Source of the DNA: Rhizobiaceae bacterium CPCC 101076
GTDB taxonomy: Bacteria > Pseudomonadota > Alphaproteobacteria > Rhizobiales > Methylopilaceae
Length of the DNA: 64,000 bases
Assembly: GCA_003347645.1 (NCBI GenBank)
Contig: QDFX01000006.1
Span: 62,001-126,000 of the forward strand
Direction of reading: 5' to 3'
This document shows, one piece after another, positions 1 to 64,000 of the stretch. The notes under the pieces were generated by a model. That model was not told where the DNA came from. It worked only from the letters and a program-made list of their open reading frames with translations, and searched no databases. Made by a program: the position numbers and the translations under genes. Position 1 is the first letter of the stretch, and each line of letters begins with the position of its first letter.

Positions 1-1
1 T

Positions 2-88
2 GTCGTCGGTCGCGCGCCGTGCGCCGACCCGTCGCGCAGCATGGACCACATGCTCACGGATGCTGACTTTTTCGACCCCGTGATCTGA
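2..88 (+). CDS. cysE: Serine O-acetyltransferase CysE, C-terminal fragment (partial at window edge)
   Basis: Frame 2 is open from the window edge to a TGA at 86-88 and encodes about 28 residues, including a PSRSMDHML stretch and the ending DFFDPVI. This resembles the C-terminal tail of CysE, where a Met-Asp pair follows the left-handed beta-helix and the chain ends in a hydrophobic residue that docks into CysK. CysE makes O-acetylserine for cysteine synthesis. In Rhizobiales a DUF3126 gene commonly follows cysE, as here 73 bp downstream, which supports the call. Only the tail is visible, so the family assignment rests on a weak match plus context. Confidence 0.55.
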   Translation, partial: VVGRAPCADPSRSMDHMLTDADFFDPVI

Positions 89-161
89 GTTCGGGTGTTG
101 CGGTGCGGCGTGCGGCCGTGCCAAACCCTTCGCGACCACCCACCAAGATCGGAGACTTCGC

Positions 162-374
162 TTGGACAAGCGAGAGATGGAGAAGGTGCAAGCCTATCTC
201 CGCAAGACGTTCGGAAACCAGACGCTCCGCGTCGTGGCCCGCCCGCGCAAGATGGACTCGGCCGAAATCTATCTCGGCGAGGAATTCATCGGCGTTCTGT
301 TCCGCGACGATGAGGACGGTGACCTGTCCTACAATTTCCAGATGGCCATTCTGGCCGAGGATCTCGTCGACTAA
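162..374 (+). CDS. DUF3126 family small protein
   Basis: This 70-residue cytosolic protein matches the DUF3126 family of alphaproteobacteria in length and pattern: an opening helix (EKVQAYLRKTFGN), a basic strand, then EIYLGEEFIGVLFRD and an acidic C-terminus. The function is unknown. The start is either TTG at 162 or ATG at 177; the longer form fits the family's usual 65-75 residues. It follows the probable cysE end. Its stop codon overlaps the stop of the convergent PAP2 gene by four bases (CTAA, 371-374), leaving no room for a terminator between them. Confidence 0.8.
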   Translation: MDKREMEKVQAYLRKTFGNQTLRVVARPRKMDSAEIYLGEEFIGVLFRDDEDGDLSYNFQMAILAEDLVD

Positions 375-1093
375 GCCTTCGCGGCGCCGGGCTCTTCGCC
401 TGGCTCCTCGACCTTTCCGCGGCGCTGCAGGTAGAGCGCTGCGATCCAGCACAGGATCGCCCACGAGGCGCCTGCGCACCAGCCGGCGAGGACGTCCGTC
501 GGCCAGTGGACGCCGAGATAGACGCGGCTCACTCCCACCATGATCGTGATCGTGACGGCGAGCGTGAGGATGTAGATCTTCACGCGTCGCTTTTCCTGCA
601 CGCGCGCGAGCAGCGCGCCTAGCGTGAGATAGGTGATCGCCGACAGCATTGCGTGACCGCTTGGAAAGCTCGCCGTATGGACGTCGACGATATGGGCGAC
701 GAGATCAGGGCGAGGGCGGTCGAAGAACAGCTTCAGCAGGTTGTTGAGCAGGGTTCCGCCTCCGACCGCGAAGAGCACCATCAGCGCCGCGCCCTTTTTG
801 CCGGTGATCAGCAGATAGCCGAGGACCGCGAGCGTCACGATCGTCAGGATCGTCGTGCTGCCCAGGCTGGTGAGGTCGGTGAACATGATCTCGACCCAGC
901 GCGGGCCGATCGGGTCCTGCCTGTCGGTCTCGCGGAGCGACAACAGGATCGTTTCATCTATGGCGTGGGTCTCGCCTTCGGTGACTTCGTCGGCGATCTG
1001 GATGAAGGCCAGCAGGCAGGCGGCTGCGGCAGCGAGGCTGGCAAGGCCGACGATTTCGGTGCGGACAAGGGTGCGGAGCGAAGAGAGGGTCAT
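371..1093 (-). CDS. PAP2-family membrane phosphatase
   Basis: This is a type 2 phosphatidic acid phosphatase (PAP2 superfamily), an integral membrane enzyme that dephosphorylates lipid phosphates such as phosphatidate or undecaprenyl pyrophosphate. From the ATG at 1093 it is 240 residues, with several hydrophobic segments and all three family motifs: KLFFDRPRP (about 121-129), PSGH (144-147) and SRVYLGVHWPTD (189-200), whose His residues form the catalytic pair. A GTG at 1114 would add seven residues, but the ATG leads straight into the first membrane segment. The substrate cannot be told from sequence. Confidence 0.88.
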   Translation of the reverse strand: MTLSSLRTLVRTEIVGLASLAAAAACLLAFIQIADEVTEGETHAIDETILLSLRETDRQDPIGPRWVEIMFTDLTSLGSTTILTIVTLAVLGYLLITGKKGAALMVLFAVGGGTLLNNLLKLFFDRPRPDLVAHIVDVHTASFPSGHAMLSAITYLTLGALLARVQEKRRVKIYILTLAVTITIMVGVSRVYLGVHWPTDVLAGWCAGASWAILCWIAALYLQRRGKVEEPGEEPGAAKA

Positions 1094-1150
1094 GGCAGCG
1101 TGATAACGCGGCACGCGCCCCGGACAAAGCCGGGGCAGCCCCCGTTGCGG

Positions 1151-1786
1151 TCAGCGCGTCGAGGCGACGCCCGTATTGCTGTCAACCGGGCCGACGAAAA
1201 CCCAGAGCTTCGGGTCCGTCTGCGACTGTCGCTTCACGTATTGGTAGGGCGTCTGCGACCACACCACGACGTCTTCGCGCTGATTGTCGAGGACGAGATC
1301 GCCCTGGTCGGTTGGAACGGTGAGGACGGCGTGGCCTGCGCCCTTCTCGTCGCGGACGACGGTGATGAGCAGCGAGCTCTCGCTCCAGCCGGCATCCATC
1401 AGCAGCTTCCGCTTCAGCAGGACATAGTCCTCGCAGTCGCCCTTGGTCGTCGGATAGGTCCAGTATTCGGGCGTACCGTAGAATTCCTGGTCGGTCACCG
1501 GCTGGATTTGCGTGTTGGCCCACCGGTTGACCTGATCGAGCTGAGAGAAGGTCGCGGCGGTGAGGATGACCCGGCCTTGTTGCTGGGTTTCCCTGGCGCA
1601 ATCGGCCGGGTGGCTGGAGCAGAAGGCGACGAAGCCAATGGGTGCACGAGCGGCGCCGAGGATCTTCATGCGCGGAGAATTATCCAGCGCAGATGCTTCG
1701 GAGCATCCAAGGAAGAAGAAGGCTACCATGGCCGCAGCAACAGCCGAAACGGCCTTGCTATACTTCGCGCCGAATACGCTACTCAT
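1151..1786 (-). CDS. Transglutaminase-like cysteine peptidase (BTLCP family), exported
   Basis: This 211-residue exported protein has the bacterial transglutaminase-like cysteine peptidase (BTLCP/DUF920) fold common in Rhizobiales. The N-terminus is a signal sequence; FLGC at 25-28 could act as a loose lipobox. The predicted catalytic triad is visible: Cys118 in GDCEDYVLLK, His152 in GHAVLTV and Asp167 in LVLDNQ. In the Pseudomonas Lap system a related protease (LapG) is controlled by c-di-GMP, and a PilZ gene lies just upstream here on the same strand, but a link is only inference. A good ribosome binding site (GGAGAGG) precedes the ATG. Confidence 0.88.
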   Translation of the reverse strand: MSSVFGAKYSKAVSAVAAAMVAFFFLGCSEASALDNSPRMKILGAARAPIGFVAFCSSHPADCARETQQQGRVILTAATFSQLDQVNRWANTQIQPVTDQEFYGTPEYWTYPTTKGDCEDYVLLKRKLLMDAGWSESSLLITVVRDEKGAGHAVLTVPTDQGDLVLDNQREDVVVWSQTPYQYVKRQSQTDPKLWVFVGPVDSNTGVASTR

Positions 1787-1902
1787 CGAACCTCTCCGAA
1801 GTCGTTGAGGTTCTTTTCTCAGAAACGATTTGAGTTCGATCTAAGGTTGGTGGCTTTGTTTTAGCGAATGACTCTAGGTTTCATTAACCACGGAACGCAT
1901 AC

Positions 1903-1930
1903 GAAAACGCCCGCTGAGGGCGGGCGTTTC
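1903..1930 (-). terminator. Rho-independent terminator of the PilZ gene
   Basis: A 9-bp stem, aaacgcccg (1905-1913) with cgggcgttt (1921-1929), encloses a 7-nt loop. Read on the minus strand it is followed by a short T-rich run (ttttcgt). It lies 30 bp past the stop of the PilZ gene and in front of the transglutaminase-like gene, so it separates the two transcripts. Confidence 0.7.
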
Positions 1931-1959
1931 AGGGCAACGAGTTTGGGGCCGATTTCGGC

Positions 1960-2559
1960 CTAGCCGCCGAATTGCTCTTCGAGCAGCTCGAAGTTCTGCG
2001 GACGCAGGAACTCCACGGCGACGCCGCCATCGAAATGACGGACGACCTTGGCGTGCGTGCGTCCGAGAGTGACCGGTGAGCCCATCGGCGGTTGGGCGTC
2101 GACCTGAACTGCCGCACCGGACAGAGAGATGTCGACCACCCGGCACGGATATTCCCGGCCGTCGGGCATGACCAGCAGTGACCGAGTGTTTTTGGGTAGG
2201 CCGCGATCGTGGCGGCGGTCTTCCGGCAGGCCGAGGATCTGGCGGTTGGCCAGCCAGGTCAGCTGATCCGCCAATTTCTCGCGCTTGCGCGGCGTGGCCG
2301 CGATCGTCATCGCAAAGCCGTTCTCAATGCCGCGGATCACCGCGCCTTCGATGCGGCCGATATGGTCGAAATAGGCGATGACGCGTTCACCGGGACGGCC
2401 GATCACCGGTGCGATGATCGAACAGCCGCCTGGAGAGATGTCGAGCGTTTGGCACGGATATTCCTGCCGGTCGGCGAGCATGTAGCGGCCCAGGAGCGCG
2501 ACCTTCACGCGAGCGTGGCGGCGCTGCTCATGAGGGGCAAGCTTCGGCAGAGGTTGCAT
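1960..2559 (-). CDS. Tandem PilZ-domain c-di-GMP-binding protein
   Basis: This 199-residue cytosolic protein is built of two PilZ domains. The first begins with RRHAR (about 14-18) and has DISPGG about 30 residues later. The second begins with RRHDR near the middle and has DISLSG. These are the RxxxR and D/NxSxxG motifs that bind cyclic di-GMP, and both sets look intact. No output domain is attached, so it is probably an adaptor that acts by protein contact. The ATG at 2559 is preferred to the TTG one codon earlier. It is transcribed away from the rhomboid gene and ends at a clear terminator. Confidence 0.85.
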   Translation of the reverse strand: MQPLPKLAPHEQRRHARVKVALLGRYMLADRQEYPCQTLDISPGGCSIIAPVIGRPGERVIAYFDHIGRIEGAVIRGIENGFAMTIAATPRKREKLADQLTWLANRQILGLPEDRRHDRGLPKNTRSLLVMPDGREYPCRVVDISLSGAAVQVDAQPPMGSPVTLGRTHAKVVRHFDGGVAVEFLRPQNFELLEEQFGG

Positions 2560-2753
2560 CAACGGCGCTACACCACATCTCGCCAGAGCCAGCGTCGCAC
2601 GAGGCTCAAGGAACTATCCGAGGGGAGATTAAGTAGACGCGGTTAACGAGCCGTATGGAGTCGGAAACTATTCATCCTCATCGCGCAAATTTTTGATATG
2701 GCACAACGAATCCGAGGCACTTCGCCACAACTGCCTTGCTTTGCGCCGTCGGC

Positions 2754-3524
2754 ATGTCACCTTCTTTTTCGAGAGCCCTATTCGTGCAGCGCGACAACGA
2801 ACCCATTGTGAATGCCCCGCCTGTGGTCGGTTGGACCATCGCGGCGCTCGTGGCGATTCACATCGCTCGCCAGTTCCTCGGACCGGACGACGAATCGCAG
2901 ATCATCCTGCTCTTCGCGTTCATTCCGGCGCGCTACGATCCGAGCTTCGCATTTCAGTCCGCCTTTCCGGGCGGCATCGCCGGAGACATATGGACCTTCG
3001 TGACCTATTCGGCGCTGCACGGCGATGCGATGCATCTCGTCGTCAACAGTGTGTGGTTGCTGGCATTCGGCAGTGCCGTCGCCTGGCGATTCGGCGGAGC
3101 GCGGTTCCTGGCTTTCGCGGCCGTCACCTCGGCCTGCGGCGCGGCGATGCATCTGCTTTTCCACTACGGCGAGCCGGTTCCGATGATCGGCGCCTCTGGC
3201 GCCATTTCCGGTCTTACGGCTGCTGCGATCCGCTTCATCTTCGAGGCCGGCGGCCCGCTCGGGGCATTCCGCCGGCGCGGCAGGGGAGCGTTCGCGGTGC
3301 CCGCGGTGCCGCTCATCGACCTGGTCCGCTCTCAGCAGATCATGGTCTTCGTCGCCATCTGGTTCGGCATCAATCTGGTCTATGCGATCGGTGCCTGGAG
3401 TTCCGGAGGAGAATCCAGCATCGCCTGGGAAGCACATATCGGCGGCTTCATCGCCGGGCTTGTATTGTTTCCGCTTTTCGACCCGAAATTGCCCGTTGGT
3501 TTCAACGGTCTACGGAGCGCTTGA
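2754..3524 (+). CDS. Rhomboid-family intramembrane serine protease
   Basis: This polytopic membrane protein of about 256 residues has rhomboid signatures: HxxxN on an early helix (HLVVN, about 94-98), the nucleophile in GASGAIS (Ser148) and the catalytic His in HIGGFIAGL (about 228). These give the Ser-His dyad that cleaves transmembrane substrates within the membrane. The ATG at 2754 is preferred over an in-frame TTG at 2736. A basic stretch between helices 4 and 5 (RRRGRG) forms a cytoplasmic loop. Substrate unknown. The CBS gene follows after 78 bp. Confidence 0.86.
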   Translation: MSPSFSRALFVQRDNEPIVNAPPVVGWTIAALVAIHIARQFLGPDDESQIILLFAFIPARYDPSFAFQSAFPGGIAGDIWTFVTYSALHGDAMHLVVNSVWLLAFGSAVAWRFGGARFLAFAAVTSACGAAMHLLFHYGEPVPMIGASGAISGLTAAAIRFIFEAGGPLGAFRRRGRGAFAVPAVPLIDLVRSQQIMVFVAIWFGINLVYAIGAWSSGGESSIAWEAHIGGFIAGLVLFPLFDPKLPVGFNGLRSA

Positions 3525-3602
3525 TCCGGAACAACCCTCGCGCGATCATGTTGGTAAGACCGTACCAAAGTACGGCTGCAATAAGAACGGAGGGACGGAT
3601 CG

Positions 3603-4034
3603 ATGCAGGTTTCGGCGATTTTGGAGAGCAAGGGGTCCGAGGTCGTGACCCTTCAGCCCGAAAGCACATTGGCGGATGCGGCCCGTCTTCTGGCGAAGCG
3701 CAAGATCGGCACCGTGGTCGTCACCGCCGGGGATGACATCATCCTGGGCATCCTTTCGGAACGCGACATCGTCCGCGCCGTGGCCGAACTCGGTGCTGGC
3801 GCGCTCGAGGCGCCATTGTCGGCTCATATGACCAAGACGGTGAAGACGGCCAGCCGCAGCGACGCGCTTCGCGGTGTCATGGAGAAGATGACGCAAGGAC
3901 GGTTCCGCCACATGCCCGTCGTCGAGAACGGCCGTATGGTCGGCATCATCTCGATCGGCGACGTCGTGAAATGGCGCCTGGCCCAGATCGAGGCCGAGGC
4001 GAGCGCGATGCGGGATTACATCGCGTCCGCTTAG
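3603..4034 (+). CDS. Tandem CBS-domain protein
   Basis: This 143-residue cytosolic protein consists of one pair of CBS domains (about 8-60 and 75-130), with the usual [12 protein letters not shown] and [11 protein letters not shown] ends. CBS pairs bind adenosine nucleotides or S-adenosylmethionine and usually regulate a partner. Stand-alone proteins of this type are common in alphaproteobacteria with no defined partner. A strong purine-rich ribosome binding site (ggaggg) precedes the ATG. The stop overlaps the convergent hisI stop by four bases (TTAG, 4031-4034). Confidence 0.9.
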
Positions 4035-4492
4035 GTGGTCTTCTTGTAGACTTCGGCCGGGTCGAATTTTGGCTCGGCGTCGACGAAGTCGAGCGCAAGG
4101 CGAGGCGAGGGCGCCTCGCCGAGCGGAACCGAGCGATAGAAGCAGGAGGTGCGTCCGGTGTGGCAGGACGCGCCGGTGCCGCCGACGCGCACTTTGAGCC
4201 AGACGGCGTCCTGGTCGCAATCGACGCGAAGCTCGGTCACGCTCTGGACGTGGCCGCTTTCCTCGCCCTTCTTCCAGAGCTTGCCGCGCGAGCGCGAATA
4301 ATAATGCGCTTCGCGGGTCTCGATCGTCTTCGCCAGCGCCTGGGCATTCATATGCGCGAGCATCAGCACCGTCCCGGTTTCGGCATCGGTGACGACGGCC
4401 GTGACCAGGCCCGCCGCGTCGAATCTCGGCGCGAGCACGCGGCCTTCCTCGATTTCAGCCGGGGACAGCGATGTTGCGAAGAGGTCAGGCAT
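4031..4492 (-). CDS. hisI: Phosphoribosyl-AMP cyclohydrolase
   Basis: This enzyme opens the purine ring of phosphoribosyl-AMP in the third step of histidine synthesis and acts in the cytosol. At 153 residues it is the stand-alone HisI, not the HisIE fusion of enterics. The [17 protein letters not shown] block, the DCDQDA metal site and the paired cysteines of CHTGRTSC (Zn ligands) are all present. Its ATG follows the folE stop with no gap, so the two genes are translationally linked, as in other Rhizobiales. The C-terminal 25 residues beyond the core are less conserved. Confidence 0.96.
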
Positions 4493-5116
4493 TCAGCGCT
4501 GCACGCCGCGCACGAGCGTGATGAAACGCACCTGCTCGGCCGGGTCCTCAAACAGGCCCGTGAAACGCGTCGTCGTCGTCGACACGCCGGATTTGCGGAT
4601 GCCGCGCATGGCCATGCACATATGCTCGGCCTCGATCATTACGGCGAGACCGCGCGGAGCCAGGACCTTGTCGATCGCTTCGGCGATCGATTCTGTCAGA
4701 TGTTCCTGTGTCTGGAGCCTGCGTGCGAAGACGTCGACGACACGGCCGATCTTGGACAGGCCGACGACGCCGCCGCTCGGATAATAGGCGACGTGCACCT
4801 TGCCGACGAACGGCACCATGTGGTGCTCGCAGTGCGAAAAGAACGGAATGTCCTGGACGAGGACGATGTCCTTGTAGCCGCCGACATCGTCGAATACGCG
4901 CTCCAGGATCGCGTTGGCATCCTGTTTGTAGCCGCCGTAGAGCTCGGCATAGGCATTCACGACGCGTTTCGGCGTATCGACGAGGCCTTCGCGCTCCGGA
5001 TCGTCGCCCATATAGGCGATGAGGGTCCGTACGGCTTCTTCTGCTTCTTCGCGGGTGGGGCGCTTCGTTTCCGGGTCAAACGCACGCAACGCCGGGTGCT
5101 TGATAATCGCGTCCAT
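4493..5116 (-). CDS. folE: GTP cyclohydrolase I
   Basis: FolE converts GTP to dihydroneopterin triphosphate, the first step of folate synthesis. The protein has 207 residues. The zinc ligands are Cys96 and His99 in [10 protein letters not shown] and Cys167 in EHMCMAMRG. The family blocks [16 protein letters not shown] and the LTESIA segment are also present. GGAAGG stands upstream of the ATG. It is the first gene of a folE-hisI pair. The divergent scaffold-protein gene starts 158 bp away, so both promoters lie in 5117-5274. Confidence 0.97.
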
Positions 5117-5274
5117 GAAACCTTCCGCAGCGAGCCGGAATTGGCCCGCGTCGTTATCTGGTGCGGGTACATATCGTATGAAACCCGGAGCCCCTATATA
5201 ATGCTGAACCCGGAAGCCGCAAAAAGGGTTAGCGCCCGAGCGCTGTTGCGCGGGTGCAAGTGGCTGGACACTTT

Positions 5275-5718
5275 ATGTTGAACGACATCTACAATCGCAA
5301 GATCCTTGAACTGGCTGCGGGCATCCCGCGTCTCGGTCGGTTGCCGCATCCAGATGCCAGCGCGACCGCGCATTCGAAGCTTTGCGGTTCGACGGTGACG
5401 GTCGATCTCGCCGTCGACGGCGATACCGTGACGGACTTCGCTCATGACGTGAGGGCCTGCGCGCTCGGCCAGGCTTCGTCCTCCATCATGGCAAGCCACG
5501 TCGTCGGCTCGACCGCGGACGAACTGCGCCAGGTGCGCGAGACGATGCGGGCGATGCTCAAGGATAGTGGGCCGCCGCCGAACGGAAAATGGGCCGATCT
5601 GGCAGTGCTCGAGCCGGTGCGAGACTACAAGGCGCGTCACGCTTCGACCCTATTGACCTTCGACGCCGTGGTCGATGCGCTCGACCAGGTCCAGGCAAAA
5701 AAGGCCGCGGCTGAATAA
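5275..5718 (+). CDS. NifU/IscU-type iron-sulfur cluster scaffold protein
   Basis: This 147-residue protein has the IscU/SufU N-terminal fold, with the first two cluster ligands visible: Cys37 in KLCGSTVTVDL and Cys62 in RACALGQASSS. At the place where IscU carries His-Cys the sequence reads RHAST, so the third cysteine is alanine. Stand-alone members of this kind occur next to folE/hisI in other Rhizobiales. It may be a scaffold or carrier that works with the suf operon at 43-50 kb, but that is inference. The ATG at 5275 is preferred over the GTG at 5254. The coding end is built into a terminator stem. Confidence 0.85.
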   Translation: MLNDIYNRKILELAAGIPRLGRLPHPDASATAHSKLCGSTVTVDLAVDGDTVTDFAHDVRACALGQASSSIMASHVVGSTADELRQVRETMRAMLKDSGPPPNGKWADLAVLEPVRDYKARHASTLLTFDAVVDALDQVQAKKAAAE

Positions 5719-5737
5719 CAGCCGCGGCCCTTCTTTT
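5703..5737 (+). terminator. Rho-independent terminator overlapping the scaffold gene stop
   Basis: An 11-bp perfect stem, ggccgcggctg (5703-5713) with cagccgcggcc (5719-5729), closes a 5-nt loop that contains the TAA stop (5716-5718), and is followed by cttctttt. It ends the scaffold gene. Because it is symmetrical, it may also block readthrough from the convergent chemoreceptor gene. Confidence 0.85.
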
Positions 5738-5751
5738 CGTTATTTGGCCGA

Positions 5752-7848
5752 TCAGGCGGCTTCGATGCCCGAGATGAAGGTCTGCATCTCGCGGCGGAGC
5801 TCGGTCGAGGCCTTTGCCAGATCGCGCGCGGAGGAGAGAACCTCCGACGCCGAGCTCCCGGTAATCGTTGCCGCCTCGCGGACCTCGTCGATGCTTTGGG
5901 TCACGTATTCGGTGCCCTGGGCGGCCTGAGCCACGCGGCTGGCGATCTCGGTCGTCGCGGAGTGCTGCTCTTCGGCCGCCGCGGCGATGGCGCTCGAAAT
6001 CTCGTGCACTCGCTCGATGGTCGATCCGATCGACTGGATGGCGCTGACCGCGCCGACTGTCGCCTGCTGCAGCTCCTTGATCTGGCTTGCGATCTCGTCG
6101 GTCGCCTTGATCGTCTGGTTGGCGAGGTCCTTCACTTCGCTCGCCACGACCGCGAAGCCGCGGCCGGCTTCGCCGGCGCGGGCCGCCTCGATGGTCGCAT
6201 TAAGCGCCAGCAGGTTGGTGCGGGCCGCGATGTCGTTGATGAGCGCGACGACCGTCTCGATCCGCTCGGCGCTGGTGGAGAGCGCTTGGACGGTTTTGTC
6301 GGTGTGGCGGACATCCTCGACCGCGCGCCGCGCCGCGTCTGCGGTCTGGCTGACCTGCGTACCGATCTCGTTGGCCGAGGAGGACAGTTCCTCGGTGGCG
6401 GCGGCGACGGCCTGGACGTTCGAGCCGGTGGCGCGAGCCGATTCGGCGAGCACGCCGGTCTGCTGAGAAGTGCGGTCGGCGGTGCCGGTCATGTCGTTCG
6501 CAGTCGTTTCCAGGCGCTCCGAGGCGCCGACGAGAGCACTGATGAGATCGCCGACCTTGGCGTTGAAGCCCTGGGCGAGTTCGGACAGCGTGCGGCGTTT
6601 GTCGGCCTCGGTCTGGACCTTCATGCGTTCGGCCTCTTCCTCCAGGCGCTGGCGCTCTATGGCGTCGCGCTTGAAGACCTCGACCGCGCGGGCCATGTCG
6701 CCAATCTCGTCCGAGCGCGAAGCTCCCTTGATCTCGACATTCATGTCGCCAGCAGCCAAAGCCGCCATCGCATCGGTCATCTGGGTGATCGGCCGGGTGA
6801 CGCGGCGCTGGACGATGAAGAAGCTGGCGGTGGCGAGCAATACGACCGCTGCGAGCAAGCCCGACTGGAACATCAAACGACTTTGCGCGGCGGCGTATTT
6901 GCTCTCGGCCTGCTCCTGAGCGAGCTGCATTGCCGTGTTCGGGATCGCAGTCAACGCGTCGAGGGCGCCGTTGCCGATGCGGGTGAGATCGTCGTTCGAG
7001 ACCGACTGTTCTTTATTCTCTGCAAGATCGTCATAGGCGGCCTTGCGGGTCTTTTCCCATGTATCAAAAGCGTCAGTCTGCGCGGCTTTCACAAGCTCGA
7101 CGAGCTTGGGCGATACCCCGGGACGAGAGGTCAGTTCCTTCACCACACCCCAGTTCGACTGCGTCTGGCCGAGAAGCTGAGCCATCTTGCGATCGGCCGC
7201 AGGAGTGATGGTCTTGGCATTGCGTGATTCGGACAGAGCGGTGCGGCTCAGGCCGACGCCGTCGCGTGCGATCCATGCCGCCTGCTTGATGGCCATGAGT
7301 TCGGCCGTTTCCGGATCGGCCATGCGGATGGTCTCACCGAGGGCCGCCGACATCGCTTCCATGCGATTGATGACGTCGGTTGCGGCTGCGTTGAAGTCCT
7401 TGGAGATGCCTTGGCGACGCTCGGACAGCGGCTTCTTGAGGGCTTCCTCGGATTCGGTCCGGATCTTCTCGAGCTTTTCGATGCTCGCCGCGAGACCGTT
7501 GAAGACCTCCGGTTCGCCGTTGGTGCAATCGATCTGCGTGCAGAGCACGAGGACGTGCGCGGTAGCCGGATTGGCCTTGTTCTGCGCGTCCTTGATCAGG
7601 GAGAAGAACCCGTCGGAGGCGGGGTTCTCGGCTTCCAGGGCAGTGCGGGTCGGACCGCGTTGGACGCGTTGATTCTGGAGAGCGGTGAAGACTTCGCGAC
7701 CGGCCTCAGCGACGCTGACGACCTGCGCGCTTTCCTTCAATTGGCCCATGTCATTGTAGATCGGAACAGCGAGAGTACCGACCGCGATGAGCGCCATTGC
7801 GCCGAACAACACACGAAGGACGACGGCAAGCGTAAGCTTGTGAGACAT
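5752..7848 (-). CDS. Methyl-accepting chemotaxis protein
   Basis: This 698-residue transmembrane chemoreceptor has a first membrane helix at about 8-30 and a large helical periplasmic domain of roughly 300 residues. A second helix near 330-350 ([16 protein letters not shown]) is followed by a HAMP linker ([10 protein letters not shown] onwards), a coiled-coil and the methyl-accepting signalling domain with the hairpin tip around [20 protein letters not shown]. The sensor region is longer than a four-helix bundle and could be a NIT-type or double bundle; it carries a Cys pair (LCTQIDC). No C-terminal CheR-binding pentapeptide is visible. The ligand is unknown. It is monocistronic and ends at the shared terminator. 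Confidence 0.93.
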
Positions 7849-8035
7849 TACTCAACCCCATTCACCGACCACTGCGGCGGTGCCCGGGGCTAAATCTCGG
7901 CGGAAAATCAAAAAATAGGATTAATAATTCAAGTCGGTGCGCTGGCAGCGCCTGTTTTTATCGAGGCTTTCTGGCCTGTTAGCCACTCGTGTGCTGATTT
8001 TTCGCCCTCGACGACGGCTCTTAGACCACGACACC

Positions 8036-8629
8036 TCAGGCGGCTGGAGTCTCGTCCTTGATTCGCGGGGCGAGGGTCACGAAGCGCGGGTCCTGCGGCG
8101 TCGCCTTGCAGGTGCCGGTCTCGGCGATTTCGTCGATCACCTGGGTGAGAAGGCGAATGCCCATTGGCGCGAGTTCGCGGCGCCACAGGCTGGCATCGTC
8201 TTCGCCCGGCAGGACGAAGCACCAATCCTGGGCGGCGATGCCACCGGCGTCCATTTCATCCGTCAGATGATAGACGCTGCCACCCGCGATCGGATCGCCC
8301 GCCTTGACGGTCCATTCAATCGACGCGATGCCGCGCCAGCGGGGCAGCAGAGATGGGTGATAGCCAAGCGAGGCGATCCTGGCCTTGTCGAGCGGGATGA
8401 AGGCATGGGAGTAGGCTGCGAGAACGACGTCGAATTCGCCGGGCAGATCGTCATGGGTCACGCGCTTGCGGCCGGCATGGCAGACGAGCGGCACTCCAGC
8501 GGCTTCCGCCGCCTTCGCCAAGCGGTCTTCCGGATCGGGCGCGACGACGTGGAGGTCATGGCCGCGCGCATGCAGGATCTGGAACATCTCCGCGCCGAAC
8601 CACCGCGAACCGATCAGTGCAATCCTCAT
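8036..8629 (-). CDS. Formyltransferase-fold protein (Fmt/PurN-like catalytic domain only)
   Basis: At 197 residues this has only the N-terminal catalytic domain of the methionyl-tRNA or glycinamide formyltransferase family. It opens with MRIALIGSRWFG, then has GYHPSLLPRWRG (about 89-100) and DEMDAGGI (124-130). The catalytic His91 and Asp127 are present, but the Asn of the usual Asn-x-His triad is Gly89. It lacks the C-terminal tRNA-binding domain of Fmt, so initiator tRNA is an unlikely substrate. It may formylate a small amine or sugar nucleotide, or be inactive. It is monocistronic behind the 8650-8680 terminator. Confidence 0.75.
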   Translation of the reverse strand: MRIALIGSRWFGAEMFQILHARGHDLHVVAPDPEDRLAKAAEAAGVPLVCHAGRKRVTHDDLPGEFDVVLAAYSHAFIPLDKARIASLGYHPSLLPRWRGIASIEWTVKAGDPIAGGSVYHLTDEMDAGGIAAQDWCFVLPGEDDASLWRRELAPMGIRLLTQVIDEIAETGTCKATPQDPRFVTLAPRIKDETPAA

Positions 8630-8649
8630 TCCGCCGCCCTCGAAAACAA

Positions 8650-8680
8650 AAGCCGCCCCAACGAAAGGTCGAGGCGGCTT
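8650..8680 (-). terminator. Terminator of the small secreted protein gene
   Basis: aagccgcc (8650-8657) pairs with ggcggctt (8673-8680). On the minus strand the stem is followed by a T-rich stretch (ttttgttttcg). It lies between the secreted protein gene and the formyltransferase-like gene, so the latter needs its own promoter or relies on leakage. Confidence 0.7.
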
Positions 8681-8713
8681 GGTAACGAAATCGGCCCGGG
8701 GCCGAAAGAGAAA

Positions 8714-9076
8714 TCAGCCGCGCTTCTCGGCCTTCCAGGTGCCCGAACAACCGCCGGCCGGAGCCTTCCAGGTGCCGGTACCGAATTTACCGCTCAGTTT
8801 GCCCGTGCCGTCCGCTCCCTGATTGCCGCGCGAAACGCTGACCTTGACCGCGCCTGTGCCTTCGACTTGGCCGGACACGCTGAAGCCGGCATTGCCGCCG
8901 TAGCTGACGACGCCGTCCCTAATTGTGAGCGGATAGCGGTAGGCGCGATCGCACTGGCCCTGCTGCGTGACGATCAGGACGCTCCAGGCGCCGTCATAGC
9001 TGGCCGCCGGGCTTTCGGTCGTAAAGGCGGCGATGGTGCCGGTCGCCACCGCTGCGGCGATCAGAAGGTGCTTCAT
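8714..9076 (-). CDS. Small exported hypothetical protein
   Basis: This 120-residue protein starts with a clear signal peptide (MKHLLIAAAVATGTIAAF, cleavage probably near ESPAAS). The mature part is rich in Gly, Ser and beta-forming residues (SYDGAWSVLIVTQQGQCD, later GKFGTGTWKAPAGGCSGTW). It has two cysteines that could form a disulfide. The pattern of a DGxW opening followed by a GTGTW ending is seen in many uncharacterised Rhizobiales periplasmic proteins. No function is assigned. The ATG at 9076 with ggaac upstream is chosen over longer readings. Confidence 0.7.
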   Translation of the reverse strand: MKHLLIAAAVATGTIAAFTTESPAASYDGAWSVLIVTQQGQCDRAYRYPLTIRDGVVSYGGNAGFSVSGQVEGTGAVKVSVSRGNQGADGTGKLSGKFGTGTWKAPAGGCSGTWKAEKRG

Positions 9077-9134
9077 TAGAAAAGTTCCTAGTCTCGGAAA
9101 AACCGGCATAGACGCGACAGATGTGGCAAAAACA

Positions 9135-9161
9135 AGAGGGCGGCATTCTCTGCCGCCCTCT
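9135..9161 (-). terminator. Terminator of the DUF892 gene
   Basis: An 11-bp stem, agagggcggca (9135-9145) with tgccgccctct (9151-9161), has a 5-nt loop. On the minus strand it is followed by cttgttttt. It stands 48 bp past the stop of the ferritin-like gene. Confidence 0.8.
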
Positions 9162-9208
9162 ATGACTGGAGAATGTCGCCCGCCGCAAAACACGACCGGC
9201 TAAAGCAT

Positions 9209-9715
9209 TCAGGCGGCCGCTTTCTTGTTGAGCTTCTTCTCGGCAAGCGCGGTCAACGATTTGTCGGTCTTGTATTCCTCTTCGAGATTGAGCTCGAGCG
9301 GGCGAACGAGATTGGTCAGGCCGAGTTGCTTCGCCCAGGCGATCAGCGTGCCGTAGCGGGTGATTTCGTAGTGCTCGACGGCCTGCGCGGACGCGAGAAG
9401 GGCGGCGTCCAGCACTTCCTTGTCGGCAACATTACCGGCGACATGCTTGGCCTCCTTGAGGATGCCGTCGATCGCCTCGCAATCCGTGCCCTGTGCCGGA
9501 TGGCCGTAGGCGTCGAAGACGTCTTCGAGGCGTTTGATCTGCTGGCTGGTTTCCTTCAGGTGCTTCTCGAAGCCTGCCTTGAGTTCGGAATTGGTCGCCT
9601 TCTCGATCATGGTCGGAAGGTTCTTTTCGATCCTCTGCTCGGCATAATAGATGTCCTGCAGCATGTGCAGGAACAGGTCGTCCATCGTCTTGATGTCTTT
9701 CGAAAACAGGCCCAT
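9209..9715 (-). CDS. YciE/YciF-type ferritin-like protein (DUF892)
   Basis: This 168-residue all-helical protein belongs to the DUF892 (YciE/YciF) family of ferritin-like proteins, which are linked to osmotic and oxidative stress. Carboxylate/His positions of a four-helix di-iron bundle are visible: DIYYAEQRIEKNLP near 22-35, EKHLKETSQQIKRLE near 50-64, the AVEHYEITRYG segment near 112-122, and the ELNLEEEYKTD helix. It ends in a Lys/Ala tail. It lies alone between two terminator or spacer regions. Its role as a ferroxidase is family knowledge, not shown here. Confidence 0.88.
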   Translation of the reverse strand: MGLFSKDIKTMDDLFLHMLQDIYYAEQRIEKNLPTMIEKATNSELKAGFEKHLKETSQQIKRLEDVFDAYGHPAQGTDCEAIDGILKEAKHVAGNVADKEVLDAALLASAQAVEHYEITRYGTLIAWAKQLGLTNLVRPLELNLEEEYKTDKSLTALAEKKLNKKAAA

Positions 9716-9803
9716 CGCGCGCTCCCGTTCGTTTGCGGATTGGTGCGTCGCCGTTCGGTGCGACTGAGCCTGAAACGCTCTGATCCGGCCGGTGTTCCGG
9801 CCA

Positions 9804-10742
9804 TTACTGATTGGTCGTACTCTTCGCCTGCTTCACGGCCTCTTCAGTCCCAGGCACGGGGCCCTTGGCCAAGACATACGCGGTGAAGGCATCGGTCCAT
9901 CGATCGAAGTGTTCGAGGCCCTTGGCGTCATTCTCCACGACGTCGTCGGCCTGATCGTCGGCATAAAGCCTGCCGACGCCAAAGTCGCAATGATCCCAGA
10001 GGGCGTCGGGGACTTCGATGCCCGAATAGCGGCACTGCCAGACGAGACCCTTATAGGCGTCCCGAACGTCGCAATCCTGCGGCTCGTTGGCCGGGTCGAA
10101 CCATTCCTTGTGCTTCAGGATTTTTGGCCGGCCGTCTTCGCCGATATCGGCGCCGCCACGGTCGCCATAGCAGAAGAAGGCGGCCGTCCGGCCTTCGAGG
10201 TGATTACGGTTCAGTTCCTGCCATTGCGGCGAGCGCTCCAGCGCCTGCGCAAGCGCCGTCGATTTCTTGTCGATCAGATCCGGCCGCGGATTGCCGCCGT
10301 TCATGCAGACGAGGCGATCGAACATCGCCTTGAAGTTGGAGGACGGGCCGTACCACCAAATCGGACCGATGAAGGCCCAGGCATCCGCGCGGGCGAGCCG
10401 TCCGTAGAGGTCGAGATCCCACATCAGATCTGGCTGGCTCTGGGATTTCGGGCCGTAGCAGTTGCAGGGCCAGACGCAGAGCGCCATGGAAGACGAAACA
10501 CAGCCGTTGCACCCCTGGATCTTCGGCTTGCCATGCTGGTTGCCGATATCCTCGGTGTCGATCTGCCACCCGGCGGGAAGACGGGCCGCCATTCGCTGCA
10601 TCAGGAAGCGGGCCTTCGAATCGAGCCCCGGGCAACCGTTCACCCGACGTGCCGACCCGGCGATGACAAGGACGCGAAGGGGGCGTGCCTCGACATGCTC
10701 GGGCTTTTGGAAAACGTCAGTCGCTTGAAGGCGCTGTAGCAT
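9804..10742 (-). CDS. Flavodoxin-fold NAD(P)H-dependent reductase-like protein
   Basis: From the ATG at 10742 this has about 312 residues. A flavodoxin-like (NADPH-dependent FMN reductase) fold opens with RVLVIAGSARRVNGCPG, the usual FMN-phosphate loop region. A WAFIGPIWWYGPSSNFKAMFDR motif follows, where family members read 'P-x-W/Y-G-x-x-S-x-x-x-K-x-x-x-D-R'. A Cys-rich part in between (CNGCVSSSMALCVWPCNC) is unusual and might bind metal or form disulfides. It is probably cytosolic. The substrate is unknown and no operon partners are evident. Confidence 0.78.
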   Translation of the reverse strand: MLQRLQATDVFQKPEHVEARPLRVLVIAGSARRVNGCPGLDSKARFLMQRMAARLPAGWQIDTEDIGNQHGKPKIQGCNGCVSSSMALCVWPCNCYGPKSQSQPDLMWDLDLYGRLARADAWAFIGPIWWYGPSSNFKAMFDRLVCMNGGNPRPDLIDKKSTALAQALERSPQWQELNRNHLEGRTAAFFCYGDRGGADIGEDGRPKILKHKEWFDPANEPQDCDVRDAYKGLVWQCRYSGIEVPDALWDHCDFGVGRLYADDQADDVVENDAKGLEHFDRWTDAFTAYVLAKGPVPGTEEAVKQAKSTTNQ

Positions 10743-10808
10743 CCGGGCCTCGCATTGTGCGTACGACAACGCACGAGGCCGCCAATCAGGTCATTCGGGA
10801 TGCCGGAC

Positions 10809-11087
10809 TCAGTGGGCGCGATGCTCGGAGAGAAGGTGAGCGCACATCTTCAGGGCCGACGGCGTATGGGTCACCTGGATGCGAAGAGGGCGACCGGGCA
10901 TCAAAGCGCGCCAGAGATCGAGAGCGGCGTGGACGGAGCCCGCGAGAGCTTCGGTGCAGAGGGCAAGGCGGGCCGGCTCTTCTTTGCCGATCCCCAGTTC
11001 CTTGGCCATCCGAAGGTCGTCGCCGGGACGAACCTGACCGGAACGAATACGCTGATGAAGAGGCTCGATCGTCGTGGTTGTGCTCAT
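10809..11087 (-). CDS. Hypothetical protein, 92 residues
   Basis: This short reading frame starts at the ATG at 11087 with a weak ggacaag site upstream. The product begins MSTTTTIEPLHQRI and continues as a largely alpha-helical, Leu/Ala/His-rich chain (GDDLRMAKELGIGKEEPARLALC). It has no signal peptide and no membrane segment. I recognise no family. It is divergent from the gene at 11234, and the 146-bp gap is AT-richer than its surroundings, which suits a promoter. Codon use looks like the neighbours. Confidence 0.5.
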   Translation of the reverse strand: MSTTTTIEPLHQRIRSGQVRPGDDLRMAKELGIGKEEPARLALCTEALAGSVHAALDLWRALMPGRPLRIQVTHTPSALKMCAHLLSEHRAH

Positions 11088-11233
11088 CACTTGTCCATGA
11101 TGCCCGCTTCTGGAAAATTGCCAAGAGCTTCTTTGGAATTCGTGAACGCCTCTGACCGTTCCAAGACCGATTTTTTGCTTTTGGAACGATGCTTTTCGGA
11201 TCAACGTTGATCTCGGCCATGGGGAGACGCGTG

Positions 11234-11530
11234 ATGAATACGGCAAACCTGCAGCTGGAAGGCCTTTATGCGGCGGTCGCCGCGCTGATGAGCACGCTTC
11301 GGGACAAGGGGGTGATCTCGTCCGAAGAGATAGATCGCTGCCTTCGCGAGGCGGAGGACACGATGACCTCAGGCAAGCCGCGTGATCTTTCACCGGCCAA
11401 TATCGAGGCGATTCGTTTTCCGTTCCGCTATCTGCGCGCGGCGAACAACGCGGGGGGCTGCCCACGTTCGTTCTCTACGATCGCGGCGGAGATCGGGATG
11501 ACGAAGGATGTAAGCCGTTCGATCAGCTAA
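11234..11530 (+). CDS. Hypothetical protein, 98 residues
   Basis: This begins at ATG 11234 after a good ggggaga site. The product starts MNTANLQLEGLYAAV and has two probable helices followed by a loop (SPANIEAIRFPFRYLRAAN). No signal peptide or known motif is seen. Its TAA stop overlaps the stop of the convergent aminotransferase by four bases (CTAA, 11527-11530), an arrangement that recurs in this window and argues that this is a real gene. Function unknown. Confidence 0.5.
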   Translation: MNTANLQLEGLYAAVAALMSTLRDKGVISSEEIDRCLREAEDTMTSGKPRDLSPANIEAIRFPFRYLRAANNAGGCPRSFSTIAAEIGMTKDVSRSIS

Positions 11531-12675
11531 CGGACGAGCCCGGCGAGACGCTCGATCGCGGCATCGAGCGTCGCATCCTGTTTCGAGAAACAGATTCTGA
11601 CGACACTTGTCACCGGAGTCTCGGCATAGAAGGCGGAGACCGGGATCAGCGCGACGCCGCGTTCGTGGACGAGCGTCTTGCAGAAGCTCTCGTCGTCGAC
11701 ATTCAGTCCCAGTGGAGCGAGGTCGACGTTCAGGAAGTATGTGCCCTGACTTTCAAGGGGCGGCAGGCCGATCGACCTTAGGCCACTGGCCAGTCGATCG
11801 CGGGAACGCGAGAGGTCCTGGCGCATCCCCTCAAAGAACGCATCTTCCTTGTCGAGACCGTATGCGACGGCGGCCTGGAGGTTCGGCGGTGTCGTGAATG
11901 TCAGGAACTGGTGGGCTTTCGACAGCGACTTCATCAGTGGTGGCGCGGCGCAGACGAAGCCGACTTTCCATCCGGTCAACGAGAATATCTTGCCTGCCGA
12001 GCCGATCTTGACCGTGCGGTCGCGCATGCCGGGCAGGGCGATCATCGGAATATGTTCGCGGCCGTCGAAGACGACATGCTCCCAGACCTCGTCGCAGACG
12101 GCGACGGCGTCGAACTCCTGGCAATAGCGCGAGAGGAGTTCGAGATCCTCGCGACCGAAGACCGTCGCGGTCGGATTGAGGGGATTGTTGAGAACGACCA
12201 CCTTGGTCTTCGGCGAAAAAGCGGCGGTGAGCATCTCTTCGGTGAAGCGCCAGTGCGGCGGTTCAAGGCGGACAAGCCGCGGAACGCCGCCGGCCCGTTT
12301 CACGAGCGGCAAATAGGCATCATAGAGCGGCTGGAACAGCACGACTTCATCGCCGGGCTCGATAAGCGCGAAGAGCGCGCCGGCGATGGCCTCGGTCGCT
12401 CCCGACGTGACCATCACCTCGGCCACTGGGTCGAGGTCGACGCCGTGCCAGTGTCGATAATGGTTCGCCACAGCCGTGCGCAGTTCGGGCAGGCCCATCA
12501 TGGGCGGATATTGGTTGTAGCCGTTCAGGACCGCGTCGGCCGCGGCACGACGTATGTCTTCCGGCCCGGACCCGTCCGGAAATCCCTGGCCGAGATTGAT
12601 CGCGCCGGTCTCCCGGGCGAGCAGGGACATGACTTCGAAGATCGTGGTTGGAAGATTGCTGAAGAGCGCGTTCAT
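11527..12675 (-). CDS. Fold-type I PLP-dependent aminotransferase (methionine/kynurenine aminotransferase-like)
   Basis: This 382-residue cytosolic class I/II aminotransferase resembles YbdL and kynurenine aminotransferases, with the opening NLGQGFPDGSGPEDI and a GYNQYPPMMGLPELR substrate loop. NNPLNPTATVF is the nucleotide-type NP motif. SAGKIFSLTGWKVG carries the Schiff-base lysine, and the phosphate-binding Arg lies near the C-terminus in VVRICFSKQD. Probable substrates are methionine, aromatic amino acids or 2-oxo acids. The ATG at 12675 fits family starts better than the upstream in-frame options. A symmetrical element lies about 46 bp upstream. Confidence 0.88.
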   Translation of the reverse strand: MNALFSNLPTTIFEVMSLLARETGAINLGQGFPDGSGPEDIRRAAADAVLNGYNQYPPMMGLPELRTAVANHYRHWHGVDLDPVAEVMVTSGATEAIAGALFALIEPGDEVVLFQPLYDAYLPLVKRAGGVPRLVRLEPPHWRFTEEMLTAAFSPKTKVVVLNNPLNPTATVFGREDLELLSRYCQEFDAVAVCDEVWEHVVFDGREHIPMIALPGMRDRTVKIGSAGKIFSLTGWKVGFVCAAPPLMKSLSKAHQFLTFTTPPNLQAAVAYGLDKEDAFFEGMRQDLSRSRDRLASGLRSIGLPPLESQGTYFLNVDLAPLGLNVDDESFCKTLVHERGVALIPVSAFYAETPVTSVVRICFSKQDATLDAAIERLAGLVR

Positions 12676-12720
12676 AGCGTCGCGCAAATGGGCATGTTTT
12701 GGCCCGCTGTGGAAGACCGG

Positions 12721-12743
12721 CCGGTCCGGAACAGTTCCACCGG
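12721..12743. promoter_or_regulatory. Symmetrical element upstream of the aminotransferase
   Basis: Two nested inverted repeats share one centre: CCGGT (12721-12725) with ACCGG (12739-12743), and GGAAC (12728-12732) with GTTCC (12734-12738) around a single central A. The element ends about 46 bp upstream of the aminotransferase ATG. It could be an operator or an RNA hairpin in the leader. No factor can be named. Confidence 0.35.
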
Positions 12744-12940
12744 CTCGTCTTACCAATAAGGTTTAATGCAAAGGTACTAATTCCTAAATCGCAGGCCAGA
12801 TCTGCCGCCAACGCTCTTATCGAACCTCGTTGAGGCGCCATGTCATTCGAGCCGGACGACGCACTCAGACATCGCCGCCCGACATGGTGATGACCAATGG
12901 CGGATGCATCCGAGGCACGCCGCCAATATGGAGAAGTAAC

Positions 12941-13195
12941 ATGAAGGCTTTTCGTACTCTCGCCCTGGCCGGGCTGGTCGCGCTCAGCGCTGGCACCGCT
13001 GCCTATGCCCATGATCGTGATGGCAGGGCGGAGGAGGCAATCCGGGATGAAGGCCTACCCGGCCACGAATACCTCAACACCCAGAACGTTCTCGAAGGTC
13101 GTTCCTCGACCATTGGTCCGGCCCCGACCCAGTACGGCGAGTACGGCATGAACCGTACCCACGGGCGCTCCTTCTGGCACCGCCCGGCCTACTAG
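12941..13195 (+). CDS. Small exported hypothetical protein, 84 residues
   Basis: ggagaag stands seven bases before the ATG. The product has a typical signal peptide (MKAFRTLALAGLVALSAGTAAYA, cleaved before HDRDG) and a short polar mature region of about 60 residues with a Tyr/Gly/Arg-rich end (HGRSFWHRPAY). It is likely periplasmic. I recognise no domain. It is transcribed alone and ends at a strong bidirectional terminator. Confidence 0.7.
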   Translation: MKAFRTLALAGLVALSAGTAAYAHDRDGRAEEAIRDEGLPGHEYLNTQNVLEGRSSTIGPAPTQYGEYGMNRTHGRSFWHRPAY

Positions 13196-13227
13196 CGCGC
13201 ACAATAGATTGGTCCAGCGTCAAACAG

Positions 13228-13257
13228 AAAGGCCGCCCGGATGGCGGCCTTTCTAAT
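13228..13257 (+). terminator. Bidirectional rho-independent terminator
   Basis: aaaggccgcc (13228-13237) pairs with ggcggccttt (13243-13252) around a 5-nt loop, then tctaatt. It lies between two converging genes (12941-13195 and 13265-13510) and can serve both. Confidence 0.8.
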
Positions 13258-13264
13258 TGGCGAT

Positions 13265-13510
13265 TCAACCGCGCATCTTTTCCTTTTCCTTCGCTCCGAC
13301 CCGCGTCAGCTTCTTGATCACAAGCGGAGCCAGACCGGATTTATCCGCGATCTCGCGGTCCTGCTGTTCGATCACCGCGCGCGCCGGTTCGTCGCCGTCG
13401 AGGCCGCCGAGAATGTCGGCCGGGACGCGGCGATTGGATCGCTGTGAGCCATCCTCGTAGATGACGTTAAACAGGACGAATTCGCTCTTCGAGCCGGGTT
13501 TCTTGGCCAT
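13265..13510 (-). CDS. Conserved hypothetical small protein, 81 residues
   Basis: The product begins MAKKPGSKSEFVLFNVIYEDG and continues with a conserved-looking block (QRSNRRVPADILGGLDGD) and a basic tail (KKLTRVGAKEKEKM). It is small, charged and cytosolic, and resembles unnamed short proteins of Rhizobiales. The ATG at 13510 is preferred to a GTG three codons earlier. aaaggg lies upstream. Function unknown. Confidence 0.65.
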   Translation of the reverse strand: MAKKPGSKSEFVLFNVIYEDGSQRSNRRVPADILGGLDGDEPARAVIEQQDREIADKSGLAPLVIKKLTRVGAKEKEKMRG

Positions 13511-13530
13511 CTCACGCACCCTTTGAAATG

Positions 13531-13556
13531 AAAAGCGGCCCCGAAGGGCCGCGCCG
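13531..13556 (-). terminator. Terminator of the 13607-13861 gene
   Basis: gcggccc (13535-13541) pairs with gggccgc (13546-13552). On the minus strand the stem runs into ttttcattt. It stands just past the stop of the 84-residue hypothetical gene and upstream of the next small gene on the same strand. Confidence 0.7.
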
Positions 13557-13606
13557 CATCAATCATAGATAGGTGCGATGACAGCATTACGCGAGTCGGC
13601 GTCGCT

Positions 13607-13861
13607 TCAAGCGCCCGTCCAGCCCTGCGTCCGGGCCGCGATCGTGAAATTCGCCACGGCCGTCTTTATGCTGCGCTCGCAATCGGTTTCGATCGCCTCG
13701 GAAACGCTCCGAGCCGCCTTCTCCCAATGGCCCGCGAACGGGCCACCTCGCATCTGCTGGCGCTTCGCCAGCGCTATCATGCCGCGATAGCTCGCGACAA
13801 ATTGCAGCCCGTCCTCCGTCATAAGACGGATTTGCTTTGGAAGAAGATCGTCCTTTCGCAT
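13607..13861 (-). CDS. Hypothetical protein, 84 residues
   Basis: ATG at 13861 with a G-rich site (aggggtgg) upstream. The product starts MRKDDLLPKQIRLMTEDGL and appears helical, with a central MRGGPFAGHWEKAARS block. No signal peptide, membrane segment or known motif was seen. A full CtrA-type site lies about 107 bp upstream of its start, in the gap shared with the NDUFA12-like gene. The matching terminator supports it as a real transcription unit. Function unknown. Confidence 0.5.
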   Translation of the reverse strand: MRKDDLLPKQIRLMTEDGLQFVASYRGMIALAKRQQMRGGPFAGHWEKAARSVSEAIETDCERSIKTAVANFTIAARTQGWTGA

Positions 13862-13967
13862 ACCAACGCCACCCCTTACCGGCAGGGAAGGCTAGTCCCG
13901 CTCTCTCTGCTTCGCACAGGAGGGGTGTCGGGCTTCTCCACAAGGCCGAGGCTTCGTCTGCCGGTTA

Positions 13968-13982
13968 TTAACAGTTCGTTAA
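13968..13982. promoter_or_regulatory. CtrA-type box TTAA-N7-TTAA
   Basis: TTAA at 13968-13971 and 13979-13982 are separated by exactly seven bases (CAGTTCG), the full consensus for the cell-cycle regulator CtrA of alphaproteobacteria. It lies between two divergent genes, 86 bp before the NDUFA12-like start and 107 bp before the 13861 start. This is a prediction from the motif alone. Confidence 0.5.
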
Positions 13983-14068
13983 TCTTTTGGCGGTGGCTGG
14001 GTCGCTGGACAGGGCGTGCTCGTCACGCCATAAACCCTGCAAACCTTCGCGCGCCGGAGAATCGTCCC

Positions 14069-14461
14069 TTGAAGCAGTTCCTTCTGCAGCTTTTCACCTG
14101 GTGGAACGGCCAGACCATCGGCACGCGGTTCTTCACGTGGCGCGCGGGCACTTTTGTCGGCGAGGACGAGTACGGGAATCGCTACTACAAAGCCAATGTC
14201 GCGCCGCTCGGCGAGCGCCGCTGGGTGATCTACAACGGCGTTGCCGAGCCGACCATGATCCCGACCGGCTGGCACGGCTGGATTCACCACACGACCGATA
14301 TCGCGCCGGCCGACGAAGGCTTCGTGGCTCCTGAATGGTTCCAGCCGCATCGGCCGAATCCGACCGGAACGCCGGCAGCCTATCGTCCAAAGGGATCGAC
14401 CCTCGGCAGGACGCGCCGTTCGTCGACGCCAGATTATCAGGCTTGGACGCCGGGAAGCTGA
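14069..14461 (+). CDS. NADH:ubiquinone oxidoreductase accessory subunit NDUFA12-like
   Basis: This 130-residue protein is homologous to the mitochondrial complex I accessory subunit NDUFA12 (B17.2) found in alphaproteobacterial NDH-1. Visible features are LFTWWNGQTIGTRFFTWRAG near the start and GEDEYGNRYY, then RRWVIYNGVAEPTMIPTGWHGWIHH and a Pro-rich tail with EWFQPHRPNPTGT. Translation probably starts at TTG 14069, eight bases after ggaga, since no in-frame ATG fits. It is followed by the DUF2155 gene. The subunit is thought to stabilise the peripheral arm; this is family knowledge. Confidence 0.92.
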   Translation: MKQFLLQLFTWWNGQTIGTRFFTWRAGTFVGEDEYGNRYYKANVAPLGERRWVIYNGVAEPTMIPTGWHGWIHHTTDIAPADEGFVAPEWFQPHRPNPTGTPAAYRPKGSTLGRTRRSSTPDYQAWTPGS

Positions 14462-14541
14462 TTGTCGCGGCGTGCTGCCGTCTGCGCGCCATATTCCGAG
14501 TGAATCTCGCAGCATCCCGCCTGAACCGAGGCAAAGCCCGC

Positions 14542-14997
14542 GTGATCCCGTTGTTTCGCCGTCCGGCATTCGCCATCGCCGGTCTCTGTGCCGTGCTGAC
14601 GGCGGGTTTCGCCATGGCGCAGGTACCTGTTGCGCCAGGGCCCGCCGTTGACCGGATCGCGAACCCGGTGGCGCGTTTCGCCGGACTCGACAAGGTCACC
14701 GGCAGGATCGTCAATTTCGACGTCAAGATCGACGAGACCGTGCAGTTCGGAGCCCTGCAGGTCACGCCGCGCGTCTGTTACACGAGGCCGCCGACCGAGC
14801 AGCCGGAGACGATCGGCTTCGTCGAGGTCGACGAGATCACCCTGCAAAACGAGACGCAGCGGATTTTCGCGGGCTGGATGTTCGCTGACAGCCCGGGCCT
14901 GAATGCGATCGAGCATCCGATCTACGATGTCTGGATCACCGATTGCGTTGGTGGCGCGAAGCTGCCGGTGCCGGAAGCACCGAAGCTGGGAGAGTAA
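14542..14997 (+). CDS. DUF2155 domain-containing exported protein
   Basis: From a GTG at 14542 this has 151 residues: a signal peptide (ending near AGFAMAQ), then the DUF2155 domain with GLDKVTGRIVNFDVKIDETV, a Cys in PRVCYTRPPTEQP, FAGWMFADSPGLNAIEHP and a C-terminal VWITDC. Two cysteines could form a disulfide in the periplasm. DUF2155 genes next to NDUFA12 and aat are a regular alphaproteobacterial arrangement, and the function is unknown. The start is uncertain: no ATG is available and other GTG/TTG codons lie upstream. Confidence 0.85.
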   Translation: MIPLFRRPAFAIAGLCAVLTAGFAMAQVPVAPGPAVDRIANPVARFAGLDKVTGRIVNFDVKIDETVQFGALQVTPRVCYTRPPTEQPETIGFVEVDEITLQNETQRIFAGWMFADSPGLNAIEHPIYDVWITDCVGGAKLPVPEAPKLGE

Positions 14998-15003
14998 ATC
15001 CGT

Positions 15004-15103
15004 CCTCATCCGAGCCGCAGGCTCGTGTCGAAGGAAGGGCGGCAGACTCGGAACTCTTGGCGCTCCTTCGACGCCGCCGCTGCGCGCCCGGCTCAGGATG
15101 AGG
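15004..15103. repeat. Dispersed palindromic repeat (CCTCATCC type)
   Basis: This 100-bp element is bounded by cctcatccgagcc (15004-15016) and the imperfect inverse ggctcaggatgagg (15090-15103), with internal pairs such as tcgaagga/tccttcga. The design matches common intergenic repeats of Bradyrhizobium-like and related Rhizobiales genomes. Its right end overlaps the 3' end of aat and supplies the aat stop codon (15093-15095). Confidence 0.6.
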
Positions 15104-15773
15104 TCTTTTTCAGTATCGCGAGCGCTTCAGCGCCGCTGATCGTTTGTCCCTTGGGCCAGACAAAGAAGTTGCCGTTTCCGGGCAGGGCTGATTCGAGCAG
15201 GTGGTGATAGTCGCGTCGCGGCACCTCCACGGCGCCGAACATTTCCAAATGCTCCGTCACGAACTGCGTATCCAGCAGGTTGAACCTCCCGGCGACGAGG
15301 CGCGCCGCGAGATGCACCAACGCGACCTTTGATGCGTCGCGGCTCGTGTGGAACATGCTCTCGCCGAAGAAGGCGCCACCGAGCCGCACGCCGTAGAGAC
15401 CGCCGACCAGCCTGCCGTGCTCATAGGCCTCGATCGTGTGGCAATGGCCGATGTCGAAAAGATCGCTGTAGAGCTTGCGGATACGGCGGTTGATCCAGGT
15501 CTTCCGACGGCCAGGAGCGGGAGCCGCGCAGGCTGAGATCACCGCGTCGAAATCCTGGTCGACCCTGATCTCGAACCGGTCCGAGCGGACCGTGCGGGCG
15601 AGTCGGTTGGGAACGTGGAATCCGTCGAGCGGGATGACGCCGCGGAGATCCGGCTCTATCCAGTAGAGGCCGGGGTCCTGCGCGCTCTCGGCCATCGGAA
15701 AGATGCCGCAGGCATAGGCTTTCAGCAGCACTTCCGGCGTGATCTCGACCAGGACATCGTCGACGCGTGTCAT
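15093..15773 (-). CDS. aat: Leucyl/phenylalanyl-tRNA-protein transferase
   Basis: Aat transfers Leu or Phe from aminoacyl-tRNA to the N-terminus of proteins with Arg or Lys ends and so marks them for ClpS/ClpAP (N-end rule). This has 226 residues from the ATG at 15773. [10 protein letters not shown] and [17 protein letters not shown] are the opening family blocks, followed by [29 protein letters not shown] and [16 protein letters not shown]. In Rhizobiales it is usually found with accB-accC, as here (accC ends 53 bp upstream). The last residues and the stop lie in a dispersed repeat. Confidence 0.96.
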
Positions 15774-15798
15774 GTCCCGGAGTGTACGGGACTTTGAA

Positions 15799-15819
15799 GC
15801 CTCTCCCAAGGGGAGAGGC
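15799..15819. repeat. CTCTCCC-type hairpin repeat, single module
   Basis: gcctctccc (15799-15807) pairs with gggagaggc (15811-15819) around a 3-nt loop. It lies in the 52-bp gap between accC and aat and matches the end modules of the larger repeats at 48.4 and 51.6 kb. It may act as a stabilising hairpin or weak attenuator within the operon. Confidence 0.6.
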
Positions 15820-15825
15820 TCTGCG

Positions 15826-17178
15826 TTATTCGCCCATCAGTCCGTTGGCGAGGCGCTTCTCGAGCCAGTGGATGTCGTACTGGCCGTCCTGGATCTCGGG
15901 ATCGCGGACGAGGGTGCGGAACAGCGGGAGCGTCGTCTCGATGCCGTCGACGACGAACTCGTCGAGCGCGCGGCGCAGGCGCATCAGGCATTCGGTGCGC
16001 GTCTTGCCGTGGACAATCAGCTTACCTGCGAGGGAGTCGTAATAGGGCGGGATCGTGTAGCCCTGATAGGCGGCGGAATCGACGCGGACGCCAAGCCCGC
16101 CCGGCACGTGCCATTGCAGGATCTTGCCAGGCGAGGGCCTGAAGGAGACCGGGTTTTCGGCGTTGACGCGGCACTCGATGGCGTGACCGTTGAGCTTGAC
16201 GTCGTCCTGGGTGAACGACAGTTCGGCGCCGCCCGCGATCCGGATCTGCTCGTTGACGAGATCGATACCGGTGATCATCTCGGTCACCGGATGCTCCACC
16301 TGGATGCGGGTGTTCATCTCGATGAAGTAGAACTCGCCGTTCTCGTACAGGAACTCGATGGTTCCGACGCCGAGATAGCCGAGATCGGCCATCGCATTCG
16401 CGACAATCGAACCGATGCGTTCGCGCTCTTCGGAGTTGAGGGCGGGCGAGGGGGCTTCTTCCCAGACCTTCTGGTGACGACGCTGCAGCGAGCAGTCGCG
16501 CTCGCCGAGATGGACGGCCTTGCCGCGTCCGTCGCCGATGACCTGCACCTCGATATGGCGCGGCTTCTGGAGATATTTTTCGATGTAGACCGCATCGTCG
16601 CCGAACGCGGCCTTGGCCTCCGAGCGAGCGGTGGACAGCGCTTCCGACATATCGTCTTCGGTCAGCGCGACCTTCATGCCGCGTCCGCCACCGCCGGCCG
16701 CCGCCTTGATGATGACTGGATAGCCGATCTCGGCCGCAATGCGGCGCGCCTCGCCGTCCTCGCTTACGCCGCCATCAGAACCCGGAACGACCGGAATGCC
16801 GAGGCGCTTGGCCGTCTGCTTGGCGGCGATCTTGTCGCCCATCACCCGGATATGCTCGGCCTTGGGACCGATGAAGGTGATGCCGTGCTCGTCGAGGATC
16901 TCGGCGAAGCGGGCGTTTTCCGACAGGAAGCCGTAGCCCGGATGGACCGCCTCGGCACCGGTGATTTCGCAGGCGGCGAGCAGTTGCGGGATGGCGAGGT
17001 AGGAATCGCGCGCCGTCGGCGGGCCGATGCAGACCGCCTCGTCGGCGAGCTTGACGTGCATCGCTTCGGCGTCGGCCGTGGAATGCACGGCGACCGTTGC
17101 AATGCCGAGCTCCTTGCAGGCGCGCAGCACCCGGAGCGCGATCTCGCCGCGGTTGGCGATGAGGACCTTGTCGAACAT
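15826..17178 (-). CDS. accC: Acetyl-CoA carboxylase biotin carboxylase subunit
   Basis: AccC carboxylates the biotin on AccB using ATP and bicarbonate, the first half of malonyl-CoA formation for fatty acid synthesis. The 450 residues are normal length. [15 protein letters not shown] opens the pre-ATP-grasp domain, GGGGRGMK forms the glycine-rich ATP loop, and [13 protein letters not shown] and [13 protein letters not shown] follow in the ATP-grasp domain. The C-terminal cap includes [12 protein letters not shown]. It is transcribed with accB (15 bp upstream) and probably aroQ. Confidence 0.98.
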
Positions 17179-17193
17179 CCCGTCAGGGTTCCG

Positions 17194-17652
17194 TTACGAG
17201 ACGATCAGGAGCGGCTGGCCGAATTCGATCGGCTGACCGTCCTCGACCAGGATTTCGCGAACCACGCCGCTCTTCGGAGCGGGGATCGCGTTCATCGTCT
17301 TCATCGCCTCGATGATGAGGAGCGTCTGACCCTGGCGGACTTCGGCGCCGACCTCGACGAAGGTCTTCGCGCCCGGTTCCGGCGCACGGTAGGCGGTGCC
17401 GACCATCGGCGAAAGAATGACGCCCGGCGCCTTGGCCTTGTCTTCAGGGGAAATGGCCGCGGCCGGGGCTGCCGCGGGAGACCCGGCGGCGGGCGTCGAA
17501 TAGACCGGAGCGGTAACCTGGATGCTGCGCGCCACGCGGATGCGCAGGTCGTCGTTCTCGATCTCGATCTCCGAAAGGTCCGTCTCCTTCAGGAGATTGG
17601 CGAGGTCGCGGATGAGATCGTGGTTGAAGCCGTTTTTGGCGTCCTTGGTCAT
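17194..17652 (-). CDS. accB: Biotin carboxyl carrier protein of acetyl-CoA carboxylase
   Basis: AccB carries the biotin that shuttles CO2 between AccC and the carboxyltransferase. It is 152 residues from the ATG at 17652, preceded by a strong ggagaagaag site. An N-terminal helical part leads into a Pro/Ala-rich linker (about 55-80) and a biotinyl domain with the target lysine in IIEAMKTMNAI. The longer TTG start would add only six residues. It lies between aroQ and accC in one operon. Confidence 0.97.
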   Translation of the reverse strand: MTKDAKNGFNHDLIRDLANLLKETDLSEIEIENDDLRIRVARSIQVTAPVYSTPAAGSPAAAPAAAISPEDKAKAPGVILSPMVGTAYRAPEPGAKTFVEVGAEVRQGQTLLIIEAMKTMNAIPAPKSGVVREILVEDGQPIEFGQPLLIVS

Positions 17653-17676
17653 GGACTTCTTCTTCTCCAAAGGGCG

Positions 17677-18129
17677 TCAGGCGTGACCGGACTGCGCAAG
17701 GATGCGCGCCAGGCCTTCCAGAGCGAGTTCATAGCCGTAGGACCCGAAGCCGACGACAATTCCGCGTGCCACGGGGGACACGAAGGAATGGTGCCGGAAG
17801 TCCTCGCGGGCGTGCACATTCGACAAATGCACTTCGATGGCCGGAACGTCGGCGGCTTTCAGCGCATCATGCAGCGCAACCGAAGTGTGCGTATAGGCGG
17901 CGGGATTGATGACGATCCCCTTCGCCTTGGTCCTGGCTTCCTGGATCCAATCGACCAGAACGCCCTCGATATTGGTCTGGCGGAAGTCCACCAAAAAGCC
18001 CAGCGCCTTGCCGCGCTCGGCGACCTTCTTCTCGATATCGGTGAGCGTCTCCGAACCATAGACTTCCGGCTCGCGCAGACCGAGCAGGTTCAGGTTCGGG
18101 CCGTTGAGGACGAAGACAGTCGAAGTCAT
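17677..18129 (-). CDS. aroQ: Type II 3-dehydroquinate dehydratase
   Basis: AroQ removes water from 3-dehydroquinate in the shikimate pathway. This 150-residue protein has the flavodoxin-like type II family blocks [21 protein letters not shown], with the catalytic Tyr in the flexible lid. Others are [35 protein letters not shown] and [14 protein letters not shown] with the catalytic His. It is the first gene of an aroQ-accB-accC unit, an order seen in many proteobacteria. Confidence 0.97.
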
Positions 18130-18235
18130 GATGCCGAGGGCAAGGGTCTAACGGGCCGGGCCCGGATGGGCGGTGGTTATAGGGGCCACGCGCGGAGGTG
18201 GAAAGCGATTTAAGCGGCAGACGCGCCGGAACGCG

Positions 18236-18994
18236 TCAGGAGCAGGTCGCCTTCCCACAGGAACGGACATTCCCGATGATCTCCTTGAGGTTCGCGACGC
18301 CGACTGCGCCGGGCACGACCTGATCGCCGATCACATAGGTTGGCGTGCCCTCGATGTTCAGCTTCTGGGCGAGTTCGTGAACCTCGAGAAGCGTGGCGTC
18401 GACCTCGGGATCGGCTAGGCCCTCGGCCAGCTTGTTCATATCGAGTCCGAGCTTCTTGGCAACGTCGAGCGCGGCCTGGCCATCGGCCTGTTTGTCGGAG
18501 CCAAGCATCTCGCGATGGAATTGGAGATATTTCTCGGGCGCTTGGGCATGCAGTGCGACGGCGACGCGCGCGGTGTCGTGTGATCCTTCGCCGAGAACCG
18601 GCATTTCCTTCAGCACGACGCGGAGCTTCGGATCGCTCTTCAGCAGGACCTCGGTGTCGCTGAGCGCCCGGCGGCAATAGCCGCAATTGTAGTCGAAGAA
18701 TTCGACGAGCGTGACGTCGCCTTTCGGATTGCCGAGAACGACCTGGCGCTTCGAGTTGTAGATCTTGTCGCGATATTCGCCGAAGACTCCGACGCGGGCC
18801 TTGTCCTCCGAAGCCTTGTCCTTGGCCGAGAGGCGAGACGCCATCTCCCGCAGGATCTCAGGGTTGTTCAGAAGGTAGTCGCGGACGATGCCCTCGATCC
18901 GGGCACGCTCGGCGTCGGGGGCCTGGGCGGCGGCGGGAAGAATGCTCGCGAGGCCGAGTACGGCGGCAATGAGCGTGGCGCGCAGATTGATCAC
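18236..18994 (-). CDS. DsbA-family thiol-disulfide oxidoreductase, periplasmic
   Basis: This 252-residue exported protein has a signal peptide ending at LPAAAQA, an N-terminal helical region (RARIEGIVRDYLLNNPEIL, as in ScsC/DsbA-like proteins that oligomerise) and a thioredoxin-fold domain. The active site is CGYC in VEFFDYNCGYCRRAL, and the cis-proline loop is GTPTYVIG. Translation starts at GTG 18994 behind aaggataatgaa. A C-terminal pair of cysteines (SCGKATC) is extra. It may oxidise or isomerise envelope proteins. It lies next to the M48 protease on the same strand with a 28-bp gap. Confidence 0.88.
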   Translation of the reverse strand: MINLRATLIAAVLGLASILPAAAQAPDAERARIEGIVRDYLLNNPEILREMASRLSAKDKASEDKARVGVFGEYRDKIYNSKRQVVLGNPKGDVTLVEFFDYNCGYCRRALSDTEVLLKSDPKLRVVLKEMPVLGEGSHDTARVAVALHAQAPEKYLQFHREMLGSDKQADGQAALDVAKKLGLDMNKLAEGLADPEVDATLLEVHELAQKLNIEGTPTYVIGDQVVPGAVGVANLKEIIGNVRSCGKATCS

Positions 18995-19022
18995 TTCATT
19001 ATCCTTTGCAGCCCACCGAACT

Positions 19023-20441
19023 CTATTTCAGCTTCGGCGCACGGTAGTTGACTATGTCGTCAGCGCGCAACCAGCCGGGTGAACCGGCCGAGAAGCGTTG
19101 TTTGGCACGCGCTGCAAGTTCCTTGGCCGTCTGGACGTCGCCCGAGTAGAAGGCAGCCTGCGCCGATGCCAGATCTGCCTCTGGCAGCTGGTTTTTTCGG
19201 CCATAGGCGTTCGCCAGATTGCGATAGGCGTCCGCGGACTCCTGTTCGCTCGCAGTCGCCTGGCGAAGCTGAGTGATCGCGGCATCGAGTTGGCTGTTGT
19301 CGTTGCTCGCGACCATCGCCTCGCCGAGCATGATGCGAATGAGGCCCGATCTCGGTTTCAGGGATGACGCGCGGCGAAGCGGCTCGATCGCCTGCTTCGG
19401 CCGGCCGGCCTCCAGCAGCGCCTGGCCCTTCAGTTCCCAGAAATACGGGTTGTTGGGTTCCGTCGAGATCAGGGAATCGATCTCGCGCTGCGCGACCTCG
19501 ACCGAACCGAAGCGATAAGTGGCGACCGCCCGGGCATAGCGGGCCGGAAGGCTGGTATTGGATAGCGGATAGGTCCGCAGCACCGTGTCCATCGGCCTCA
19601 CGAAGCCGATGATCTTAGCCTGCACCATCTTGTGGCGCTTTAAGAGCTCGTCGGAATCCTGCGCGTTCAGATAGGGGCTTTCGTTGGCAATGCGTTCCAG
19701 GAGCGCGATACGTTCGACCGGCATCGGATGGGTCTGCGCGTACGGATCGACGAACCGCGCATTGAACATGCTCTTGTCGGCGAAGCCCTTGAAGACTTCG
19801 AGCATGCCTTTCGGCGACTGCCCGGTCTTCGTGAGGTAGCTCACGGCAGCCTGATCAGCGGCCTGTTCCTGGCTGCGGATATACGAGAGCAGGTCGCGCT
19901 TTATGATCTCACCAGGCGCCGTCACCGCCGCCTGCGCACCGCCGGCGATGGTCGAACCGCTGGCGCCGCTTGCCGCACCCGCACCGACTGCTGCCGCGCC
20001 CAGCAGCATGGCGATGATAGCGCGGGTCTGCGCCTCCTCCAGCTTCTGGCGCATCGCGGAAAGATGGCCGCCGGCAATGTGGCCCGTCTCATGGGCGAGG
20101 ACGCCGATCAGCTGATTGGGCGTCTTCGCGTCGACGATCGCCCCGAGATTGATGAAGATGCGGCGTCCGTTGGCGACGAACGCGTTGAACGACATGTCGC
20201 GGACGAGATGGATCTGGATCGCGGACGGCTCCTGGCCCGCCGCCTTGAGAACCGGCGTGACGTAGTCGCGCATCAGCTCTTCGATCTCGGCGTCGCGGAC
20301 CGGAGCAAGCCTGTTATTCGCCCCCTGCGCGGCGGAAGGCGCCGACAGCGAGGTCGTGCCGAACGCGAGCATGACAGCAAAGCTGACGACGCGGGCCGAA
20401 AATCCGGCTCGGGACTTGCGTGGGGGCGTCAGGGACGGCAT
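19023..20441 (-). CDS. M48-family zinc metalloprotease with TPR tail (BepA/YfgC-like)
   Basis: From the ATG at 20441 this has 472 residues: a signal peptide, then an M48 peptidase domain with the zinc motif HETGH in IGVLAHETGHIAGGHLS and the third ligand in SQEQAADQAAV. The C-terminal half holds tetratricopeptide-like helices (PNNPYFWELKGQALLEAGRPKQAIEPL and following). This build matches BepA, a periplasmic quality-control protease and chaperone for outer membrane proteins. A much longer in-frame reading exists upstream but lacks sense. It starts 48 bp from the divergent aminotransferase. Confidence 0.88.
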   Translation of the reverse strand: MPSLTPPRKSRAGFSARVVSFAVMLAFGTTSLSAPSAAQGANNRLAPVRDAEIEELMRDYVTPVLKAAGQEPSAIQIHLVRDMSFNAFVANGRRIFINLGAIVDAKTPNQLIGVLAHETGHIAGGHLSAMRQKLEEAQTRAIIAMLLGAAAVGAGAASGASGSTIAGGAQAAVTAPGEIIKRDLLSYIRSQEQAADQAAVSYLTKTGQSPKGMLEVFKGFADKSMFNARFVDPYAQTHPMPVERIALLERIANESPYLNAQDSDELLKRHKMVQAKIIGFVRPMDTVLRTYPLSNTSLPARYARAVATYRFGSVEVAQREIDSLISTEPNNPYFWELKGQALLEAGRPKQAIEPLRRASSLKPRSGLIRIMLGEAMVASNDNSQLDAAITQLRQATASEQESADAYRNLANAYGRKNQLPEADLASAQAAFYSGDVQTAKELAARAKQRFSAGSPGWLRADDIVNYRAPKLK

Positions 20442-20489
20442 AGGCCGGGCGATGCACCAGAACCGTGGCGCAAAAGCGGCGCAAATCTC

Positions 20490-21668
20490 ATGAGTCACAT
20501 TGAAGATCGTGCACGGAGACTCCTTCATGCGCAACGGGCGGATGTGGCGCCGTTTCTCGCGATGGATGTGGCTTCCGCGGCACAGCGGCTCGAGGCATCC
20601 GGCCGCTCGGTCATTCACATGGAAATCGGCGAGCCGGGCTTTGCCGCTCCCCGTGCGGCCCGCGAAGCCGCGATAGGCGCGCTGCAGGGCACGCCGATCG
20701 GCTACACACACGCGCTCGGCATGCCGGCGCTTCGCGCTCGGATATCGAAGCATTATACCGATGCCTACGGCCTGTCCGTTCCGGCCGAGCGGATCGCCGT
20801 GACGACAGGCTCGTCCAGTGGCTTCGTCCTCGCCTTTCTCGCTCTGTTCGACGTCGGCGACCGTGTCGCGATCTCTTCGCCCGGTTATCCTCCCTATAAA
20901 ACGATCCTCGGAGCGCTGGGGCTGATCCCGGTCGAAATCGAGACCGGACCGGACAGTCGCTGGGCGCTCGATGGCGAGGCGATCGAGAAGGCGCATCGCG
21001 AGGCGCCGCTGTCAGGCGTCCTGCTGATGAGCCCCGCCAATCCGAGCGGCACGATCGTCGGCCGGGAGGCGCTCGAGGATATCGTCGCGACCTGCAGGCG
21101 GCTCGGCATCCGCCTGATCTCGGACGAGATCTACCACGGCCTCTCTTACGGCGAGCCGGCCGAGACCGCTCTGCGCTTCGGCGACGATGTCGTCGTCGTG
21201 AACAGCTTCTCGAAATATTGGTGCATGACCGGCTGGCGCATCGGTTGGCTCGTCGTGCCGGAGGCGCTCGAAAGGCCGATCGAGCGGCTTGGACAGAACC
21301 TCTTCATCTCAGCGCCGACTTTGTCGCAGATCGCAGCGACGGCTGCTCTCGATGCAACCGAGGAACTGGAGGCGATCAAGGCGATCTATGCGCGGAACCG
21401 CTCGTTCCTGCTGACAGAGCTGCCGAAGATCGGCTTCGACAAATTCCTGCCGGCCGACGGTGCCTTCTACATCTACGCCGACGTGACGCGGCAAACCAAT
21501 GACAGCCCCGCCTTTGCTCGTGCAATGCTCGAAGAGGCGGGTGTTGCGGCAACGCCCGGAAACGATTTCGACCGGGCGCGCGGGCACCGGTTCCTCCGGT
21601 TCTCCTTCGCCGGCGCCGAAGCGGATATCGGCGAAGCGATAGGGCGGCTCAGGGACTGGATGAAATGA
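20490..21668 (+). CDS. Class I/II PLP-dependent aminotransferase
   Basis: This 392-residue aspartate-aminotransferase-fold enzyme has FLAMDVASAAQRLEASG at the front, MEIGEPGFAAPRAA next, and a GYTHALGMPALR loop. LLMSPANPSGTIV contains the NPSG motif, and VNSFSKYWCMTGWRIGW carries the PLP lysine. The catalytic Arg is in RFLRFSFA near the end. The substrate cannot be set from sequence. Its promoter must lie in the 48-bp gap shared with the M48 protease gene, or inside that gene's start. Confidence 0.88.
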   Translation: MSHIEDRARRLLHAQRADVAPFLAMDVASAAQRLEASGRSVIHMEIGEPGFAAPRAAREAAIGALQGTPIGYTHALGMPALRARISKHYTDAYGLSVPAERIAVTTGSSSGFVLAFLALFDVGDRVAISSPGYPPYKTILGALGLIPVEIETGPDSRWALDGEAIEKAHREAPLSGVLLMSPANPSGTIVGREALEDIVATCRRLGIRLISDEIYHGLSYGEPAETALRFGDDVVVVNSFSKYWCMTGWRIGWLVVPEALERPIERLGQNLFISAPTLSQIAATAALDATEELEAIKAIYARNRSFLLTELPKIGFDKFLPADGAFYIYADVTRQTNDSPAFARAMLEEAGVAATPGNDFDRARGHRFLRFSFAGAEADIGEAIGRLRDWMK

Positions 21669-21706
21669 AAAACCCGGATGTTGTGGCATCCGGGTTTTGA
21701 TTTTCA
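21669..21706 (+). terminator. Bidirectional terminator between aminotransferase and rne
   Basis: aaaacccggatg (21669-21680) and catccgggtttt (21687-21698) form a 12-bp stem with a 6-nt loop, followed by gattttc. It begins right at the aminotransferase stop and serves the convergent rne as well. Confidence 0.88.
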
Positions 21707-21710
21707 GCGA

Positions 21711-24266
21711 TCAGCCGCCGCGAACCTTGCTCCACCAGCCGGTCCGGCGGGGGCGGTCGATCTCCTCGGCCGCCTGCTGGACAGGCGTCGGAGCGGGGAT
21801 TGCCTTTTCGACGACCGGCTCGGGCTCGGGTTCCGGCACGACTTCGGCGATGGGTTCTTCGACCGGGGTCGCAATGATCTCCGGAGCGGCGGACACTGCG
21901 GCCGCTGCCTCGTCAGTACCGGCTTCGGCGGCCTCTCCCTTGCCGCGACGGGTGCCGCCACGACGTCCGCGACGGCGGGGCTTCGGCTCATCTTCGACCG
22001 CGACCTCTTCGCCAGTGGCGGCAGGAACCGTGGCCTCGTCGACCATCACCGCAGCCGCAGCCGATTCCTCGGCGGGAGCCTCGACGACCAGGCCTTCATC
22101 GTCGCCCTCGAACGAGCCGATCTCCTCGGCATCCGAGGCGGCCTGGTCGTTCTGGTTCTCGCCATTGAAGCCAACGCCGGCGCGATCCTCGCCGCCACGG
22201 CCGCGACCACGACGACGACGGCGACGGCGACGGCGTCCGGCCTCGCCTTCCTCACGCGGCTGCTGGGCCTCGCGCGGACCGCGCTCGCCACGCGGTTCGC
22301 GACCATTGTCCTGGCGGGGTGCTTCGTGCTCACCCTCGTCCTCAGCGAAGACCTCGTCCTCGGGCTCCTCGACGACCGGGGGAAGTTGCGCGACGAGCTG
22401 CGGCGTGCCGGTTGCCGGCTCGCCACGCTGGATCACGCAATGCTCGCCGACCGAAAGTGTGTCGTCGGCGGTGAACAAAACGTCGATGCCGAAGCGGCTT
22501 TCGATCTCGCGGAGGTGGCCGCGCTTCTGATTGAGAATGTAGAGTGCAACCGAGGACGGCGTGCGGACGAGGAGATCGAAGCCCGCATTGCGCAGCAGGC
22601 TGTCCTCGATCATGCGAAGCACGTGGAGAGCGACCGATGGGACCGAGCGGACGCGGCCGGTGCCGGCGCAGATGGCGCAAACTTCGCTCGAGCTTTCCAG
22701 AACGCCGGTGCGGATGCGCTGGCGCGACATTTCCAGAAGGCCGAAATGCGAAATGCGGCCAACCTGGATGCGGGCGCGGTCGTTCTTCAGGCAGTCCTTG
22801 AGCTTCTTCTCGACGGCGCGGTTATTGCGGTTCTCTTCCATGTCGATGAAGTCGACGACGATGAGACCGGCGAGGTCGCGCAGGCGGAGCTGGCGAGAAA
22901 CTTCTTCCGCCGCTTCGAGATTCGTCTTGAGAGCGGTGTCCTCGATATTGTGTTCGCGCGTAGCGCGACCCGAGTTCACGTCGATCGCGACGAGCGCTTC
23001 CGTCTGGTTGATGACGATATAGCCGCCGGACTTCAGCGTGACGGTGCTCGAGAACATCGCATCGAGCTGAGCCTCGACGCCGAAACGGGTGTAGATCGGC
23101 AGCGGGTCGCGATAGGACTTCACGTTCTTGGCATGGCTCGGCATGAGCATGCGCATGAAGTCCTTGGCCTCGCGGAACGCACCATCTCCCGCGACGAGAA
23201 CTTCGTCGATGTCTTTGTTGTAGAGGTCGCGGATGGCGCGCTTCACGAGCGAGCCTTCCTCATGGACGAGGGCAGGGGCCGTCGACGACAGGGTGGTCTC
23301 GCGGACCGTTTCCCAGAGGCGCAGCAGATATTCGAAATCGCGCTTGATCTCGGCCTTGGTGCGGTTGGCGCCGGCCGTGCGCAGGATGACGCCCATGCCC
23401 TCCGGCACGTCGAGATCGGTCGCGATCTCTTTCATCTTCTTGCGGTCGGCCGCGTTGGTGACCTTGCGGGAGATGCCGCCGCCGCGCGCCGTGTTCGGCA
23501 TCAGCACCGAATAGCGGCCGGCAAGCGAGAGATAGGTGGTGAGAGCCGCGCCCTTGTTGCCGCGCTCCTCCTTCACCGCCTGGACCAGCAGGACCTGGCG
23601 GCGCTTGATGACTTCCTGGATCTTGTACTGGCGGCCGCGGCGCTGGCGACGCTCGGGGATCTCTTCGAGCGAGTCTTCGGCGGCACCAACCGACTCGATC
23701 TCGTCCTTGGCGTCGTCGCGTACTTCGACGAGTTCGCCATTTCCGCCTTCGACACCGGGCTCGGAAACTTCCGGGGTTGCGGCTTCTTCGGCGGCGGCTA
23801 GGAGCGCGTCCCGCTCGGTCTCGCCGGCTTCGCTGCCCTCGATTTCGCCATCGGTCTCGGACGCCGGAACGTCCTCGCTCACCGCCTCGTCGGACGACGC
23901 GGCGGACTTGGCGCGCCCGCGGCGACGACGCCCGCGGACTTCCTTCGGCTTTTCTTCTTCCTCATGCTCGTCGTGACGGTCGCGGGCTTCCTCATCGAGG
24001 AGTGCCTGACGGTCGGCGACGGGGATCTGGTAGTAGTCCGGATGGATCTCGCTGAAAGCGAGGAAGCCGTGCCGGTTGCCGCCATATTCGACGAACGCAG
24101 CCTGAAGCGACGGTTCGACCCGGGTTACCTTGGCGAGATAGATGTTCCCGCGAAGCTGTTTGCGGTTAGCGCTCTCGAAGTCGAACTCTTCGATGCGGTT
24201 GCCGCGGACGACCACCACCCGAGTCTCCTCCGGATGGGCGGCGTCGATAAGCATCTTGTTGGCCAT
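21711..24266 (-). CDS. rne: Ribonuclease E/G
   Basis: This endoribonuclease, 851 residues from the ATG at 24266, cleaves single-stranded RNA in mRNA decay and RNA processing. The S1 domain (about 36-250) carries an acidic, Arg-rich insert at about 94-212, usual in alphaproteobacterial RNase E. The catalytic DNase I-like part has LVAIDVNSGRAT and LIVVDFIDMEENR with the two magnesium Asp residues, and CAICAGTGRV is the zinc link that ties dimers. The C-terminal third is disordered, with Arg tracts, acidic stretches and the final RTGWWSKVRGG. Its leader has a strong hairpin. Confidence 0.96.
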   Translation of the reverse strand: MANKMLIDAAHPEETRVVVVRGNRIEEFDFESANRKQLRGNIYLAKVTRVEPSLQAAFVEYGGNRHGFLAFSEIHPDYYQIPVADRQALLDEEARDRHDEHEEEEKPKEVRGRRRRGRAKSAASSDEAVSEDVPASETDGEIEGSEAGETERDALLAAAEEAATPEVSEPGVEGGNGELVEVRDDAKDEIESVGAAEDSLEEIPERRQRRGRQYKIQEVIKRRQVLLVQAVKEERGNKGAALTTYLSLAGRYSVLMPNTARGGGISRKVTNAADRKKMKEIATDLDVPEGMGVILRTAGANRTKAEIKRDFEYLLRLWETVRETTLSSTAPALVHEEGSLVKRAIRDLYNKDIDEVLVAGDGAFREAKDFMRMLMPSHAKNVKSYRDPLPIYTRFGVEAQLDAMFSSTVTLKSGGYIVINQTEALVAIDVNSGRATREHNIEDTALKTNLEAAEEVSRQLRLRDLAGLIVVDFIDMEENRNNRAVEKKLKDCLKNDRARIQVGRISHFGLLEMSRQRIRTGVLESSSEVCAICAGTGRVRSVPSVALHVLRMIEDSLLRNAGFDLLVRTPSSVALYILNQKRGHLREIESRFGIDVLFTADDTLSVGEHCVIQRGEPATGTPQLVAQLPPVVEEPEDEVFAEDEGEHEAPRQDNGREPRGERGPREAQQPREEGEAGRRRRRRRRRGRGRGGEDRAGVGFNGENQNDQAASDAEEIGSFEGDDEGLVVEAPAEESAAAAVMVDEATVPAATGEEVAVEDEPKPRRRGRRGGTRRGKGEAAEAGTDEAAAAVSAAPEIIATPVEEPIAEVVPEPEPEPVVEKAIPAPTPVQQAAEEIDRPRRTGWWSKVRGG

Positions 24267-24302
24267 TGAAAGCTCTCGATTCTGCGCCGCGCGCGCAAAC
24301 CG

Positions 24303-24329
24303 GCACGGGAACCTCTCGTTCCACCGTGC
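24303..24329 (-). promoter_or_regulatory. Hairpin in the rne mRNA leader
   Basis: Read on the minus strand, GCACGG-(T)-GGAAC pairs with GTTCC-CGTGC around a 5-nt loop, with one bulged base. It lies about 37-63 nt before the rne start codon. RNase E autoregulation through 5' leader hairpins is known in enterics, and a similar role here is inferred only. Confidence 0.5.
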
Positions 24330-24455
24330 GGGCCCGCTGCGCTGGCGCTGTGTCTGATAGAAAATGTGATGATGTGTTCGGCCGGAAGGACGGCGTCGAG
24401 CGCACAGGAAATTGCCTGAACGTTCGTGTTTTCCGTCATCGGCTCCAATTCCAAG

Positions 24456-24469
24456 CCCGCATATGCGGG
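24456..24469. promoter_or_regulatory. Perfect 14-bp palindrome upstream of rne
   Basis: CCCGCATATGCGGG lies about 190 bp before the rne ATG, where a promoter would be expected. With no loop it is more likely a protein-binding site than an RNA hairpin. The factor is unknown. Confidence 0.4.
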
Positions 24470-24699
24470 GTGTCAGTCGCAGCTCGCCGCGCAAGATGCC
24501 GGGCGCAAGGACTGGTCTGCCGCCTCATGCGAAAACCGGATATCTCCGGCTATGGGCGCTGCCTCACCGAGGGGAGGACCTGTCCGAAACGGCGACTTCC
24601 ACACTCATACAGATGGGAAGCTGCCGCCATCGCGCGTGAGCAGGCTGGGAGCCTTCAGCACGGTGCGAGCCGAGTCCTTTCATATACAAAAGCCCGGAA

Positions 24700-24729
24700 T
24701 TGACAAGCAGTTGTGTTGCTTCGTTGTTA
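24700..24729 (+). promoter_or_regulatory. Possible sigma-70-type promoter of the amidase operon
   Basis: A perfect -35 hexamer TTGACA (24700-24705) is followed after 17-18 bases by a poor -10 (GTTGTT/TTGTTA). It would start transcription about 100 bp before the amidase GTG. The weak -10 keeps confidence low. Confidence 0.3.
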
Positions 24730-24836
24730 CGACGGATGGTGGAGCTGTCGAGAGAAATCCACCAGAAATTGGAATGCAATATGGGCGAAGCAGAGGTTTT
24801 CCGTTAGGCCGGAGAGAGCGAAATCGGAGAAGTGAT

Positions 24837-26021
24837 GTGGAGAATTGCCGATTTCTGATTCTCCTGTGCGTAGCTGTCGGCGCGTGGTTCGCGCCCGCAT
24901 CGGCTCGAGCGGATGAGCCTGTCGCGGCAATGGCGACAAGGCTCGAGGGCGACCTCAACCGGACGCGACTTTCCGTACTGCTCGGCGCGCAGATCGAGCC
25001 GAGCATCTTCACGTTGCCGGACCCGTACCGCGTCATCATCGACCTGCCGAATGTCCTGTTCCACGCCGAGGATCAGACCGGTCATCCCGCGCGCGGCCTC
25101 GTATCGACCTACCGCTACGGGCTGATCGCGCCTGGGCGTTCCCGCATCGTCATCGACACGCCTGGGCCGGTCGCGGTCGATTCGATGAAACAATCACGAA
25201 CCAGTGATGGCATCAGGCTCGATATCGACCTCGTGGCGACGAGCCGCGATGCCTTCGTGAAAGCGGCAACGCGGCAGCGCGCGGAAGTCGAGGTGCCGCC
25301 CAAGCCCGACGCGCCGACGGCCGATGCCGGCGACAAGCGTCCTGTAATCGTCATCGATCCCGGCCATGGCGGCATCGACATGGGCGCGCACGGCCAGGAC
25401 GGTGAGCAGGAAAAGAAGGTCGTTCTCGATTTCGGTCTCGCCCTCAGGGCCAAGCTCGATGCGACCGGTCGCTATCGGGTGGTGATGACCCGTGACGACG
25501 ACCGCTTCATCGCACTCGCCGACCGGGTGAGGGTCGCCCGCGAGGCCGGCGCCCAATTGTTCGTGTCGATCCACGCCGACTCTATCTCCGATCCGTTCGG
25601 CGTACGCGGTGCGACTGTCTATACGCTGTCCGACAGGGCGAGCGACGCCGAAGCCGAGAAACTGGCCGAGAAGGAGAACCGAGCCGACGTCATCGCGGGC
25701 GTCGACCTGACGTCCGAACCCGACGAAGTGGCGGGTATCCTGATCGATCTCGCGAGACGGGAAACAAAGGCGTTTTCAGCGCGTTTCGCCCAGAATCTCG
25801 TGATATCGGTGAAGGGGGCGGTCCGGTTGAACAAGAATCCGAACCGGTCCGCCGGTTTCATGGTCCTGAAGGCTCCCGACGTGCCGTCGGTGCTCCTCGA
25901 ACTCGGCTATATGTCCAACAGGGACGACCTGAAGCTGCTGACGTCCGAGGAGTGGCGGAACACCGCATCCGGAGCCATGGTCGCGGCGGTCGATCGGTTT
26001 TTCGGGTATCAAAAGGAATAG
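24837..26021 (+). CDS. N-acetylmuramoyl-L-alanine amidase (AMIN + Amidase_3)
   Basis: This exported zinc amidase cleaves the bond between MurNAc and L-Ala in peptidoglycan, freeing daughter cells. After a signal sequence (FLILLCVAVGAWFAPASARA) comes an AMIN domain for septal targeting (about 35-130), then Amidase_3. Zinc-site features are VIVIDPGHGGIDMGAHG (His), SIHADSI (His) and the catalytic Glu in LELGYMSNRDD. The start is uncertain: GTG 24837 (394 residues) has ggagaa five bases upstream, while ATG 24774 gives a long charged leader. It forms an operon with PBP1a, as in other Rhizobiales. Confidence 0.92.
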   Translation: MENCRFLILLCVAVGAWFAPASARADEPVAAMATRLEGDLNRTRLSVLLGAQIEPSIFTLPDPYRVIIDLPNVLFHAEDQTGHPARGLVSTYRYGLIAPGRSRIVIDTPGPVAVDSMKQSRTSDGIRLDIDLVATSRDAFVKAATRQRAEVEVPPKPDAPTADAGDKRPVIVIDPGHGGIDMGAHGQDGEQEKKVVLDFGLALRAKLDATGRYRVVMTRDDDRFIALADRVRVAREAGAQLFVSIHADSISDPFGVRGATVYTLSDRASDAEAEKLAEKENRADVIAGVDLTSEPDEVAGILIDLARRETKAFSARFAQNLVISVKGAVRLNKNPNRSAGFMVLKAPDVPSVLLELGYMSNRDDLKLLTSEEWRNTASGAMVAAVDRFFGYQKE

Positions 26022-26140
26022 GGCACTTCGACCGGACCGGCGGCGCGCCCCATAAAATCCACAAACGGCTTCCAAGCCGGGCAATCAAGATCGCACGGCC
26101 AGGCGGAGCGGGCGGTTCTAACGAGGGGGATGCTGCGTAG

Positions 26141-28612
26141 ATGCGCCTGCTGCTTCGCTTTTTCGGCTTTCTGTTCGCAACGGCGACGATTCTCGGCGTT
26201 GTCGCGGCGGCGGCCATTGGCGCTTTCGTCTGGCAGCAGGCCCAAGACCTTCCGGATCATGCGACGCTCGAGAAATACGAGCCGCCAGTCACCACGCGCC
26301 TGCACGCCGTGGATGGCAGCCTGATCGCCGAATACGCCAATCAGCGCCGCCTGTTCCTGCCTATCCAGGCGGTCCCGCAGCTTGTGATCCACGCCTTCCT
26401 CTCGGCGGAGGACAAGAACTTCTACGAGCACGGCGGTATCGATCCGACCGGCATCGCTCGCGCCGTCTGGTACAATATCGAGAACATGGGCCGCGATCGC
26501 CGTCCGCAGGGCGCGTCGACCATCACGCAGCAGGTCGCGAAGAACTTCCTGCTGACGAATGAAGCCTCGATGAACCGCAAGATCAAGGAAGCGCTGCTGG
26601 CACTTCGGATCGAGCAGACCTTCTCGAAGGACAAGATCCTCGAGCTGTATCTCAACGAGATTTATCTCGGCCTCGGCAATTACGGCATTGCCGCCGCGGC
26701 GCTGAACTATTTCGATAAGTCGGTCCATGAGCTCAACGTGGCCGAGGTCGCCTATCTCGCCGCGCTGCCGAAGGCGCCGAACAATTACAATCCATTCCGC
26801 TATGCCGATCGCGCCATCGAGCGCCGTAACTGGGTCATCGACCGCATGGTCGAGAACGGCTTCGTTTCGGCGGAGGACGGCCGTGCCGCAAAGGACTCTC
26901 CTCTAGGCGTGACGGCCCGCGCATCGAGCGCCCATGTCTACACCGCGCCTTACTACGCTGAAGAGGTTCGCCGGATTCTCTATGAGAAGTTCGGTGGCAA
27001 GGGCCTCTACGAGGGTGGCCTTTCGGTCCGCACGGCACTGAACCCGCAGCTCCAGGAAATGGCGAAGAAGGCGCTGTCGGCCGGCTTCGTGAAGTTCGAC
27101 GAGGCGCGGGGCTGGCGCGGCGCGATCCGCAATGTCGGTGCGGTTCAGGATTGGGGCAAGGCGCTGGCCGAAGTTCCGGCCTATGGCGATGTCGGCTGGA
27201 AGCTCGCGGTCGTGCTGGCCGTCGACGGCAACGGTGCGACGATCGGAATGCAGCCTGGTCGCGAGGCCAACGGTGCCGTCAAGGCCGACCGGGATACCGG
27301 CAATATCCCTCCCGAAGGCATGAAGTGGGCAGGGCGCTGGTCCTCCGGCGCGACGAAGCCGCCGAACCAGAAAGGCCCTCTCGGACCCGGCGATGTCGTC
27401 TATGTGGAGCCGCTGACCGGCAAGGACGGCAAGGCTCAGGCCGGCCAGTACCGCCTGCGTCAGGTGCCCGAAATCTCCGGCGCGATGGTGGTCATGGACC
27501 CGTTCACCGGCCGCGTTCTCGCGCTCGTCGGCGGCTTCTCCTATGACCAGAGCGAATTCAACCGCGCGACGCAGGCACTGCGCCAGCCCGGCTCCTCGTT
27601 CAAGCCGCTGCTCTACGCCGCCGCGCTCGACAATGGTTACACGCCGTCGTCGGTGGTTCTGGATGCGCCGATCGAGATCGACCAAGGCACCGGCGGCGAG
27701 ACCTGGAAACCGGAGAATTATTCCGGAGAGTTCTACGGCCCGCAGACGTTGCGCTTCGGTATCGAGAAGTCTCGTAACGTCATGACCGTGCGCCTGGCGC
27801 AGGACATGGGCATGCCGATCGTCTCGGAATATGCCCGTCGCTTCGGCGTCTATGATGATTTGCCGCCGTTCCTGTCGATGGCGCTCGGCGCCGGCGAGAC
27901 GACCTTGCTGCGCATGGTTGGCGGCTATTCGATCTTCGCCAATGGCGGCAAGAAGGTCGTGCCGAGCCTGATCGATCGCGTACAGGACCGCTACGGCCGC
28001 ACGATCTACAAGCACGACGCGCGCGAATGTCAGGGCTGCCGGGCGACCGACTGGCGCGGCCAGCAGCCGCCAACGCTTGTCGACCATCGCGAGCAGGTGC
28101 TCGACCCGCTGACCGCCTATCAGATGACGTCCATGCTCGAAGGCGTCGTCCTGCGTGGCACCGCGACGGTTCTCCGCCAGGTCGGCAAGCCAATGGCCGG
28201 CAAGACCGGTACGACCAACGACAACAAGGATTCCTGGTTCGTCGGCTTCTCGCCTGATCTCGCCGTGGGTGTCTACCTCGGGTACGACAAGCCGCGCGAC
28301 ATGGGTCACGGAACGACCGGTGGCGAGCTCGCGGCGCCGATCGTCAGCGATTTCATGAAGGTCGCACTCGCGGACAAGCCCGCCGTGCCGTTCCGCGTTC
28401 CGCCGGGCATCAAGCTCGTCCGCATCAACCCCGTCACCGGCATGCGCGCGGGACCGGGAGACCAGAAGGTCATCCTCGAAGCCTTCAAGCCGGGTACCGC
28501 GCCCCCGGACAGCTATTCGGTCATCGGCTACGGCGCCGGAGACGGCCAGGCGATCGGCGTAACGCCGGAAGCCGACCGCGCGGTTCGCAGCGGCACGGGC
28601 GGCCTCTATTGA
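26141..28612 (+). CDS. mrcA: Penicillin-binding protein 1A (bifunctional transglycosylase/transpeptidase)
   Basis: This 823-residue class A PBP polymerises and crosslinks peptidoglycan in the periplasm, anchored by an N-terminal helix (about 7-30). The GT51 domain has EDKNFYEHGGIDPTGIARA and GASTITQQVAKNF. An OB-like insert lies in the middle. The transpeptidase has the nucleophile in GSSFKPLLY, SRN in EKSRNVMT, and KTG in MAGKTGTTNDNKDSW. The length and the CxGC-like pair in RECQGCRATDW are usual for alphaproteobacterial PBP1a. It follows the amidase by 119 bp and overlaps the next small gene by four bases. Confidence 0.97.
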   Translation: MRLLLRFFGFLFATATILGVVAAAAIGAFVWQQAQDLPDHATLEKYEPPVTTRLHAVDGSLIAEYANQRRLFLPIQAVPQLVIHAFLSAEDKNFYEHGGIDPTGIARAVWYNIENMGRDRRPQGASTITQQVAKNFLLTNEASMNRKIKEALLALRIEQTFSKDKILELYLNEIYLGLGNYGIAAAALNYFDKSVHELNVAEVAYLAALPKAPNNYNPFRYADRAIERRNWVIDRMVENGFVSAEDGRAAKDSPLGVTARASSAHVYTAPYYAEEVRRILYEKFGGKGLYEGGLSVRTALNPQLQEMAKKALSAGFVKFDEARGWRGAIRNVGAVQDWGKALAEVPAYGDVGWKLAVVLAVDGNGATIGMQPGREANGAVKADRDTGNIPPEGMKWAGRWSSGATKPPNQKGPLGPGDVVYVEPLTGKDGKAQAGQYRLRQVPEISGAMVVMDPFTGRVLALVGGFSYDQSEFNRATQALRQPGSSFKPLLYAAALDNGYTPSSVVLDAPIEIDQGTGGETWKPENYSGEFYGPQTLRFGIEKSRNVMTVRLAQDMGMPIVSEYARRFGVYDDLPPFLSMALGAGETTLLRMVGGYSIFANGGKKVVPSLIDRVQDRYGRTIYKHDARECQGCRATDWRGQQPPTLVDHREQVLDPLTAYQMTSMLEGVVLRGTATVLRQVGKPMAGKTGTTNDNKDSWFVGFSPDLAVGVYLGYDKPRDMGHGTTGGELAAPIVSDFMKVALADKPAVPFRVPPGIKLVRINPVTGMRAGPGDQKVILEAFKPGTAPPDSYSVIGYGAGDGQAIGVTPEADRAVRSGTGGLY

Positions 28613-28857
28613 GGTTCGCGGCGATCCTTCTCGTCGTGATGACGGGAAGCGCCTTCGCCGACGAGCCGAAACTGACGCCGCTGAAGCCGCCCGCGCCGGA
28701 CAGCCTCGAAAGCTTGATGCGGGAGCAGGCGGCCTGCACTGCTTTCACCAATGACTGCGTGATCTGCGCTCGCGCGCCGGACGGTCCGAAATGCTCGACG
28801 CCGGGCATCGCCTGCCAGCCGAAAGAATGGCGCTGCACTAACGTCATGAACCCTTGA
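28609..28857 (+). CDS. Small Cys-rich exported protein coupled to PBP1a
   Basis: A TTG start at 28609 overlaps the PBP1a stop (TTGA), which suggests translational coupling. The 82-residue product has a signal peptide (RFAAILLVVMTGSAFA) and a mature part of about 65 residues: a Pro/Lys stretch (LTPLKPPAPDS) followed by six cysteines spread over the last 45 residues (ACTAF, NDCVICA, KCST, ACQP, RCT). Three disulfides in the periplasm are plausible. No family is recognised. Its position argues for a role linked to cell wall synthesis, which is inference. Confidence 0.65.
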   Translation: MRFAAILLVVMTGSAFADEPKLTPLKPPAPDSLESLMREQAACTAFTNDCVICARAPDGPKCSTPGIACQPKEWRCTNVMNP

Positions 28858-28990
28858 TCACCGTTCGCTGGGCTCGGGGGGCTGTCCAAACTTCCCTGCG
28901 AGTGACTATCGGCGTATTTACAGCGCCGGTTCCGGTTCCTAGGTAGGACCGACCGTCCGGCCTTTCGCCGGTTCTCATTTCAGGACTCCA

Positions 28991-29938
28991 ATGACCAGCG
29001 CCGGCACAGCTGCAACCCCAGCCAGCCGGCCGTGGGTGGGCTATCTGTTCGCCGCGGCCGGCGCATGCCTGTTCGCGACCAAGAGCATCATCATCAAGCT
29101 CGCCTATGCGGAGGGGATCGACGCCGAGACGCTGCTTGCGCTCCGCATGGTCCTGTCGCTGCCGGTCTACGTCGTGATCGGGGTCTGGGCGGTGCGGGCG
29201 TCCAGGGGCACCGTCACGCCAAGCCCGGAGAGAAGCCGCGCGATCTTTCATGCGATCTTCGTCGGACTGCTCGGCTATTGGGTTTCGAGCTGGGCCGACT
29301 TCAAGGGGCTCGAATACATTTCCGCCCAGTTCGAGCGGCTGATCCTGTTCACCTATCCCTTGTTCGTGGTGCTGTTCGGGGCGGCCTTCTTCCACCAGCC
29401 GGTAAAGGCTAAGGCTCTCCTGGCATTCGTTGTCAGCTATGCGGGCCTCGCCCTGATCTTCAATCAGGATCTCGGTGTGCTGGGTCAAAGCGCACTTATC
29501 GGCGCCGCGTGGGTCATGGCGGCTGCCGTTGCGTTCGCGCTCTATCAGCTCCTGGCCAAGGAGATCATCTTTACCCTTGGGCCGCAGCTCTTCACCTGCA
29601 TCGCCATGAGCGCCGCGGCGGTGGCGGCAATCGGGCAGTTCCTGCTGACGCATGAACTCAAGCCGCTATCCCCTTACGTAATGTGGCTCGGCGTCCTGAT
29701 AGCAGTCGGCGCCACCGTGCTTCCGTCGTTCTTCATGAACGCCGCCCTGTCACGGATTTCGGCGCAGGCAAACGCGACGATCTCGACGATGAGCCCGGTC
29801 GCCACCATTGCGCTCGCGGTCGTCGTGCTGGGCGAGGGGATGAGCCTGATCGACGTGATCGGCAGCGTGCTGGTTCTGGCCGGTGTCGGCTTCTACACGC
29901 TGGCGAGCCGGGAACGCGTCGTCGTTTCGGACGATTGA
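28991..29938 (+). CDS. EamA/DMT-family transporter
   Basis: This 315-residue inner membrane protein has about ten hydrophobic segments in two EamA repeats (about 15-150 and 165-305). The first repeat includes LFAAAGACLFATKSIIIKLAY and the FKGLEYISAQFERLILFTYPLFVVLFG block, which corresponds to the conserved 'P' helix of the family. Members export amino acids, purines or other small metabolites; the substrate here is unknown. The ATG follows aggactcc. It has its own 133-bp upstream region. Confidence 0.9.
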   Translation: MTSAGTAATPASRPWVGYLFAAAGACLFATKSIIIKLAYAEGIDAETLLALRMVLSLPVYVVIGVWAVRASRGTVTPSPERSRAIFHAIFVGLLGYWVSSWADFKGLEYISAQFERLILFTYPLFVVLFGAAFFHQPVKAKALLAFVVSYAGLALIFNQDLGVLGQSALIGAAWVMAAAVAFALYQLLAKEIIFTLGPQLFTCIAMSAAAVAAIGQFLLTHELKPLSPYVMWLGVLIAVGATVLPSFFMNAALSRISAQANATISTMSPVATIALAVVVLGEGMSLIDVIGSVLVLAGVGFYTLASRERVVVSDD

Positions 29939-29948
29939 GATGCCGTGA

Positions 29949-30461
29949 CTACCAGCTCGTGTCCCACTCCTGATACATGAGATGCCCGAATGTCGTCAGT
30001 TGAATGCTGCACTTCTTCAGGAAGTCGAATTTCACGATGCATCGTCCGGGCCTGTCTTCCCATTTTCCGGTTATGTCGAACCGCATCATCAACCCCGGCT
30101 CCGTGAATTCCAGATCGGCAAATCCCTTGCGTTGAAAGAGGTTGAGGGCACTTACCGAGTGTTTGAAAATCGCTTTTTCAATGATCCTGTCGTCCTCGAT
30201 GGTTTCGCTGGTCAGTATTCGCTCCGATCTGTCGAACAGTTCCCAGTAGCAATTGCGGACGCCGATATTGAATTCTCCGACCTCGATATCATCGCCTCGA
30301 AAGGTTCGGATTGGTATTTGATCACCGAAATCCATGACCAGCATGGATCCGAGATACTTTCGTAGGAAAAAATTGGGTCGATCAGCGGCATGGATTGCCA
30401 GCATGTCGTTGAGAAAAGCCGTCGAGCATCGGCGCCGGCTGGGTTGCTTGCGTTCTGCCAT
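29949..30461 (-). CDS. Orphan hypothetical protein with AT-richer coding sequence
   Basis: This 170-residue protein begins MAERKQPSRRRCSTAFLND and has no signal peptide or membrane helix. The mid part is acidic and aromatic (MDFGDQIPIRTFRGDDIEVGEF), and the C-terminus looks beta-rich (CIVKFDFLKKCSIQLTTFGHLMY). It has four cysteines. Base composition is clearly lower in GC than the flanking genes, close to half by eye, and third positions often carry A/T, which suggests recent transfer. aggatcac stands before the ATG. I recognise no family. It sits between the EamA transporter and prfB. Confidence 0.65.
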   Translation of the reverse strand: MAERKQPSRRRCSTAFLNDMLAIHAADRPNFFLRKYLGSMLVMDFGDQIPIRTFRGDDIEVGEFNIGVRNCYWELFDRSERILTSETIEDDRIIEKAIFKHSVSALNLFQRKGFADLEFTEPGLMMRFDITGKWEDRPGRCIVKFDFLKKCSIQLTTFGHLMYQEWDTSW

Positions 30462-30583
30462 GTGATCCTGATCAAGGGGCCACGATCAGCTAGCGAACAA
30501 ATCACATGCGCTCAATAGCGGTTTACAGACCCTGCCTCGTTCCCTAGGTTCCGCGCTCTTTTCAAACCTCGAAGAAGCGATTC

Positions 30584-31715
30584 ATGCGCGCCGAGACGTC
30601 CAAACTCGTAGAAGAACTCAAGCAGTCGGTCGGGCTGCTGAGGAGGCATCTTTGACTGGGATCAGTCCCTCTCACGCCTGAAAGAGCTCAACGCGCTTTC
30701 CGAAGACCCGACGCTCTGGGACGATGCCGATCGCGCCCAGAAACTGATGCGCGAGCGCACTGATCTGGAGACCCGAATCGAGCAGATCCTGCGCTTCGAT
30801 CGCGAACTCGCCGACAACGTCGAACTGATCGAACTCGGCGAGGCCGAGGGCGATGACGGCGTCATCTCGGAAGCCGAGGCCGCCATCAAGGCTCTGACCG
30901 AGGAGGCCGGGCGCCAGCAGATCGAGACCTTGCTTTCGGGCGAGGCCGACGGCAGCGACACCTATCTCGACGTTCATCCCGGCGCCGGAGGCACCGAGAG
31001 TCAGGACTGGGCCGAGATGCTCCTGCGCATGTACACGCGCTGGGCCGAGCGGCGCGGCTTCAAGATCGAGGTCGTCGACCATCAGGACGGCGAAGGCGCG
31101 GGCATCAAGTCGGCGACTTTGCTGATCAAGGGCCGCAACGCCTATGGCTGGCTGAAGACGGAAGCGGGCGTGCACCGGCTGGTGCGCATCTCGCCGTTCG
31201 ATTCCAATGCGCGCAGACAGACCAGCTTCGCCTCGATCGACGTCTATCCGGTCATCGACGACCGCATCCAGATCGACATCGACGAAAGTCAAGTCCGCGT
31301 CGACACGATGCGTTCGGGTGGCGCGGGCGGCCAGCACGTCAACAAGACGGAATCGGCCGTTCGCCTGACGCATATTCCGACCGGCATCGCCGTCGTCAGC
31401 CAGGGCGACCGCTCGCAGCACAAGAACCGGGCCACCGCCTGGAACATGCTGCGCGCCAAGCTCTACGAGATGGAGCTGAAGAAGCGCGAGGACGCCGCGG
31501 CGGCCGAGCAGGCCGCCCGCACCGATATCGGCTGGGGCCATCAGATCCGCTCCTACGTCCTGCAGCCGTATCAGATGGTGAAAGACCTCCGCACCGGCGT
31601 GACCTCGACCAGCCCGAGCGACGTGCTCGACGGCGATGTCGATCCGTTCATGGAAGCGGCATTGGCCCAGCGCGTCTATGGCGGCGGGCCGGAGAGCGTC
31701 GACGACGTCGACTGA
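30584..31715 (+). CDS. prfB: Peptide chain release factor 2, with programmed +1 frameshift
   Basis: RF2 ends translation at UGA and UAA. The gene opens at ATG 30584, runs 23 codons to an in-frame TGA at 30653-30655, and continues in the +1 frame from 30654, giving about 376 residues. The codon-recognition tripeptide SPF is in [11 protein letters not shown], and the catalytic GGQ is in [14 protein letters not shown]. The slip site has the classic parts: AGGAGG, three bases, CTT TGA C. Low RF2 lets ribosomes shift and make more RF2. It follows its usual neighbours, the PBP1a operon and an EamA gene. Confidence 0.96.
30641..30656 (+). promoter_or_regulatory. RF2 programmed +1 frameshift site
   Basis: A Shine-Dalgarno-like AGGAGG (30641-30646) is followed by CAT, then the slippery CTT (30650-30652) and the TGA stop (30653-30655) with C after it. 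This matches the layout of the E. coli prfB site (AGGGGG TAT CTT TGA C). The shift joins residue L23 to D24 in the RF2 chain. Confidence 0.95.
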
Positions 31716-31717
31716 TC

Positions 31718-32911
31718 TCAGTTCAGGCTTGCAAGCGTCGTCCCGACCGCGAGGAAGCGGTCGGGATTGACCGGCTCGCCGTTGACCCTGACTTCATAGT
31801 GCAGATGCGGCCCGGTCGAGCGCCCGGTCGAGCCGACGCGGCCGATCATGTCCCCGGCAGAGACGGTCTGACCTTCCCTGACGCCGATCGACGACAGGTG
31901 GCCGTAGCGGGTCGAGGTGCCGCTCGAATGGCGGATTTCGACCATCAGGCCGTAGCCGTTCGTCCATCCGGCGGTGACCACGTTGCCGTCGGCGGTAGCG
32001 CGGGCGGTTGACCCGGACGCGGCACGCAGATCCACGCCGCTATGGAAGGCCGGCGCGCCGAGGAATGGGTCCATCCTTGTGCCGAAACCGCTGGTCTTCT
32101 GCGCGCCGGGCAGGGGCGACCGCACCGGGATTTGCGAAAGCCCAGCGCGGAGATCGTCCGCCTCGGCGGCCATATCGGCCAGCGCTGCCAGATCGGTTCC
32201 CAGCTTGTGCACCGGATTAACAGACGTCGGTAAAAACGGTCCACCGACCGAGGCTTGAATTGGTTTCTTCAAGTCACGATTGAGCCCGAGCCGCGCATAG
32301 ACATTGTCGAGACTTGCGCGTTGATGCTCATAGCGTCGCTTCAGGTCGGCAATCGCTCTGGTTTGATTGCGCTCCAGGCGGTCGTAGGCGTTACCGAGGG
32401 TATCCAACCTATTGAGCACCGGCGAGCCGTCGTCCGTCGGCGTCAGGAAACCGTGCGACTGGCGGAGCGGCATGTCTTCCGGTTCGGGGGCGGCTTCTTC
32501 GGGATCGGACGGTTTTGCCTCGACCTCATCTCCCGAGCCCAGAAGCCGAATGATCTCGTCCTGTCTGCGGGTGGTGCGGGCCTGTCGTTCGGCCAGCGCG
32601 TCGAGCTTGCTTGCCATGGTCTGCTGCTCGACCAGCCGCGAACTGGATATCCGCTGAATCTCGTCGCGAAGCCGTTGAATTTCCGCACGCGAGCCACGTT
32701 CGATCGATGCATGACGTTCGGTGATGCCGATCAGGACCTGGTCATGAAAGAAGGCATAGCCTGTTGTTGCGACACACCAGATGCCCAGCGCAAGGACGGC
32801 AAGAACGATCGATAGGGCGGTGAGGGGATGCAGATCGATCCTCAGCCGCCGAACGGGCGAGCCTGTCGATTGTCGAGACCGTTGATACGAGGCCTGCATG
32901 CCCCGTTTCAT
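31718..32911 (-). CDS. M23-family peptidoglycan endopeptidase, membrane-anchored
   Basis: This 397-residue protein has a cytosolic basic N-terminus, one membrane helix (about 30-52, ALSIVLAVLALGIWCVATT) and a periplasmic coiled-coil region (about 60-215). The C-terminal LytM/M23 domain has intact zinc ligands: HSGVD (HxxxD) and GPHLHYEV (HxH). It should cut peptide crosslinks in peptidoglycan. It converges on prfB with two bases between the stops. Unlike the protein at 50265, its catalytic residues are complete. Confidence 0.92.
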   Translation of the reverse strand: MKRGMQASYQRSRQSTGSPVRRLRIDLHPLTALSIVLAVLALGIWCVATTGYAFFHDQVLIGITERHASIERGSRAEIQRLRDEIQRISSSRLVEQQTMASKLDALAERQARTTRRQDEIIRLLGSGDEVEAKPSDPEEAAPEPEDMPLRQSHGFLTPTDDGSPVLNRLDTLGNAYDRLERNQTRAIADLKRRYEHQRASLDNVYARLGLNRDLKKPIQASVGGPFLPTSVNPVHKLGTDLAALADMAAEADDLRAGLSQIPVRSPLPGAQKTSGFGTRMDPFLGAPAFHSGVDLRAASGSTARATADGNVVTAGWTNGYGLMVEIRHSSGTSTRYGHLSSIGVREGQTVSAGDMIGRVGSTGRSTGPHLHYEVRVNGEPVNPDRFLAVGTTLASLN

Positions 32912-32938
32912 AGAACGGTAAGGTTAACCCCACGTAAG

Positions 32939-32974
32939 CGACGCCCCGCGAAGCCATGGATCTGCGGGGCGTCG
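32939..32974 (-). terminator. Hairpin downstream of the DUF551 gene
   Basis: An 11-bp stem, cgacgccccgc (32939-32949) with gcggggcgtcg (32964-32974), has a 14-nt loop. It lies just past the DUF551 stop and upstream of the M23 gene on the same strand. No T-run follows, so it may be a weak or factor-dependent terminator. Confidence 0.4.
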
Positions 32975-32994
32975 AATTGGCGAAATGTGCAGCC

Positions 32995-33210
32995 TCAGTT
33001 CGGCTGCCGTCCCTCGATCATGGCCGTGGACGCGGGCGGATGCGGCAGAGGCATCCAGTGGGTCGGCGTGTCCAGGTATCTATGATCCCAGCTCGTCACC
33101 CATCCCCTCATCAGGGTGTTGTAATGCCCGACCTCGCAGGGGCCGTGTTTGCAATACACCAACACCGATGTGTCCTTGGGCCCCGTCTCGATAGGATGCC
33201 AGTCGTTCAT
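32995..33210 (-). CDS. DUF551-like small protein
   Basis: This 71-residue protein has the DUF551 pattern: a WHPIETGPKD opening, SVLVYCKHG in the middle and a THWMPLPHPP ending. DUF551 proteins are common in phages and prophages, and their function is unknown. gaggggagc precedes the ATG at 33210. No other phage gene lies nearby, so this is a stand-alone copy, perhaps a domesticated remnant. Confidence 0.75.
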   Translation of the reverse strand: MNDWHPIETGPKDTSVLVYCKHGPCEVGHYNTLMRGWVTSWDHRYLDTPTHWMPLPHPPASTAMIEGRQPN

Positions 33211-33304
33211 CACGTTGCTCCCCTCGTGCGAATCCGACGAGCAATTTTTCCATATTTCGGTTCCGAAAGTCGACCTACGTGCGGTTGTCGGTGCCGGGAC
33301 GAGT

Positions 33305-33778
33305 CTATGCACTGATACGCTGGGCCTCCTCGAGCACCTCCCGAACATGCGCCGCGACGCGGACTTTAGGCCAGATTCTGGCGACGCGGCCTTCCGGATC
33401 GATCAGCAGTGTCGTCCGTTCCACGCCCATATATGTGCGGCCATACATGCTTTTTTCTACCCAGACGCCGTAGCGTTCTAGCGCGGTCCGCGTCTCGTCC
33501 GAGACGAGCGGGAACTGCAGATCGTATTTGCGTTTGAACTTGTCGTGGCTCTTCACGGAATCGGGCGAGAGGCCGATGACGACGGTGTTCGCGGCGGCGA
33601 ATTCGTCGCGTAGCGCATTGAAGTCGATCGCTTCCTGCGTGCAACTCGTCGTGTCGTCCTTGGGATAGAAATACAGGACGACATTGCGGCCGCGCAGGTC
33701 CGAAAGGCGAAATGTACCGCCGCCATCGGTAGGCAGTTCGAAATCCGGGGCGGGAGAACCGGGCTGAAGCTTTGTCAC
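33305..33778 (-). CDS. bcp: Peroxiredoxin, BCP/PrxQ type
   Basis: This 157-residue thioredoxin-fold peroxidase reduces hydrogen and organic peroxides. It has PGSPAPDFELPTDGGG and FYPKDDTTSCTQEAIDF with the peroxidatic Cys46. Classic BCP has a resolving Cys five residues later (CxxxxC); here that position is not Cys and no other cysteine is present, so it is of the one-Cys kind and needs an outside thiol. The GTG at 33778 with gaaagga upstream is chosen; a longer in-frame reading to 33928 lacks family similarity. Confidence 0.88.
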   Translation of the reverse strand: MTKLQPGSPAPDFELPTDGGGTFRLSDLRGRNVVLYFYPKDDTTSCTQEAIDFNALRDEFAAANTVVIGLSPDSVKSHDKFKRKYDLQFPLVSDETRTALERYGVWVEKSMYGRTYMGVERTTLLIDPEGRVARIWPKVRVAAHVREVLEEAQRISA

Positions 33779-33897
33779 GCGCCGTCCTTTCGTCTTATTC
33801 CTATCGCCTATGCTCTCTTTAGAGAGTAGCGCGGTCGGCATCGAGCCGGACCGCGCGGCTGTGTGTTTCTTTTTGTTCCGGGCGGGGTCTGGGAGGG

Positions 33898-36800
33898 ATG
33901 GCGCAGAAGCGGGGCTCACGCCGCGCAAAGCAGAAGCGCGTCACCAGGAGTTGGCGCGGCGTCCGCATGCGTATTTCCAAGTTTTCAATGCTGCGCAAAT
34001 GCGCGCTGATCGGTGTCGGCATCGCGCTGCTACTCGTCGCGGGTGTCGCCGGCGTGCTGTTCAGCTCGCTACCCTCGCGCTTCGTCACGCCGCGCATTGC
34101 CCAGGCGATCGAGGCGCGTCTTGGGCCCGGTTACATCGTCAATATCGGCAAGTCCCAGGTCGATCCGACCACAAACGGGCTGGACCTGAAGCTGGACGAG
34201 TTCGAGATCGAGGATCCGTCGGGAGCGCCAGTATTGCGCGTCCCGAGCGCCTCGATCGCTCTCGACGGCAATATCCTGATGGGCGGTCAGGCCTCGTTGC
34301 GACGCCTGAAGATTGTCCAGCCTCATCTGACGCTTCGCATCGAAGACAATGGCGAGGTTGCCTTGGCCGGCACCGAGGGCGGACCTGCGCTGTTTCGCAT
34401 CCCCGGCGCGGACGTGCCGCAGGACGCTCCGGCGGAGATATTCGGATTCCTCTCCGGTGCGATGGCCATTCTTCAGCCATCCGGGCCGCTTGCGAGCTTC
34501 GAGGTCGCCGAGATCGAGCGTGGCAATATCGTCATCGACGACCAGCGGCGCGGCCGTATCGATCGCGTCGAACAGGTCGATTTGAAAGTTTCACGTCAGG
34601 CGGACGGCAACGGCCTTGTCGCCAGCGCCGCATCGGCGTCCGCGGAAAACCGCTGGTCGGTCACGGCGACGGTCGGCGGCAAGCCGGGCGAGGGACGTGA
34701 TTTCGATCTCGGTTTCGAGAATCTCGCGCTTGGACGCCTGATCTACGAGGCACTTCGTGGCGCGGTCCCGGCCGAGATCGATGGGCGGCTGTTTGGTCAT
34801 CTCTATGCCCGGCTCGACCCTGCCGGACAGGTTCCAACGGCCGAGGCCCGGTTGGACGTCGTCGGATTCCGCGCCGTTGCTCCCGACAAGCCCGACGAGG
34901 CCATGAACGTGGAGCGCGGCCGCGTCCAGCTCTCGTGGAACGGCAAGGACCGAGTTCTCCGGCTCGGCCAATCGGACATCGTCGCCAACAATACGCGCAT
35001 CAGTTTCGGCGGTCAGGCACGGCCAGCCGATGACAGCGCGGACCAATGGAACTATGCGATCGGTGGCACGGAGATCGCCGTGCCCGGGGCCGATCCCGGT
35101 TTGTCGGCATTGCGGTTCGACCGTTTCGAGGTGAACGGCAATCTGCGCCGCGAGGCCCGTATCCTGACGATCGACAACGCGGCTGTTCGCGGCCGGGCCC
35201 TGTCGGTGGTGGGCCAGGGAACATTCGATTTCAGCGGCGAGAAGCCGATGGGCGATTTCGCGATCGCCGGTTCGCGATCGCCGATCGCCGCTCTGTTGCG
35301 GGTCTGGCCGGTCCCGATCGCAGCCAACAGCCGGAGATGGATCGCCGAGAACGTCAAATCGGGGGTGGTGGAGGAACTCAACATCGCGGTGCGCGGCGAA
35401 CTGGCGATCGGTCCTCAGCACGAGCGCTCGACTTTGGTCGACGCGAAATTCACCGATGGCGTCTTCACCTATCTCAACGGCGCGCCGCCGGCGATCGGCG
35501 TGACTGGTGAATTGACCGTCCAGGACAAGGTGATGCAGGTCCGCCTCGACGAAGGACGGGTGGAGTTCGGCGACAACAAGACGCTTGGAATCGCCGGCAC
35601 TTTGTTCGGCACGGACGATCACCGGCCGAACCCGTTCCAAGGTTATCTCGCCATCAAGCTGCAGGGACCGGTTCAGGCGGCGGGTGCGCTGATGTCGGTG
35701 CCGATCCTGGACCGCCTGGCGCCGAATACCTCGAAACTCCTTCAAGGCAACGGCAAGGTCGACGGCACAATCACCTTGACCGGTCCCTTCGGGCGCGGCT
35801 CCGATATTTCGAAACTTCAGGTCGGCGTCGATGCCGGATTTGCCGGGCTGTCCCTGCCTAAGGGGATCGGCAGCAAGGACATCGACAATGGCAATCTGCG
35901 GCTCCTGGTCGATCGGGCCGCGGTCAATCTGCGCGGCGATCTGAAACTCGCCGGCGCTCCGATGGCGGTCGAGGCCCAGATCGCGCGCGACGAGACGGGG
36001 AAACTCGGCTCGACCGTCGTCGCATTCTCGATGGACCCGTCCAAGATCAAGGATTTCTCCAACGAGACCATCAAGATGAGCGGTCCGGTCTCGGCGCGCC
36101 TGTCGCTCGCCGGACCGGGGCAGTTCGATGGCGCCAAGTTCGAAGCGGACATATCGAGCGCCCAGGTCGAAGGGCCGCTCGGCATCGGCAAGGCGGCCGG
36201 GCAGGGCGGACGCATCGCCTTCACCGTCAAGCCCCAGAACGACGGCTTCCAACTCGGAGATTTCTCGGCTCAGGGTGGCGGCATCGACATCAAGGGTGTG
36301 GTCCGTTTCGACGGTGGCGGCCAGTTCAACAGCGCTGATTTCAATACGTTCCGGATCAGCAGCGGCGATGACACCAAGCTGTCGGTCGACAAAGCAGGGC
36401 AGGGCTTCAAGCTGTCGATGCAGGGCAGCACGTTCGACGCCCGTCCGGCTCTGAAGCAGATCACGACCGGCCAGACGGACCGGAAGGGGCCGGATCTCGA
36501 TGTCGACATGAAACTCGGCACCGTGGTCGGCAACAACAACGAGGTCCTGAGCGGCGCCGATTTCCGCATCAGCCGCCGCGGCAACACCACGAGGTCACTC
36601 TACCTGACCGGCCGTATCGGCGGAGGGTCGATCGAGGGCAAGTCGCAGGGTGACGATAATCGCGTCATCAGCATCCGGGCGGCGGATTCCGGCGCGACGC
36701 TCCGCTTCCTCGATGTCTACCGCCGCATGCGCGGCGGCGCGCTGGCACTCGACGTCGTGCCCGGCGAGACCAGTAAGGGACGGCTGATCGTCCAGAACTT

Positions 36801-37299
36801 CCAGGTCATCGGCGACCAGCAGCTGGCGTCCGTCGCGCATAGCGGTCGCGGCAACGCTGCCCAGGCAAATAACAACGGCATGACCTTCACCCGGATGGAG
36901 ACGAAATTCCGTCTCGGCGACGGCAAGGTGATGGTCGACGACTGCGTCGTCTACGGAAACGAACTCGGCGCGACGCTCGACGGACAGGTCGATTACGCGC
37001 AGAACCAGATCGGCCTGCGCGGTACGTTCCTGCCCGCCTATGCGCTGAACAATCTGTTCGGCAAGGTGCCGGTGCTCGGGATGATTCTCGGCGGAGGCTC
37101 GCAGGAAGGACTGGTCGGCATCACCTTCGAGGTGCGCGGGCCGTGGACCGCGCCCGTCATGAACATGAACCCGCTATCGGCCGTCGCCCCGGGCTTCCTG
37201 CGCAAGATATTCGAGTTCCGCCAGCAGAATCCGCCGAACGCGGACGGGACTTCGCCCGAGGTCCGTTCCTTCAAGCCGAACGATCCGGCTTATCGTTAG
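33898..37299 (+). CDS. AsmA-like / YhdP-type giant envelope protein
   Basis: This 1133-residue protein has a basic N-terminus, one membrane helix (about 34-56, [21 protein letters not shown]) and a long periplasmic part of repeating beta-structure. That part includes an AsmA/DUF3971-type domain and a C-terminal AsmA_2 region ([42 protein letters not shown]). Such proteins bridge inner and outer membranes and are thought to move phospholipids (TamB/YhdP family). The start is ATG 33898 or ATG 33967, and both keep the helix. Its stop overlaps that of tyrS by four bases. Confidence 0.88.
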
Positions 37300-38555
37300 C
37301 CGACCGGCTTCAGGAGAACGTGGCGTTTCTTGCCGAGCGAAAGCTTGATCACGCCCTCGGGCGTCAGATCGCCGGTTCTGAGGATCGCCCGCTCATCGGT
37401 CACCGTCGCGTCGTTGACCTTCAGCCCGCCGCCCTTGACCTGACGTCGTGCATCGCCGTTCGAACCCACAAGGCCGGCGGTTACGAAGGCATGCAGGACG
37501 CCGATGCCCTGTTCGGCGAGCTCGGGCGCCGAGACTTCGACCGTTGGTAGATTCTCAGCCAGCGCACCTTCCTCGAAGGTGCGGCGTGCGGTTTCCTGCG
37601 CTTCATTGGCGGCGTCGCGGCCATGGACGAGCGCGGTGACCTCGGTCGCGAGAACCTTCTTCGCCTCGTTGATGTCGGCGCCCTCGAGCGCTTCGAGCCG
37701 CGCGCATTCCTCGAGTGGAAGATCGGTGAAGAGACGTAGGAACCGACCGACATCCTCGTCCTCGGTGTTGCGCCAGTACTGCCAGAAGTCCCACGTGCTC
37801 AGCATGTCACCGTTGAGCCAGACCGCGCCGGCGGCGGTCTTGCCCATCTTGGCGCCCGATGCCGTCGTCAGAAGCGGGCAGGTCAGGCCGTAAAGTTCGG
37901 CGCCCGCGACGCGGCGGCCGAGATCGATGCCGTTGACGATGTTGCCCCACTGATCCGAGCCACCCATCTGCAGCCGCACGCCGCGCGTCTTCGCCAGTTC
38001 GGCAAAGTCGTAGGCCTGCAGGATCATGTAGTTGAATTCGAGGAAGCTGAGCGGCTGGTCGCGATCGAGGCGCAGCTTCACCGAATCGAAGGTGAGCATC
38101 CGGTTGACCGAGAAGTGCCGGCCGTAATCCCGGAGGAATGGGATGTAGTGCAGCGTGTCGAGCCATTCGGCGTTGTTGACCATCACCGCATCGGTTGGGC
38201 CGTCGCCGAAGCTCAGGAAATTCGTGAAGATCTGCTTGATCGACGCCATGTTGGACGCGATCACCTCGTCGGTCAGAAGCTGGCGCGCCTCGTCCTTGCC
38301 CGACGGGTCGCCGACCTTGGTCGTGCCGCCGCCCATCAGCACGATGGGCTTGTGGCCGGACTGCTGGAGCCGCCGCAGCATCATGATGCCCATCATATGG
38401 CCGACATGCAGGCTCGGGCCCGTGCAGTCGAAACCGATATAGGCGGTGATCGGGCCTTCCAGCGCGAGCTTGTCGAGGGCCTCCGGGTCCGAGATCTGGG
38501 CGATGTAGCCGCGCTCGGCGAAGAGTTTCAGGAAGGACGAACGGTATTCGATCAT
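37296..38555 (-). CDS. tyrS: Tyrosyl-tRNA synthetase
   Basis: This class I aminoacyl-tRNA synthetase charges tRNA-Tyr. The 419 residues are normal. [13 protein letters not shown] contains the HIGH-like motif and AKMGKTAAG the KMSKS variant. LQAYDFAEL and [19 protein letters not shown] bind tyrosine, and a C-terminal S4 RNA-binding domain ([13 protein letters not shown]) is present. It is divergent from anmK, a regular pairing in alphaproteobacteria, with 90 bp for both promoters. Confidence 0.97.
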
Positions 38556-38645
38556 GACACTGCTTCTTCTGTGAGGCGGCCCGTCTAGCAGGTTCGTGGC
38601 GAGAAAGGCTACCTCTTGGTATCGAGTTTAGAGGAAAGCGAGTCG

Positions 38646-39752
38646 ATGCGCGCACTGGGGATGATGAGCGGGACCTCGCTCGACGGGATCGATTTAGCGG
38701 TGCTGGAGACAGACGGAGAGACGATTGCGGCGTTCGGTCCGGTCGCGAGCTTTCACTATGACGGGCATCAGGCCGAGCGCGCGCTGATCTTCGGCGCGAT
38801 GGAGGATGCGGCCGGACTGACCGACCGTGCGGCGCGGCCAGGCCGGCTCGTCGACGCAGAGGCCGCCGTGACCAGGCTGAACACCGAGGCGATCCTCGCC
38901 TTCCTGAAGACTGCCGGCTCCGTCGACGTGATAGGATTTCACGGCCAGACGGTCGTCCATCGCCCCGAAATCGGCCTGACGGTCCAGCTCGGCGACGGCT
39001 GGGCCTTGGCGAGGGCCGCCGGGGTGCCGGTCGTGTTTGATTTCCGCGCCGCGGACATGGCGATCGGCGGGCAGGGAGCTCCGTTCGTGCCGGTGTTCCA
39101 CCGCGCCCTAGTGAAGGCCCTCGACGTTCCGGGGCCAGTCGCGGTGCTCAATCTCGGCGGCGTCGCGAACGTCACCTATCTCGACGGCGATGCGGAGCCG
39201 GTCGGCTGCGATGTCGGACCGGCCAATGCATTGCTCGACGACTTCATGCTGACGCGCACCGGGCAGCCGTTCGACGCCGACAGCGCGGCCGCGAATGCGG
39301 GCAAGGCCGACGAGACCGCGATAGCCGGTCTTCTCAAGCATGGCTTCTTCGATCAGCCACCGCCGAAATCGCTGGACCGCAATGCGTTCCGCCGTTGGGT
39401 CTCCGAGCGGCTGCCGCTCGACCGAATGTCGGTCGAAGACGGCGCAGCAACGCTGACGGCGTTCACCGCGGCGGCGACCATGCGCATCCTGCCGCATCTG
39501 CCGCGCCGGCCCATGACCTGGATCGTGGTTGGCGGCGGGGCACGCAATCCGGCAATGATGCGGATGCTCGCCGAACGGCTTGCGCCCGCCGGGGTCCTGA
39601 CCGGCGGCGAGGTCGGCTGGTCGAGCGATCATGTCGAGGCGCAGGCCTTCGCCTTCCTCGCCGTCCGCTCCCTGAGGGGGCTGCCGCTGAGCTTTCCATG
39701 GACGACGGGCGTTCCACAGCCGACCACCGGCGGCGTCATCTGTCTGCCTTGA
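38646..39752 (+). CDS. anmK: Anhydro-N-acetylmuramic acid kinase
   Basis: AnmK phosphorylates and opens anhydroMurNAc released during cell-wall turnover and feeds it back to MurNAc-6-P. The 368-residue protein has GMMSGTSLDGIDLAVL (ATP loop), GFHGQTVVHRPEIGLTVQLGDG, FDFRAADMAIGGQGAPFVPVFH and LNLGGVANVTYL, all typical. The ATG at 38646 is chosen over an upstream GTG at 38616. It fits with the amidase, PBP1a and M23 genes as part of wall metabolism. Confidence 0.96.
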   Translation: MRALGMMSGTSLDGIDLAVLETDGETIAAFGPVASFHYDGHQAERALIFGAMEDAAGLTDRAARPGRLVDAEAAVTRLNTEAILAFLKTAGSVDVIGFHGQTVVHRPEIGLTVQLGDGWALARAAGVPVVFDFRAADMAIGGQGAPFVPVFHRALVKALDVPGPVAVLNLGGVANVTYLDGDAEPVGCDVGPANALLDDFMLTRTGQPFDADSAAANAGKADETAIAGLLKHGFFDQPPPKSLDRNAFRRWVSERLPLDRMSVEDGAATLTAFTAAATMRILPHLPRRPMTWIVVGGGARNPAMMRMLAERLAPAGVLTGGEVGWSSDHVEAQAFAFLAVRSLRGLPLSFPWTTGVPQPTTGGVICLP

Positions 39753-39834
39753 TTGGGGTGGATTTGCACCTCTTTCAGGATATCTAGTCCTGTAATTAGC
39801 TGCCCCACCTCAGAATTTGGCCGGAGCTTTCCGC

Positions 39835-41394
39835 ATGGCCGACCTTTCCCGCCGCGAACTTCTGGCCGCAATGGCCGCGCTCGGTTTCGTCCTTCCGCTC
39901 GATGCATTCGCGGACGACACCAATCCCGACCTCGAATTCAGCGGCGGCGAGCCGTTCTCCTTCGACAAGCTGGTGGCCGAGGCCGAAGCGCTGGCGAAAG
40001 CTCCTTACGTGCCGGAAGTGCCGCGCGCGAAGGACGTTCTCGACAAACTAGTCTACGACGAACACAACCGGCTGCAGTTCAAGCTGGACAAGACGCTGCA
40101 TGTCGGCAACGACAAGGCGCTGGTCCGGATGTTCCATCTCGGTCACTTCTTCCCGGTGCCGGTGGGCATCCACATCATCGACGACGGGCAGGCGAAGCGG
40201 CTTCTCTACAAGCCCGACTTCTTCACGATCCCCTCGGACAGTCCGGCGAAGGAATTGCCCGATGATATCGGCTTCGCCGGTTTCCGGGTGATGGAGCCGG
40301 GCTCCGAGCGCGATTGGCTCGCATTCCTCGGTGCCGCCTATATGCGCTCGTCGGGCGAACTCGATCAGTTCGGCATGTCGGCACGGGCGCTCGCGATCGA
40401 TGTCGCGATGCCGACGCCCGAGGAGTTTCCTCGCTTCACCGACTTCTATTTCGCGCCGTCCGAAACCGGCGGCGCGCTGATGCTCTATTGCAAGCTCGAC
40501 AGCCCCCGTGTCGCCGGCGCGCTTGCGATGGACATTTCCAAGAACGGTGTCGTGGTGATGGACACCAAGGCCCGCTATTTCGCCCGCGAATCCGTCGGCC
40601 GGTTCGGCATCGCCGCTCTGACCTCGATGTTCTGGTATTCCGAGACGACGGGCCCCCGTGGGGCGGACTGGCGGCCGGAGGTGCATGACTCGGACGGTCT
40701 GGCAATGCTGACGGGCCACGGCGACCGGCTATGGCGGCCGCTGAACAATCCCGAGCGGGTGATGACGTCGAGCTTTTCGGACAATGCGCCGAAGGGATAC
40801 GGCCTACTTCAGCGCGACCGGAATTTCGAGAATTACGAGGACGACGGCGTCTTCTACGAGCGCCGCCCAAGCGTCTGGGTCGAACCACTTGGCGATTGGG
40901 GTCCGGGGCAGGTTCAACTCGTCGAAATTCCGACCGACGATGAGATCCACGACAACATCGCCGCCTATTGGCTGTCGGCGAAGCCGGTAAACAAGGGCGA
41001 TGCGATCGCCATCGACTACAAGCTGAGCTGGGCGAAGGACGAGCCGCCGACCCTTCTAGGCCGGACGATCGCGACCCGCATCGGCCGAGGCGGCATTCCC
41101 GGCCAGCCTCGTCCTCCCGGTGTGTTCAAGATCGTCGTCGACTTTGCAGGCCCGATGATCACGGCGCTCGGCAAGAGCGCGAAGGGCGTCGAGGCCATGG
41201 TCAGCGCATCGTCCGGTACGGTCGCGAACGCGACCGCCTATTCGAACAAGGCGGAGGACAGCTGGCGCGCGATTTTCGATTTCACTGCGGCGGGTCCTGA
41301 CCCGGTCGAGATGCGGCTGTTCCTGAGCAAGGACGGCGTGCCGGTGACGGAGACGTGGCTCTACCAATTCCTGCCGGTGAAGAAGCCGGCCTAG
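39835..41394 (+). CDS. Periplasmic glucan biosynthesis protein (OpgG/OpgD family)
   Basis: This 519-residue protein opens with a twin-arginine signal (DLSRRELLAAMAALG), as in OpgD. The MdoG domain follows (FSFDKLVAEAEALAKAPY, LGHFFPVPVGIHIID, FAGFRVMEPGSERDWLAFLGAAYMR and SMFWYSETTGPRGADWRPEVHDSDGL). OpgG/OpgD act on osmoregulated periplasmic glucans, trimming or branching the backbone. The start at 39835 has ggag eight bases upstream. No opgH lies next to it in this window. Its stop overlaps the convergent AEC gene's stop (CTAG). Confidence 0.92.
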   Translation: MADLSRRELLAAMAALGFVLPLDAFADDTNPDLEFSGGEPFSFDKLVAEAEALAKAPYVPEVPRAKDVLDKLVYDEHNRLQFKLDKTLHVGNDKALVRMFHLGHFFPVPVGIHIIDDGQAKRLLYKPDFFTIPSDSPAKELPDDIGFAGFRVMEPGSERDWLAFLGAAYMRSSGELDQFGMSARALAIDVAMPTPEEFPRFTDFYFAPSETGGALMLYCKLDSPRVAGALAMDISKNGVVVMDTKARYFARESVGRFGIAALTSMFWYSETTGPRGADWRPEVHDSDGLAMLTGHGDRLWRPLNNPERVMTSSFSDNAPKGYGLLQRDRNFENYEDDGVFYERRPSVWVEPLGDWGPGQVQLVEIPTDDEIHDNIAAYWLSAKPVNKGDAIAIDYKLSWAKDEPPTLLGRTIATRIGRGGIPGQPRPPGVFKIVVDFAGPMITALGKSAKGVEAMVSASSGTVANATAYSNKAEDSWRAIFDFTAAGPDPVEMRLFLSKDGVPVTETWLYQFLPVKKPA

Positions 41395-42332
41395 CCGGTG
41401 TGGCCGCTGACATAGAGCAGCGCGGAGATCGTCAGGACCGAAGCGAGCGTCGAGTAGAGGATCGTATCGGCGGTGACCGCCGCGTCGCGCTTGTAATATT
41501 CCGCGAGCATGAATGGGCCGGTGCCCGTGGGCAGGGCGGAGATCAGGATCGCCGTGTCGGCCGTGACCTTTGGCAGGTCGAAGGCGTGATAGGCGAGCAC
41601 ATAGGTCAGCGCTGGCTGCACGAAGAGCTTCAGCAGCGTGAGCAGGATGGCTCCGGCGCGGTCCTTGTCGACCGCTGCGCGTTCGGCGGCGAGAAATAGA
41701 CCGAGAGCGACAAGCGCGCACGGACTGGCGGCCGCGCTGAGAAGGTCGAGGAAAGTGTCGGCTGCTTTCGGGAGCGGCAGGCCGGAGGCTGCGAAGGCAA
41801 TGCCGATGGCCGGCGAGACGACGAGCGGGTTCTTGATCAGCGAGCGGGACACCGCCAGCGCCATCCGGCCCGGATGCCGCTCTGTCTGGATGCCGATTTC
41901 GAGCAGGACGATGGCCATCGCGAACATCACGCAGGCGGTGGTGATCGCCGCTATCGTGACGACGGGAAAGCTCTCGGCACCGAACACCAGGAAGCAGAGC
42001 GGGAAGCCCATATAGCCCGCATTCGGATAGGCGGCGTCGAGGCCTTCGACGCTTGCATCGGCGAGCCCCTTCTTTCTCATCCTGATCAGGATCGTCGCGA
42101 AAAACAGGATGAAGCAGGAAAGGCCGAACACGACCATGAAGCCGGGCTGATAAAGCTCGTCCCAGCTGGCATGGACGGTGATTTTAAGGAACAGAGCCGG
42201 CAGGCCGAGCCAGACGACGAAGCGGTTCAGTTCGGTCAGCGCCGCCGGTCCGAGGATGCCGGTCCTGCGGCAGATGAAGCCCGCGAGAACCAGCCCGAAG
42301 ATCGGTAGAACGACCGACAGCGTCGCGAGCAT
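41391..42332 (-). CDS. AEC-family permease
   Basis: This 313-residue inner membrane protein has about ten hydrophobic segments typical of the auxin efflux carrier (AEC) family. NRFVVWLGLPALFLKI near 40-55, the FPNAGYMGFPL-like DAAYPNAGYMGFPLCF and ILISALPTGTGPFMLAEYY are all present. Family members export malonate, auxin-like acids or other anions; the substrate is unknown here. It follows the alpha/beta hydrolase by 15 bp on the same strand. Confidence 0.88.
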   Translation of the reverse strand: MLATLSVVLPIFGLVLAGFICRRTGILGPAALTELNRFVVWLGLPALFLKITVHASWDELYQPGFMVVFGLSCFILFFATILIRMRKKGLADASVEGLDAAYPNAGYMGFPLCFLVFGAESFPVVTIAAITTACVMFAMAIVLLEIGIQTERHPGRMALAVSRSLIKNPLVVSPAIGIAFAASGLPLPKAADTFLDLLSAAASPCALVALGLFLAAERAAVDKDRAGAILLTLLKLFVQPALTYVLAYHAFDLPKVTADTAILISALPTGTGPFMLAEYYKRDAAVTADTILYSTLASVLTISALLYVSGHTG

Positions 42333-42347
42333 GCCGGTCGTGTCCGA

Positions 42348-43001
42348 TCAGGCGGCGGTGGAGTTCCGCCCGAGGCGCTTGTCCAGGTAACCGCTGCAGC
42401 TGGCCATCAACTCGTCGGTCTTGCCGTCGAAGAAATGGTTCGCGCCCGGAATGATATCCTGGTCGATGATGATGCCACGCTGGGTCTTCAGCTTGTCGAC
42501 CAGCGCCTGGACATCCTTCGGCTGCGCCACTCGATCGACGTCGCCGTGGACGATGAGGCCGGAAGACGGGCAGGGGGCCAGGAAGGTGAAGTCGAACTTG
42601 CCGGCCGGCGGGGCGACCGAAATGAAACCCTCGACCTCGGGACGGCGCATCAGGAGTTGCATGCCGATCCAGGCACCGAAGGAGACGCCAGCGACCCAAC
42701 AGGCGCGCGCGTCGGGATTGATGCTCTGCGCCCAATCGAGCGCGGACGCCGCGTCCGACAGCTCGTCCTGGCCGTGATAGATGCCCTGCGACCTACCGAC
42801 GCCGCGGAAATTGAACCGCAGGACTGAAAAGCCGCGCTCGGCGAACATATAATAGAGCTGGTAGACGATGGGGTTGTTCATCGTCCCGCCGAATTGCGAA
42901 TGCGGATGCAGCACGATACCGATCGGCGCATTCCTCGTCTTCGAGGGATGGTAACGGCCTTCAAGGCGGCCGGCAGGGCCGTTGAAAATAACTTCAGGCA
43001 T
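42348..43001 (-). CDS. Alpha/beta hydrolase (dienelactone-hydrolase-like), suf neighbour
   Basis: This 217-residue cytosolic hydrolase has HPHSQFGGTMNN (oxyanion region) and the nucleophile in AGVSFGAWIG. The acid is probably the Asp in VHGDVDRV and the base the His in GANHFFDG. Genes of this type stand next to the suf operon in many Rhizobiales, which hints at an Fe-S or thiol-related role, but none is proven. It diverges from the NifS-like gene across a 182-bp region that holds an Irr/ICE-like palindrome. Confidence 0.88.
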   Translation of the reverse strand: MPEVIFNGPAGRLEGRYHPSKTRNAPIGIVLHPHSQFGGTMNNPIVYQLYYMFAERGFSVLRFNFRGVGRSQGIYHGQDELSDAASALDWAQSINPDARACWVAGVSFGAWIGMQLLMRRPEVEGFISVAPPAGKFDFTFLAPCPSSGLIVHGDVDRVAQPKDVQALVDKLKTQRGIIIDQDIIPGANHFFDGKTDELMASCSGYLDKRLGRNSTAA

Positions 43002-43074
43002 AGGACGTTCGTCTCGTTCTCATGTGCCGCGCGATTGTGACGGCTTGACTCGCGGCGGTGATTGGCCGAAGTGC

Positions 43075-43087
43075 TAGAATAGTTCTA
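43075..43087. promoter_or_regulatory. Irr/ICE-like operator in the suf promoter region
   Basis: TAGAA-TAG-TTCTA is a perfect inverted repeat with a 3-bp spacer and A follows on the right. It matches the core of the iron-control element bound by Irr in Rhizobiales (TTTAGAA-N3-TTCTAAA as I recall it), with imperfect flanks. It lies about 97 bp before the NifS-like ATG and 74 bp before the hydrolase ATG. Irr control of suf operons has been reported for relatives. Confidence 0.55.
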
Positions 43088-43183
43088 AGGGTTTGTCGCC
43101 CGCTTTCGGGCGCCACTCCGTTCTCATATCATGCGGGGCATGCCTTGGCGCAAGTTCAACTTGGCCTGGTGTGCGGCAGTCCG

Positions 43184-44356
43184 ATGACGATGACTCGAAT
43201 ATATCTGGATCATAACGCGACGGCGCCAATCCGTCCGGAAGCGGCCCGTGCGGTGGGCCGGGCGCTGGTTCAGGGCGGAAATCCGTCCTCCATCCACACC
43301 GAGGGCCGCAAGGCACGCGCGACGATCGAACGCGCCCGCGAAGATGTGGCGGCGCTCGTCGGCGCACAGCCGAAGAACGTGTTCTTCACCAGCGGTGCGA
43401 CCGAAGCGCTCAATCTTGCGCTGACGCCGTCGCTGCAGGCTGGCTGCGATGCCAGGCCCTGGCGGCTCTACGTGTCGGCAACCGAGCACGCCGCCGTTCT
43501 GATGGGACATCGCTTCCCGGAGGATGCGGTCGAGATCGTGCCGGTGAAGCCGAACGGCGTCATCGACCTCGATGCGCTCGCCAAGGCGCTTGAGCAGCAC
43601 GAATACAGCCGTCCGTTGCTCGCGCTTCAGATCGCCAACAACGAGACCGGCGTCATTCAGCCGGTGAAGGCGGCCGCCGAACTGATCCACGGCCGTGACG
43701 GCCTCGTCGTCAGCGACGCGGTGCAGGCGGCCGGCCGTATGCCGGTCGATATAGAGACCTGTGGCGCGGACCTGATCGCCATCTCGGCGCACAAGATCGG
43801 TGGTCCGTCGGGCGCTGGTGCGCTGATCCGCAGGAAAGAGGCGATCCATATCGGCGAGCCGCTCGTGCGCGGTGGCGGCCAGGAAAAGGGTCTTCGCGCG
43901 GGCACGGAGAACCTTGCTTCGATCGCCGGCTTCGGTGCGGCCGCGGAGGCGATTCGCCGTGATCTCGCCGCCGATGTCTCCCGGCTTGAGAGCCAGCGTG
44001 AGCGTCTGGAAAGCGGCATCTTCGGCATAGCCCAGGACGTGGTCGTGTTCGGGGCCGCCGCCGAGCGCATTCCGAATACCGTGGCCTTCGCGGTTCCGGG
44101 CGTGGTCGCGGAGACGGCGTTGATCTCGTTCGACCTCGCCGGCGTCGCGATCTCGTCCGGATCGGCCTGTTCGTCCGGTAAGGTAAAGAACTCGCACGTC
44201 CTTGACGCCATGGGCGTGAAACCCGACATCCGTGCATGCATGCTGCGGGTCAGTCTCGGCTGGACCACATCCGACGCGGATATCGAGCGTTTTCTTGAGG
44301 TTTTTGCGCAGCTTCGTGCTAACACTTCCGTAGCTGGAAAAGTTCTAGCTGCGTAA
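43184..44356 (+). CDS. Cysteine desulfurase, NifS/IscS type (first suf-cluster desulfurase)
   Basis: This 390-residue PLP enzyme takes sulfur from cysteine for Fe-S clusters or tRNA. IYLDHNATAPIRPEA is the usual start, FFTSGATEALNLAL follows, and SAHKIGGPSGAGALI carries the PLP lysine. SSGSACSSGKVKNSHVL is the long active-site loop with the catalytic Cys of group I enzymes, unlike SufS at 48506. Starts at 43184 or the nearby 43190 are possible. It is the first gene of the suf unit. Confidence 0.94.
   Translation: MTMTRIYLDHNATAPIRPEAARAVGRALVQGGNPSSIHTEGRKARATIERAREDVAALVGAQPKNVFFTSGATEALNLALTPSLQAGCDARPWRLYVSATEHAAVLMGHRFPEDAVEIVPVKPNGVIDLDALAKALEQHEYSRPLLALQIANNETGVIQPVKAAAELIHGRDGLVVSDAVQAAGRMPVDIETCGADLIAISAHKIGGPSGAGALIRRKEAIHIGEPLVRGGGQEKGLRAGTENLASIAGFGAAAEAIRRDLAADVSRLESQRERLESGIFGIAQDVVVFGAAAERIPNTVAFAVPGVVAETALISFDLAGVAISSGSACSSGKVKNSHVLDAMGVKPDIRACMLRVSLGWTTSDADIERFLEVFAQLRANTSVAGKVLAA
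44332..44350. promoter_or_regulatory. Inverted repeat at the end of the NifS-like gene
   Basis: AGCTGGAA-AAG-TTCTAGCT is an 8+3+8 inverted repeat with one G:T-type mismatch, lying inside the last codons of the NifS-like gene and about 95 bp before sufB. Its core half-site TTCTA and 3-bp spacing recall the Irr-like site at 43075. It may be a second operator or an RNA hairpin. Confidence 0.3.
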
Positions 44357-44368
44357 TTTCGTATTTCG

Positions 44369-44405
44369 CGGGGTCTGACCGTGGAATACGCACATACAGA
44401 CCCCG
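44369..44405 (+). promoter_or_regulatory. Inverted repeat in the sufB leader
   Basis: A perfect 9-bp arm CGGGGTCTG (44369-44377) and its inverse CAGACCCCG (44397-44405) enclose a 19-nt loop between the NifS-like gene and sufB. No T-run follows. It may set mRNA stability or act as an attenuator at the operon joint. The sufB ribosome binding site is 25 bases further on. Confidence 0.5.
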
Positions 44406-44444
44406 AACCCGCGGTCCTTGAAACCGCTGTGGAAGGAGAGGTTC

Positions 44445-45919
<1,475 letters not shown>

Positions 45920-45920
<1 letters not shown>

Positions 45921-46240
45921 TGCCCGTCAAGCGGATCTGGCATGGCTGGACCACGCCGGAGAATGCCAACGCCTACGAGACGCTGCTGAAGACTTTCGTC
46001 TTCCCGAGCATCGAGGCGAAGAAGGTGGCGGGATACAGGTCGATCGAGCTGTTACGCCGCCCGCTGGAGGACGAGGTCGAATTCATCACGGTGATGACCT
46101 TCGACGATCTCGACTCGGTGAAGGCCTTCGTCGGCGAGGATTACGAGACGGTCTACGTGCCCGACAGGGCGCGGGCCATTCTGAAACGCTTCGACGATCG
46201 CTCGCAGCACTACGAGTTGATCGAAACGAGACACTACTGA
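45920..46240 (+). CDS. ABM/NIPSNAP-like small protein between sufB and sufC
   Basis: This 106-residue cytosolic protein begins MPVKRIWHGWTTPENANAYE and contains EVEFITVMTFDDLDSVKAF, VGEDYETVYVPDRARAILKRF and an ending HYELIETRHY. The layout resembles a dimeric alpha+beta barrel (ABM superfamily). Start and sufB stop share a base, so it is probably translated with sufB. Such a gene is not part of the standard suf set. Its role is unknown. It might bind heme or a small ligand, but no ligand residues are certain. Confidence 0.75.
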
Positions 46241-46290
46241 GAAATACCGGTTCGCAGCGAGAGCTCGCCGGTCGAGACGAGGAACTGAAC

Positions 46291-47043
46291 ATGCTGTCGA
46301 TCAAGAACCTGTACGCCCGTATCGAGGACAATGGGCAGGAGATCATCAAGGGCCTCAATCTGGAGGTTCCGACCGGTCAGGTCCATGCGATCATGGGTCC
46401 GAACGGCTCGGGCAAGTCGACGCTCTCCTATGTCCTGGCCGGCAAGGAAGATTACGAGGTCACCGAGGGTTCGGTCGAACTCGACGGCGAGGACCTGCTC
46501 GAACTCGAAGCCGACGAGCGCGCCAACAAGGGCGTCTTTCTCGCCTTCCAGTATCCGCTGGAGATCCCGGGCGTCGGCACGATGACCTTCCTCAAGGCCG
46601 CCCTCAATGCCCAGCGCCGCGCCCGCGATGAGGGCGAGATCTCGACCCCTGACTTCATCAAGATGGTTCGCCAGCATGCGAGCGATCTCGGCATCGACCA
46701 GGATATGCTCAAGCGTTCGCTGAACGTCGGCTTCTCTGGCGGCGAGAAGAAGCGCGCCGAGATCCTCCAGATGTCGCTGCTCCAGCCGAAGCTCGCGATC
46801 CTCGACGAGACGGATTCGGGCCTCGACATCGATGCGCTGAAGGTCGTCTCGGACGGCGTGAACCGTCTGCGTTCGCCGGACCGTTCCTTCGTCGTGATCA
46901 CGCACTATCAGCGCCTCCTGAACTACATCAAGCCGGACGTCGTCCACGTGATGTCAAAGGGCCGGATCGTCCGTTCGGGCGGCCCGGAACTCGCGCTCGA
47001 GCTCGAGAAGAACGGCTACGCCGAGTACGTGGAGGCCGCCTGA
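46291..47043 (+). CDS. sufC: Fe-S cluster assembly ATPase SufC
   Basis: SufC is the ABC-type ATPase of the SufBC2D complex. The 250-residue protein has Walker A (MGPNGSGKST), the FSGGEKKRAEIL signature and Walker B (LAILDETDSGLD), followed by the H-loop in VITHYQRLL. It has no membrane domain partner, as expected. gagga precedes the ATG. Its stop overlaps sufD's ATG by one base (TGATG). Confidence 0.98.
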   Translation: MLSIKNLYARIEDNGQEIIKGLNLEVPTGQVHAIMGPNGSGKSTLSYVLAGKEDYEVTEGSVELDGEDLLELEADERANKGVFLAFQYPLEIPGVGTMTFLKAALNAQRRARDEGEISTPDFIKMVRQHASDLGIDQDMLKRSLNVGFSGGEKKRAEILQMSLLQPKLAILDETDSGLDIDALKVVSDGVNRLRSPDRSFVVITHYQRLLNYIKPDVVHVMSKGRIVRSGGPELALELEKNGYAEYVEAA

Positions 47044-48350
47044 TGAACACGGCGGTTCGCCCCATCAAGACGGCGGCCGAGAACGCGCTTGTCGAGCAGT
47101 TCACGGCGGCCAAGGCTCGCCTTCCGGGCAACCGGGATGCGCGTGAGAAGGCATTCGGCGCGGTTGTCGAAGGCCTCCCGCATCGCCGCGTCGAGGAATG
47201 GAAGTACACCGATCTGCGTGCGCTGATGCGCGACGCGAAACCGCTCGCCGACCTGCCGACTGACGCGCAGGTCGCGGCCGTCGATCGCAAGCGCGTCCTG
47301 ACCTCGTTCGACGCATCGAAGATCGTCTTCGCGAATGGCAGCCTGATCGAGAGCCTGTCCGATCTCGGCAAGCTGCCGGCTGGCGTTGAAGCCGTGTCGC
47401 TGGCCAAGGCCTATGCCTCCGATCTTCCGCTGCTGGCCCGCTTCGGCGAGGCCGAGGCACCGGAGGACAATGCCGCGATCGCGCTCAATACCGCGTTCGT
47501 TTCCGACGGCGTCCTCATCAGGATCGCGGCCGGCACGAAGGTCGACCGGCCGCTTCATCTGGCGTTCGGCCAGGATGGCGAGGGCCATGCGTCCTATGCG
47601 CGGATCCTGATCGTGGTCGAGGACGACGCCAAGGTCGAGATCGTCGAGAGTCATTTCGGCGAGGGTCATCACCAGACCAACTCCTATGTGGAGCTTCTGG
47701 CCGGTGACCGGACCGACATCAACCTCATCAAGCTGCAGGCGGAATCGCTCGACACCCAGCATCTCGCCACTCTGGCGATCAAGCTCGGCGCCGAATCCTC
47801 GCTCCAGACCGTCGCCGTCGCGCGCGGCTCTGACGTCGCCCGCCAGCAGGTCTTTGTGAAGTTCGAGGGCGACAACACCAAGGCGTCGCTGAATGGCATC
47901 TCGCTGTCCGGCGCGCGCCGTCATCTCGACACGACCTTCTTCGCCGATCACGCCAGCTATGGCTGTGAGAGCCGCGAACTGTTCAAGTCGGTGCTGGACG
48001 GCGATAGCCGGTCGGTGTTCCAGGGCAAGATCCTGGTCCGCCAGAATGCGCAGAAGACCGACGGCCGGATGATGAGCCGGGCTCTGATGCTTTCGGAAGG
48101 CTCGGAAGCCGATCTCAAGCCGGAACTCGAGATCTACGCCGACGACGTCCAGTGCGCGCACGGTGCGACCTGCGGCGCGCTCGACGAAGACCATCTGTTC
48201 TACCTGATGGCCCGCGGCATTTCGAAGATCGACGCACAGGCCATCCTGGTTGAGGCGTTCGTCGGCGAAGTGCTCGACATGGTCGAGGACGAAGGTCTGA
48301 AGGACGCGTTGGCGGTCGTGACCAACAGCTGGCTGATGGCACGGGATTGA
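47043..48350 (+). CDS. sufD: Fe-S cluster assembly subunit SufD
   Basis: SufD pairs with SufB. This 435-residue protein has the SufBD beta-helix core. RRVEEWKYTDLRALM near the start is typical of the family, as are RQQVFVKFEGDNTKASLNG, HASYGCESRELFKSVLDG and RSVFQGKILVRQNAQKTDG. The C-terminal CAHGATCGALDEDHLFYLMARGI carries the His important for iron entry. It is coupled to sufC. A repeat-rich 155-bp gap follows. Confidence 0.97.
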   Translation: MNTAVRPIKTAAENALVEQFTAAKARLPGNRDAREKAFGAVVEGLPHRRVEEWKYTDLRALMRDAKPLADLPTDAQVAAVDRKRVLTSFDASKIVFANGSLIESLSDLGKLPAGVEAVSLAKAYASDLPLLARFGEAEAPEDNAAIALNTAFVSDGVLIRIAAGTKVDRPLHLAFGQDGEGHASYARILIVVEDDAKVEIVESHFGEGHHQTNSYVELLAGDRTDINLIKLQAESLDTQHLATLAIKLGAESSLQTVAVARGSDVARQQVFVKFEGDNTKASLNGISLSGARRHLDTTFFADHASYGCESRELFKSVLDGDSRSVFQGKILVRQNAQKTDGRMMSRALMLSEGSEADLKPELEIYADDVQCAHGATCGALDEDHLFYLMARGISKIDAQAILVEAFVGEVLDMVEDEGLKDALAVVTNSWLMARD

Positions 48351-48356
48351 TGGTTG

Positions 48357-48489
48357 CCTCTCCCAATGGGAGAGGTCGGCTCATCGCGGCAGCGATGGCC
48401 GGGTGAGGGGACAGACTTATCGAGGGGACATACCCCTCACCCCGCTCAAACCTGCCGGTTTGAGTCGGCCCTCTCCCCTGGGGAGAGGG
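48357..48489. repeat. CTCTCCC/CCTCACCC modular hairpin repeat, copy A
   Basis: This array of inverted repeats sits between sufD and sufS: cctctccca/tgggagagg (48357-48375), gggtgagggg/cccctcaccc (48401-48410 with 48433-48442), ctcaaacc/ggtttgag (48445-48464) and ccctctcccc/ggggagaggg (48469-48489). It shares its module order and ends with copy B at 51520-51653. No protein is encoded. It may act as mRNA-stabilising stems within the suf operon. Confidence 0.75.
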
Positions 48490-48505
48490 TTGGAAAGGCC
48501 GAGTT

Positions 48506-49753
48506 ATGAACGCACCTGTCCTGACCAAGACCATGGGCTATGACGTCGAAACCGTGCGCCGCGATTTCCCGGCGCTGTCGCTCGACGTGCACGGCAAGCC
48601 GCTCGTCTATCTCGACAACGGTGCCTCGGCTCAGAAACCCAATCAGGTGCTCGACGCGATCCGCCATTCCTACGAGGCGGAATACGCGAACGTTCATCGC
48701 GGACTTCATTACCTCGCGAACGCAGCGACCGAGGCCTACGAAGGTGCGCGCGAGGCCGTACGCGGCTTCATCAACGCCGCCTCGACAGACGAAGTGATTT
48801 TCACCCGTTCCGCGACGGGAGCGATCAATGCCGTCGCGTCAAGCTTCGGCCGTATGGCCATCGGACCCGGCGACGAGGTCGTCGTCTCGATCCTAGAGCA
48901 CCACTCCAACATCGTGCCGTGGCACTACCACCGCGAACGGAACGGCGCGGTCCTCAAATGGGCGCCGATCCAGGACGACGGCACATTCGATCTCGACGCC
49001 TTCGAAGCGCTGCTCGGGCCGAAGGTGAAGATCGTTGCACTGACCCATATGTCGAACGTCACGGGTACGATCACGCCGGTGAAGGACATCATCCGGCTTG
49101 CCCATGCGCGCGGGATTCCCGTCCTGCTCGACGGCAGCCAGGCGATCGTCCACATGCCGGTCGATGTGCGCGACCTCGATGTAGACTTCTACGTCTTCAC
49201 CGGTCACAAGCTTTACGGCCCGACCGGCATCGGCGTGCTCTACGGCAAGCGGGAATGGCTCGAAAAGATGCCGCCCTATGAAGGTGGCGGCGAGATGATC
49301 CGCGACGTGACCACGGACACGGTCACTTACGCCGGCCTGCCCAACCGCTTCGAGGCCGGCACGCCGCCGATCGTCCAGGCGGTCGGTCTCGGCGCCGCGA
49401 TCAAATATGTCGAGGCGCTCGGCCGTGAGAACATCTACGCCCACGAGCTTCGCCTGCGCGACTACGCCCACAAGAAGCTGGGCGCGATGAATTCGGTCAG
49501 GATTTTCGGCACGACGGAGCAGAAGGGCGCGATCGTCTCCTTCCAGCTCGAAGGCGCGCATGCCCATGACGTCGCAACCGTGCTGGACCGCCAGGGCGTC
49601 GCGGTGAGGGCAGGGACGCATTGCGCCCAGCCGCTTCTGCAGCGTTTCGGCGTGACCTCGACCTGCCGTGCAAGCTTTGGCCTCTACAATACCGAGGCCG
49701 AGATAGATACATTGGCTGTAGCGCTTGAGAAGGCGCACAGCCTGTTCTCGTGA
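48506..49753 (+). CDS. sufS: Cysteine desulfurase SufS
   Basis: SufS supplies sulfur to SufBCD. The 415-residue group II enzyme has VYLDNGASAQKPNQVLDAI, NVHRGLHYLANAATEAYEGAR and FTRSATGAINAVA. FTGHKLYGPTGIGVLYGK bears the PLP lysine, and VRAGTHCAQPLLQRFGV the catalytic Cys in a short loop that normally needs a SufE or SufU partner. No sufE is in the window. ggaaagg precedes the start. It is the second desulfurase of the cluster. Confidence 0.96.
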   Translation: MNAPVLTKTMGYDVETVRRDFPALSLDVHGKPLVYLDNGASAQKPNQVLDAIRHSYEAEYANVHRGLHYLANAATEAYEGAREAVRGFINAASTDEVIFTRSATGAINAVASSFGRMAIGPGDEVVVSILEHHSNIVPWHYHRERNGAVLKWAPIQDDGTFDLDAFEALLGPKVKIVALTHMSNVTGTITPVKDIIRLAHARGIPVLLDGSQAIVHMPVDVRDLDVDFYVFTGHKLYGPTGIGVLYGKREWLEKMPPYEGGGEMIRDVTTDTVTYAGLPNRFEAGTPPIVQAVGLGAAIKYVEALGRENIYAHELRLRDYAHKKLGAMNSVRIFGTTEQKGAIVSFQLEGAHAHDVATVLDRQGVAVRAGTHCAQPLLQRFGVTSTCRASFGLYNTEAEIDTLAVALEKAHSLFS

Positions 49754-49762
49754 GACCCGATG

Positions 49763-50140
49763 ATGAGTGATACCGCCTCCGCGACCCCGAATGCTGCCGA
49801 GCTGAACGGGCCGTCGACCCTGCCGCCCGAGGAACTCGATCAGCTGGCGCAGGACATCATCGGCGCGCTCAAGACCGTCTACGATCCGGAAATCCCGGTC
49901 GACATCTACGAGCTCGGCCTAGTCTACAAGATCGACGTCAGCGATGATCGCGATGTCGCGATCGACATGACGCTCACGGCTCCGGCTTGCCCGGTCGCGG
50001 CCGAGATGCCGGCTTGGGTCGAGAACGCGGTTGGCGCCGTTCCCGGCATAAACGGCGTGAAAGTCAGCATGACTTTCGAGCCGCCATGGGACCAGAGCCG
50101 CATGTCGGACGAGGCGCGCGTCGCGCTCGATATGTGGTGA
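49763..50140 (+). CDS. sufT: SUF system Fe-S assembly protein SufT (DUF59/MIP18)
   Basis: This 125-residue protein has a Pro-rich N-terminus and a DUF59 domain with IGALKTVYDPEIPVDIYELGLVY, TLTAPACPVAAEMPAWVENAV and VSMTFEPPWDQSRMSDEARVALDMW. The Cys in ACPV is the functional one in the MIP18/SufT family, which helps mature Fe-S proteins. Two ATGs in a row (49760 and 49763) could start it. In many relatives a sufA-like gene follows; here an NlpD-like gene does, and no sufA is seen in the window. Confidence 0.94.
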   Translation: MSDTASATPNAAELNGPSTLPPEELDQLAQDIIGALKTVYDPEIPVDIYELGLVYKIDVSDDRDVAIDMTLTAPACPVAAEMPAWVENAVGAVPGINGVKVSMTFEPPWDQSRMSDEARVALDMW

Positions 50141-50226
50141 TCCACGGCGTGGTGAATCCCCGGCAAAAATAACCCGGCACTTTTTGCAACCCGGCAACCC
50201 TCTGTTTACCGAAAGCGGGCTTACTT

Positions 50227-50241
50227 ACACAGAATATGTGT
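50227..50241. promoter_or_regulatory. Inverted repeat upstream of the NlpD-like gene
   Basis: ACACA-GAATA-TGTGT is a perfect 5+5+5 inverted repeat that ends 23 bp before the ATG at 50265, within an AT- and GT-rich stretch. It is close enough to overlap promoter or leader. No regulator is known for it. Confidence 0.3.
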
Positions 50242-50264
50242 CCTGTTGTGTGTGAGTAGGTGCG

Positions 50265-51512
50265 ATGCGTCAGGCGGTTTCTGCCCGTATACGGCCCAGC
50301 ATTCGGTTCTCTGTCCTTGGTTTCGTGGCTCTCGCCGCCTCGGCCTGCAGCCAGACCGACCGCTTCGACGATCCCTTCTCCAATCCGTTCAGCAAGGAGC
50401 CGAACTATACCGGCTCGGTGAACAGCGCGCCGTCGGGCTCGGTCAGCTCGCAGCCGCTGCCTCCGCCCTCTGGTGGCGGATACCAGCCTTCGTCGAGCTA
50501 CGGCTATCAGCAGCCGTCGAACTATCAATCGAACTACGCTCCGGCTCCCGCGCAGGCCTATCCGCCTTACCGCGCGCCGGCGCCGCAGCCGAACTATCAG
50601 CAGCAGTCCTACCAGCAGCAATCGCCGCAGCCGCAGCAATCGGGCTATCAGCAGGCGAGCTATAGCCAGGCCGCCGCTCCGGTTCGCGCGAACTCCAACA
50701 ATAATCAGGCCTGGTATCCGAACGGCCAGCAGCAGGCCGCCGCGCAGAAGCCGGTTGCTCCGCCGCGTTCCGTCGTTGCCGCCAAGCCGCCGATCGCGAC
50801 AGATGGCGTGCATACGGTTCAGCCGGGCGAAACCCTGTTCTCGGTCGCTCGCACGCGCGGCGTTCCGGCCGGTCAGCTCGCCGAGGCGAATGGTTTCGGT
50901 CTCGATCACAGGGTCCGTATCGGCGAGAAGCTGAGGTTGCCGCAGGGCAGCACGATGAAGCTCGCAGCCGCTCCCGCGCCGATGATGGCCGCGCCTGCCA
51001 AGCAGATGCTGCAGCCCGCTCCGGTGGCTGCTCCCCTCGACCAGCCGAAGATGGAGAGGGTTGTCGCCACTGCCACGCCGAAGCCGGTCGTGGCCGTGGA
51101 TGACGACGAGCCGCGTTCGCAGACGAGCGGCGGCACAGACTTCCGCTATCCGGTCCGCGGCCGTATCATTTCCGGCTTCGGTTCGAAGCCGAATGGCTCA
51201 ACCAATGACGGCATCAACTTCTCGGTGCCGGAGGGCACGCCGATCAAGGCAGCCGAGGGCGGCGTGGTTGCCTATGCCGGTAACGAGCTGAAGGGCTTTG
51301 GCAATCTGGTCCTCATCCGCCATGCCGGGGAATGGGTCACGGCCTACGCCCACGCCAGCGAGATCATGGTCAAGCGTGGCGACGTCGTCCGTCGGGGTCA
51401 GGTGATCGCCAAGTCCGGCGCGACCGGCAATGTCTCGGCTCCGCAACTGCACTTCGAGGTCCGCCGCGGCGCGACCCCGGTCGATCCGATGGATCACCTG
51501 CCGCAGGGTTGA
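50265..51512 (+). CDS. nlpD: NlpD-like lipoprotein: LysM + degenerate M23 domain
   Basis: This 415-residue protein has a lipobox (FVALAASAC, Cys28), then a Pro/Gln/Tyr/Ser-rich low-complexity linker (about 60-150). A LysM domain follows (HTVQPGETLFSVAR...LRLP), then a C-terminal LytM/M23 domain (YPVRGRIISGFGSK to MDHLPQG). The zinc residues are lost: NDGINF replaces HxxxD and QLHFEV keeps only one His of HxH. That pattern marks amidase activators such as NlpD, which could switch on the amidase at 24837. It follows sufT by 124 bp, probably with its own promoter. Confidence 0.9.
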   Translation: MRQAVSARIRPSIRFSVLGFVALAASACSQTDRFDDPFSNPFSKEPNYTGSVNSAPSGSVSSQPLPPPSGGGYQPSSSYGYQQPSNYQSNYAPAPAQAYPPYRAPAPQPNYQQQSYQQQSPQPQQSGYQQASYSQAAAPVRANSNNNQAWYPNGQQQAAAQKPVAPPRSVVAAKPPIATDGVHTVQPGETLFSVARTRGVPAGQLAEANGFGLDHRVRIGEKLRLPQGSTMKLAAAPAPMMAAPAKQMLQPAPVAAPLDQPKMERVVATATPKPVVAVDDDEPRSQTSGGTDFRYPVRGRIISGFGSKPNGSTNDGINFSVPEGTPIKAAEGGVVAYAGNELKGFGNLVLIRHAGEWVTAYAHASEIMVKRGDVVRRGQVIAKSGATGNVSAPQLHFEVRRGATPVDPMDHLPQG

Positions 51513-51519
51513 GGTTTGT

Positions 51520-51653
51520 CTCTCCCGTTTACGGGAGAGGTCGACTCGCGAAGCGAGCGGGTGAGGAACATGATTGCAGCAACGAGCATCGTGCTTGCCC
51601 TCACCCCGGTGCGTTGACACGCACTCGACCCTCTCCTGCTTCGCAGGAGAGGG
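51520..51653. repeat. CTCTCCC/CCTCACCC modular hairpin repeat, copy B
   Basis: Inverted repeats lie between the convergent nlpD and DUF815 genes: ctctcccgt/acgggagag (51520-51539), ctcgc/gcgag (51545-51557), gggtgagg (51559-51566) with its inverse at 51598-51606, gtgcgt/acgcac (51609-51624) and ccctctcctgc/gcaggagaggg (51629-51653). The order and outer modules match copy A at 48357. The outer stems could also terminate both genes, although no T-run is present. Confidence 0.75.
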
Positions 51654-51659
51654 AGAAGA

Positions 51660-52523
51660 TCACCCCACCTGCTTGCCCAGTCGCCCGGCCAGATCGAGGA
51701 TGAACTGCCAGGCGGTGCGGCCCGAACGTGAGCCGCGTGTCGTCGACCATTCCAGCGCCTCGGCACGGAGATCGCTCGGCGAATAATCCAGCCCGTATTC
51801 CATCGCATAGGCGCGGATCATCGCCAGATAATCGTCCTGGCTGCACGGGTGGAAGCCCAGCCATAGGCCGAATCGATCCGACAGCGAGACCTTCTCCTCG
51901 ACTGCTTCGCCCGGATTGATCGCGGTCGAACGCTCGTTCTCGATCATGTCGCGCGGCATCAGGTGCCGGCGGTTCGAAGTCGCATAGAGAATGACGTTAT
52001 CCGGACGTCCCTCGATGCCGCCTTCCAGAACGGCCTTCAGCGCCTTGTAGGAGCTGTCGCCGATGTCGAAGGAGAGGTCGTCGCAGAACAGCACGATGCG
52101 ATGTGGTGCGCTGCGAAGGAGGTTCATCAGCTCTGGAAGCGTCTCGACATCCTCACGATGGATTTCGACCAGTTTCAGCGGCTTCCCGGCACTCGCGTTG
52201 ATATGCGCGTGGATCGCCTTCACGAGCGAGCTCTTGCCCATACCGCGCGCACCCCAGAGGAGGGCGTTGTTGGCCGGGAAGCCGTTGGCGAAGCGCTCGG
52301 TGTTCGCGAGCAGCGTGTCGCGGTTGCGGTCTATGCCCTTGAGAATGCCGATATCGACGCGTGAGACCTTGGCTACCGGCATGAGGTTGCGCCCGGCGGC
52401 CTGCCAGACGAACGCGTCGGCGGCGGAAAGATCGGCCGGCTTGGCCGGCGGCGGCGACATGCGCTCCAGAGCATCGGCAATGCGATTCAGCGCATTGGAC
52501 AGAAAGGCGGGTTGTTCAGTCAT
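51660..52523 (-). CDS. AAA+ ATPase, DUF815 family
   Basis: This 287-residue cytosolic ATPase has Walker A in LLWGARGMGKSSLVKAI, Walker B in IVLFCDDLSF and sensor regions in NVILYATSNRRHLMPRDM and SLSDRFGLWLGFH (arginine finger). DUF815 proteins are AAA+ ATPases of unknown substrate. In Rhizobiales this gene stands next to the nlpD and yajC-secDF genes, as here. The ATG at 52523 fits the family; the longer reading to 52964 does not. Confidence 0.92.
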   Translation of the reverse strand: MTEQPAFLSNALNRIADALERMSPPPAKPADLSAADAFVWQAAGRNLMPVAKVSRVDIGILKGIDRNRDTLLANTERFANGFPANNALLWGARGMGKSSLVKAIHAHINASAGKPLKLVEIHREDVETLPELMNLLRSAPHRIVLFCDDLSFDIGDSSYKALKAVLEGGIEGRPDNVILYATSNRRHLMPRDMIENERSTAINPGEAVEEKVSLSDRFGLWLGFHPCSQDDYLAMIRAYAMEYGLDYSPSDLRAEALEWSTTRGSRSGRTAWQFILDLAGRLGKQVG

Positions 52524-52589
52524 GCGGATCGGATTAGAGCCACAGGCAGCTGAAGTCCATGACCCAAAAGTGGACCGCCTGGAGGGGAA

Positions 52590-53210
52590 ATGCTGAAGAT
52601 CTGGGGACGTGCTAACTCCGTCAACGTCAAGAAGGTCATGTGGTGCGTCGGCGAACTCGGCATTCCGCACGAGCGCGTCGATGCGGGCCTCGCCTTCGGC
52701 ATCAACAACACGCCGGAGTTCAAGGCGAAGAACCCGAACGGTCTCGTGCCGCTCATCGACGACGACGGCTTCATCCTCTGGGAATCGAATGCGATCGTCC
52801 GCTATCTCTCGGCGAAGTACGGCAGCGGCTCGCTCTGGGCGAGCGATCCGGCGGTCCGGGCCATGGGCGACAAATGGATGGACTGGCCGACCTCGACGCT
52901 CGTGCCTGAATTCCGCAAGGTCTTCCACAACATCGTCCGCCGTCCGCCGGCAGAGCGCGATCATGCCGAGGCAGCGGAAGGAATCGCCGCCTGCAGCAAG
53001 CTGTTCGCCATGGTTGATGGTGCCCTGTCGACGCAGCCCTATCTATCTGGTCAGGCTCTCGGAATGGGCGACATCCCGCTCGGCTGCTTCGCCTATCTCT
53101 GGCTCTCGATGCCGATCGAGCGCCCGTCCATGCCTCATCTCGAGGCCTGGTACGGAAAGCTGAAGGAGCGCCCCGCCTACCAGTCTGGCGTGATGACGCC
53201 GCTTTCCTAG
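52590..53210 (+). CDS. Glutathione S-transferase family protein
   Basis: This 206-residue protein has a thioredoxin-like N-domain (MLKIWGRANSVNVKKVMWCVGELGI, then NPNGLVPLIDDDGFILWESNAI) and a helical C-domain (about 85-206). The Ser in RANSVNVKK sits where theta/nu-type GSTs carry their catalytic residue, and ES in WESNAI binds the glutathione gamma-glutamyl part. The substrate is unknown. A strong ggagggg site precedes the ATG. It is divergent from the DUF815 gene. Confidence 0.9.
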   Translation: MLKIWGRANSVNVKKVMWCVGELGIPHERVDAGLAFGINNTPEFKAKNPNGLVPLIDDDGFILWESNAIVRYLSAKYGSGSLWASDPAVRAMGDKWMDWPTSTLVPEFRKVFHNIVRRPPAERDHAEAAEGIAACSKLFAMVDGALSTQPYLSGQALGMGDIPLGCFAYLWLSMPIERPSMPHLEAWYGKLKERPAYQSGVMTPLS

Positions 53211-53319
53211 GTATCAGTACGTCCCGGGAAGTCTCGTTTGCTTTCCGGGGGTCTATCGCTATAGTCCCGGCCGCTTCGCAGGCGGCCGTCTGCGATCCCG
53301 CTATCTCATGGAGTTTTCG

Positions 53320-53655
53320 ATGTTCATCTCGCCTGCTTTTGCCCAGGGCGCCATCGGCGGGGCGGAAGGCAACTTCCTGCTGAACATCATGCCGTTCCTG
53401 CTGATTTTCGTTATCATGTATTTCCTCGTGATCCGTCCGCAGCAGAAGCGCCTGAAGTCCCATCGCGAAATGGTCGGCGGTGTCCGCCGTGGCGACACGA
53501 TCGTCACCTCGGGCGGCTTGATCGGAAAGATCACGAAGGTCGTGGACGAGACCGAAGTCGAAGTGCAGATCGCCGATAATGTCCGCGTGCGCGTCGCCCG
53601 CGCGATGATCAATGAAGTCCGCGCCAAGGGCGAACCCGTCGCCAACGACGCCTGA
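53320..53655 (+). CDS. yajC: Preprotein translocase accessory subunit YajC
   Basis: YajC joins SecDF at the Sec translocon. The 111-residue protein has one membrane helix (about 20-40, IMPFLLIFVIMYFLVIRPQQKRLK) and the cytosolic domain with LVIRPQQKR, VRRGDTIVTSGGLIGKI and IADNVRVRVARAMI. The ATG at 53320 with ggag six bases upstream is preferred to that at 53308. It is followed by secD after 16 bp and secF after a further 11 bp. Confidence 0.96.
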   Translation: MFISPAFAQGAIGGAEGNFLLNIMPFLLIFVIMYFLVIRPQQKRLKSHREMVGGVRRGDTIVTSGGLIGKITKVVDETEVEVQIADNVRVRVARAMINEVRAKGEPVANDA

Positions 53656-53671
53656 GGCGTAACACTTTTCC

Positions 53672-55276
53672 ATGCTGCACTATTCGCGGACTAAGACGAT
53701 TCTGACGCTCCTGGTGGTCGCACTGGGACTGCTTTTCGTCGTGCCGAATCTTCTGTCGCCGCAGGCACGCGCCAGGCTTCCGAGCTTCCTGCAGAACACG
53801 ATCGTGCTCGGCCTCGACCTTCAGGGCGGTTCGCACATCCTGCTGGAAGTCGACGCCCAGGCGCTCCGGAACGAGAAGCTCGAGGCGCTCCGCGATCAGG
53901 TGCGCACCGCTCTCCGCGATGCCCGCATCGGCTATACCGGTCTCGGCAATGCCGGGCAGGGGGTGCAGGTTCGCCTGCGCGACGTCGCCGATCTTCAGGC
54001 GGCGACGACGAAGCTTCGCGAACTGCGCAATCCGATCTCGTCGTCACTGCTCGGCAATACCGGGCAGTTCGATCTCGACGTGACGAACACGCCGGACGGC
54101 TTGGTCACGCTGACGCCGACCGAAGCCGGCGTCGACGCGCGCATCCGCTCCGCCGTCGACCAGTCGATCGAGATTGTCCGCCGCCGCGTCGACGAACTCG
54201 GCACGACGGAACCGAGCATCCAGCGTCAGGGTGCTGACCGCATCCTCGTCCAGGTGCCAGGCCTGCAGGACCCGCAGCGTCTTAAAGAACTCATCGGCAC
54301 CACCGCCAAGCTGACCTTCCGCATGGTCGACGTCACAATGCCGGTGCAGCAGGCCGAGGCGACGCGTCCTCCGCCGGAATCCGAAATTCTGGTCGGTGCC
54401 GAAAACCCCAACGAGAAATACCTCGTCGAGAAGCGCATTCTGGTCGCGGGCGAAGACCTCGTCGACGCGCAGCCGGGCTTCAGCCAGCAGACCAACGAGC
54501 CGATCGTCTCGTTCCGCTTCAATTCGAACGGCGCCCGCCGCTTCGCCACCGCGACGCAGCAGAACGTCGGCAAGCCGTTCGCTATCGTTCTCGACAACAA
54601 GGTGATCTCGGCGCCGCGCATCAACGAGCCGATCACCGGCGGCTCGGGCCAGATCTCGGGCAGCTTCACGGTCGAGAGTGCGAACAATCTTGCGATCCTG
54701 CTCCGCGCTGGAGCGCTGCCCGCACCACTGACCGTCGTCGAGGAGCGCACGGTCGGTCCGGGCCTTGGCCAGGACTCGATCGATGCTGGCACCAAGGCAA
54801 CGATCTATGCCGCGATCTTCGTCGTGATCTTCATGTTCGCGACCTACGGTACGTTCGGCCTGATCGCAAACATCGCTTTGATCATCCATGTCGGCCTGAT
54901 CTTCGGCTTGATGTCGCTGATCGGCGCGACGCTCACGTTGCCCGGCATCGCCGGCATCGTCCTGACCATCGGCACGGCGGTTGACTCGAACGTGCTGATC
55001 TACGAGCGCATCCGCGAGGAATTCCATTCCGGCCGCTCTATGGTGTCGGCGATCCAGGCCGGCTTCGAGCGCGCGTTCGCCACCATCGTCGACTCGAACT
55101 CGACCATGGCCATCGCCGCCGTCATTCTGTTCCTGCTGGGTTCCGGCCCGGTGAAGGGCTTCGCCGTCGTCTTCGTCCTCGGCATTCTCACGACTGTGAT
55201 CACGGCCGTGACGATGACCCGTATGATGATCGCGCTCTGGTACCGCTGGACGCGGGCCAAGGCCCTGCCGTTCTGA
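53672..55276 (+). CDS. secD: Protein translocase subunit SecD
   Basis: SecD uses the proton gradient to pull exported proteins out of the Sec channel. The 534-residue protein has an N-terminal membrane helix, a large periplasmic part with GLDLQGGSHILLEVD (about 47-61) and RRRVDELGTTEPSIQRQGADRI, and a C-terminal membrane domain with TIYAAIFVVIFMFATYGTFG, GTAVDSNVLIYERIREE (conserved D and R) and ATIVDSNSTMAIAA. It is in one operon with yajC and secF. Confidence 0.98.
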   Translation: MLHYSRTKTILTLLVVALGLLFVVPNLLSPQARARLPSFLQNTIVLGLDLQGGSHILLEVDAQALRNEKLEALRDQVRTALRDARIGYTGLGNAGQGVQVRLRDVADLQAATTKLRELRNPISSSLLGNTGQFDLDVTNTPDGLVTLTPTEAGVDARIRSAVDQSIEIVRRRVDELGTTEPSIQRQGADRILVQVPGLQDPQRLKELIGTTAKLTFRMVDVTMPVQQAEATRPPPESEILVGAENPNEKYLVEKRILVAGEDLVDAQPGFSQQTNEPIVSFRFNSNGARRFATATQQNVGKPFAIVLDNKVISAPRINEPITGGSGQISGSFTVESANNLAILLRAGALPAPLTVVEERTVGPGLGQDSIDAGTKATIYAAIFVVIFMFATYGTFGLIANIALIIHVGLIFGLMSLIGATLTLPGIAGIVLTIGTAVDSNVLIYERIREEFHSGRSMVSAIQAGFERAFATIVDSNSTMAIAAVILFLLGSGPVKGFAVVFVLGILTTVITAVTMTRMMIALWYRWTRAKALPF

Positions 55277-55287
55277 GAGGTTGAACC

Positions 55288-56229
55288 GTGCGTCTTCTGC
55301 GCCTTTGGCCTGAGAACAGCCATTTCCCGTTCATGAAGTGGCGGCGGGTGACGTTCCCGCTGTCCGCGATCATGTCGCTCGTCATCCTCGGCCTGTTCTT
55401 CCTGCATGGGCTGAATTTCGGCATCGACTTCCGCGGCGGCACGCTGCTGGAACTGCAGGCGAAATCCGGCACGGCCGACGCCGCGCAGGTGCGCGAGCAG
55501 TCCAACGCGCTCGGCTTCGGCGAGGTCGAGGTGCAGGAATTCGGCGGGCAGGGCAGCCTGTCGCTCCGCTTCCCGATTCAGGAAGGGGGCGAGGCGGCTC
55601 AGAGCGCGGTCGTGCAGAAGGCGCGCGACACGTTCGGCCAGGCCTATGATTTCCGCCGGGTCGAGACGGTCGGCCCGCGTGTGTCGGGCGAGCTCGTCCA
55701 GGCCGGCACGCTCGGCGTCGTGCTCTCGCTCGTCGCCGTGCTCTGCTACCTCTGGTTCCGCTTCGAGCGCAATCTGGCGACCGGCGCGCTGATCGGCACG
55801 CTTCACGACGTGCTTTTGACCGTCGGCTTCTTCGTCGTCACCCAGCTCGAGTTCAACATGACCTCGATCGCGGCGATCCTGACGATCGTCGGCTATTCGC
55901 TGAACGAGACCGTCGTCGTGTTCGACCGTACGCGTGAACTGCTTCGCCGCTACAAGAACATGCCGGACGAGGAGCTGCTGGACCTGTCGATCAACACGAC
56001 CATGTCGCGCACCGCGATCACCGCGATGACGACCTTCCTGGCGCTGCTGGCACTCGTCCTGTTCGGCGGCGAGGCGATCGAGGGCTTCGCGATCGTCATG
56101 CTCGTGGGCATCGTGATCTGCACCTATTCGGCGATCTTCGTCTCCTCGCCGTCGCTGATCTATCTCGGCCTGCGCCAGAGCGAGACCCAGCGCGCCGCTG
56201 CCGCGAAGACCGTTGCAGCCAAGCCCTGA
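55288..56229 (+). CDS. secF: Protein translocase subunit SecF
   Basis: SecF is the partner of SecD. The 313-residue protein begins at GTG 55288 behind gagagg. Features include FGIDFRGGTLLELQ (the periplasmic GIDF-x-GG motif), ALIGTLHDVLLTVGFFV, ILTIVGYSLNETVVVFDRTRE and TAMTTFLALLALVLFGGEAI, with six membrane segments in all. The next gene starts four bases after its stop, an arrangement kept in many alphaproteobacteria. Confidence 0.98.
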   Translation: MRLLRLWPENSHFPFMKWRRVTFPLSAIMSLVILGLFFLHGLNFGIDFRGGTLLELQAKSGTADAAQVREQSNALGFGEVEVQEFGGQGSLSLRFPIQEGGEAAQSAVVQKARDTFGQAYDFRRVETVGPRVSGELVQAGTLGVVLSLVAVLCYLWFRFERNLATGALIGTLHDVLLTVGFFVVTQLEFNMTSIAAILTIVGYSLNETVVVFDRTRELLRRYKNMPDEELLDLSINTTMSRTAITAMTTFLALLALVLFGGEAIEGFAIVMLVGIVICTYSAIFVSSPSLIYLGLRQSETQRAAAAKTVAAKP

Positions 56230-56232
56230 CCT

Positions 56233-56625
56233 GTGGCGGGCGCTCGCTACGAAGGGTTCTTTCCCGGCCGCGCTTTGCTCGATGCCTATGGCAATGGCGG
56301 CTTCCGCTTCGCGGAGATGTCGCATCGCGGCTCGATCATCTGTCTGCCGAGCGGCATCTGGGCTTGGCCTCCGGTCACCGCCGCCGACATCGACGCCAAA
56401 TCGCTGCGGCGGGCGATGGATGAGGCCCCGGAGATCGAGATGCTGCTGATCGGCACCGGTGACGTGCATGTGCCGTTGCCGATGCCTCTCCGGGAAACGC
56501 TGAAGGCGTCCGGGCTTCGGGTCGATATTATGGCCACGGGAGCGGCGGCGCGGACCTACAACGTTCTTCTTTCCGATCAGAGAAAGGTTGCGGCGGCGCT
56601 GATCGCGGTCGAAAACGCGCGATGA
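56233..56625 (+). CDS. Mth938-like protein (NDUFAF3 homologue)
   Basis: This 130-residue protein starts at GTG 56233, four bases after secF. It belongs to the Mth938/DUF498 family, with RYEGFFPGRALLDAYGNGGFRF, GSIICLPSGIWAWPP, LLIGTGDVHVPLP and MATGAAARTYNVLLSDQRKV. The mitochondrial homologue NDUFAF3 is a complex I assembly factor, and gene order next to secF led to that link. Here it is followed at once by an NDUFAF6-like gene (four-base overlap). A role in complex I assembly is inferred from homology. Confidence 0.93.
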   Translation: MAGARYEGFFPGRALLDAYGNGGFRFAEMSHRGSIICLPSGIWAWPPVTAADIDAKSLRRAMDEAPEIEMLLIGTGDVHVPLPMPLRETLKASGLRVDIMATGAAARTYNVLLSDQRKVAAALIAVENAR

Positions 56626-57473
56626 TGGACACCGCCGCTTATTGCCAGGAACTGGTCCGCGACGAGGACCGGGACCGTTTCCTGACGACCCTGTTCGCGC
56701 CCGACGAGCGACGGCAGGCACTCTATGCGCTCTATGCCTTCAACACCGAACTGGCGCGTGTCCGCGAAAGCGTCAGCGATCCCATTCCCGGCGAAATCCG
56801 GCTGACCTGGTGGCGGGAGGTTTTCGAGGGGTCACGCAAGGGCGAGGCAGAGGCTCATCCGGTCGCTCGGGCGCTGCTTTCCGCGATCCATGACAACCGC
56901 CTGCCGTTCGAGCCGTTCATCCGAATGACGGAGGCGCGGGTGTTCGATCTCTACGACGACCCCGTGCCGACCGTGGGCGATCTCGAAGGCTATGCCGGCG
57001 ACACATCCTCGGCGCTGATCCGGCTCGCCTCGATCGTCCTTACGGGAGGGGAGGAGCCGGGGGGCGCAGCCGCTGCGGGGCATGCCGGCGTCGCTTATGC
57101 GATCACCGGCCTGCTGCGCGCCTTTCCATTCCATGCGCAGCGTGGCCAGATATTCGTCCCGGCCGAGGTGCTGGCGCGTAACGGCGTCGGCCGCGAGGAC
57201 GTGCTGTCTGGCAGGACCACGCCCGAGATTCTCGCGGCGCTGAAGGAGATGCGCGAGCTCGCCTGGCGTCACCTCGATGCCGCGCGCGCCGCGATGACGG
57301 GCGTCGACGGCCAGGCACTGGCAGCGTTCCTGCCGGGCGCTCTGGTGGCGGGTTATCTCAAGCGAATGGAACGACGCGACTACGACCCGTTCCGCACACC
57401 GGTCGAGGTGCCGCAATGGCGGCGTCAATGGACGCTGTGGCGCGCGGCAAGCAGGAGCCGGCCGCTGGGGTAA
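56622..57473 (+). CDS. Squalene/phytoene synthase-fold protein, NDUFAF6-like
   Basis: This 283-residue all-helical protein overlaps the previous gene by four bases (ATGA). The fold is that of squalene/phytoene synthases, but the first Asp-rich motif reads FNTELARVRESVSDP and the second GYAGDTSSALIRLAS, so the metal-binding DxxxD sets are incomplete. LTWWREVFE and AFPFHAQRGQIFVPAEVL are shared with NDUFAF6, a complex I assembly factor. It is therefore probably not a prenyl synthase. Its role in NDH-1 assembly is inferred from family and from the NDUFAF3-like neighbour. Confidence 0.87.
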   Translation: MMDTAAYCQELVRDEDRDRFLTTLFAPDERRQALYALYAFNTELARVRESVSDPIPGEIRLTWWREVFEGSRKGEAEAHPVARALLSAIHDNRLPFEPFIRMTEARVFDLYDDPVPTVGDLEGYAGDTSSALIRLASIVLTGGEEPGGAAAAGHAGVAYAITGLLRAFPFHAQRGQIFVPAEVLARNGVGREDVLSGRTTPEILAALKEMRELAWRHLDAARAAMTGVDGQALAAFLPGALVAGYLKRMERRDYDPFRTPVEVPQWRRQWTLWRAASRSRPLG

Positions 57474-57574
57474 TGTTTTCCGGGGCGGTGAAGCCGAGCC
57501 CGGAATCCATAAGCCCTGTGCTGGCTGCGAGAAGCCACGGAGTTGGGTCCGGGCTCGCTTCGCGCCCCGGAACA
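57474..57574. repeat. Dispersed palindromic repeat (CCGGGGCG type)
   Basis: This element of about 100 bp has outer arms ttttccggggcg (about 57475-57487) and cgccccggaaca (57563-57573) and inner arms gagcccgga/tccgggctc. It lies between two convergent genes. It is a different family from those at 15.0 and 48.4 kb and resembles common Rhizobiales intergenic repeats. Confidence 0.65.
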
Positions 57575-57579
57575 CGTCA

Positions 57580-57750
57580 TCACCGGCGCTCGGAAGTCCC
57601 GAGATGGACGCCGTAGTTTTTGTCGCGCTCGTCGCGCTTCTGGATCAATTCCTCGTAAGCCCGCTTGGCTTCGTCGGAGAGAGCAACGCGTTTCACGGGC
57701 TGCTTTTTGCGCGGATCTTTCGCGCGTTTGTACTGGCTGTTGTCAGTCAT
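57580..57750 (-). CDS. Small basic conserved hypothetical protein, 56 residues
   Basis: This is a short, highly charged protein beginning MTDNSQYKRAKDPRKKQP, with a helical stretch VALSDEAKRAYEELIQKRDERDK and the end GVHLGTSERR. It has no signal peptide and no membrane part. The pattern of a basic front and a charged helix suggests nucleic acid or ribosome contact, but nothing is known. The ATG at 57750 has a G-rich sequence upstream. It is divergent from minC. Confidence 0.65.
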   Translation of the reverse strand: MTDNSQYKRAKDPRKKQPVKRVALSDEAKRAYEELIQKRDERDKNYGVHLGTSERR

Positions 57751-57882
57751 TCGAGTGGCCCCCAGCGAGACGGGCCGCAATCTATCAAAGGATCGCGGGG
57801 AATGGCAGCCCGAAACCGGCGGCATCGTGCCCGTCTTTTGGTCGACGAAACATCAAGATTGCCTTGCGGATTTCGGGCGACG

Positions 57883-57897
57883 TTAACCAGTCGTTAA
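57883..57897. promoter_or_regulatory. CtrA-type box upstream of minC
   Basis: TTAA (57883-57886) and TTAA (57894-57897) are separated by exactly seven bases, 45 bp before the minC start. A further TTAA half-site lies at 57928-57931. Control of min genes by CtrA is reported in Sinorhizobium meliloti, which supports a real site. Confidence 0.65.
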
Positions 57898-57941
57898 GCA
57901 TGGGGGCGGCTAACTCGTAACGTGTCGTTAAGGGTTTCGTC

Positions 57942-58640
57942 GTGAGCGCTTCCACTGCCGTTCGCCAGAATTTGCGCTTCAAGGGCAAGTCCTATCTCGC
58001 CCTCGTCCTGACACCGGAAGAGCCCTACGAAGCCTGGATCGAGGAACTTGCCGACCTCAGCGCGCGCTCTCCCGGCTTCTTCGCGACCCGTCCGGTCGTC
58101 CTCGACGTGGCGGCTACGGGTCTGCCGCCGCGCGATGTAAAAGCGCTGGTCGTCGCGCTCGATCGAATCGGCGTGCGGGTGATGGGGCTCGAAGGGCCGC
58201 GCCATCTCAAGCTGCCGCCGGGCATGCCGCCGCTGTTGAACGGCGGACGCCAGGCGAGCGGCATCGAGGTGCACGAAGAGGGCGAGGACTCACAGCCGAA
58301 GGCTGCCGCTCCGACCGGTTCGCTGGTCGTCGAGAACGTGCGCTCCGGGCAGAGCGTGGTCTTCCCGGACGGCGACGTCACCGTCATCGGTTCGGTTGCG
58401 TCGGGCGCCGAAGTACTCGCCGCCGGCTCGATCCACATCTACGGAACGCTGAGGGGCAGGGCGGTCGCCGGTGCCTACGGCAATCCGCACGCCCGCATCT
58501 TCTGCCGCAAGCTCGAAGCGGAATTCCTGGCCATCGACGCCGAATATCTGACGGCCGAAGGCATCGACCAATCCATTCTCGGACAGCCAGTTCAGATCTG
58601 GTCCGAGAACGCATCCATCAAACTCAACGTCCTGCGCTGA
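57942..58640 (+). CDS. minC: Septum site-determining protein MinC
   Basis: MinC blocks FtsZ assembly away from mid-cell. This 232-residue protein starts at GTG 57942. The N-domain (about 1-100) has RFKGKSYLALVLTPEEP, and the C-domain (about 125-232) is a beta-helix with VVFPDGDVTVIGSVASGAEVLAAGSIHIYGTLRGRAVAG, typical for MinC. It is the first gene of minCDE with a CtrA box in front. Confidence 0.95.
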   Translation: MSASTAVRQNLRFKGKSYLALVLTPEEPYEAWIEELADLSARSPGFFATRPVVLDVAATGLPPRDVKALVVALDRIGVRVMGLEGPRHLKLPPGMPPLLNGGRQASGIEVHEEGEDSQPKAAAPTGSLVVENVRSGQSVVFPDGDVTVIGSVASGAEVLAAGSIHIYGTLRGRAVAGAYGNPHARIFCRKLEAEFLAIDAEYLTAEGIDQSILGQPVQIWSENASIKLNVLR

Positions 58641-58657
58641 TCGGGGAGACTAACGTC

Positions 58658-59476
58658 ATGGGAGAAGTAGTTGTCGTTACCTCGGGCAAGGGCGGCGTCG
58701 GCAAGACGACCACCACTGCCGCACTAGGCGCGGCGTTAGCCGCGGCCGGCGATACGGTCTGCGTCATCGATTTTGACGTCGGCCTGCGCAACCTCGATCT
58801 CGTCCTCGGCGCCGAGCGCCGGGTGGTGTTCGACTTCATCAATGTCATCCAGGGCCATGCCAAGCTCACGCAGGCGCTGATCCGCGACAAGCGCCTCGAA
58901 AACCTGTGGCTGCTCCCGGCCTCGCAGACGCGGGACAAGGATGCGCTGACGGAAGAGGGCGTCGAGTACGTCATCAACGACCTGCGCTCGCGGTTCGACT
59001 GGGTGATCTGCGACAGCCCGGCCGGCATCGAGCGCGGCGCGGCACTGGCGATGCGCCACGCCGATCTCGCTGTCGTCGTCAGCAACCCCGAAGTCTCGTC
59101 GGTGCGCGACTCCGATCGCATCATCGGCCTGCTGGACGCCAAGACCGAGCGTGCCGAGCGCGGCGAGGGCATTCCGAAATATCTGCTGCTCACCCGCTAC
59201 AACGCGGCACGCGCCAGCCGCGGCGACATGATGGCCGTCGAGGACGTGCTGGAAATCCTGTCGATCCCGCTGCTTGGCATCATCCCCGAGAGCGAGGAAG
59301 TGTTGAAGGCCTCGAACGTCGGTTCGCCGGTCACGCTCAGCAATCCCGCCAGCAGGCCGGCAGTCGCTTACGCCGAAGCCGCCCGCCGCCTGCGCGGCGA
59401 GGACCTCGGCGAGGTCGTCGTGCCGGTCCACAAGAACGGCCTGTTCGGCAAGCTGTTTGGAAGGAACGCCGCATGA
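58658..59476 (+). CDS. minD: Septum site-determining ATPase MinD
   Basis: MinD is a membrane-binding ATPase that carries MinC and oscillates with MinE. The 272 residues show the deviant Walker A (SGKGGVGKTTTTAALG), the VCVIDFDVGLRNLDLVLG switch, VICDSPAGIERGAALAM and a C-terminal amphipathic membrane helix (NGLFGKLFGRNAA). ggggag precedes the ATG. Its stop overlaps minE's start by four bases (ATGA). Confidence 0.98.
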   Translation: MGEVVVVTSGKGGVGKTTTTAALGAALAAAGDTVCVIDFDVGLRNLDLVLGAERRVVFDFINVIQGHAKLTQALIRDKRLENLWLLPASQTRDKDALTEEGVEYVINDLRSRFDWVICDSPAGIERGAALAMRHADLAVVVSNPEVSSVRDSDRIIGLLDAKTERAERGEGIPKYLLLTRYNAARASRGDMMAVEDVLEILSIPLLGIIPESEEVLKASNVGSPVTLSNPASRPAVAYAEAARRLRGEDLGEVVVPVHKNGLFGKLFGRNAA

Positions 59477-59748
59477 GCGTTCTCAATCTCTTCAGGAAAC
59501 GCAACTCGGCCTCTGCGGCACGCGACCGCCTGCAGATCCTGCTGGCCCACGAGAAGACCAGCGGCCCGGCCTCGGCACTCCTGTTCACGCTCCGCGAGGA
59601 GATCCTCGCCGCAATCGCCAAGCACGTCGACGTCGACCAGACCAAGGTCAACGTGAACATGAAGCGTGAGGAAACCTATTCGATCGTCGAGATTGATTTC
59701 GAGGTTCCGGAGCCTCTGCCGGTGTCGCGGCTGCGCGTGGCGAGCTAA
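59473..59748 (+). CDS. minE: Cell division topological specificity factor MinE
   Basis: MinE drives MinD off the membrane and so sets the division site. The 91-residue protein starts at 59473 inside the minD stop. An N-terminal membrane-targeting stretch (SVLNLFRKRNSASAARDRLQILLAHE) is followed by the MinD-contact segment and a beta-domain (VDVDQTKVNVNMKREETYSIVEIDFEVP). The length is close to the usual 85-92. Confidence 0.97.
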   Translation: MSVLNLFRKRNSASAARDRLQILLAHEKTSGPASALLFTLREEILAAIAKHVDVDQTKVNVNMKREETYSIVEIDFEVPEPLPVSRLRVAS

Positions 59749-59766
59749 GATCCGGTAGCCAAACAA

Positions 59767-59805
59767 AAAGGCCGGCGCCTCGCAGTGCCGGCCTTTGTTC
59801 TTTGA
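59767..59805 (+). terminator. Terminator between minE and the ABC transporter operon
   Basis: aaaggccggc (59767-59776) pairs with gccggccttt (59787-59796), followed by gttcttt. With A-rich sequence on the other side (aaacaaaaa) it also works for the convergent ABC operon, whose last gene ends at 59813. Confidence 0.85.
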
Positions 59806-59812
59806 TCCCGGA

Positions 59813-60835
59813 TCAACGGAAGATGTCGTTGAAGCCTTCCTTGATCTTGCCTGCCTGCTTCTCCAGCGCGTCGTAGTCGACCGGCAGGACAGTGAGTTCG
59901 TTCAGCTTCGGGCTGCCCTTCGGCGGGTCGATGTCGGAACGAGCGGAATAGCCGCCATCGGTCGGGAACACGGTCTGCGCCTTGGTGCCGATCATGAACG
60001 CGGCAAAGACCTTGGCCGCTTCAGGGTTCGGGCCGCCCTTCACGATGGCGGTCGGAGAGGGGATCACGAACGTGCCGTCCTTCGGATAGATCGTCGTGAT
60101 CTCATGGCCGCCCTGGCGGTCCTCGGCGGCGTAGGAATCAAGCGCTCCAACGGCGATCAGGCGCTCGCCGCGCTTGATGTTGTCCGAGACCTGCTGGTTC
60201 CCCTGGACGACCATGACGTCGTTCTTGGCGAGCTTCTCGTAATAGTCCCAGCCGAGCTTGGTCGAGAGCGTGCCGACGACCGAGAGCTGGAGTGAGGTGA
60301 AGGACGGGTCCGTCATCACCATCTTGCCGGAATATTTGGCGTCGGTGAGGTCGGTCCATTTCTGCGGACGGTCGGCCTCGGCCACCTTGTCCGTGCGCAG
60401 ATAGATCGTAATCAGGTTGAGGCGCTGGCCGATCCACGAGCCGTCGGCGGCCTTCGCCTCCGCCGGGATCTTGTCGAAGTCAGCCGGCTTGAACGGCACG
60501 AACGTGCCGGCCTCCGCCATCACGTTCATCGCCGCGGGATCGGACGTCGTCAGAACGTCAGCGGCGGTGCGGCCGGCCGACTGCTCCTGCTGGAAGCGGC
60601 GCAGGATGGCCGAACCGCCGGAGCGGAACAGCTCGACCTTGATGCCGGTCTCGTCCTGAAACAACTGGACAATCTTGTTGGCCTGTTCGATCGGCGTCGA
60701 GGTGTACCAGACGACCTTTCCTTCGCTCTTCGCCTTCGCCATGTCGGCGGCGTCCTGGGCCAGCGCGCCGCCTGCGCCGAGCGCCGTGCTCATCACCGCA
60801 GCCGCGATTATCGCGGTCATTTTTGCAGAGACCAT
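59813..60835 (-). CDS. ABC transporter substrate-binding protein (iron/spermidine-like fold)
   Basis: This 340-residue periplasmic binding protein has a signal peptide cleaved near GALAQD (about 26) and a type II fold. VVWYTSTPIEQANKIVQLFQDETGIKVELFRSGG is the usual start, then AADVLTTSDP, MVMTDPSFTSLQ and TFVIPSPTAIVKGGPNPEAAKVF. It belongs to the family of Fe(III), 2-aminoethylphosphonate or polyol binding proteins. The Tyr cluster of iron binders is not clear, so the ligand is open. It is the last gene of the operon. Confidence 0.9.
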   Translation of the reverse strand: MVSAKMTAIIAAAVMSTALGAGGALAQDAADMAKAKSEGKVVWYTSTPIEQANKIVQLFQDETGIKVELFRSGGSAILRRFQQEQSAGRTAADVLTTSDPAAMNVMAEAGTFVPFKPADFDKIPAEAKAADGSWIGQRLNLITIYLRTDKVAEADRPQKWTDLTDAKYSGKMVMTDPSFTSLQLSVVGTLSTKLGWDYYEKLAKNDVMVVQGNQQVSDNIKRGERLIAVGALDSYAAEDRQGGHEITTIYPKDGTFVIPSPTAIVKGGPNPEAAKVFAAFMIGTKAQTVFPTDGGYSARSDIDPPKGSPKLNELTVLPVDYDALEKQAGKIKEGFNDIFR

Positions 60836-60870
60836 GTGTTTCCTCCCGGTTCTTATGTGCCGTCTGGTCT

Positions 60871-61812
60871 TTAGTGTTGCTCGCCTCGATAGACGGGATC
60901 GGGCTGAGTGAAGAAGCTGTGCAGGATGTGGTAGACGAGCTCGTAGTTCTTCTGCTGGAACGAGGCATGCGAGATGCCCGGCATCACCGCGAACTGCTTG
61001 TCCGGATTAGGCAATCTTGCGTAGAACGCGATCAGGTCCTCGAAGCTCGCAATGCCGTCGTACTCGCCGCGCATGACGATCGTCGGCATGGTGAGCCTGG
61101 CCGGGTCGGTGATCGGCAGGTTCGAGCACATGTCGCGATAGGTGCCGTTCGGCATCGAATCATCGAGCGACAGGATGGCGTCCGCGAAGGCCTCGACCAC
61201 GCGATCCTCGGCGGTACCGGGATGGTCGCGGTTGAACACCGAATGGACGAAAGCCCGGTCAATCGGCCGGCGCTCGCCCTCGCGGAAATTCGGCAGCCGG
61301 GTGCGGCGCTCGGCGAGCGTGTGGCTACCTTCACCGGTCCAGACGAAAGCGTCGAGCGCGAGCCGCGCGACCATGTCCGGATGGTTTTCGGCAAGGCCGG
61401 CCGCGCGCAGGGCGCCCGACGAAATGCCATAGACGTAGAACGACTTCGTGCCGCGAAGCTTCTGAATGTATTGCGCCGCTGCCCCGGCATCGGCCGCACC
61501 TTCGGCGATTGTCGCCTTGGTGCCGGGACGCTTGTCGGAGCGGCCATAGCCCCGACAGTCGAAGCACCAGGTGTCGAAGCCCCAGTCTGCGAAGCGATCC
61601 ATCGCCGAGGAATAGGGACGGCCCGGCACCTGGAGGTCGAAGGTCGGCTGCGAGGCCATGGACGATCCGTGGACGAACAGAACGGTTCCGCGCTTCTTGT
61701 CCGTCGTCGCCTGCTTCTCGAACAGGAAGAGGTCGGAATCGCCGATCTTCGTCCAGTGTTCCTGGCCTTCGCTCAGCTTTTCGGCTGCCATCGACATGTC
61801 TGAGGTCCTCAT
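60871..61812 (-). CDS. Alpha/beta hydrolase inside the ABC transporter operon
   Basis: This 313-residue hydrolase starts at 61812, where its ATG overlaps the ATPase stop (ATGA). FVHGSSMASQPTFD forms the oxyanion region, and the nucleophile is in YVYGISSGALRA. The acid is in RGEYDGIA and the base His in PGISHASF, and DCRGYGRSDKRPG is the family loop. It has no signal peptide, so it is cytosolic. Its place between ATPase and binding protein suggests that it acts on the imported compound, perhaps an ester or lactone. That is inference. Confidence 0.9.
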   Translation of the reverse strand: MRTSDMSMAAEKLSEGQEHWTKIGDSDLFLFEKQATTDKKRGTVLFVHGSSMASQPTFDLQVPGRPYSSAMDRFADWGFDTWCFDCRGYGRSDKRPGTKATIAEGAADAGAAAQYIQKLRGTKSFYVYGISSGALRAAGLAENHPDMVARLALDAFVWTGEGSHTLAERRTRLPNFREGERRPIDRAFVHSVFNRDHPGTAEDRVVEAFADAILSLDDSMPNGTYRDMCSNLPITDPARLTMPTIVMRGEYDGIASFEDLIAFYARLPNPDKQFAVMPGISHASFQQKNYELVYHILHSFFTQPDPVYRGEQH

Positions 61813-62906
61813 TGTTTCGTGGGTTCGGTGCGCGGAAACGCGCTGCATTCGCCGGCGCGGATCTGAGCGTGGACGGTTTCGCCGACGTTGAAGCGCTCGG
61901 TCGGATGAGCCTGGACGCGGATCGCCGGGCCCGATGCGAGTTCGACCCAGTATTCGACGATGTTGCCGAGGAATGTTTCCTCGGTGACTGTACCGGTCAG
62001 ACCCGGTCTGCCGTCGCTGGAGCGTGCCAGATCGACATTCTCCGGCCGTACCGCGACGTCGAGCGGATCGCCGTCCGCAACGCCCGCTGGGACGCTGACA
62101 TCGATATCGACGCCGGCCACGTTCGCGATCAGCGCTCCGGACGCCAGCCGCTTCGCCGCCGCCGGAACGAAGTTCACGATACCCATGAAGTCGGCGACGG
62201 TCTTGTTGGTCGGCCTGCGGTAGACCTCGTCCGGCGTGCCGTATTGCTGCAGCCTGCCGCCGTGCATGACCGCGATCTGGTCAGACAGCGCCAGCGCCTC
62301 GGCCTGATCATGCGTCACGTAGACGAAAGTGATGCCCGTCCTCCGCTGAAGCTGCTTCAGCTCGACCCTCATCCGCTCGCGGAGCTTGGCGTCGAGGTTC
62401 GACAGCGGCTCGTCGAGGAGGAGGATCTCCGGCTCCACGACGAGACTACGGGCCAGCGCCACGCGCTGCTGCTGGCCGCCGGAGAGCTCGCCCGGAAACC
62501 GGCTTTCGAGGCCGTTGAGATTGACGAGATCGAGCGTCGCCTCGACGCGCCGCCGGCATTCCGCCTTCTCGATCTTCCTGAGCTTCAGGCCGAACACGAC
62601 GTTCTCGTAGACCGTCTTGTGCGGCCAGACCGCGTAGTTCTGGAACACCATGCCCATGCCCCGCTTGTCGGGCGGGGCCACTCCTTCGGCGGAGGAGATG
62701 ACGCGGGAGCCTACCTCGATCGTGCCCTTGTCGGGCGTCAGGTAGCCCGCGATCAGGCGAAGCGTCGTCGTCTTGCCGCAGCCGGACGGGCCGAGCAGGG
62801 TGACGAACTGGTTGTCCTTGATGTCGAGGTCGAGACCGCTGACCGCGGCCATCTCCGCATTCGCGGCATAGGATTTCGACAGACCCTTGATACGAATTCC
62901 GGCCAT
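61809..62906 (-). CDS. ABC transporter ATP-binding protein (FbpC/PotA-like)
   Basis: This 365-residue importer ATPase has Walker A (LGPSGCGKTTTLRLIAG), the LSGGQQQRVALAR signature, Walker B (EILLLDEPLSNLDAKLRERM) and the switch His in VYVTHDQAEAL. A C-terminal TOBE regulatory domain (about 280-365) follows. Its ATG shares a base with the permease stop (TGATG). It powers the permease encoded upstream. Confidence 0.95.
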   Translation of the reverse strand: MAGIRIKGLSKSYAANAEMAAVSGLDLDIKDNQFVTLLGPSGCGKTTTLRLIAGYLTPDKGTIEVGSRVISSAEGVAPPDKRGMGMVFQNYAVWPHKTVYENVVFGLKLRKIEKAECRRRVEATLDLVNLNGLESRFPGELSGGQQQRVALARSLVVEPEILLLDEPLSNLDAKLRERMRVELKQLQRRTGITFVYVTHDQAEALALSDQIAVMHGGRLQQYGTPDEVYRRPTNKTVADFMGIVNFVPAAAKRLASGALIANVAGVDIDVSVPAGVADGDPLDVAVRPENVDLARSSDGRPGLTGTVTEETFLGNIVEYWVELASGPAIRVQAHPTERFNVGETVHAQIRAGECSAFPRTEPTKQ

Positions 62907-64000
62907 CAGCTTGCCGCTCCCGAACGTGAGGTTTCGCCGGTCTTCAGGCCGAGTTTGCTGCCGCCGAATTTCTGCGCGAAGAAGATCGCGCCGGCGACGA
63001 TGACCATGTTGACGAGGGCGAGGGCTGCGACCGGCTCGGTCGAACCGGTCTCGTAAAGATTGTAGATCGCGACCGCGAGCGTGATCGAACTCGAGCTGAA
63101 CAAGAGGATCGAGGCCGACAATTCCTGGATCACCGGCACGAAGACGAGGAGCCAGCCCGCGAACAGGCCGGGCCGGATCAGCGGCAGGGTGATCTCCCAG
63201 AGCGTCTTGCCCCAGCTCGCGCCGAGGATGCGGGCACTCTCTTCGAGTGAAGGATCTATCTGCCGGAGCGAGGAGTTCGCCGCGCGCACGCCGAGCGGCA
63301 CATAACGTCCGACATAGGCGAGCAGGAGGATGCCGAGCGTGCCGTAGAGCGCGACGGGCATCGACAGCCAGAACTGCAGGATCGCGACCGCCATCACGAT
63401 GCCGGGCAGACCGAGCGGGATCAGCGCCGCATAGTCGAGGATCTTGCGGCCTGGCCACTTCGTCCGGATGTCGATCCAGCTGAGCAGCGTGCCGAGCAGC
63501 ACGCAGATCGTCGAGGCGATGATCGCGAGCAGGAGGCTGTTGGCGATCGCGCGCTTGGTGACGTCGTAGTCGAACAGGATGAAGCGGTAGTTGTCGAAGG
63601 TCAGGTTCTGCCAGAAGTCGAGACCCCAGGACTTGCTGAACGACACCGCGGCCAGCGTGCCATAGGGCAGGGCGATGGCGACGATGAAGGTCAGAACGCA
63701 CGCGCCGAACAGCACCCAGCGCCCGGCGCCGAGGTCCATCAGCTGCGGACGCGCGCCCTTGCCGGCGAGCGTCACGTAGGAGCGGCGGGAGAGGAAGGCG
63801 CGCTGCAGGTAGAGCGCGATCACCGTGATCGCGATGAACAGCAGCGACAACGCCGAGGCCAGTCCGTATTGCGGCGGGTAATCGAACAGCGAGTAGATGC
63901 GCGTCGGCAGGGTCACGATGCCGCCCGGCAGGCCGATGATGGCCTGCGATCCGAACAGCGCGATCGCGTTGACGAAAGCGAGCAGGGTGCCGGACAGGAT
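62906..64000 (-). CDS. ABC transporter permease, two-module type (partial, runs off the window)
   Basis: The frame stays open to the window edge, so the GTG at 63916 is not the true start. The visible 364 residues are the C-terminal part of a double-module permease of the FbpB type. A first-module tail (SGTLLAFVNAIALFGSQAIIGLPGG) is followed by a linker and a second module of about six helices. The second module has the EAA motif EESARILGASWGKTLWEITLPLIRPGL, which contacts the ATPase. The chain ends with a polar tail. The rest lies beyond base 64000. Confidence 0.92.
   Translation of the reverse strand: MLSGTLLAFVNAIALFGSQAIIGLPGGIVTLPTRIYSLFDYPPQYGLASALSLLFIAITVIALYLQRAFLSRRSYVTLAGKGARPQLMDLGAGRWVLFGACVLTFIVAIALPYGTLAAVSFSKSWGLDFWQNLTFDNYRFILFDYDVTKRAIANSLLLAIIASTICVLLGTLLSWIDIRTKWPGRKILDYAALIPLGLPGIVMAVAILQFWLSMPVALYGTLGILLLAYVGRYVPLGVRAANSSLRQIDPSLEESARILGASWGKTLWEITLPLIRPGLFAGWLLVFVPVIQELSASILLFSSSSITLAVAIYNLYETGSTEPVAALALVNMVIVAGAIFFAQKFGGSKLGLKTGETSRSGAAS

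Follow-up and report, generated by a model that had tools for sequence, protein, structure and literature searches.

An aspartate-less prenyl-synthase-fold protein encoded with a DUF498 protein behind yajC-secDF: probable assembly factors of native complex I

Directly downstream of yajC, secD and secF, two genes raise the question of whether an operon for membrane insertion also encodes assembly factors of complex I, as a first-pass annotation had proposed from their likeness to human NDUFAF3 and NDUFAF6, or whether the second gene encodes a squalene/phytoene synthase, as its automatic label says. Within the window (the whole stretch of 64,000 nucleotides analysed here), yajC-secD-secF are followed by AF3 and then AF6, all on one strand (Table 1). 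Both proposed reading frames were confirmed, with their GTG and ATG starts, the gap behind secF and the four-nucleotide overlap: three nucleotides (CCT) separate the end of secF at 56229 from the AF3 GTG at 56233, and the AF3 stop codon TGA (56623-56625) shares four nucleotides (ATGA) with the AF6 ATG; translation of AF6 could alternatively start at another ATG, at 56625. The earlier wording that the two are fused into one translational unit holds for the unit of transcription and translation and fails for the products, AF3 and AF6 being two proteins. A few kilobases 5' of yajC, the window also carries suf-type Fe-S cluster genes (SufBD core, class-V aminotransferase and FeS_assembly_P; 47043-50140).

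Table 1 Features of the yajC-secDF-AF3-AF6 locus, in positions of the window
Feature	Position	Strand	Basis
yajC	53308..53655	+	PF02699 E 3.5e-28
secD	53672..55276	+	SecDF_P1_head + SecD_SecF_C
secF	55288..56229	+	PF02355 E 9e-60
AF3, DUF498/Mth938-fold protein, NDUFAF3-type	56233..56625	+	130 aa, GTG start; PF04430 E 2e-30
AF6, putative squalene/phytoene-synthase-fold pseudoenzyme, NDUFAF6-type	56622..57473	+	283 aa, ATG; PF00494 E 1e-63
AF6 residues 40-54 (FNTELARVRESVSDP), replaced first Asp-rich motif (enzymes DDxxD)	codons 56739..56783	+	alignment
AF6 residues 60-66 RLTWWRE, AF6 hallmark (most relatives RLQWWRE)	codons 56799..56819	+	alignment
AF6 residues 163-172 (GLLRAFPFHA), replaced second Asp-rich motif (enzymes ILRDxxED)	codons 57108..57137	+	alignment; HMMER alignments to 4hd1, 5iys, 8is6

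AF3 scored 105.4 bits against the PF04430 DUF498 cut-off of 33, and its solved relatives include 2fi9 (E 3e-34) and 2fvt (E 4e-31). The sole human-named relative in the profile search of the PDB was C11orf67 (2ab1, E 7e-5); no chain named NDUFAF3 or NDUFAF6 was found by profile or stood among the fold matches listed.

AF6 is predicted to adopt a trans-prenyl-synthase fold: its AlphaFold model (mean pLDDT 95.4) matched the CrtM-like synthases 8isa and 8is6 with Z scores of about 30, 8isa being the best among the matches listed (Z 30.1, rmsd 2.4 over 270 residues). At the five positions of the catalytic Asp residues of the enzymes, the alignment places A45, R46, E49, A167 and H171, that is, 0/5 Asp. 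All five were present in 43/43 enzymes of a 108-row alignment, while its 65 AF6 rows had none (54 rows), one (10 rows) or two (1 row). The hallmark R-L-Q-W-W-R was widely shared among these rows, with W64 in 65/65 and Q62 in 53/65; the window has T62 (codon 56805-56807). Residue 62 presumably corresponds to Q99 of human NDUFAF6. Q99R is listed as a human disease mutation in a table of PMC4992684. In a quick tree calculated without the motif columns, all AF6 rows fell on one side of a branch with an SH-aLRT of 99. They number 65 and not 69 because L241, L242, L246 and L286, trimmed or partial pieces without the first motif, were placed among the enzymes.

The best NCBIfam match of AF6 was HpnD, at 133.7 bits against a cut-off of 278.6, while HpnC reached 60.6 against 250.45, and the score stayed well under the cut-off of each curated enzyme model matched. 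AF6 has the SQS_PSY domain without DxxxD motifs that characterizes the NDUFAF6 family. The window's genome contains three PF00494 genes, namely AF6, hpnC and hpnD, of which the latter two adjoin hpnE; nuoC, nuoD and nuoE are present as well. Since hpnC, hpnD and hpnE all pass their NCBIfam cut-offs in this genome, squalene synthesis should not need AF6. A role as a working prenyl synthase was rejected on the Asp motifs, the NCBIfam cut-offs and the separate hpnCDE genes, and the sequence supports the view that AF6 is not such an enzyme. The first-pass annotation was therefore correct that the Asp-rich motifs are missing and that a prenyl-synthase label misleads (0/5 Asp, a clade of its own, separate hpnCDE), and the automatic label is corrected here. 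The point about the label is right, yet not new for the family: passages of PMC8007014 already describe NDUFAF6 orthologues without DxxxD motifs and use four bacterial orthologues as an outgroup.

In the ten non-alphaproteobacterial genomes checked, the best match to AF6 was an intact DDxxD enzyme. Several such enzymes (L312, L319-L322, L324 and L325) combine intact Asp motifs with a KLxWW-type stretch; they may be the intact enzymes most closely related to AF6. At two other loci (L252 and L261, genomes G437 and G500), HpnD- and HpnC-like matches share a single open frame of ~580 aa.

The arrangement of the locus was then compared across 143 genomes of the class (Alphaproteobacteria by inference), 78 of which have AF3. 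secF lay within 150 bp upstream of AF3 in 71 of the 78, and 50 had AF6 downstream in the same orientation, at a distance of up to about 4.5 kb, plus one locus (L060) missed through start choice; the spacing of AF3 and AF6 was under 50 bp in only five. In many other orders, opposite-strand genes lie between the two, by eye a superoxide dismutase-like gene and one for a PuuD-like membrane protein. In the window's own order (Hyphomicrobiales, inferred from named relatives), AF6 followed AF3 within 200 nt in 40/41 genomes, counting those with a listed AF3 place and thus leaving out the AF3-positive G231; since this tight order is the rule there, the window locus is an ordinary member. One scan retained 80 named loci; in these, AF3 was upstream on the same strand in 79 and within 120 nt in 74, and SecF or SecDF lay no more than 200 nt from AF3 in 77. 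The counts of 40/41 and 79/80 argue that the AF3-AF6 arrangement is not due to chance. Variants were also seen: SecD and SecF share a single frame ahead of AF3 in family f32 (L076, L103), and in family f29 (L070, L084) AF3 comes straight after a YajC-like gene, secDF being absent from the neighbourhood. The 2009 work of Saada on NDUFAF3 is said to have noted the bacterial gene order with secDF; in the literature searched, NDUFAF3 and SecF never appeared together as whole words in one paper.

The distribution of both genes was compared with that of complex I. NuoD was present in 128 of the 143 class genomes (121 above the curated cut-off), absent from 13 and represented by weak matches only in 2. 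The 128 positive genomes comprised 69 with AF3 and AF6, 9 with AF3 only, 19 with AF6 only and 31 with neither, so that AF3 or AF6 occurred in 97/128 genomes with NuoD and in 0/15 with none or weak matches. AF6 was found in 88/143 genomes, assigned by profile score and, in borderline cases, by reading the motifs, whereby a strongly diverged AF6 could be missed. The 31 NuoD-positive genomes with neither factor were mostly ≤2.4 Mb, with two exceptions of 3.0 and 3.9 Mb, and the E. coli control had NuoD and lacked both families; neither factor is thus needed for every complex I. Across the phylum (299 genomes), 162 of the 163 genomes with AF3 had NuoD, while the 136 without AF3 divided into 91 with NuoD and 45 with none or weak matches only; Fisher tests on such co-occurrence counts ignore shared ancestry. 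The sole genome with AF3 (L310) and no NuoD is a 1.5 Mb draft (G163). For AF6, the link to complex I claimed at the outset stands as a strong phylogenetic profile, limited by the 31 genomes that lack both factors.

A finer comparison was possible in family f19 (110 genomes, 77 genera), in which complex I types are mixed. This family is probably Acetobacteraceae, because PMC4596401 describes acetic acid bacteria with no nuo operon, with one or with two, of which one may have been acquired by transfer. NuoD scored above its cut-off in 98/110 genomes, and NuoC was fused to NuoD in 18/18 suspected loci that were read and separate in 13 controls (12 from f19 and 1 from the window's genome). The genomes were typed as separate (87, seven of which also have a fused copy; for those not read gene by gene, score and frame length decided the type), fused only (11), none (9) and undecided drafts (3; G428, G435 and G478). 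AF6 was present in 85/87 genomes with separate NuoC and NuoD, including all seven with both types, and in 0/11 with fused NuoCD only and 0/9 without complex I, borderline matches having been read individually (19 + 2). The three drafts have AF6, and two of them (G435, G478) are fragmented with weak NuoD matches only. In the 20 genomes without AF6, every match was a DDxxD enzyme, and all have HpnC/HpnD-type enzymes. A search for AF6 in G463, with separate Nuo, found none, and in G474, with native-type nuo, AF6 is a broken remnant with in-frame stops (L269). AF3 was found in only 3/110 genomes (two above the cut-off).

From its presence in the separate type and its absence from the fused-only type and from genomes without complex I, we conclude that AF6 tracks the native, mitochondrial-type complex I and is indifferent to the E. 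coli-type one, a pattern more in keeping with a dedicated assembly factor than with an enzyme of metabolism. Across the phylum, AF3 too is associated with complex I, yet lineages can do without it while retaining AF6 and native complex I. Two broader ideas were rejected along the way, namely that AF6 is a general NDH-1 factor (it is absent from E. coli and from fused-only genomes) and that AF3 and AF6 are strictly paired (f19 has AF6 and almost no AF3, and the class has genomes with either alone). The link between AF6 and complex I type was not found in the literature searched, which does not include key subscription papers. Bacteria of the f19 kind, with native complex I, NuoCD, both or none, offer a direct test ground for the role of NDUFAF6.

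Overall, we consider it probable, with good confidence, that AF3 and AF6 help to assemble native complex I, the mitochondrial type in which NuoC and NuoD are separate. AF6 would be a catalytically dead trans-prenyl-synthase fold that split once from its enzyme relatives, in or before Alphaproteobacteria, and was probably retained to bind or chaperone a hydrophobic partner around NuoH and the Q module, while AF3 would be a small chaperone of Mth938 fold acting on the Q module. The position of the two genes behind yajC-secDF would most simply mean that both proteins are made together with the membrane-insertion machinery. We infer both orthology with human NDUFAF3 and NDUFAF6 and the binding partners; the homology first claimed stands as family membership and in published statements. 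In the literature, NDUFAF3 is placed at the Q module (review table of PMC10910544; likewise PMC6056716) and NDUFAF6 at the PP module (PMC10910544) or, probably, at the Q module (PMC6056716), an evolutionary-rate study groups NDUFAF3 and NDUFAF6 with C2orf56 (PMC3436739), and both NDUFAF3 and NDUFAF6 underlie severe complex I disease in humans (PMC6056716).

Other readings of these data differ in weight. AF6 might still be an enzyme or ligand binder of prenyl diphosphates whose altered chemistry, for example as a phosphatase, feeds quinone or hopanoid metabolism. Its predicted fold is intact over the full length, and a cavity fold without Asp motifs can retain other activity; the Bacillus protein YisP, a phosphatase with this kind of changed chemistry, was among the structural matches (3we9, Z 25.1). 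We nevertheless regard this as quite improbable, given 0/5 Asp, the absence of hpn genes among the scanned neighbours in the window and the presence of AF6 in step with complex I type and not with hopanoid genes, as in the 20 AF6-less f19 genomes. Loss of AF6 along with native complex I could also simply follow from shrinking genomes or from the shared ancestry of acetic acid bacteria: class genomes without Nuo are small, and the 20 f19 genomes without AF6, which fall in 15 genera, may have this state by descent. This is unlikely, however, because 8/11 fused-only f19 genomes measure 2.2-3.7 Mb, several separate-Nuo genomes of 1.9-2.9 Mb have AF6 (among them G116, G413, G017 and G438), and the seven genomes with both complex I types retain it.

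The significance of the secDF neighbourhood is more evenly balanced. The membrane insertion step suggested by the first-pass annotation is an inference, as is the appealing idea that AF3 and AF6 would act together with SecDF when it inserts NuoH. The secF-AF3 adjacency is strongly conserved in the class; AF6 is often parted from AF3, and most of f19 has complex I and AF6 without AF3. There is close to an even chance that AF3 and AF6 share no function with SecDF, the order being an inherited neighbourhood or a co-expression unit of housekeeping membrane genes. AF3 adjoins secF in only 1/8 loci examined outside the class (L316, of a non-alpha family), and opposite-strand genes part AF6 from AF3 in many orders, which favours this reading, whereas an adjacency found in 71/78 class genomes and again in L316 looks long-lived. 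A fuller version of the assembly-factor reading, tentative and less likely than not, holds that AF6 was made once from a hopanoid-type synthase, serves only native complex I, became useless and was lost on the swap to E. coli-type NuoCD, acts where SecDF-YajC inserts NuoH, and was inherited by mitochondria as NDUFAF6.

Compared with known systems, AF3 shares PF04430 with NDUFAF3 (C3orf60) and the Mth938-DUF498 family, of which NDUFAF3 acts on the Q module according to the reviews cited above, while the human-named PDB relative reached by its profile is C11orf67 and not NDUFAF3. Similar to NDUFAF6 (C8orf38) and fungal NDU1, AF6 combines an SQS_PSY fold with lost Asp motifs (described in parts of PMC8007014) and a tie to complex I; unlike them it is bacterial and lies in a secDF operon, the likeness being drawn from family membership and published descriptions. 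The CrtM-like dehydrosqualene synthases (8is6, 5iys and 2zco) resemble AF6 in fold over the whole length (Z 27-30) and differ from it in identity, at 13-19%, and in the Asp motifs replaced in AF6. HpnD and HpnC are alike in fold and overall sequence, HpnD being the best NCBIfam match, whereas AF6 remains under the HpnD cut-off, has lost all five Asp and occurs beside a separate hpnCDE set in the same genome.
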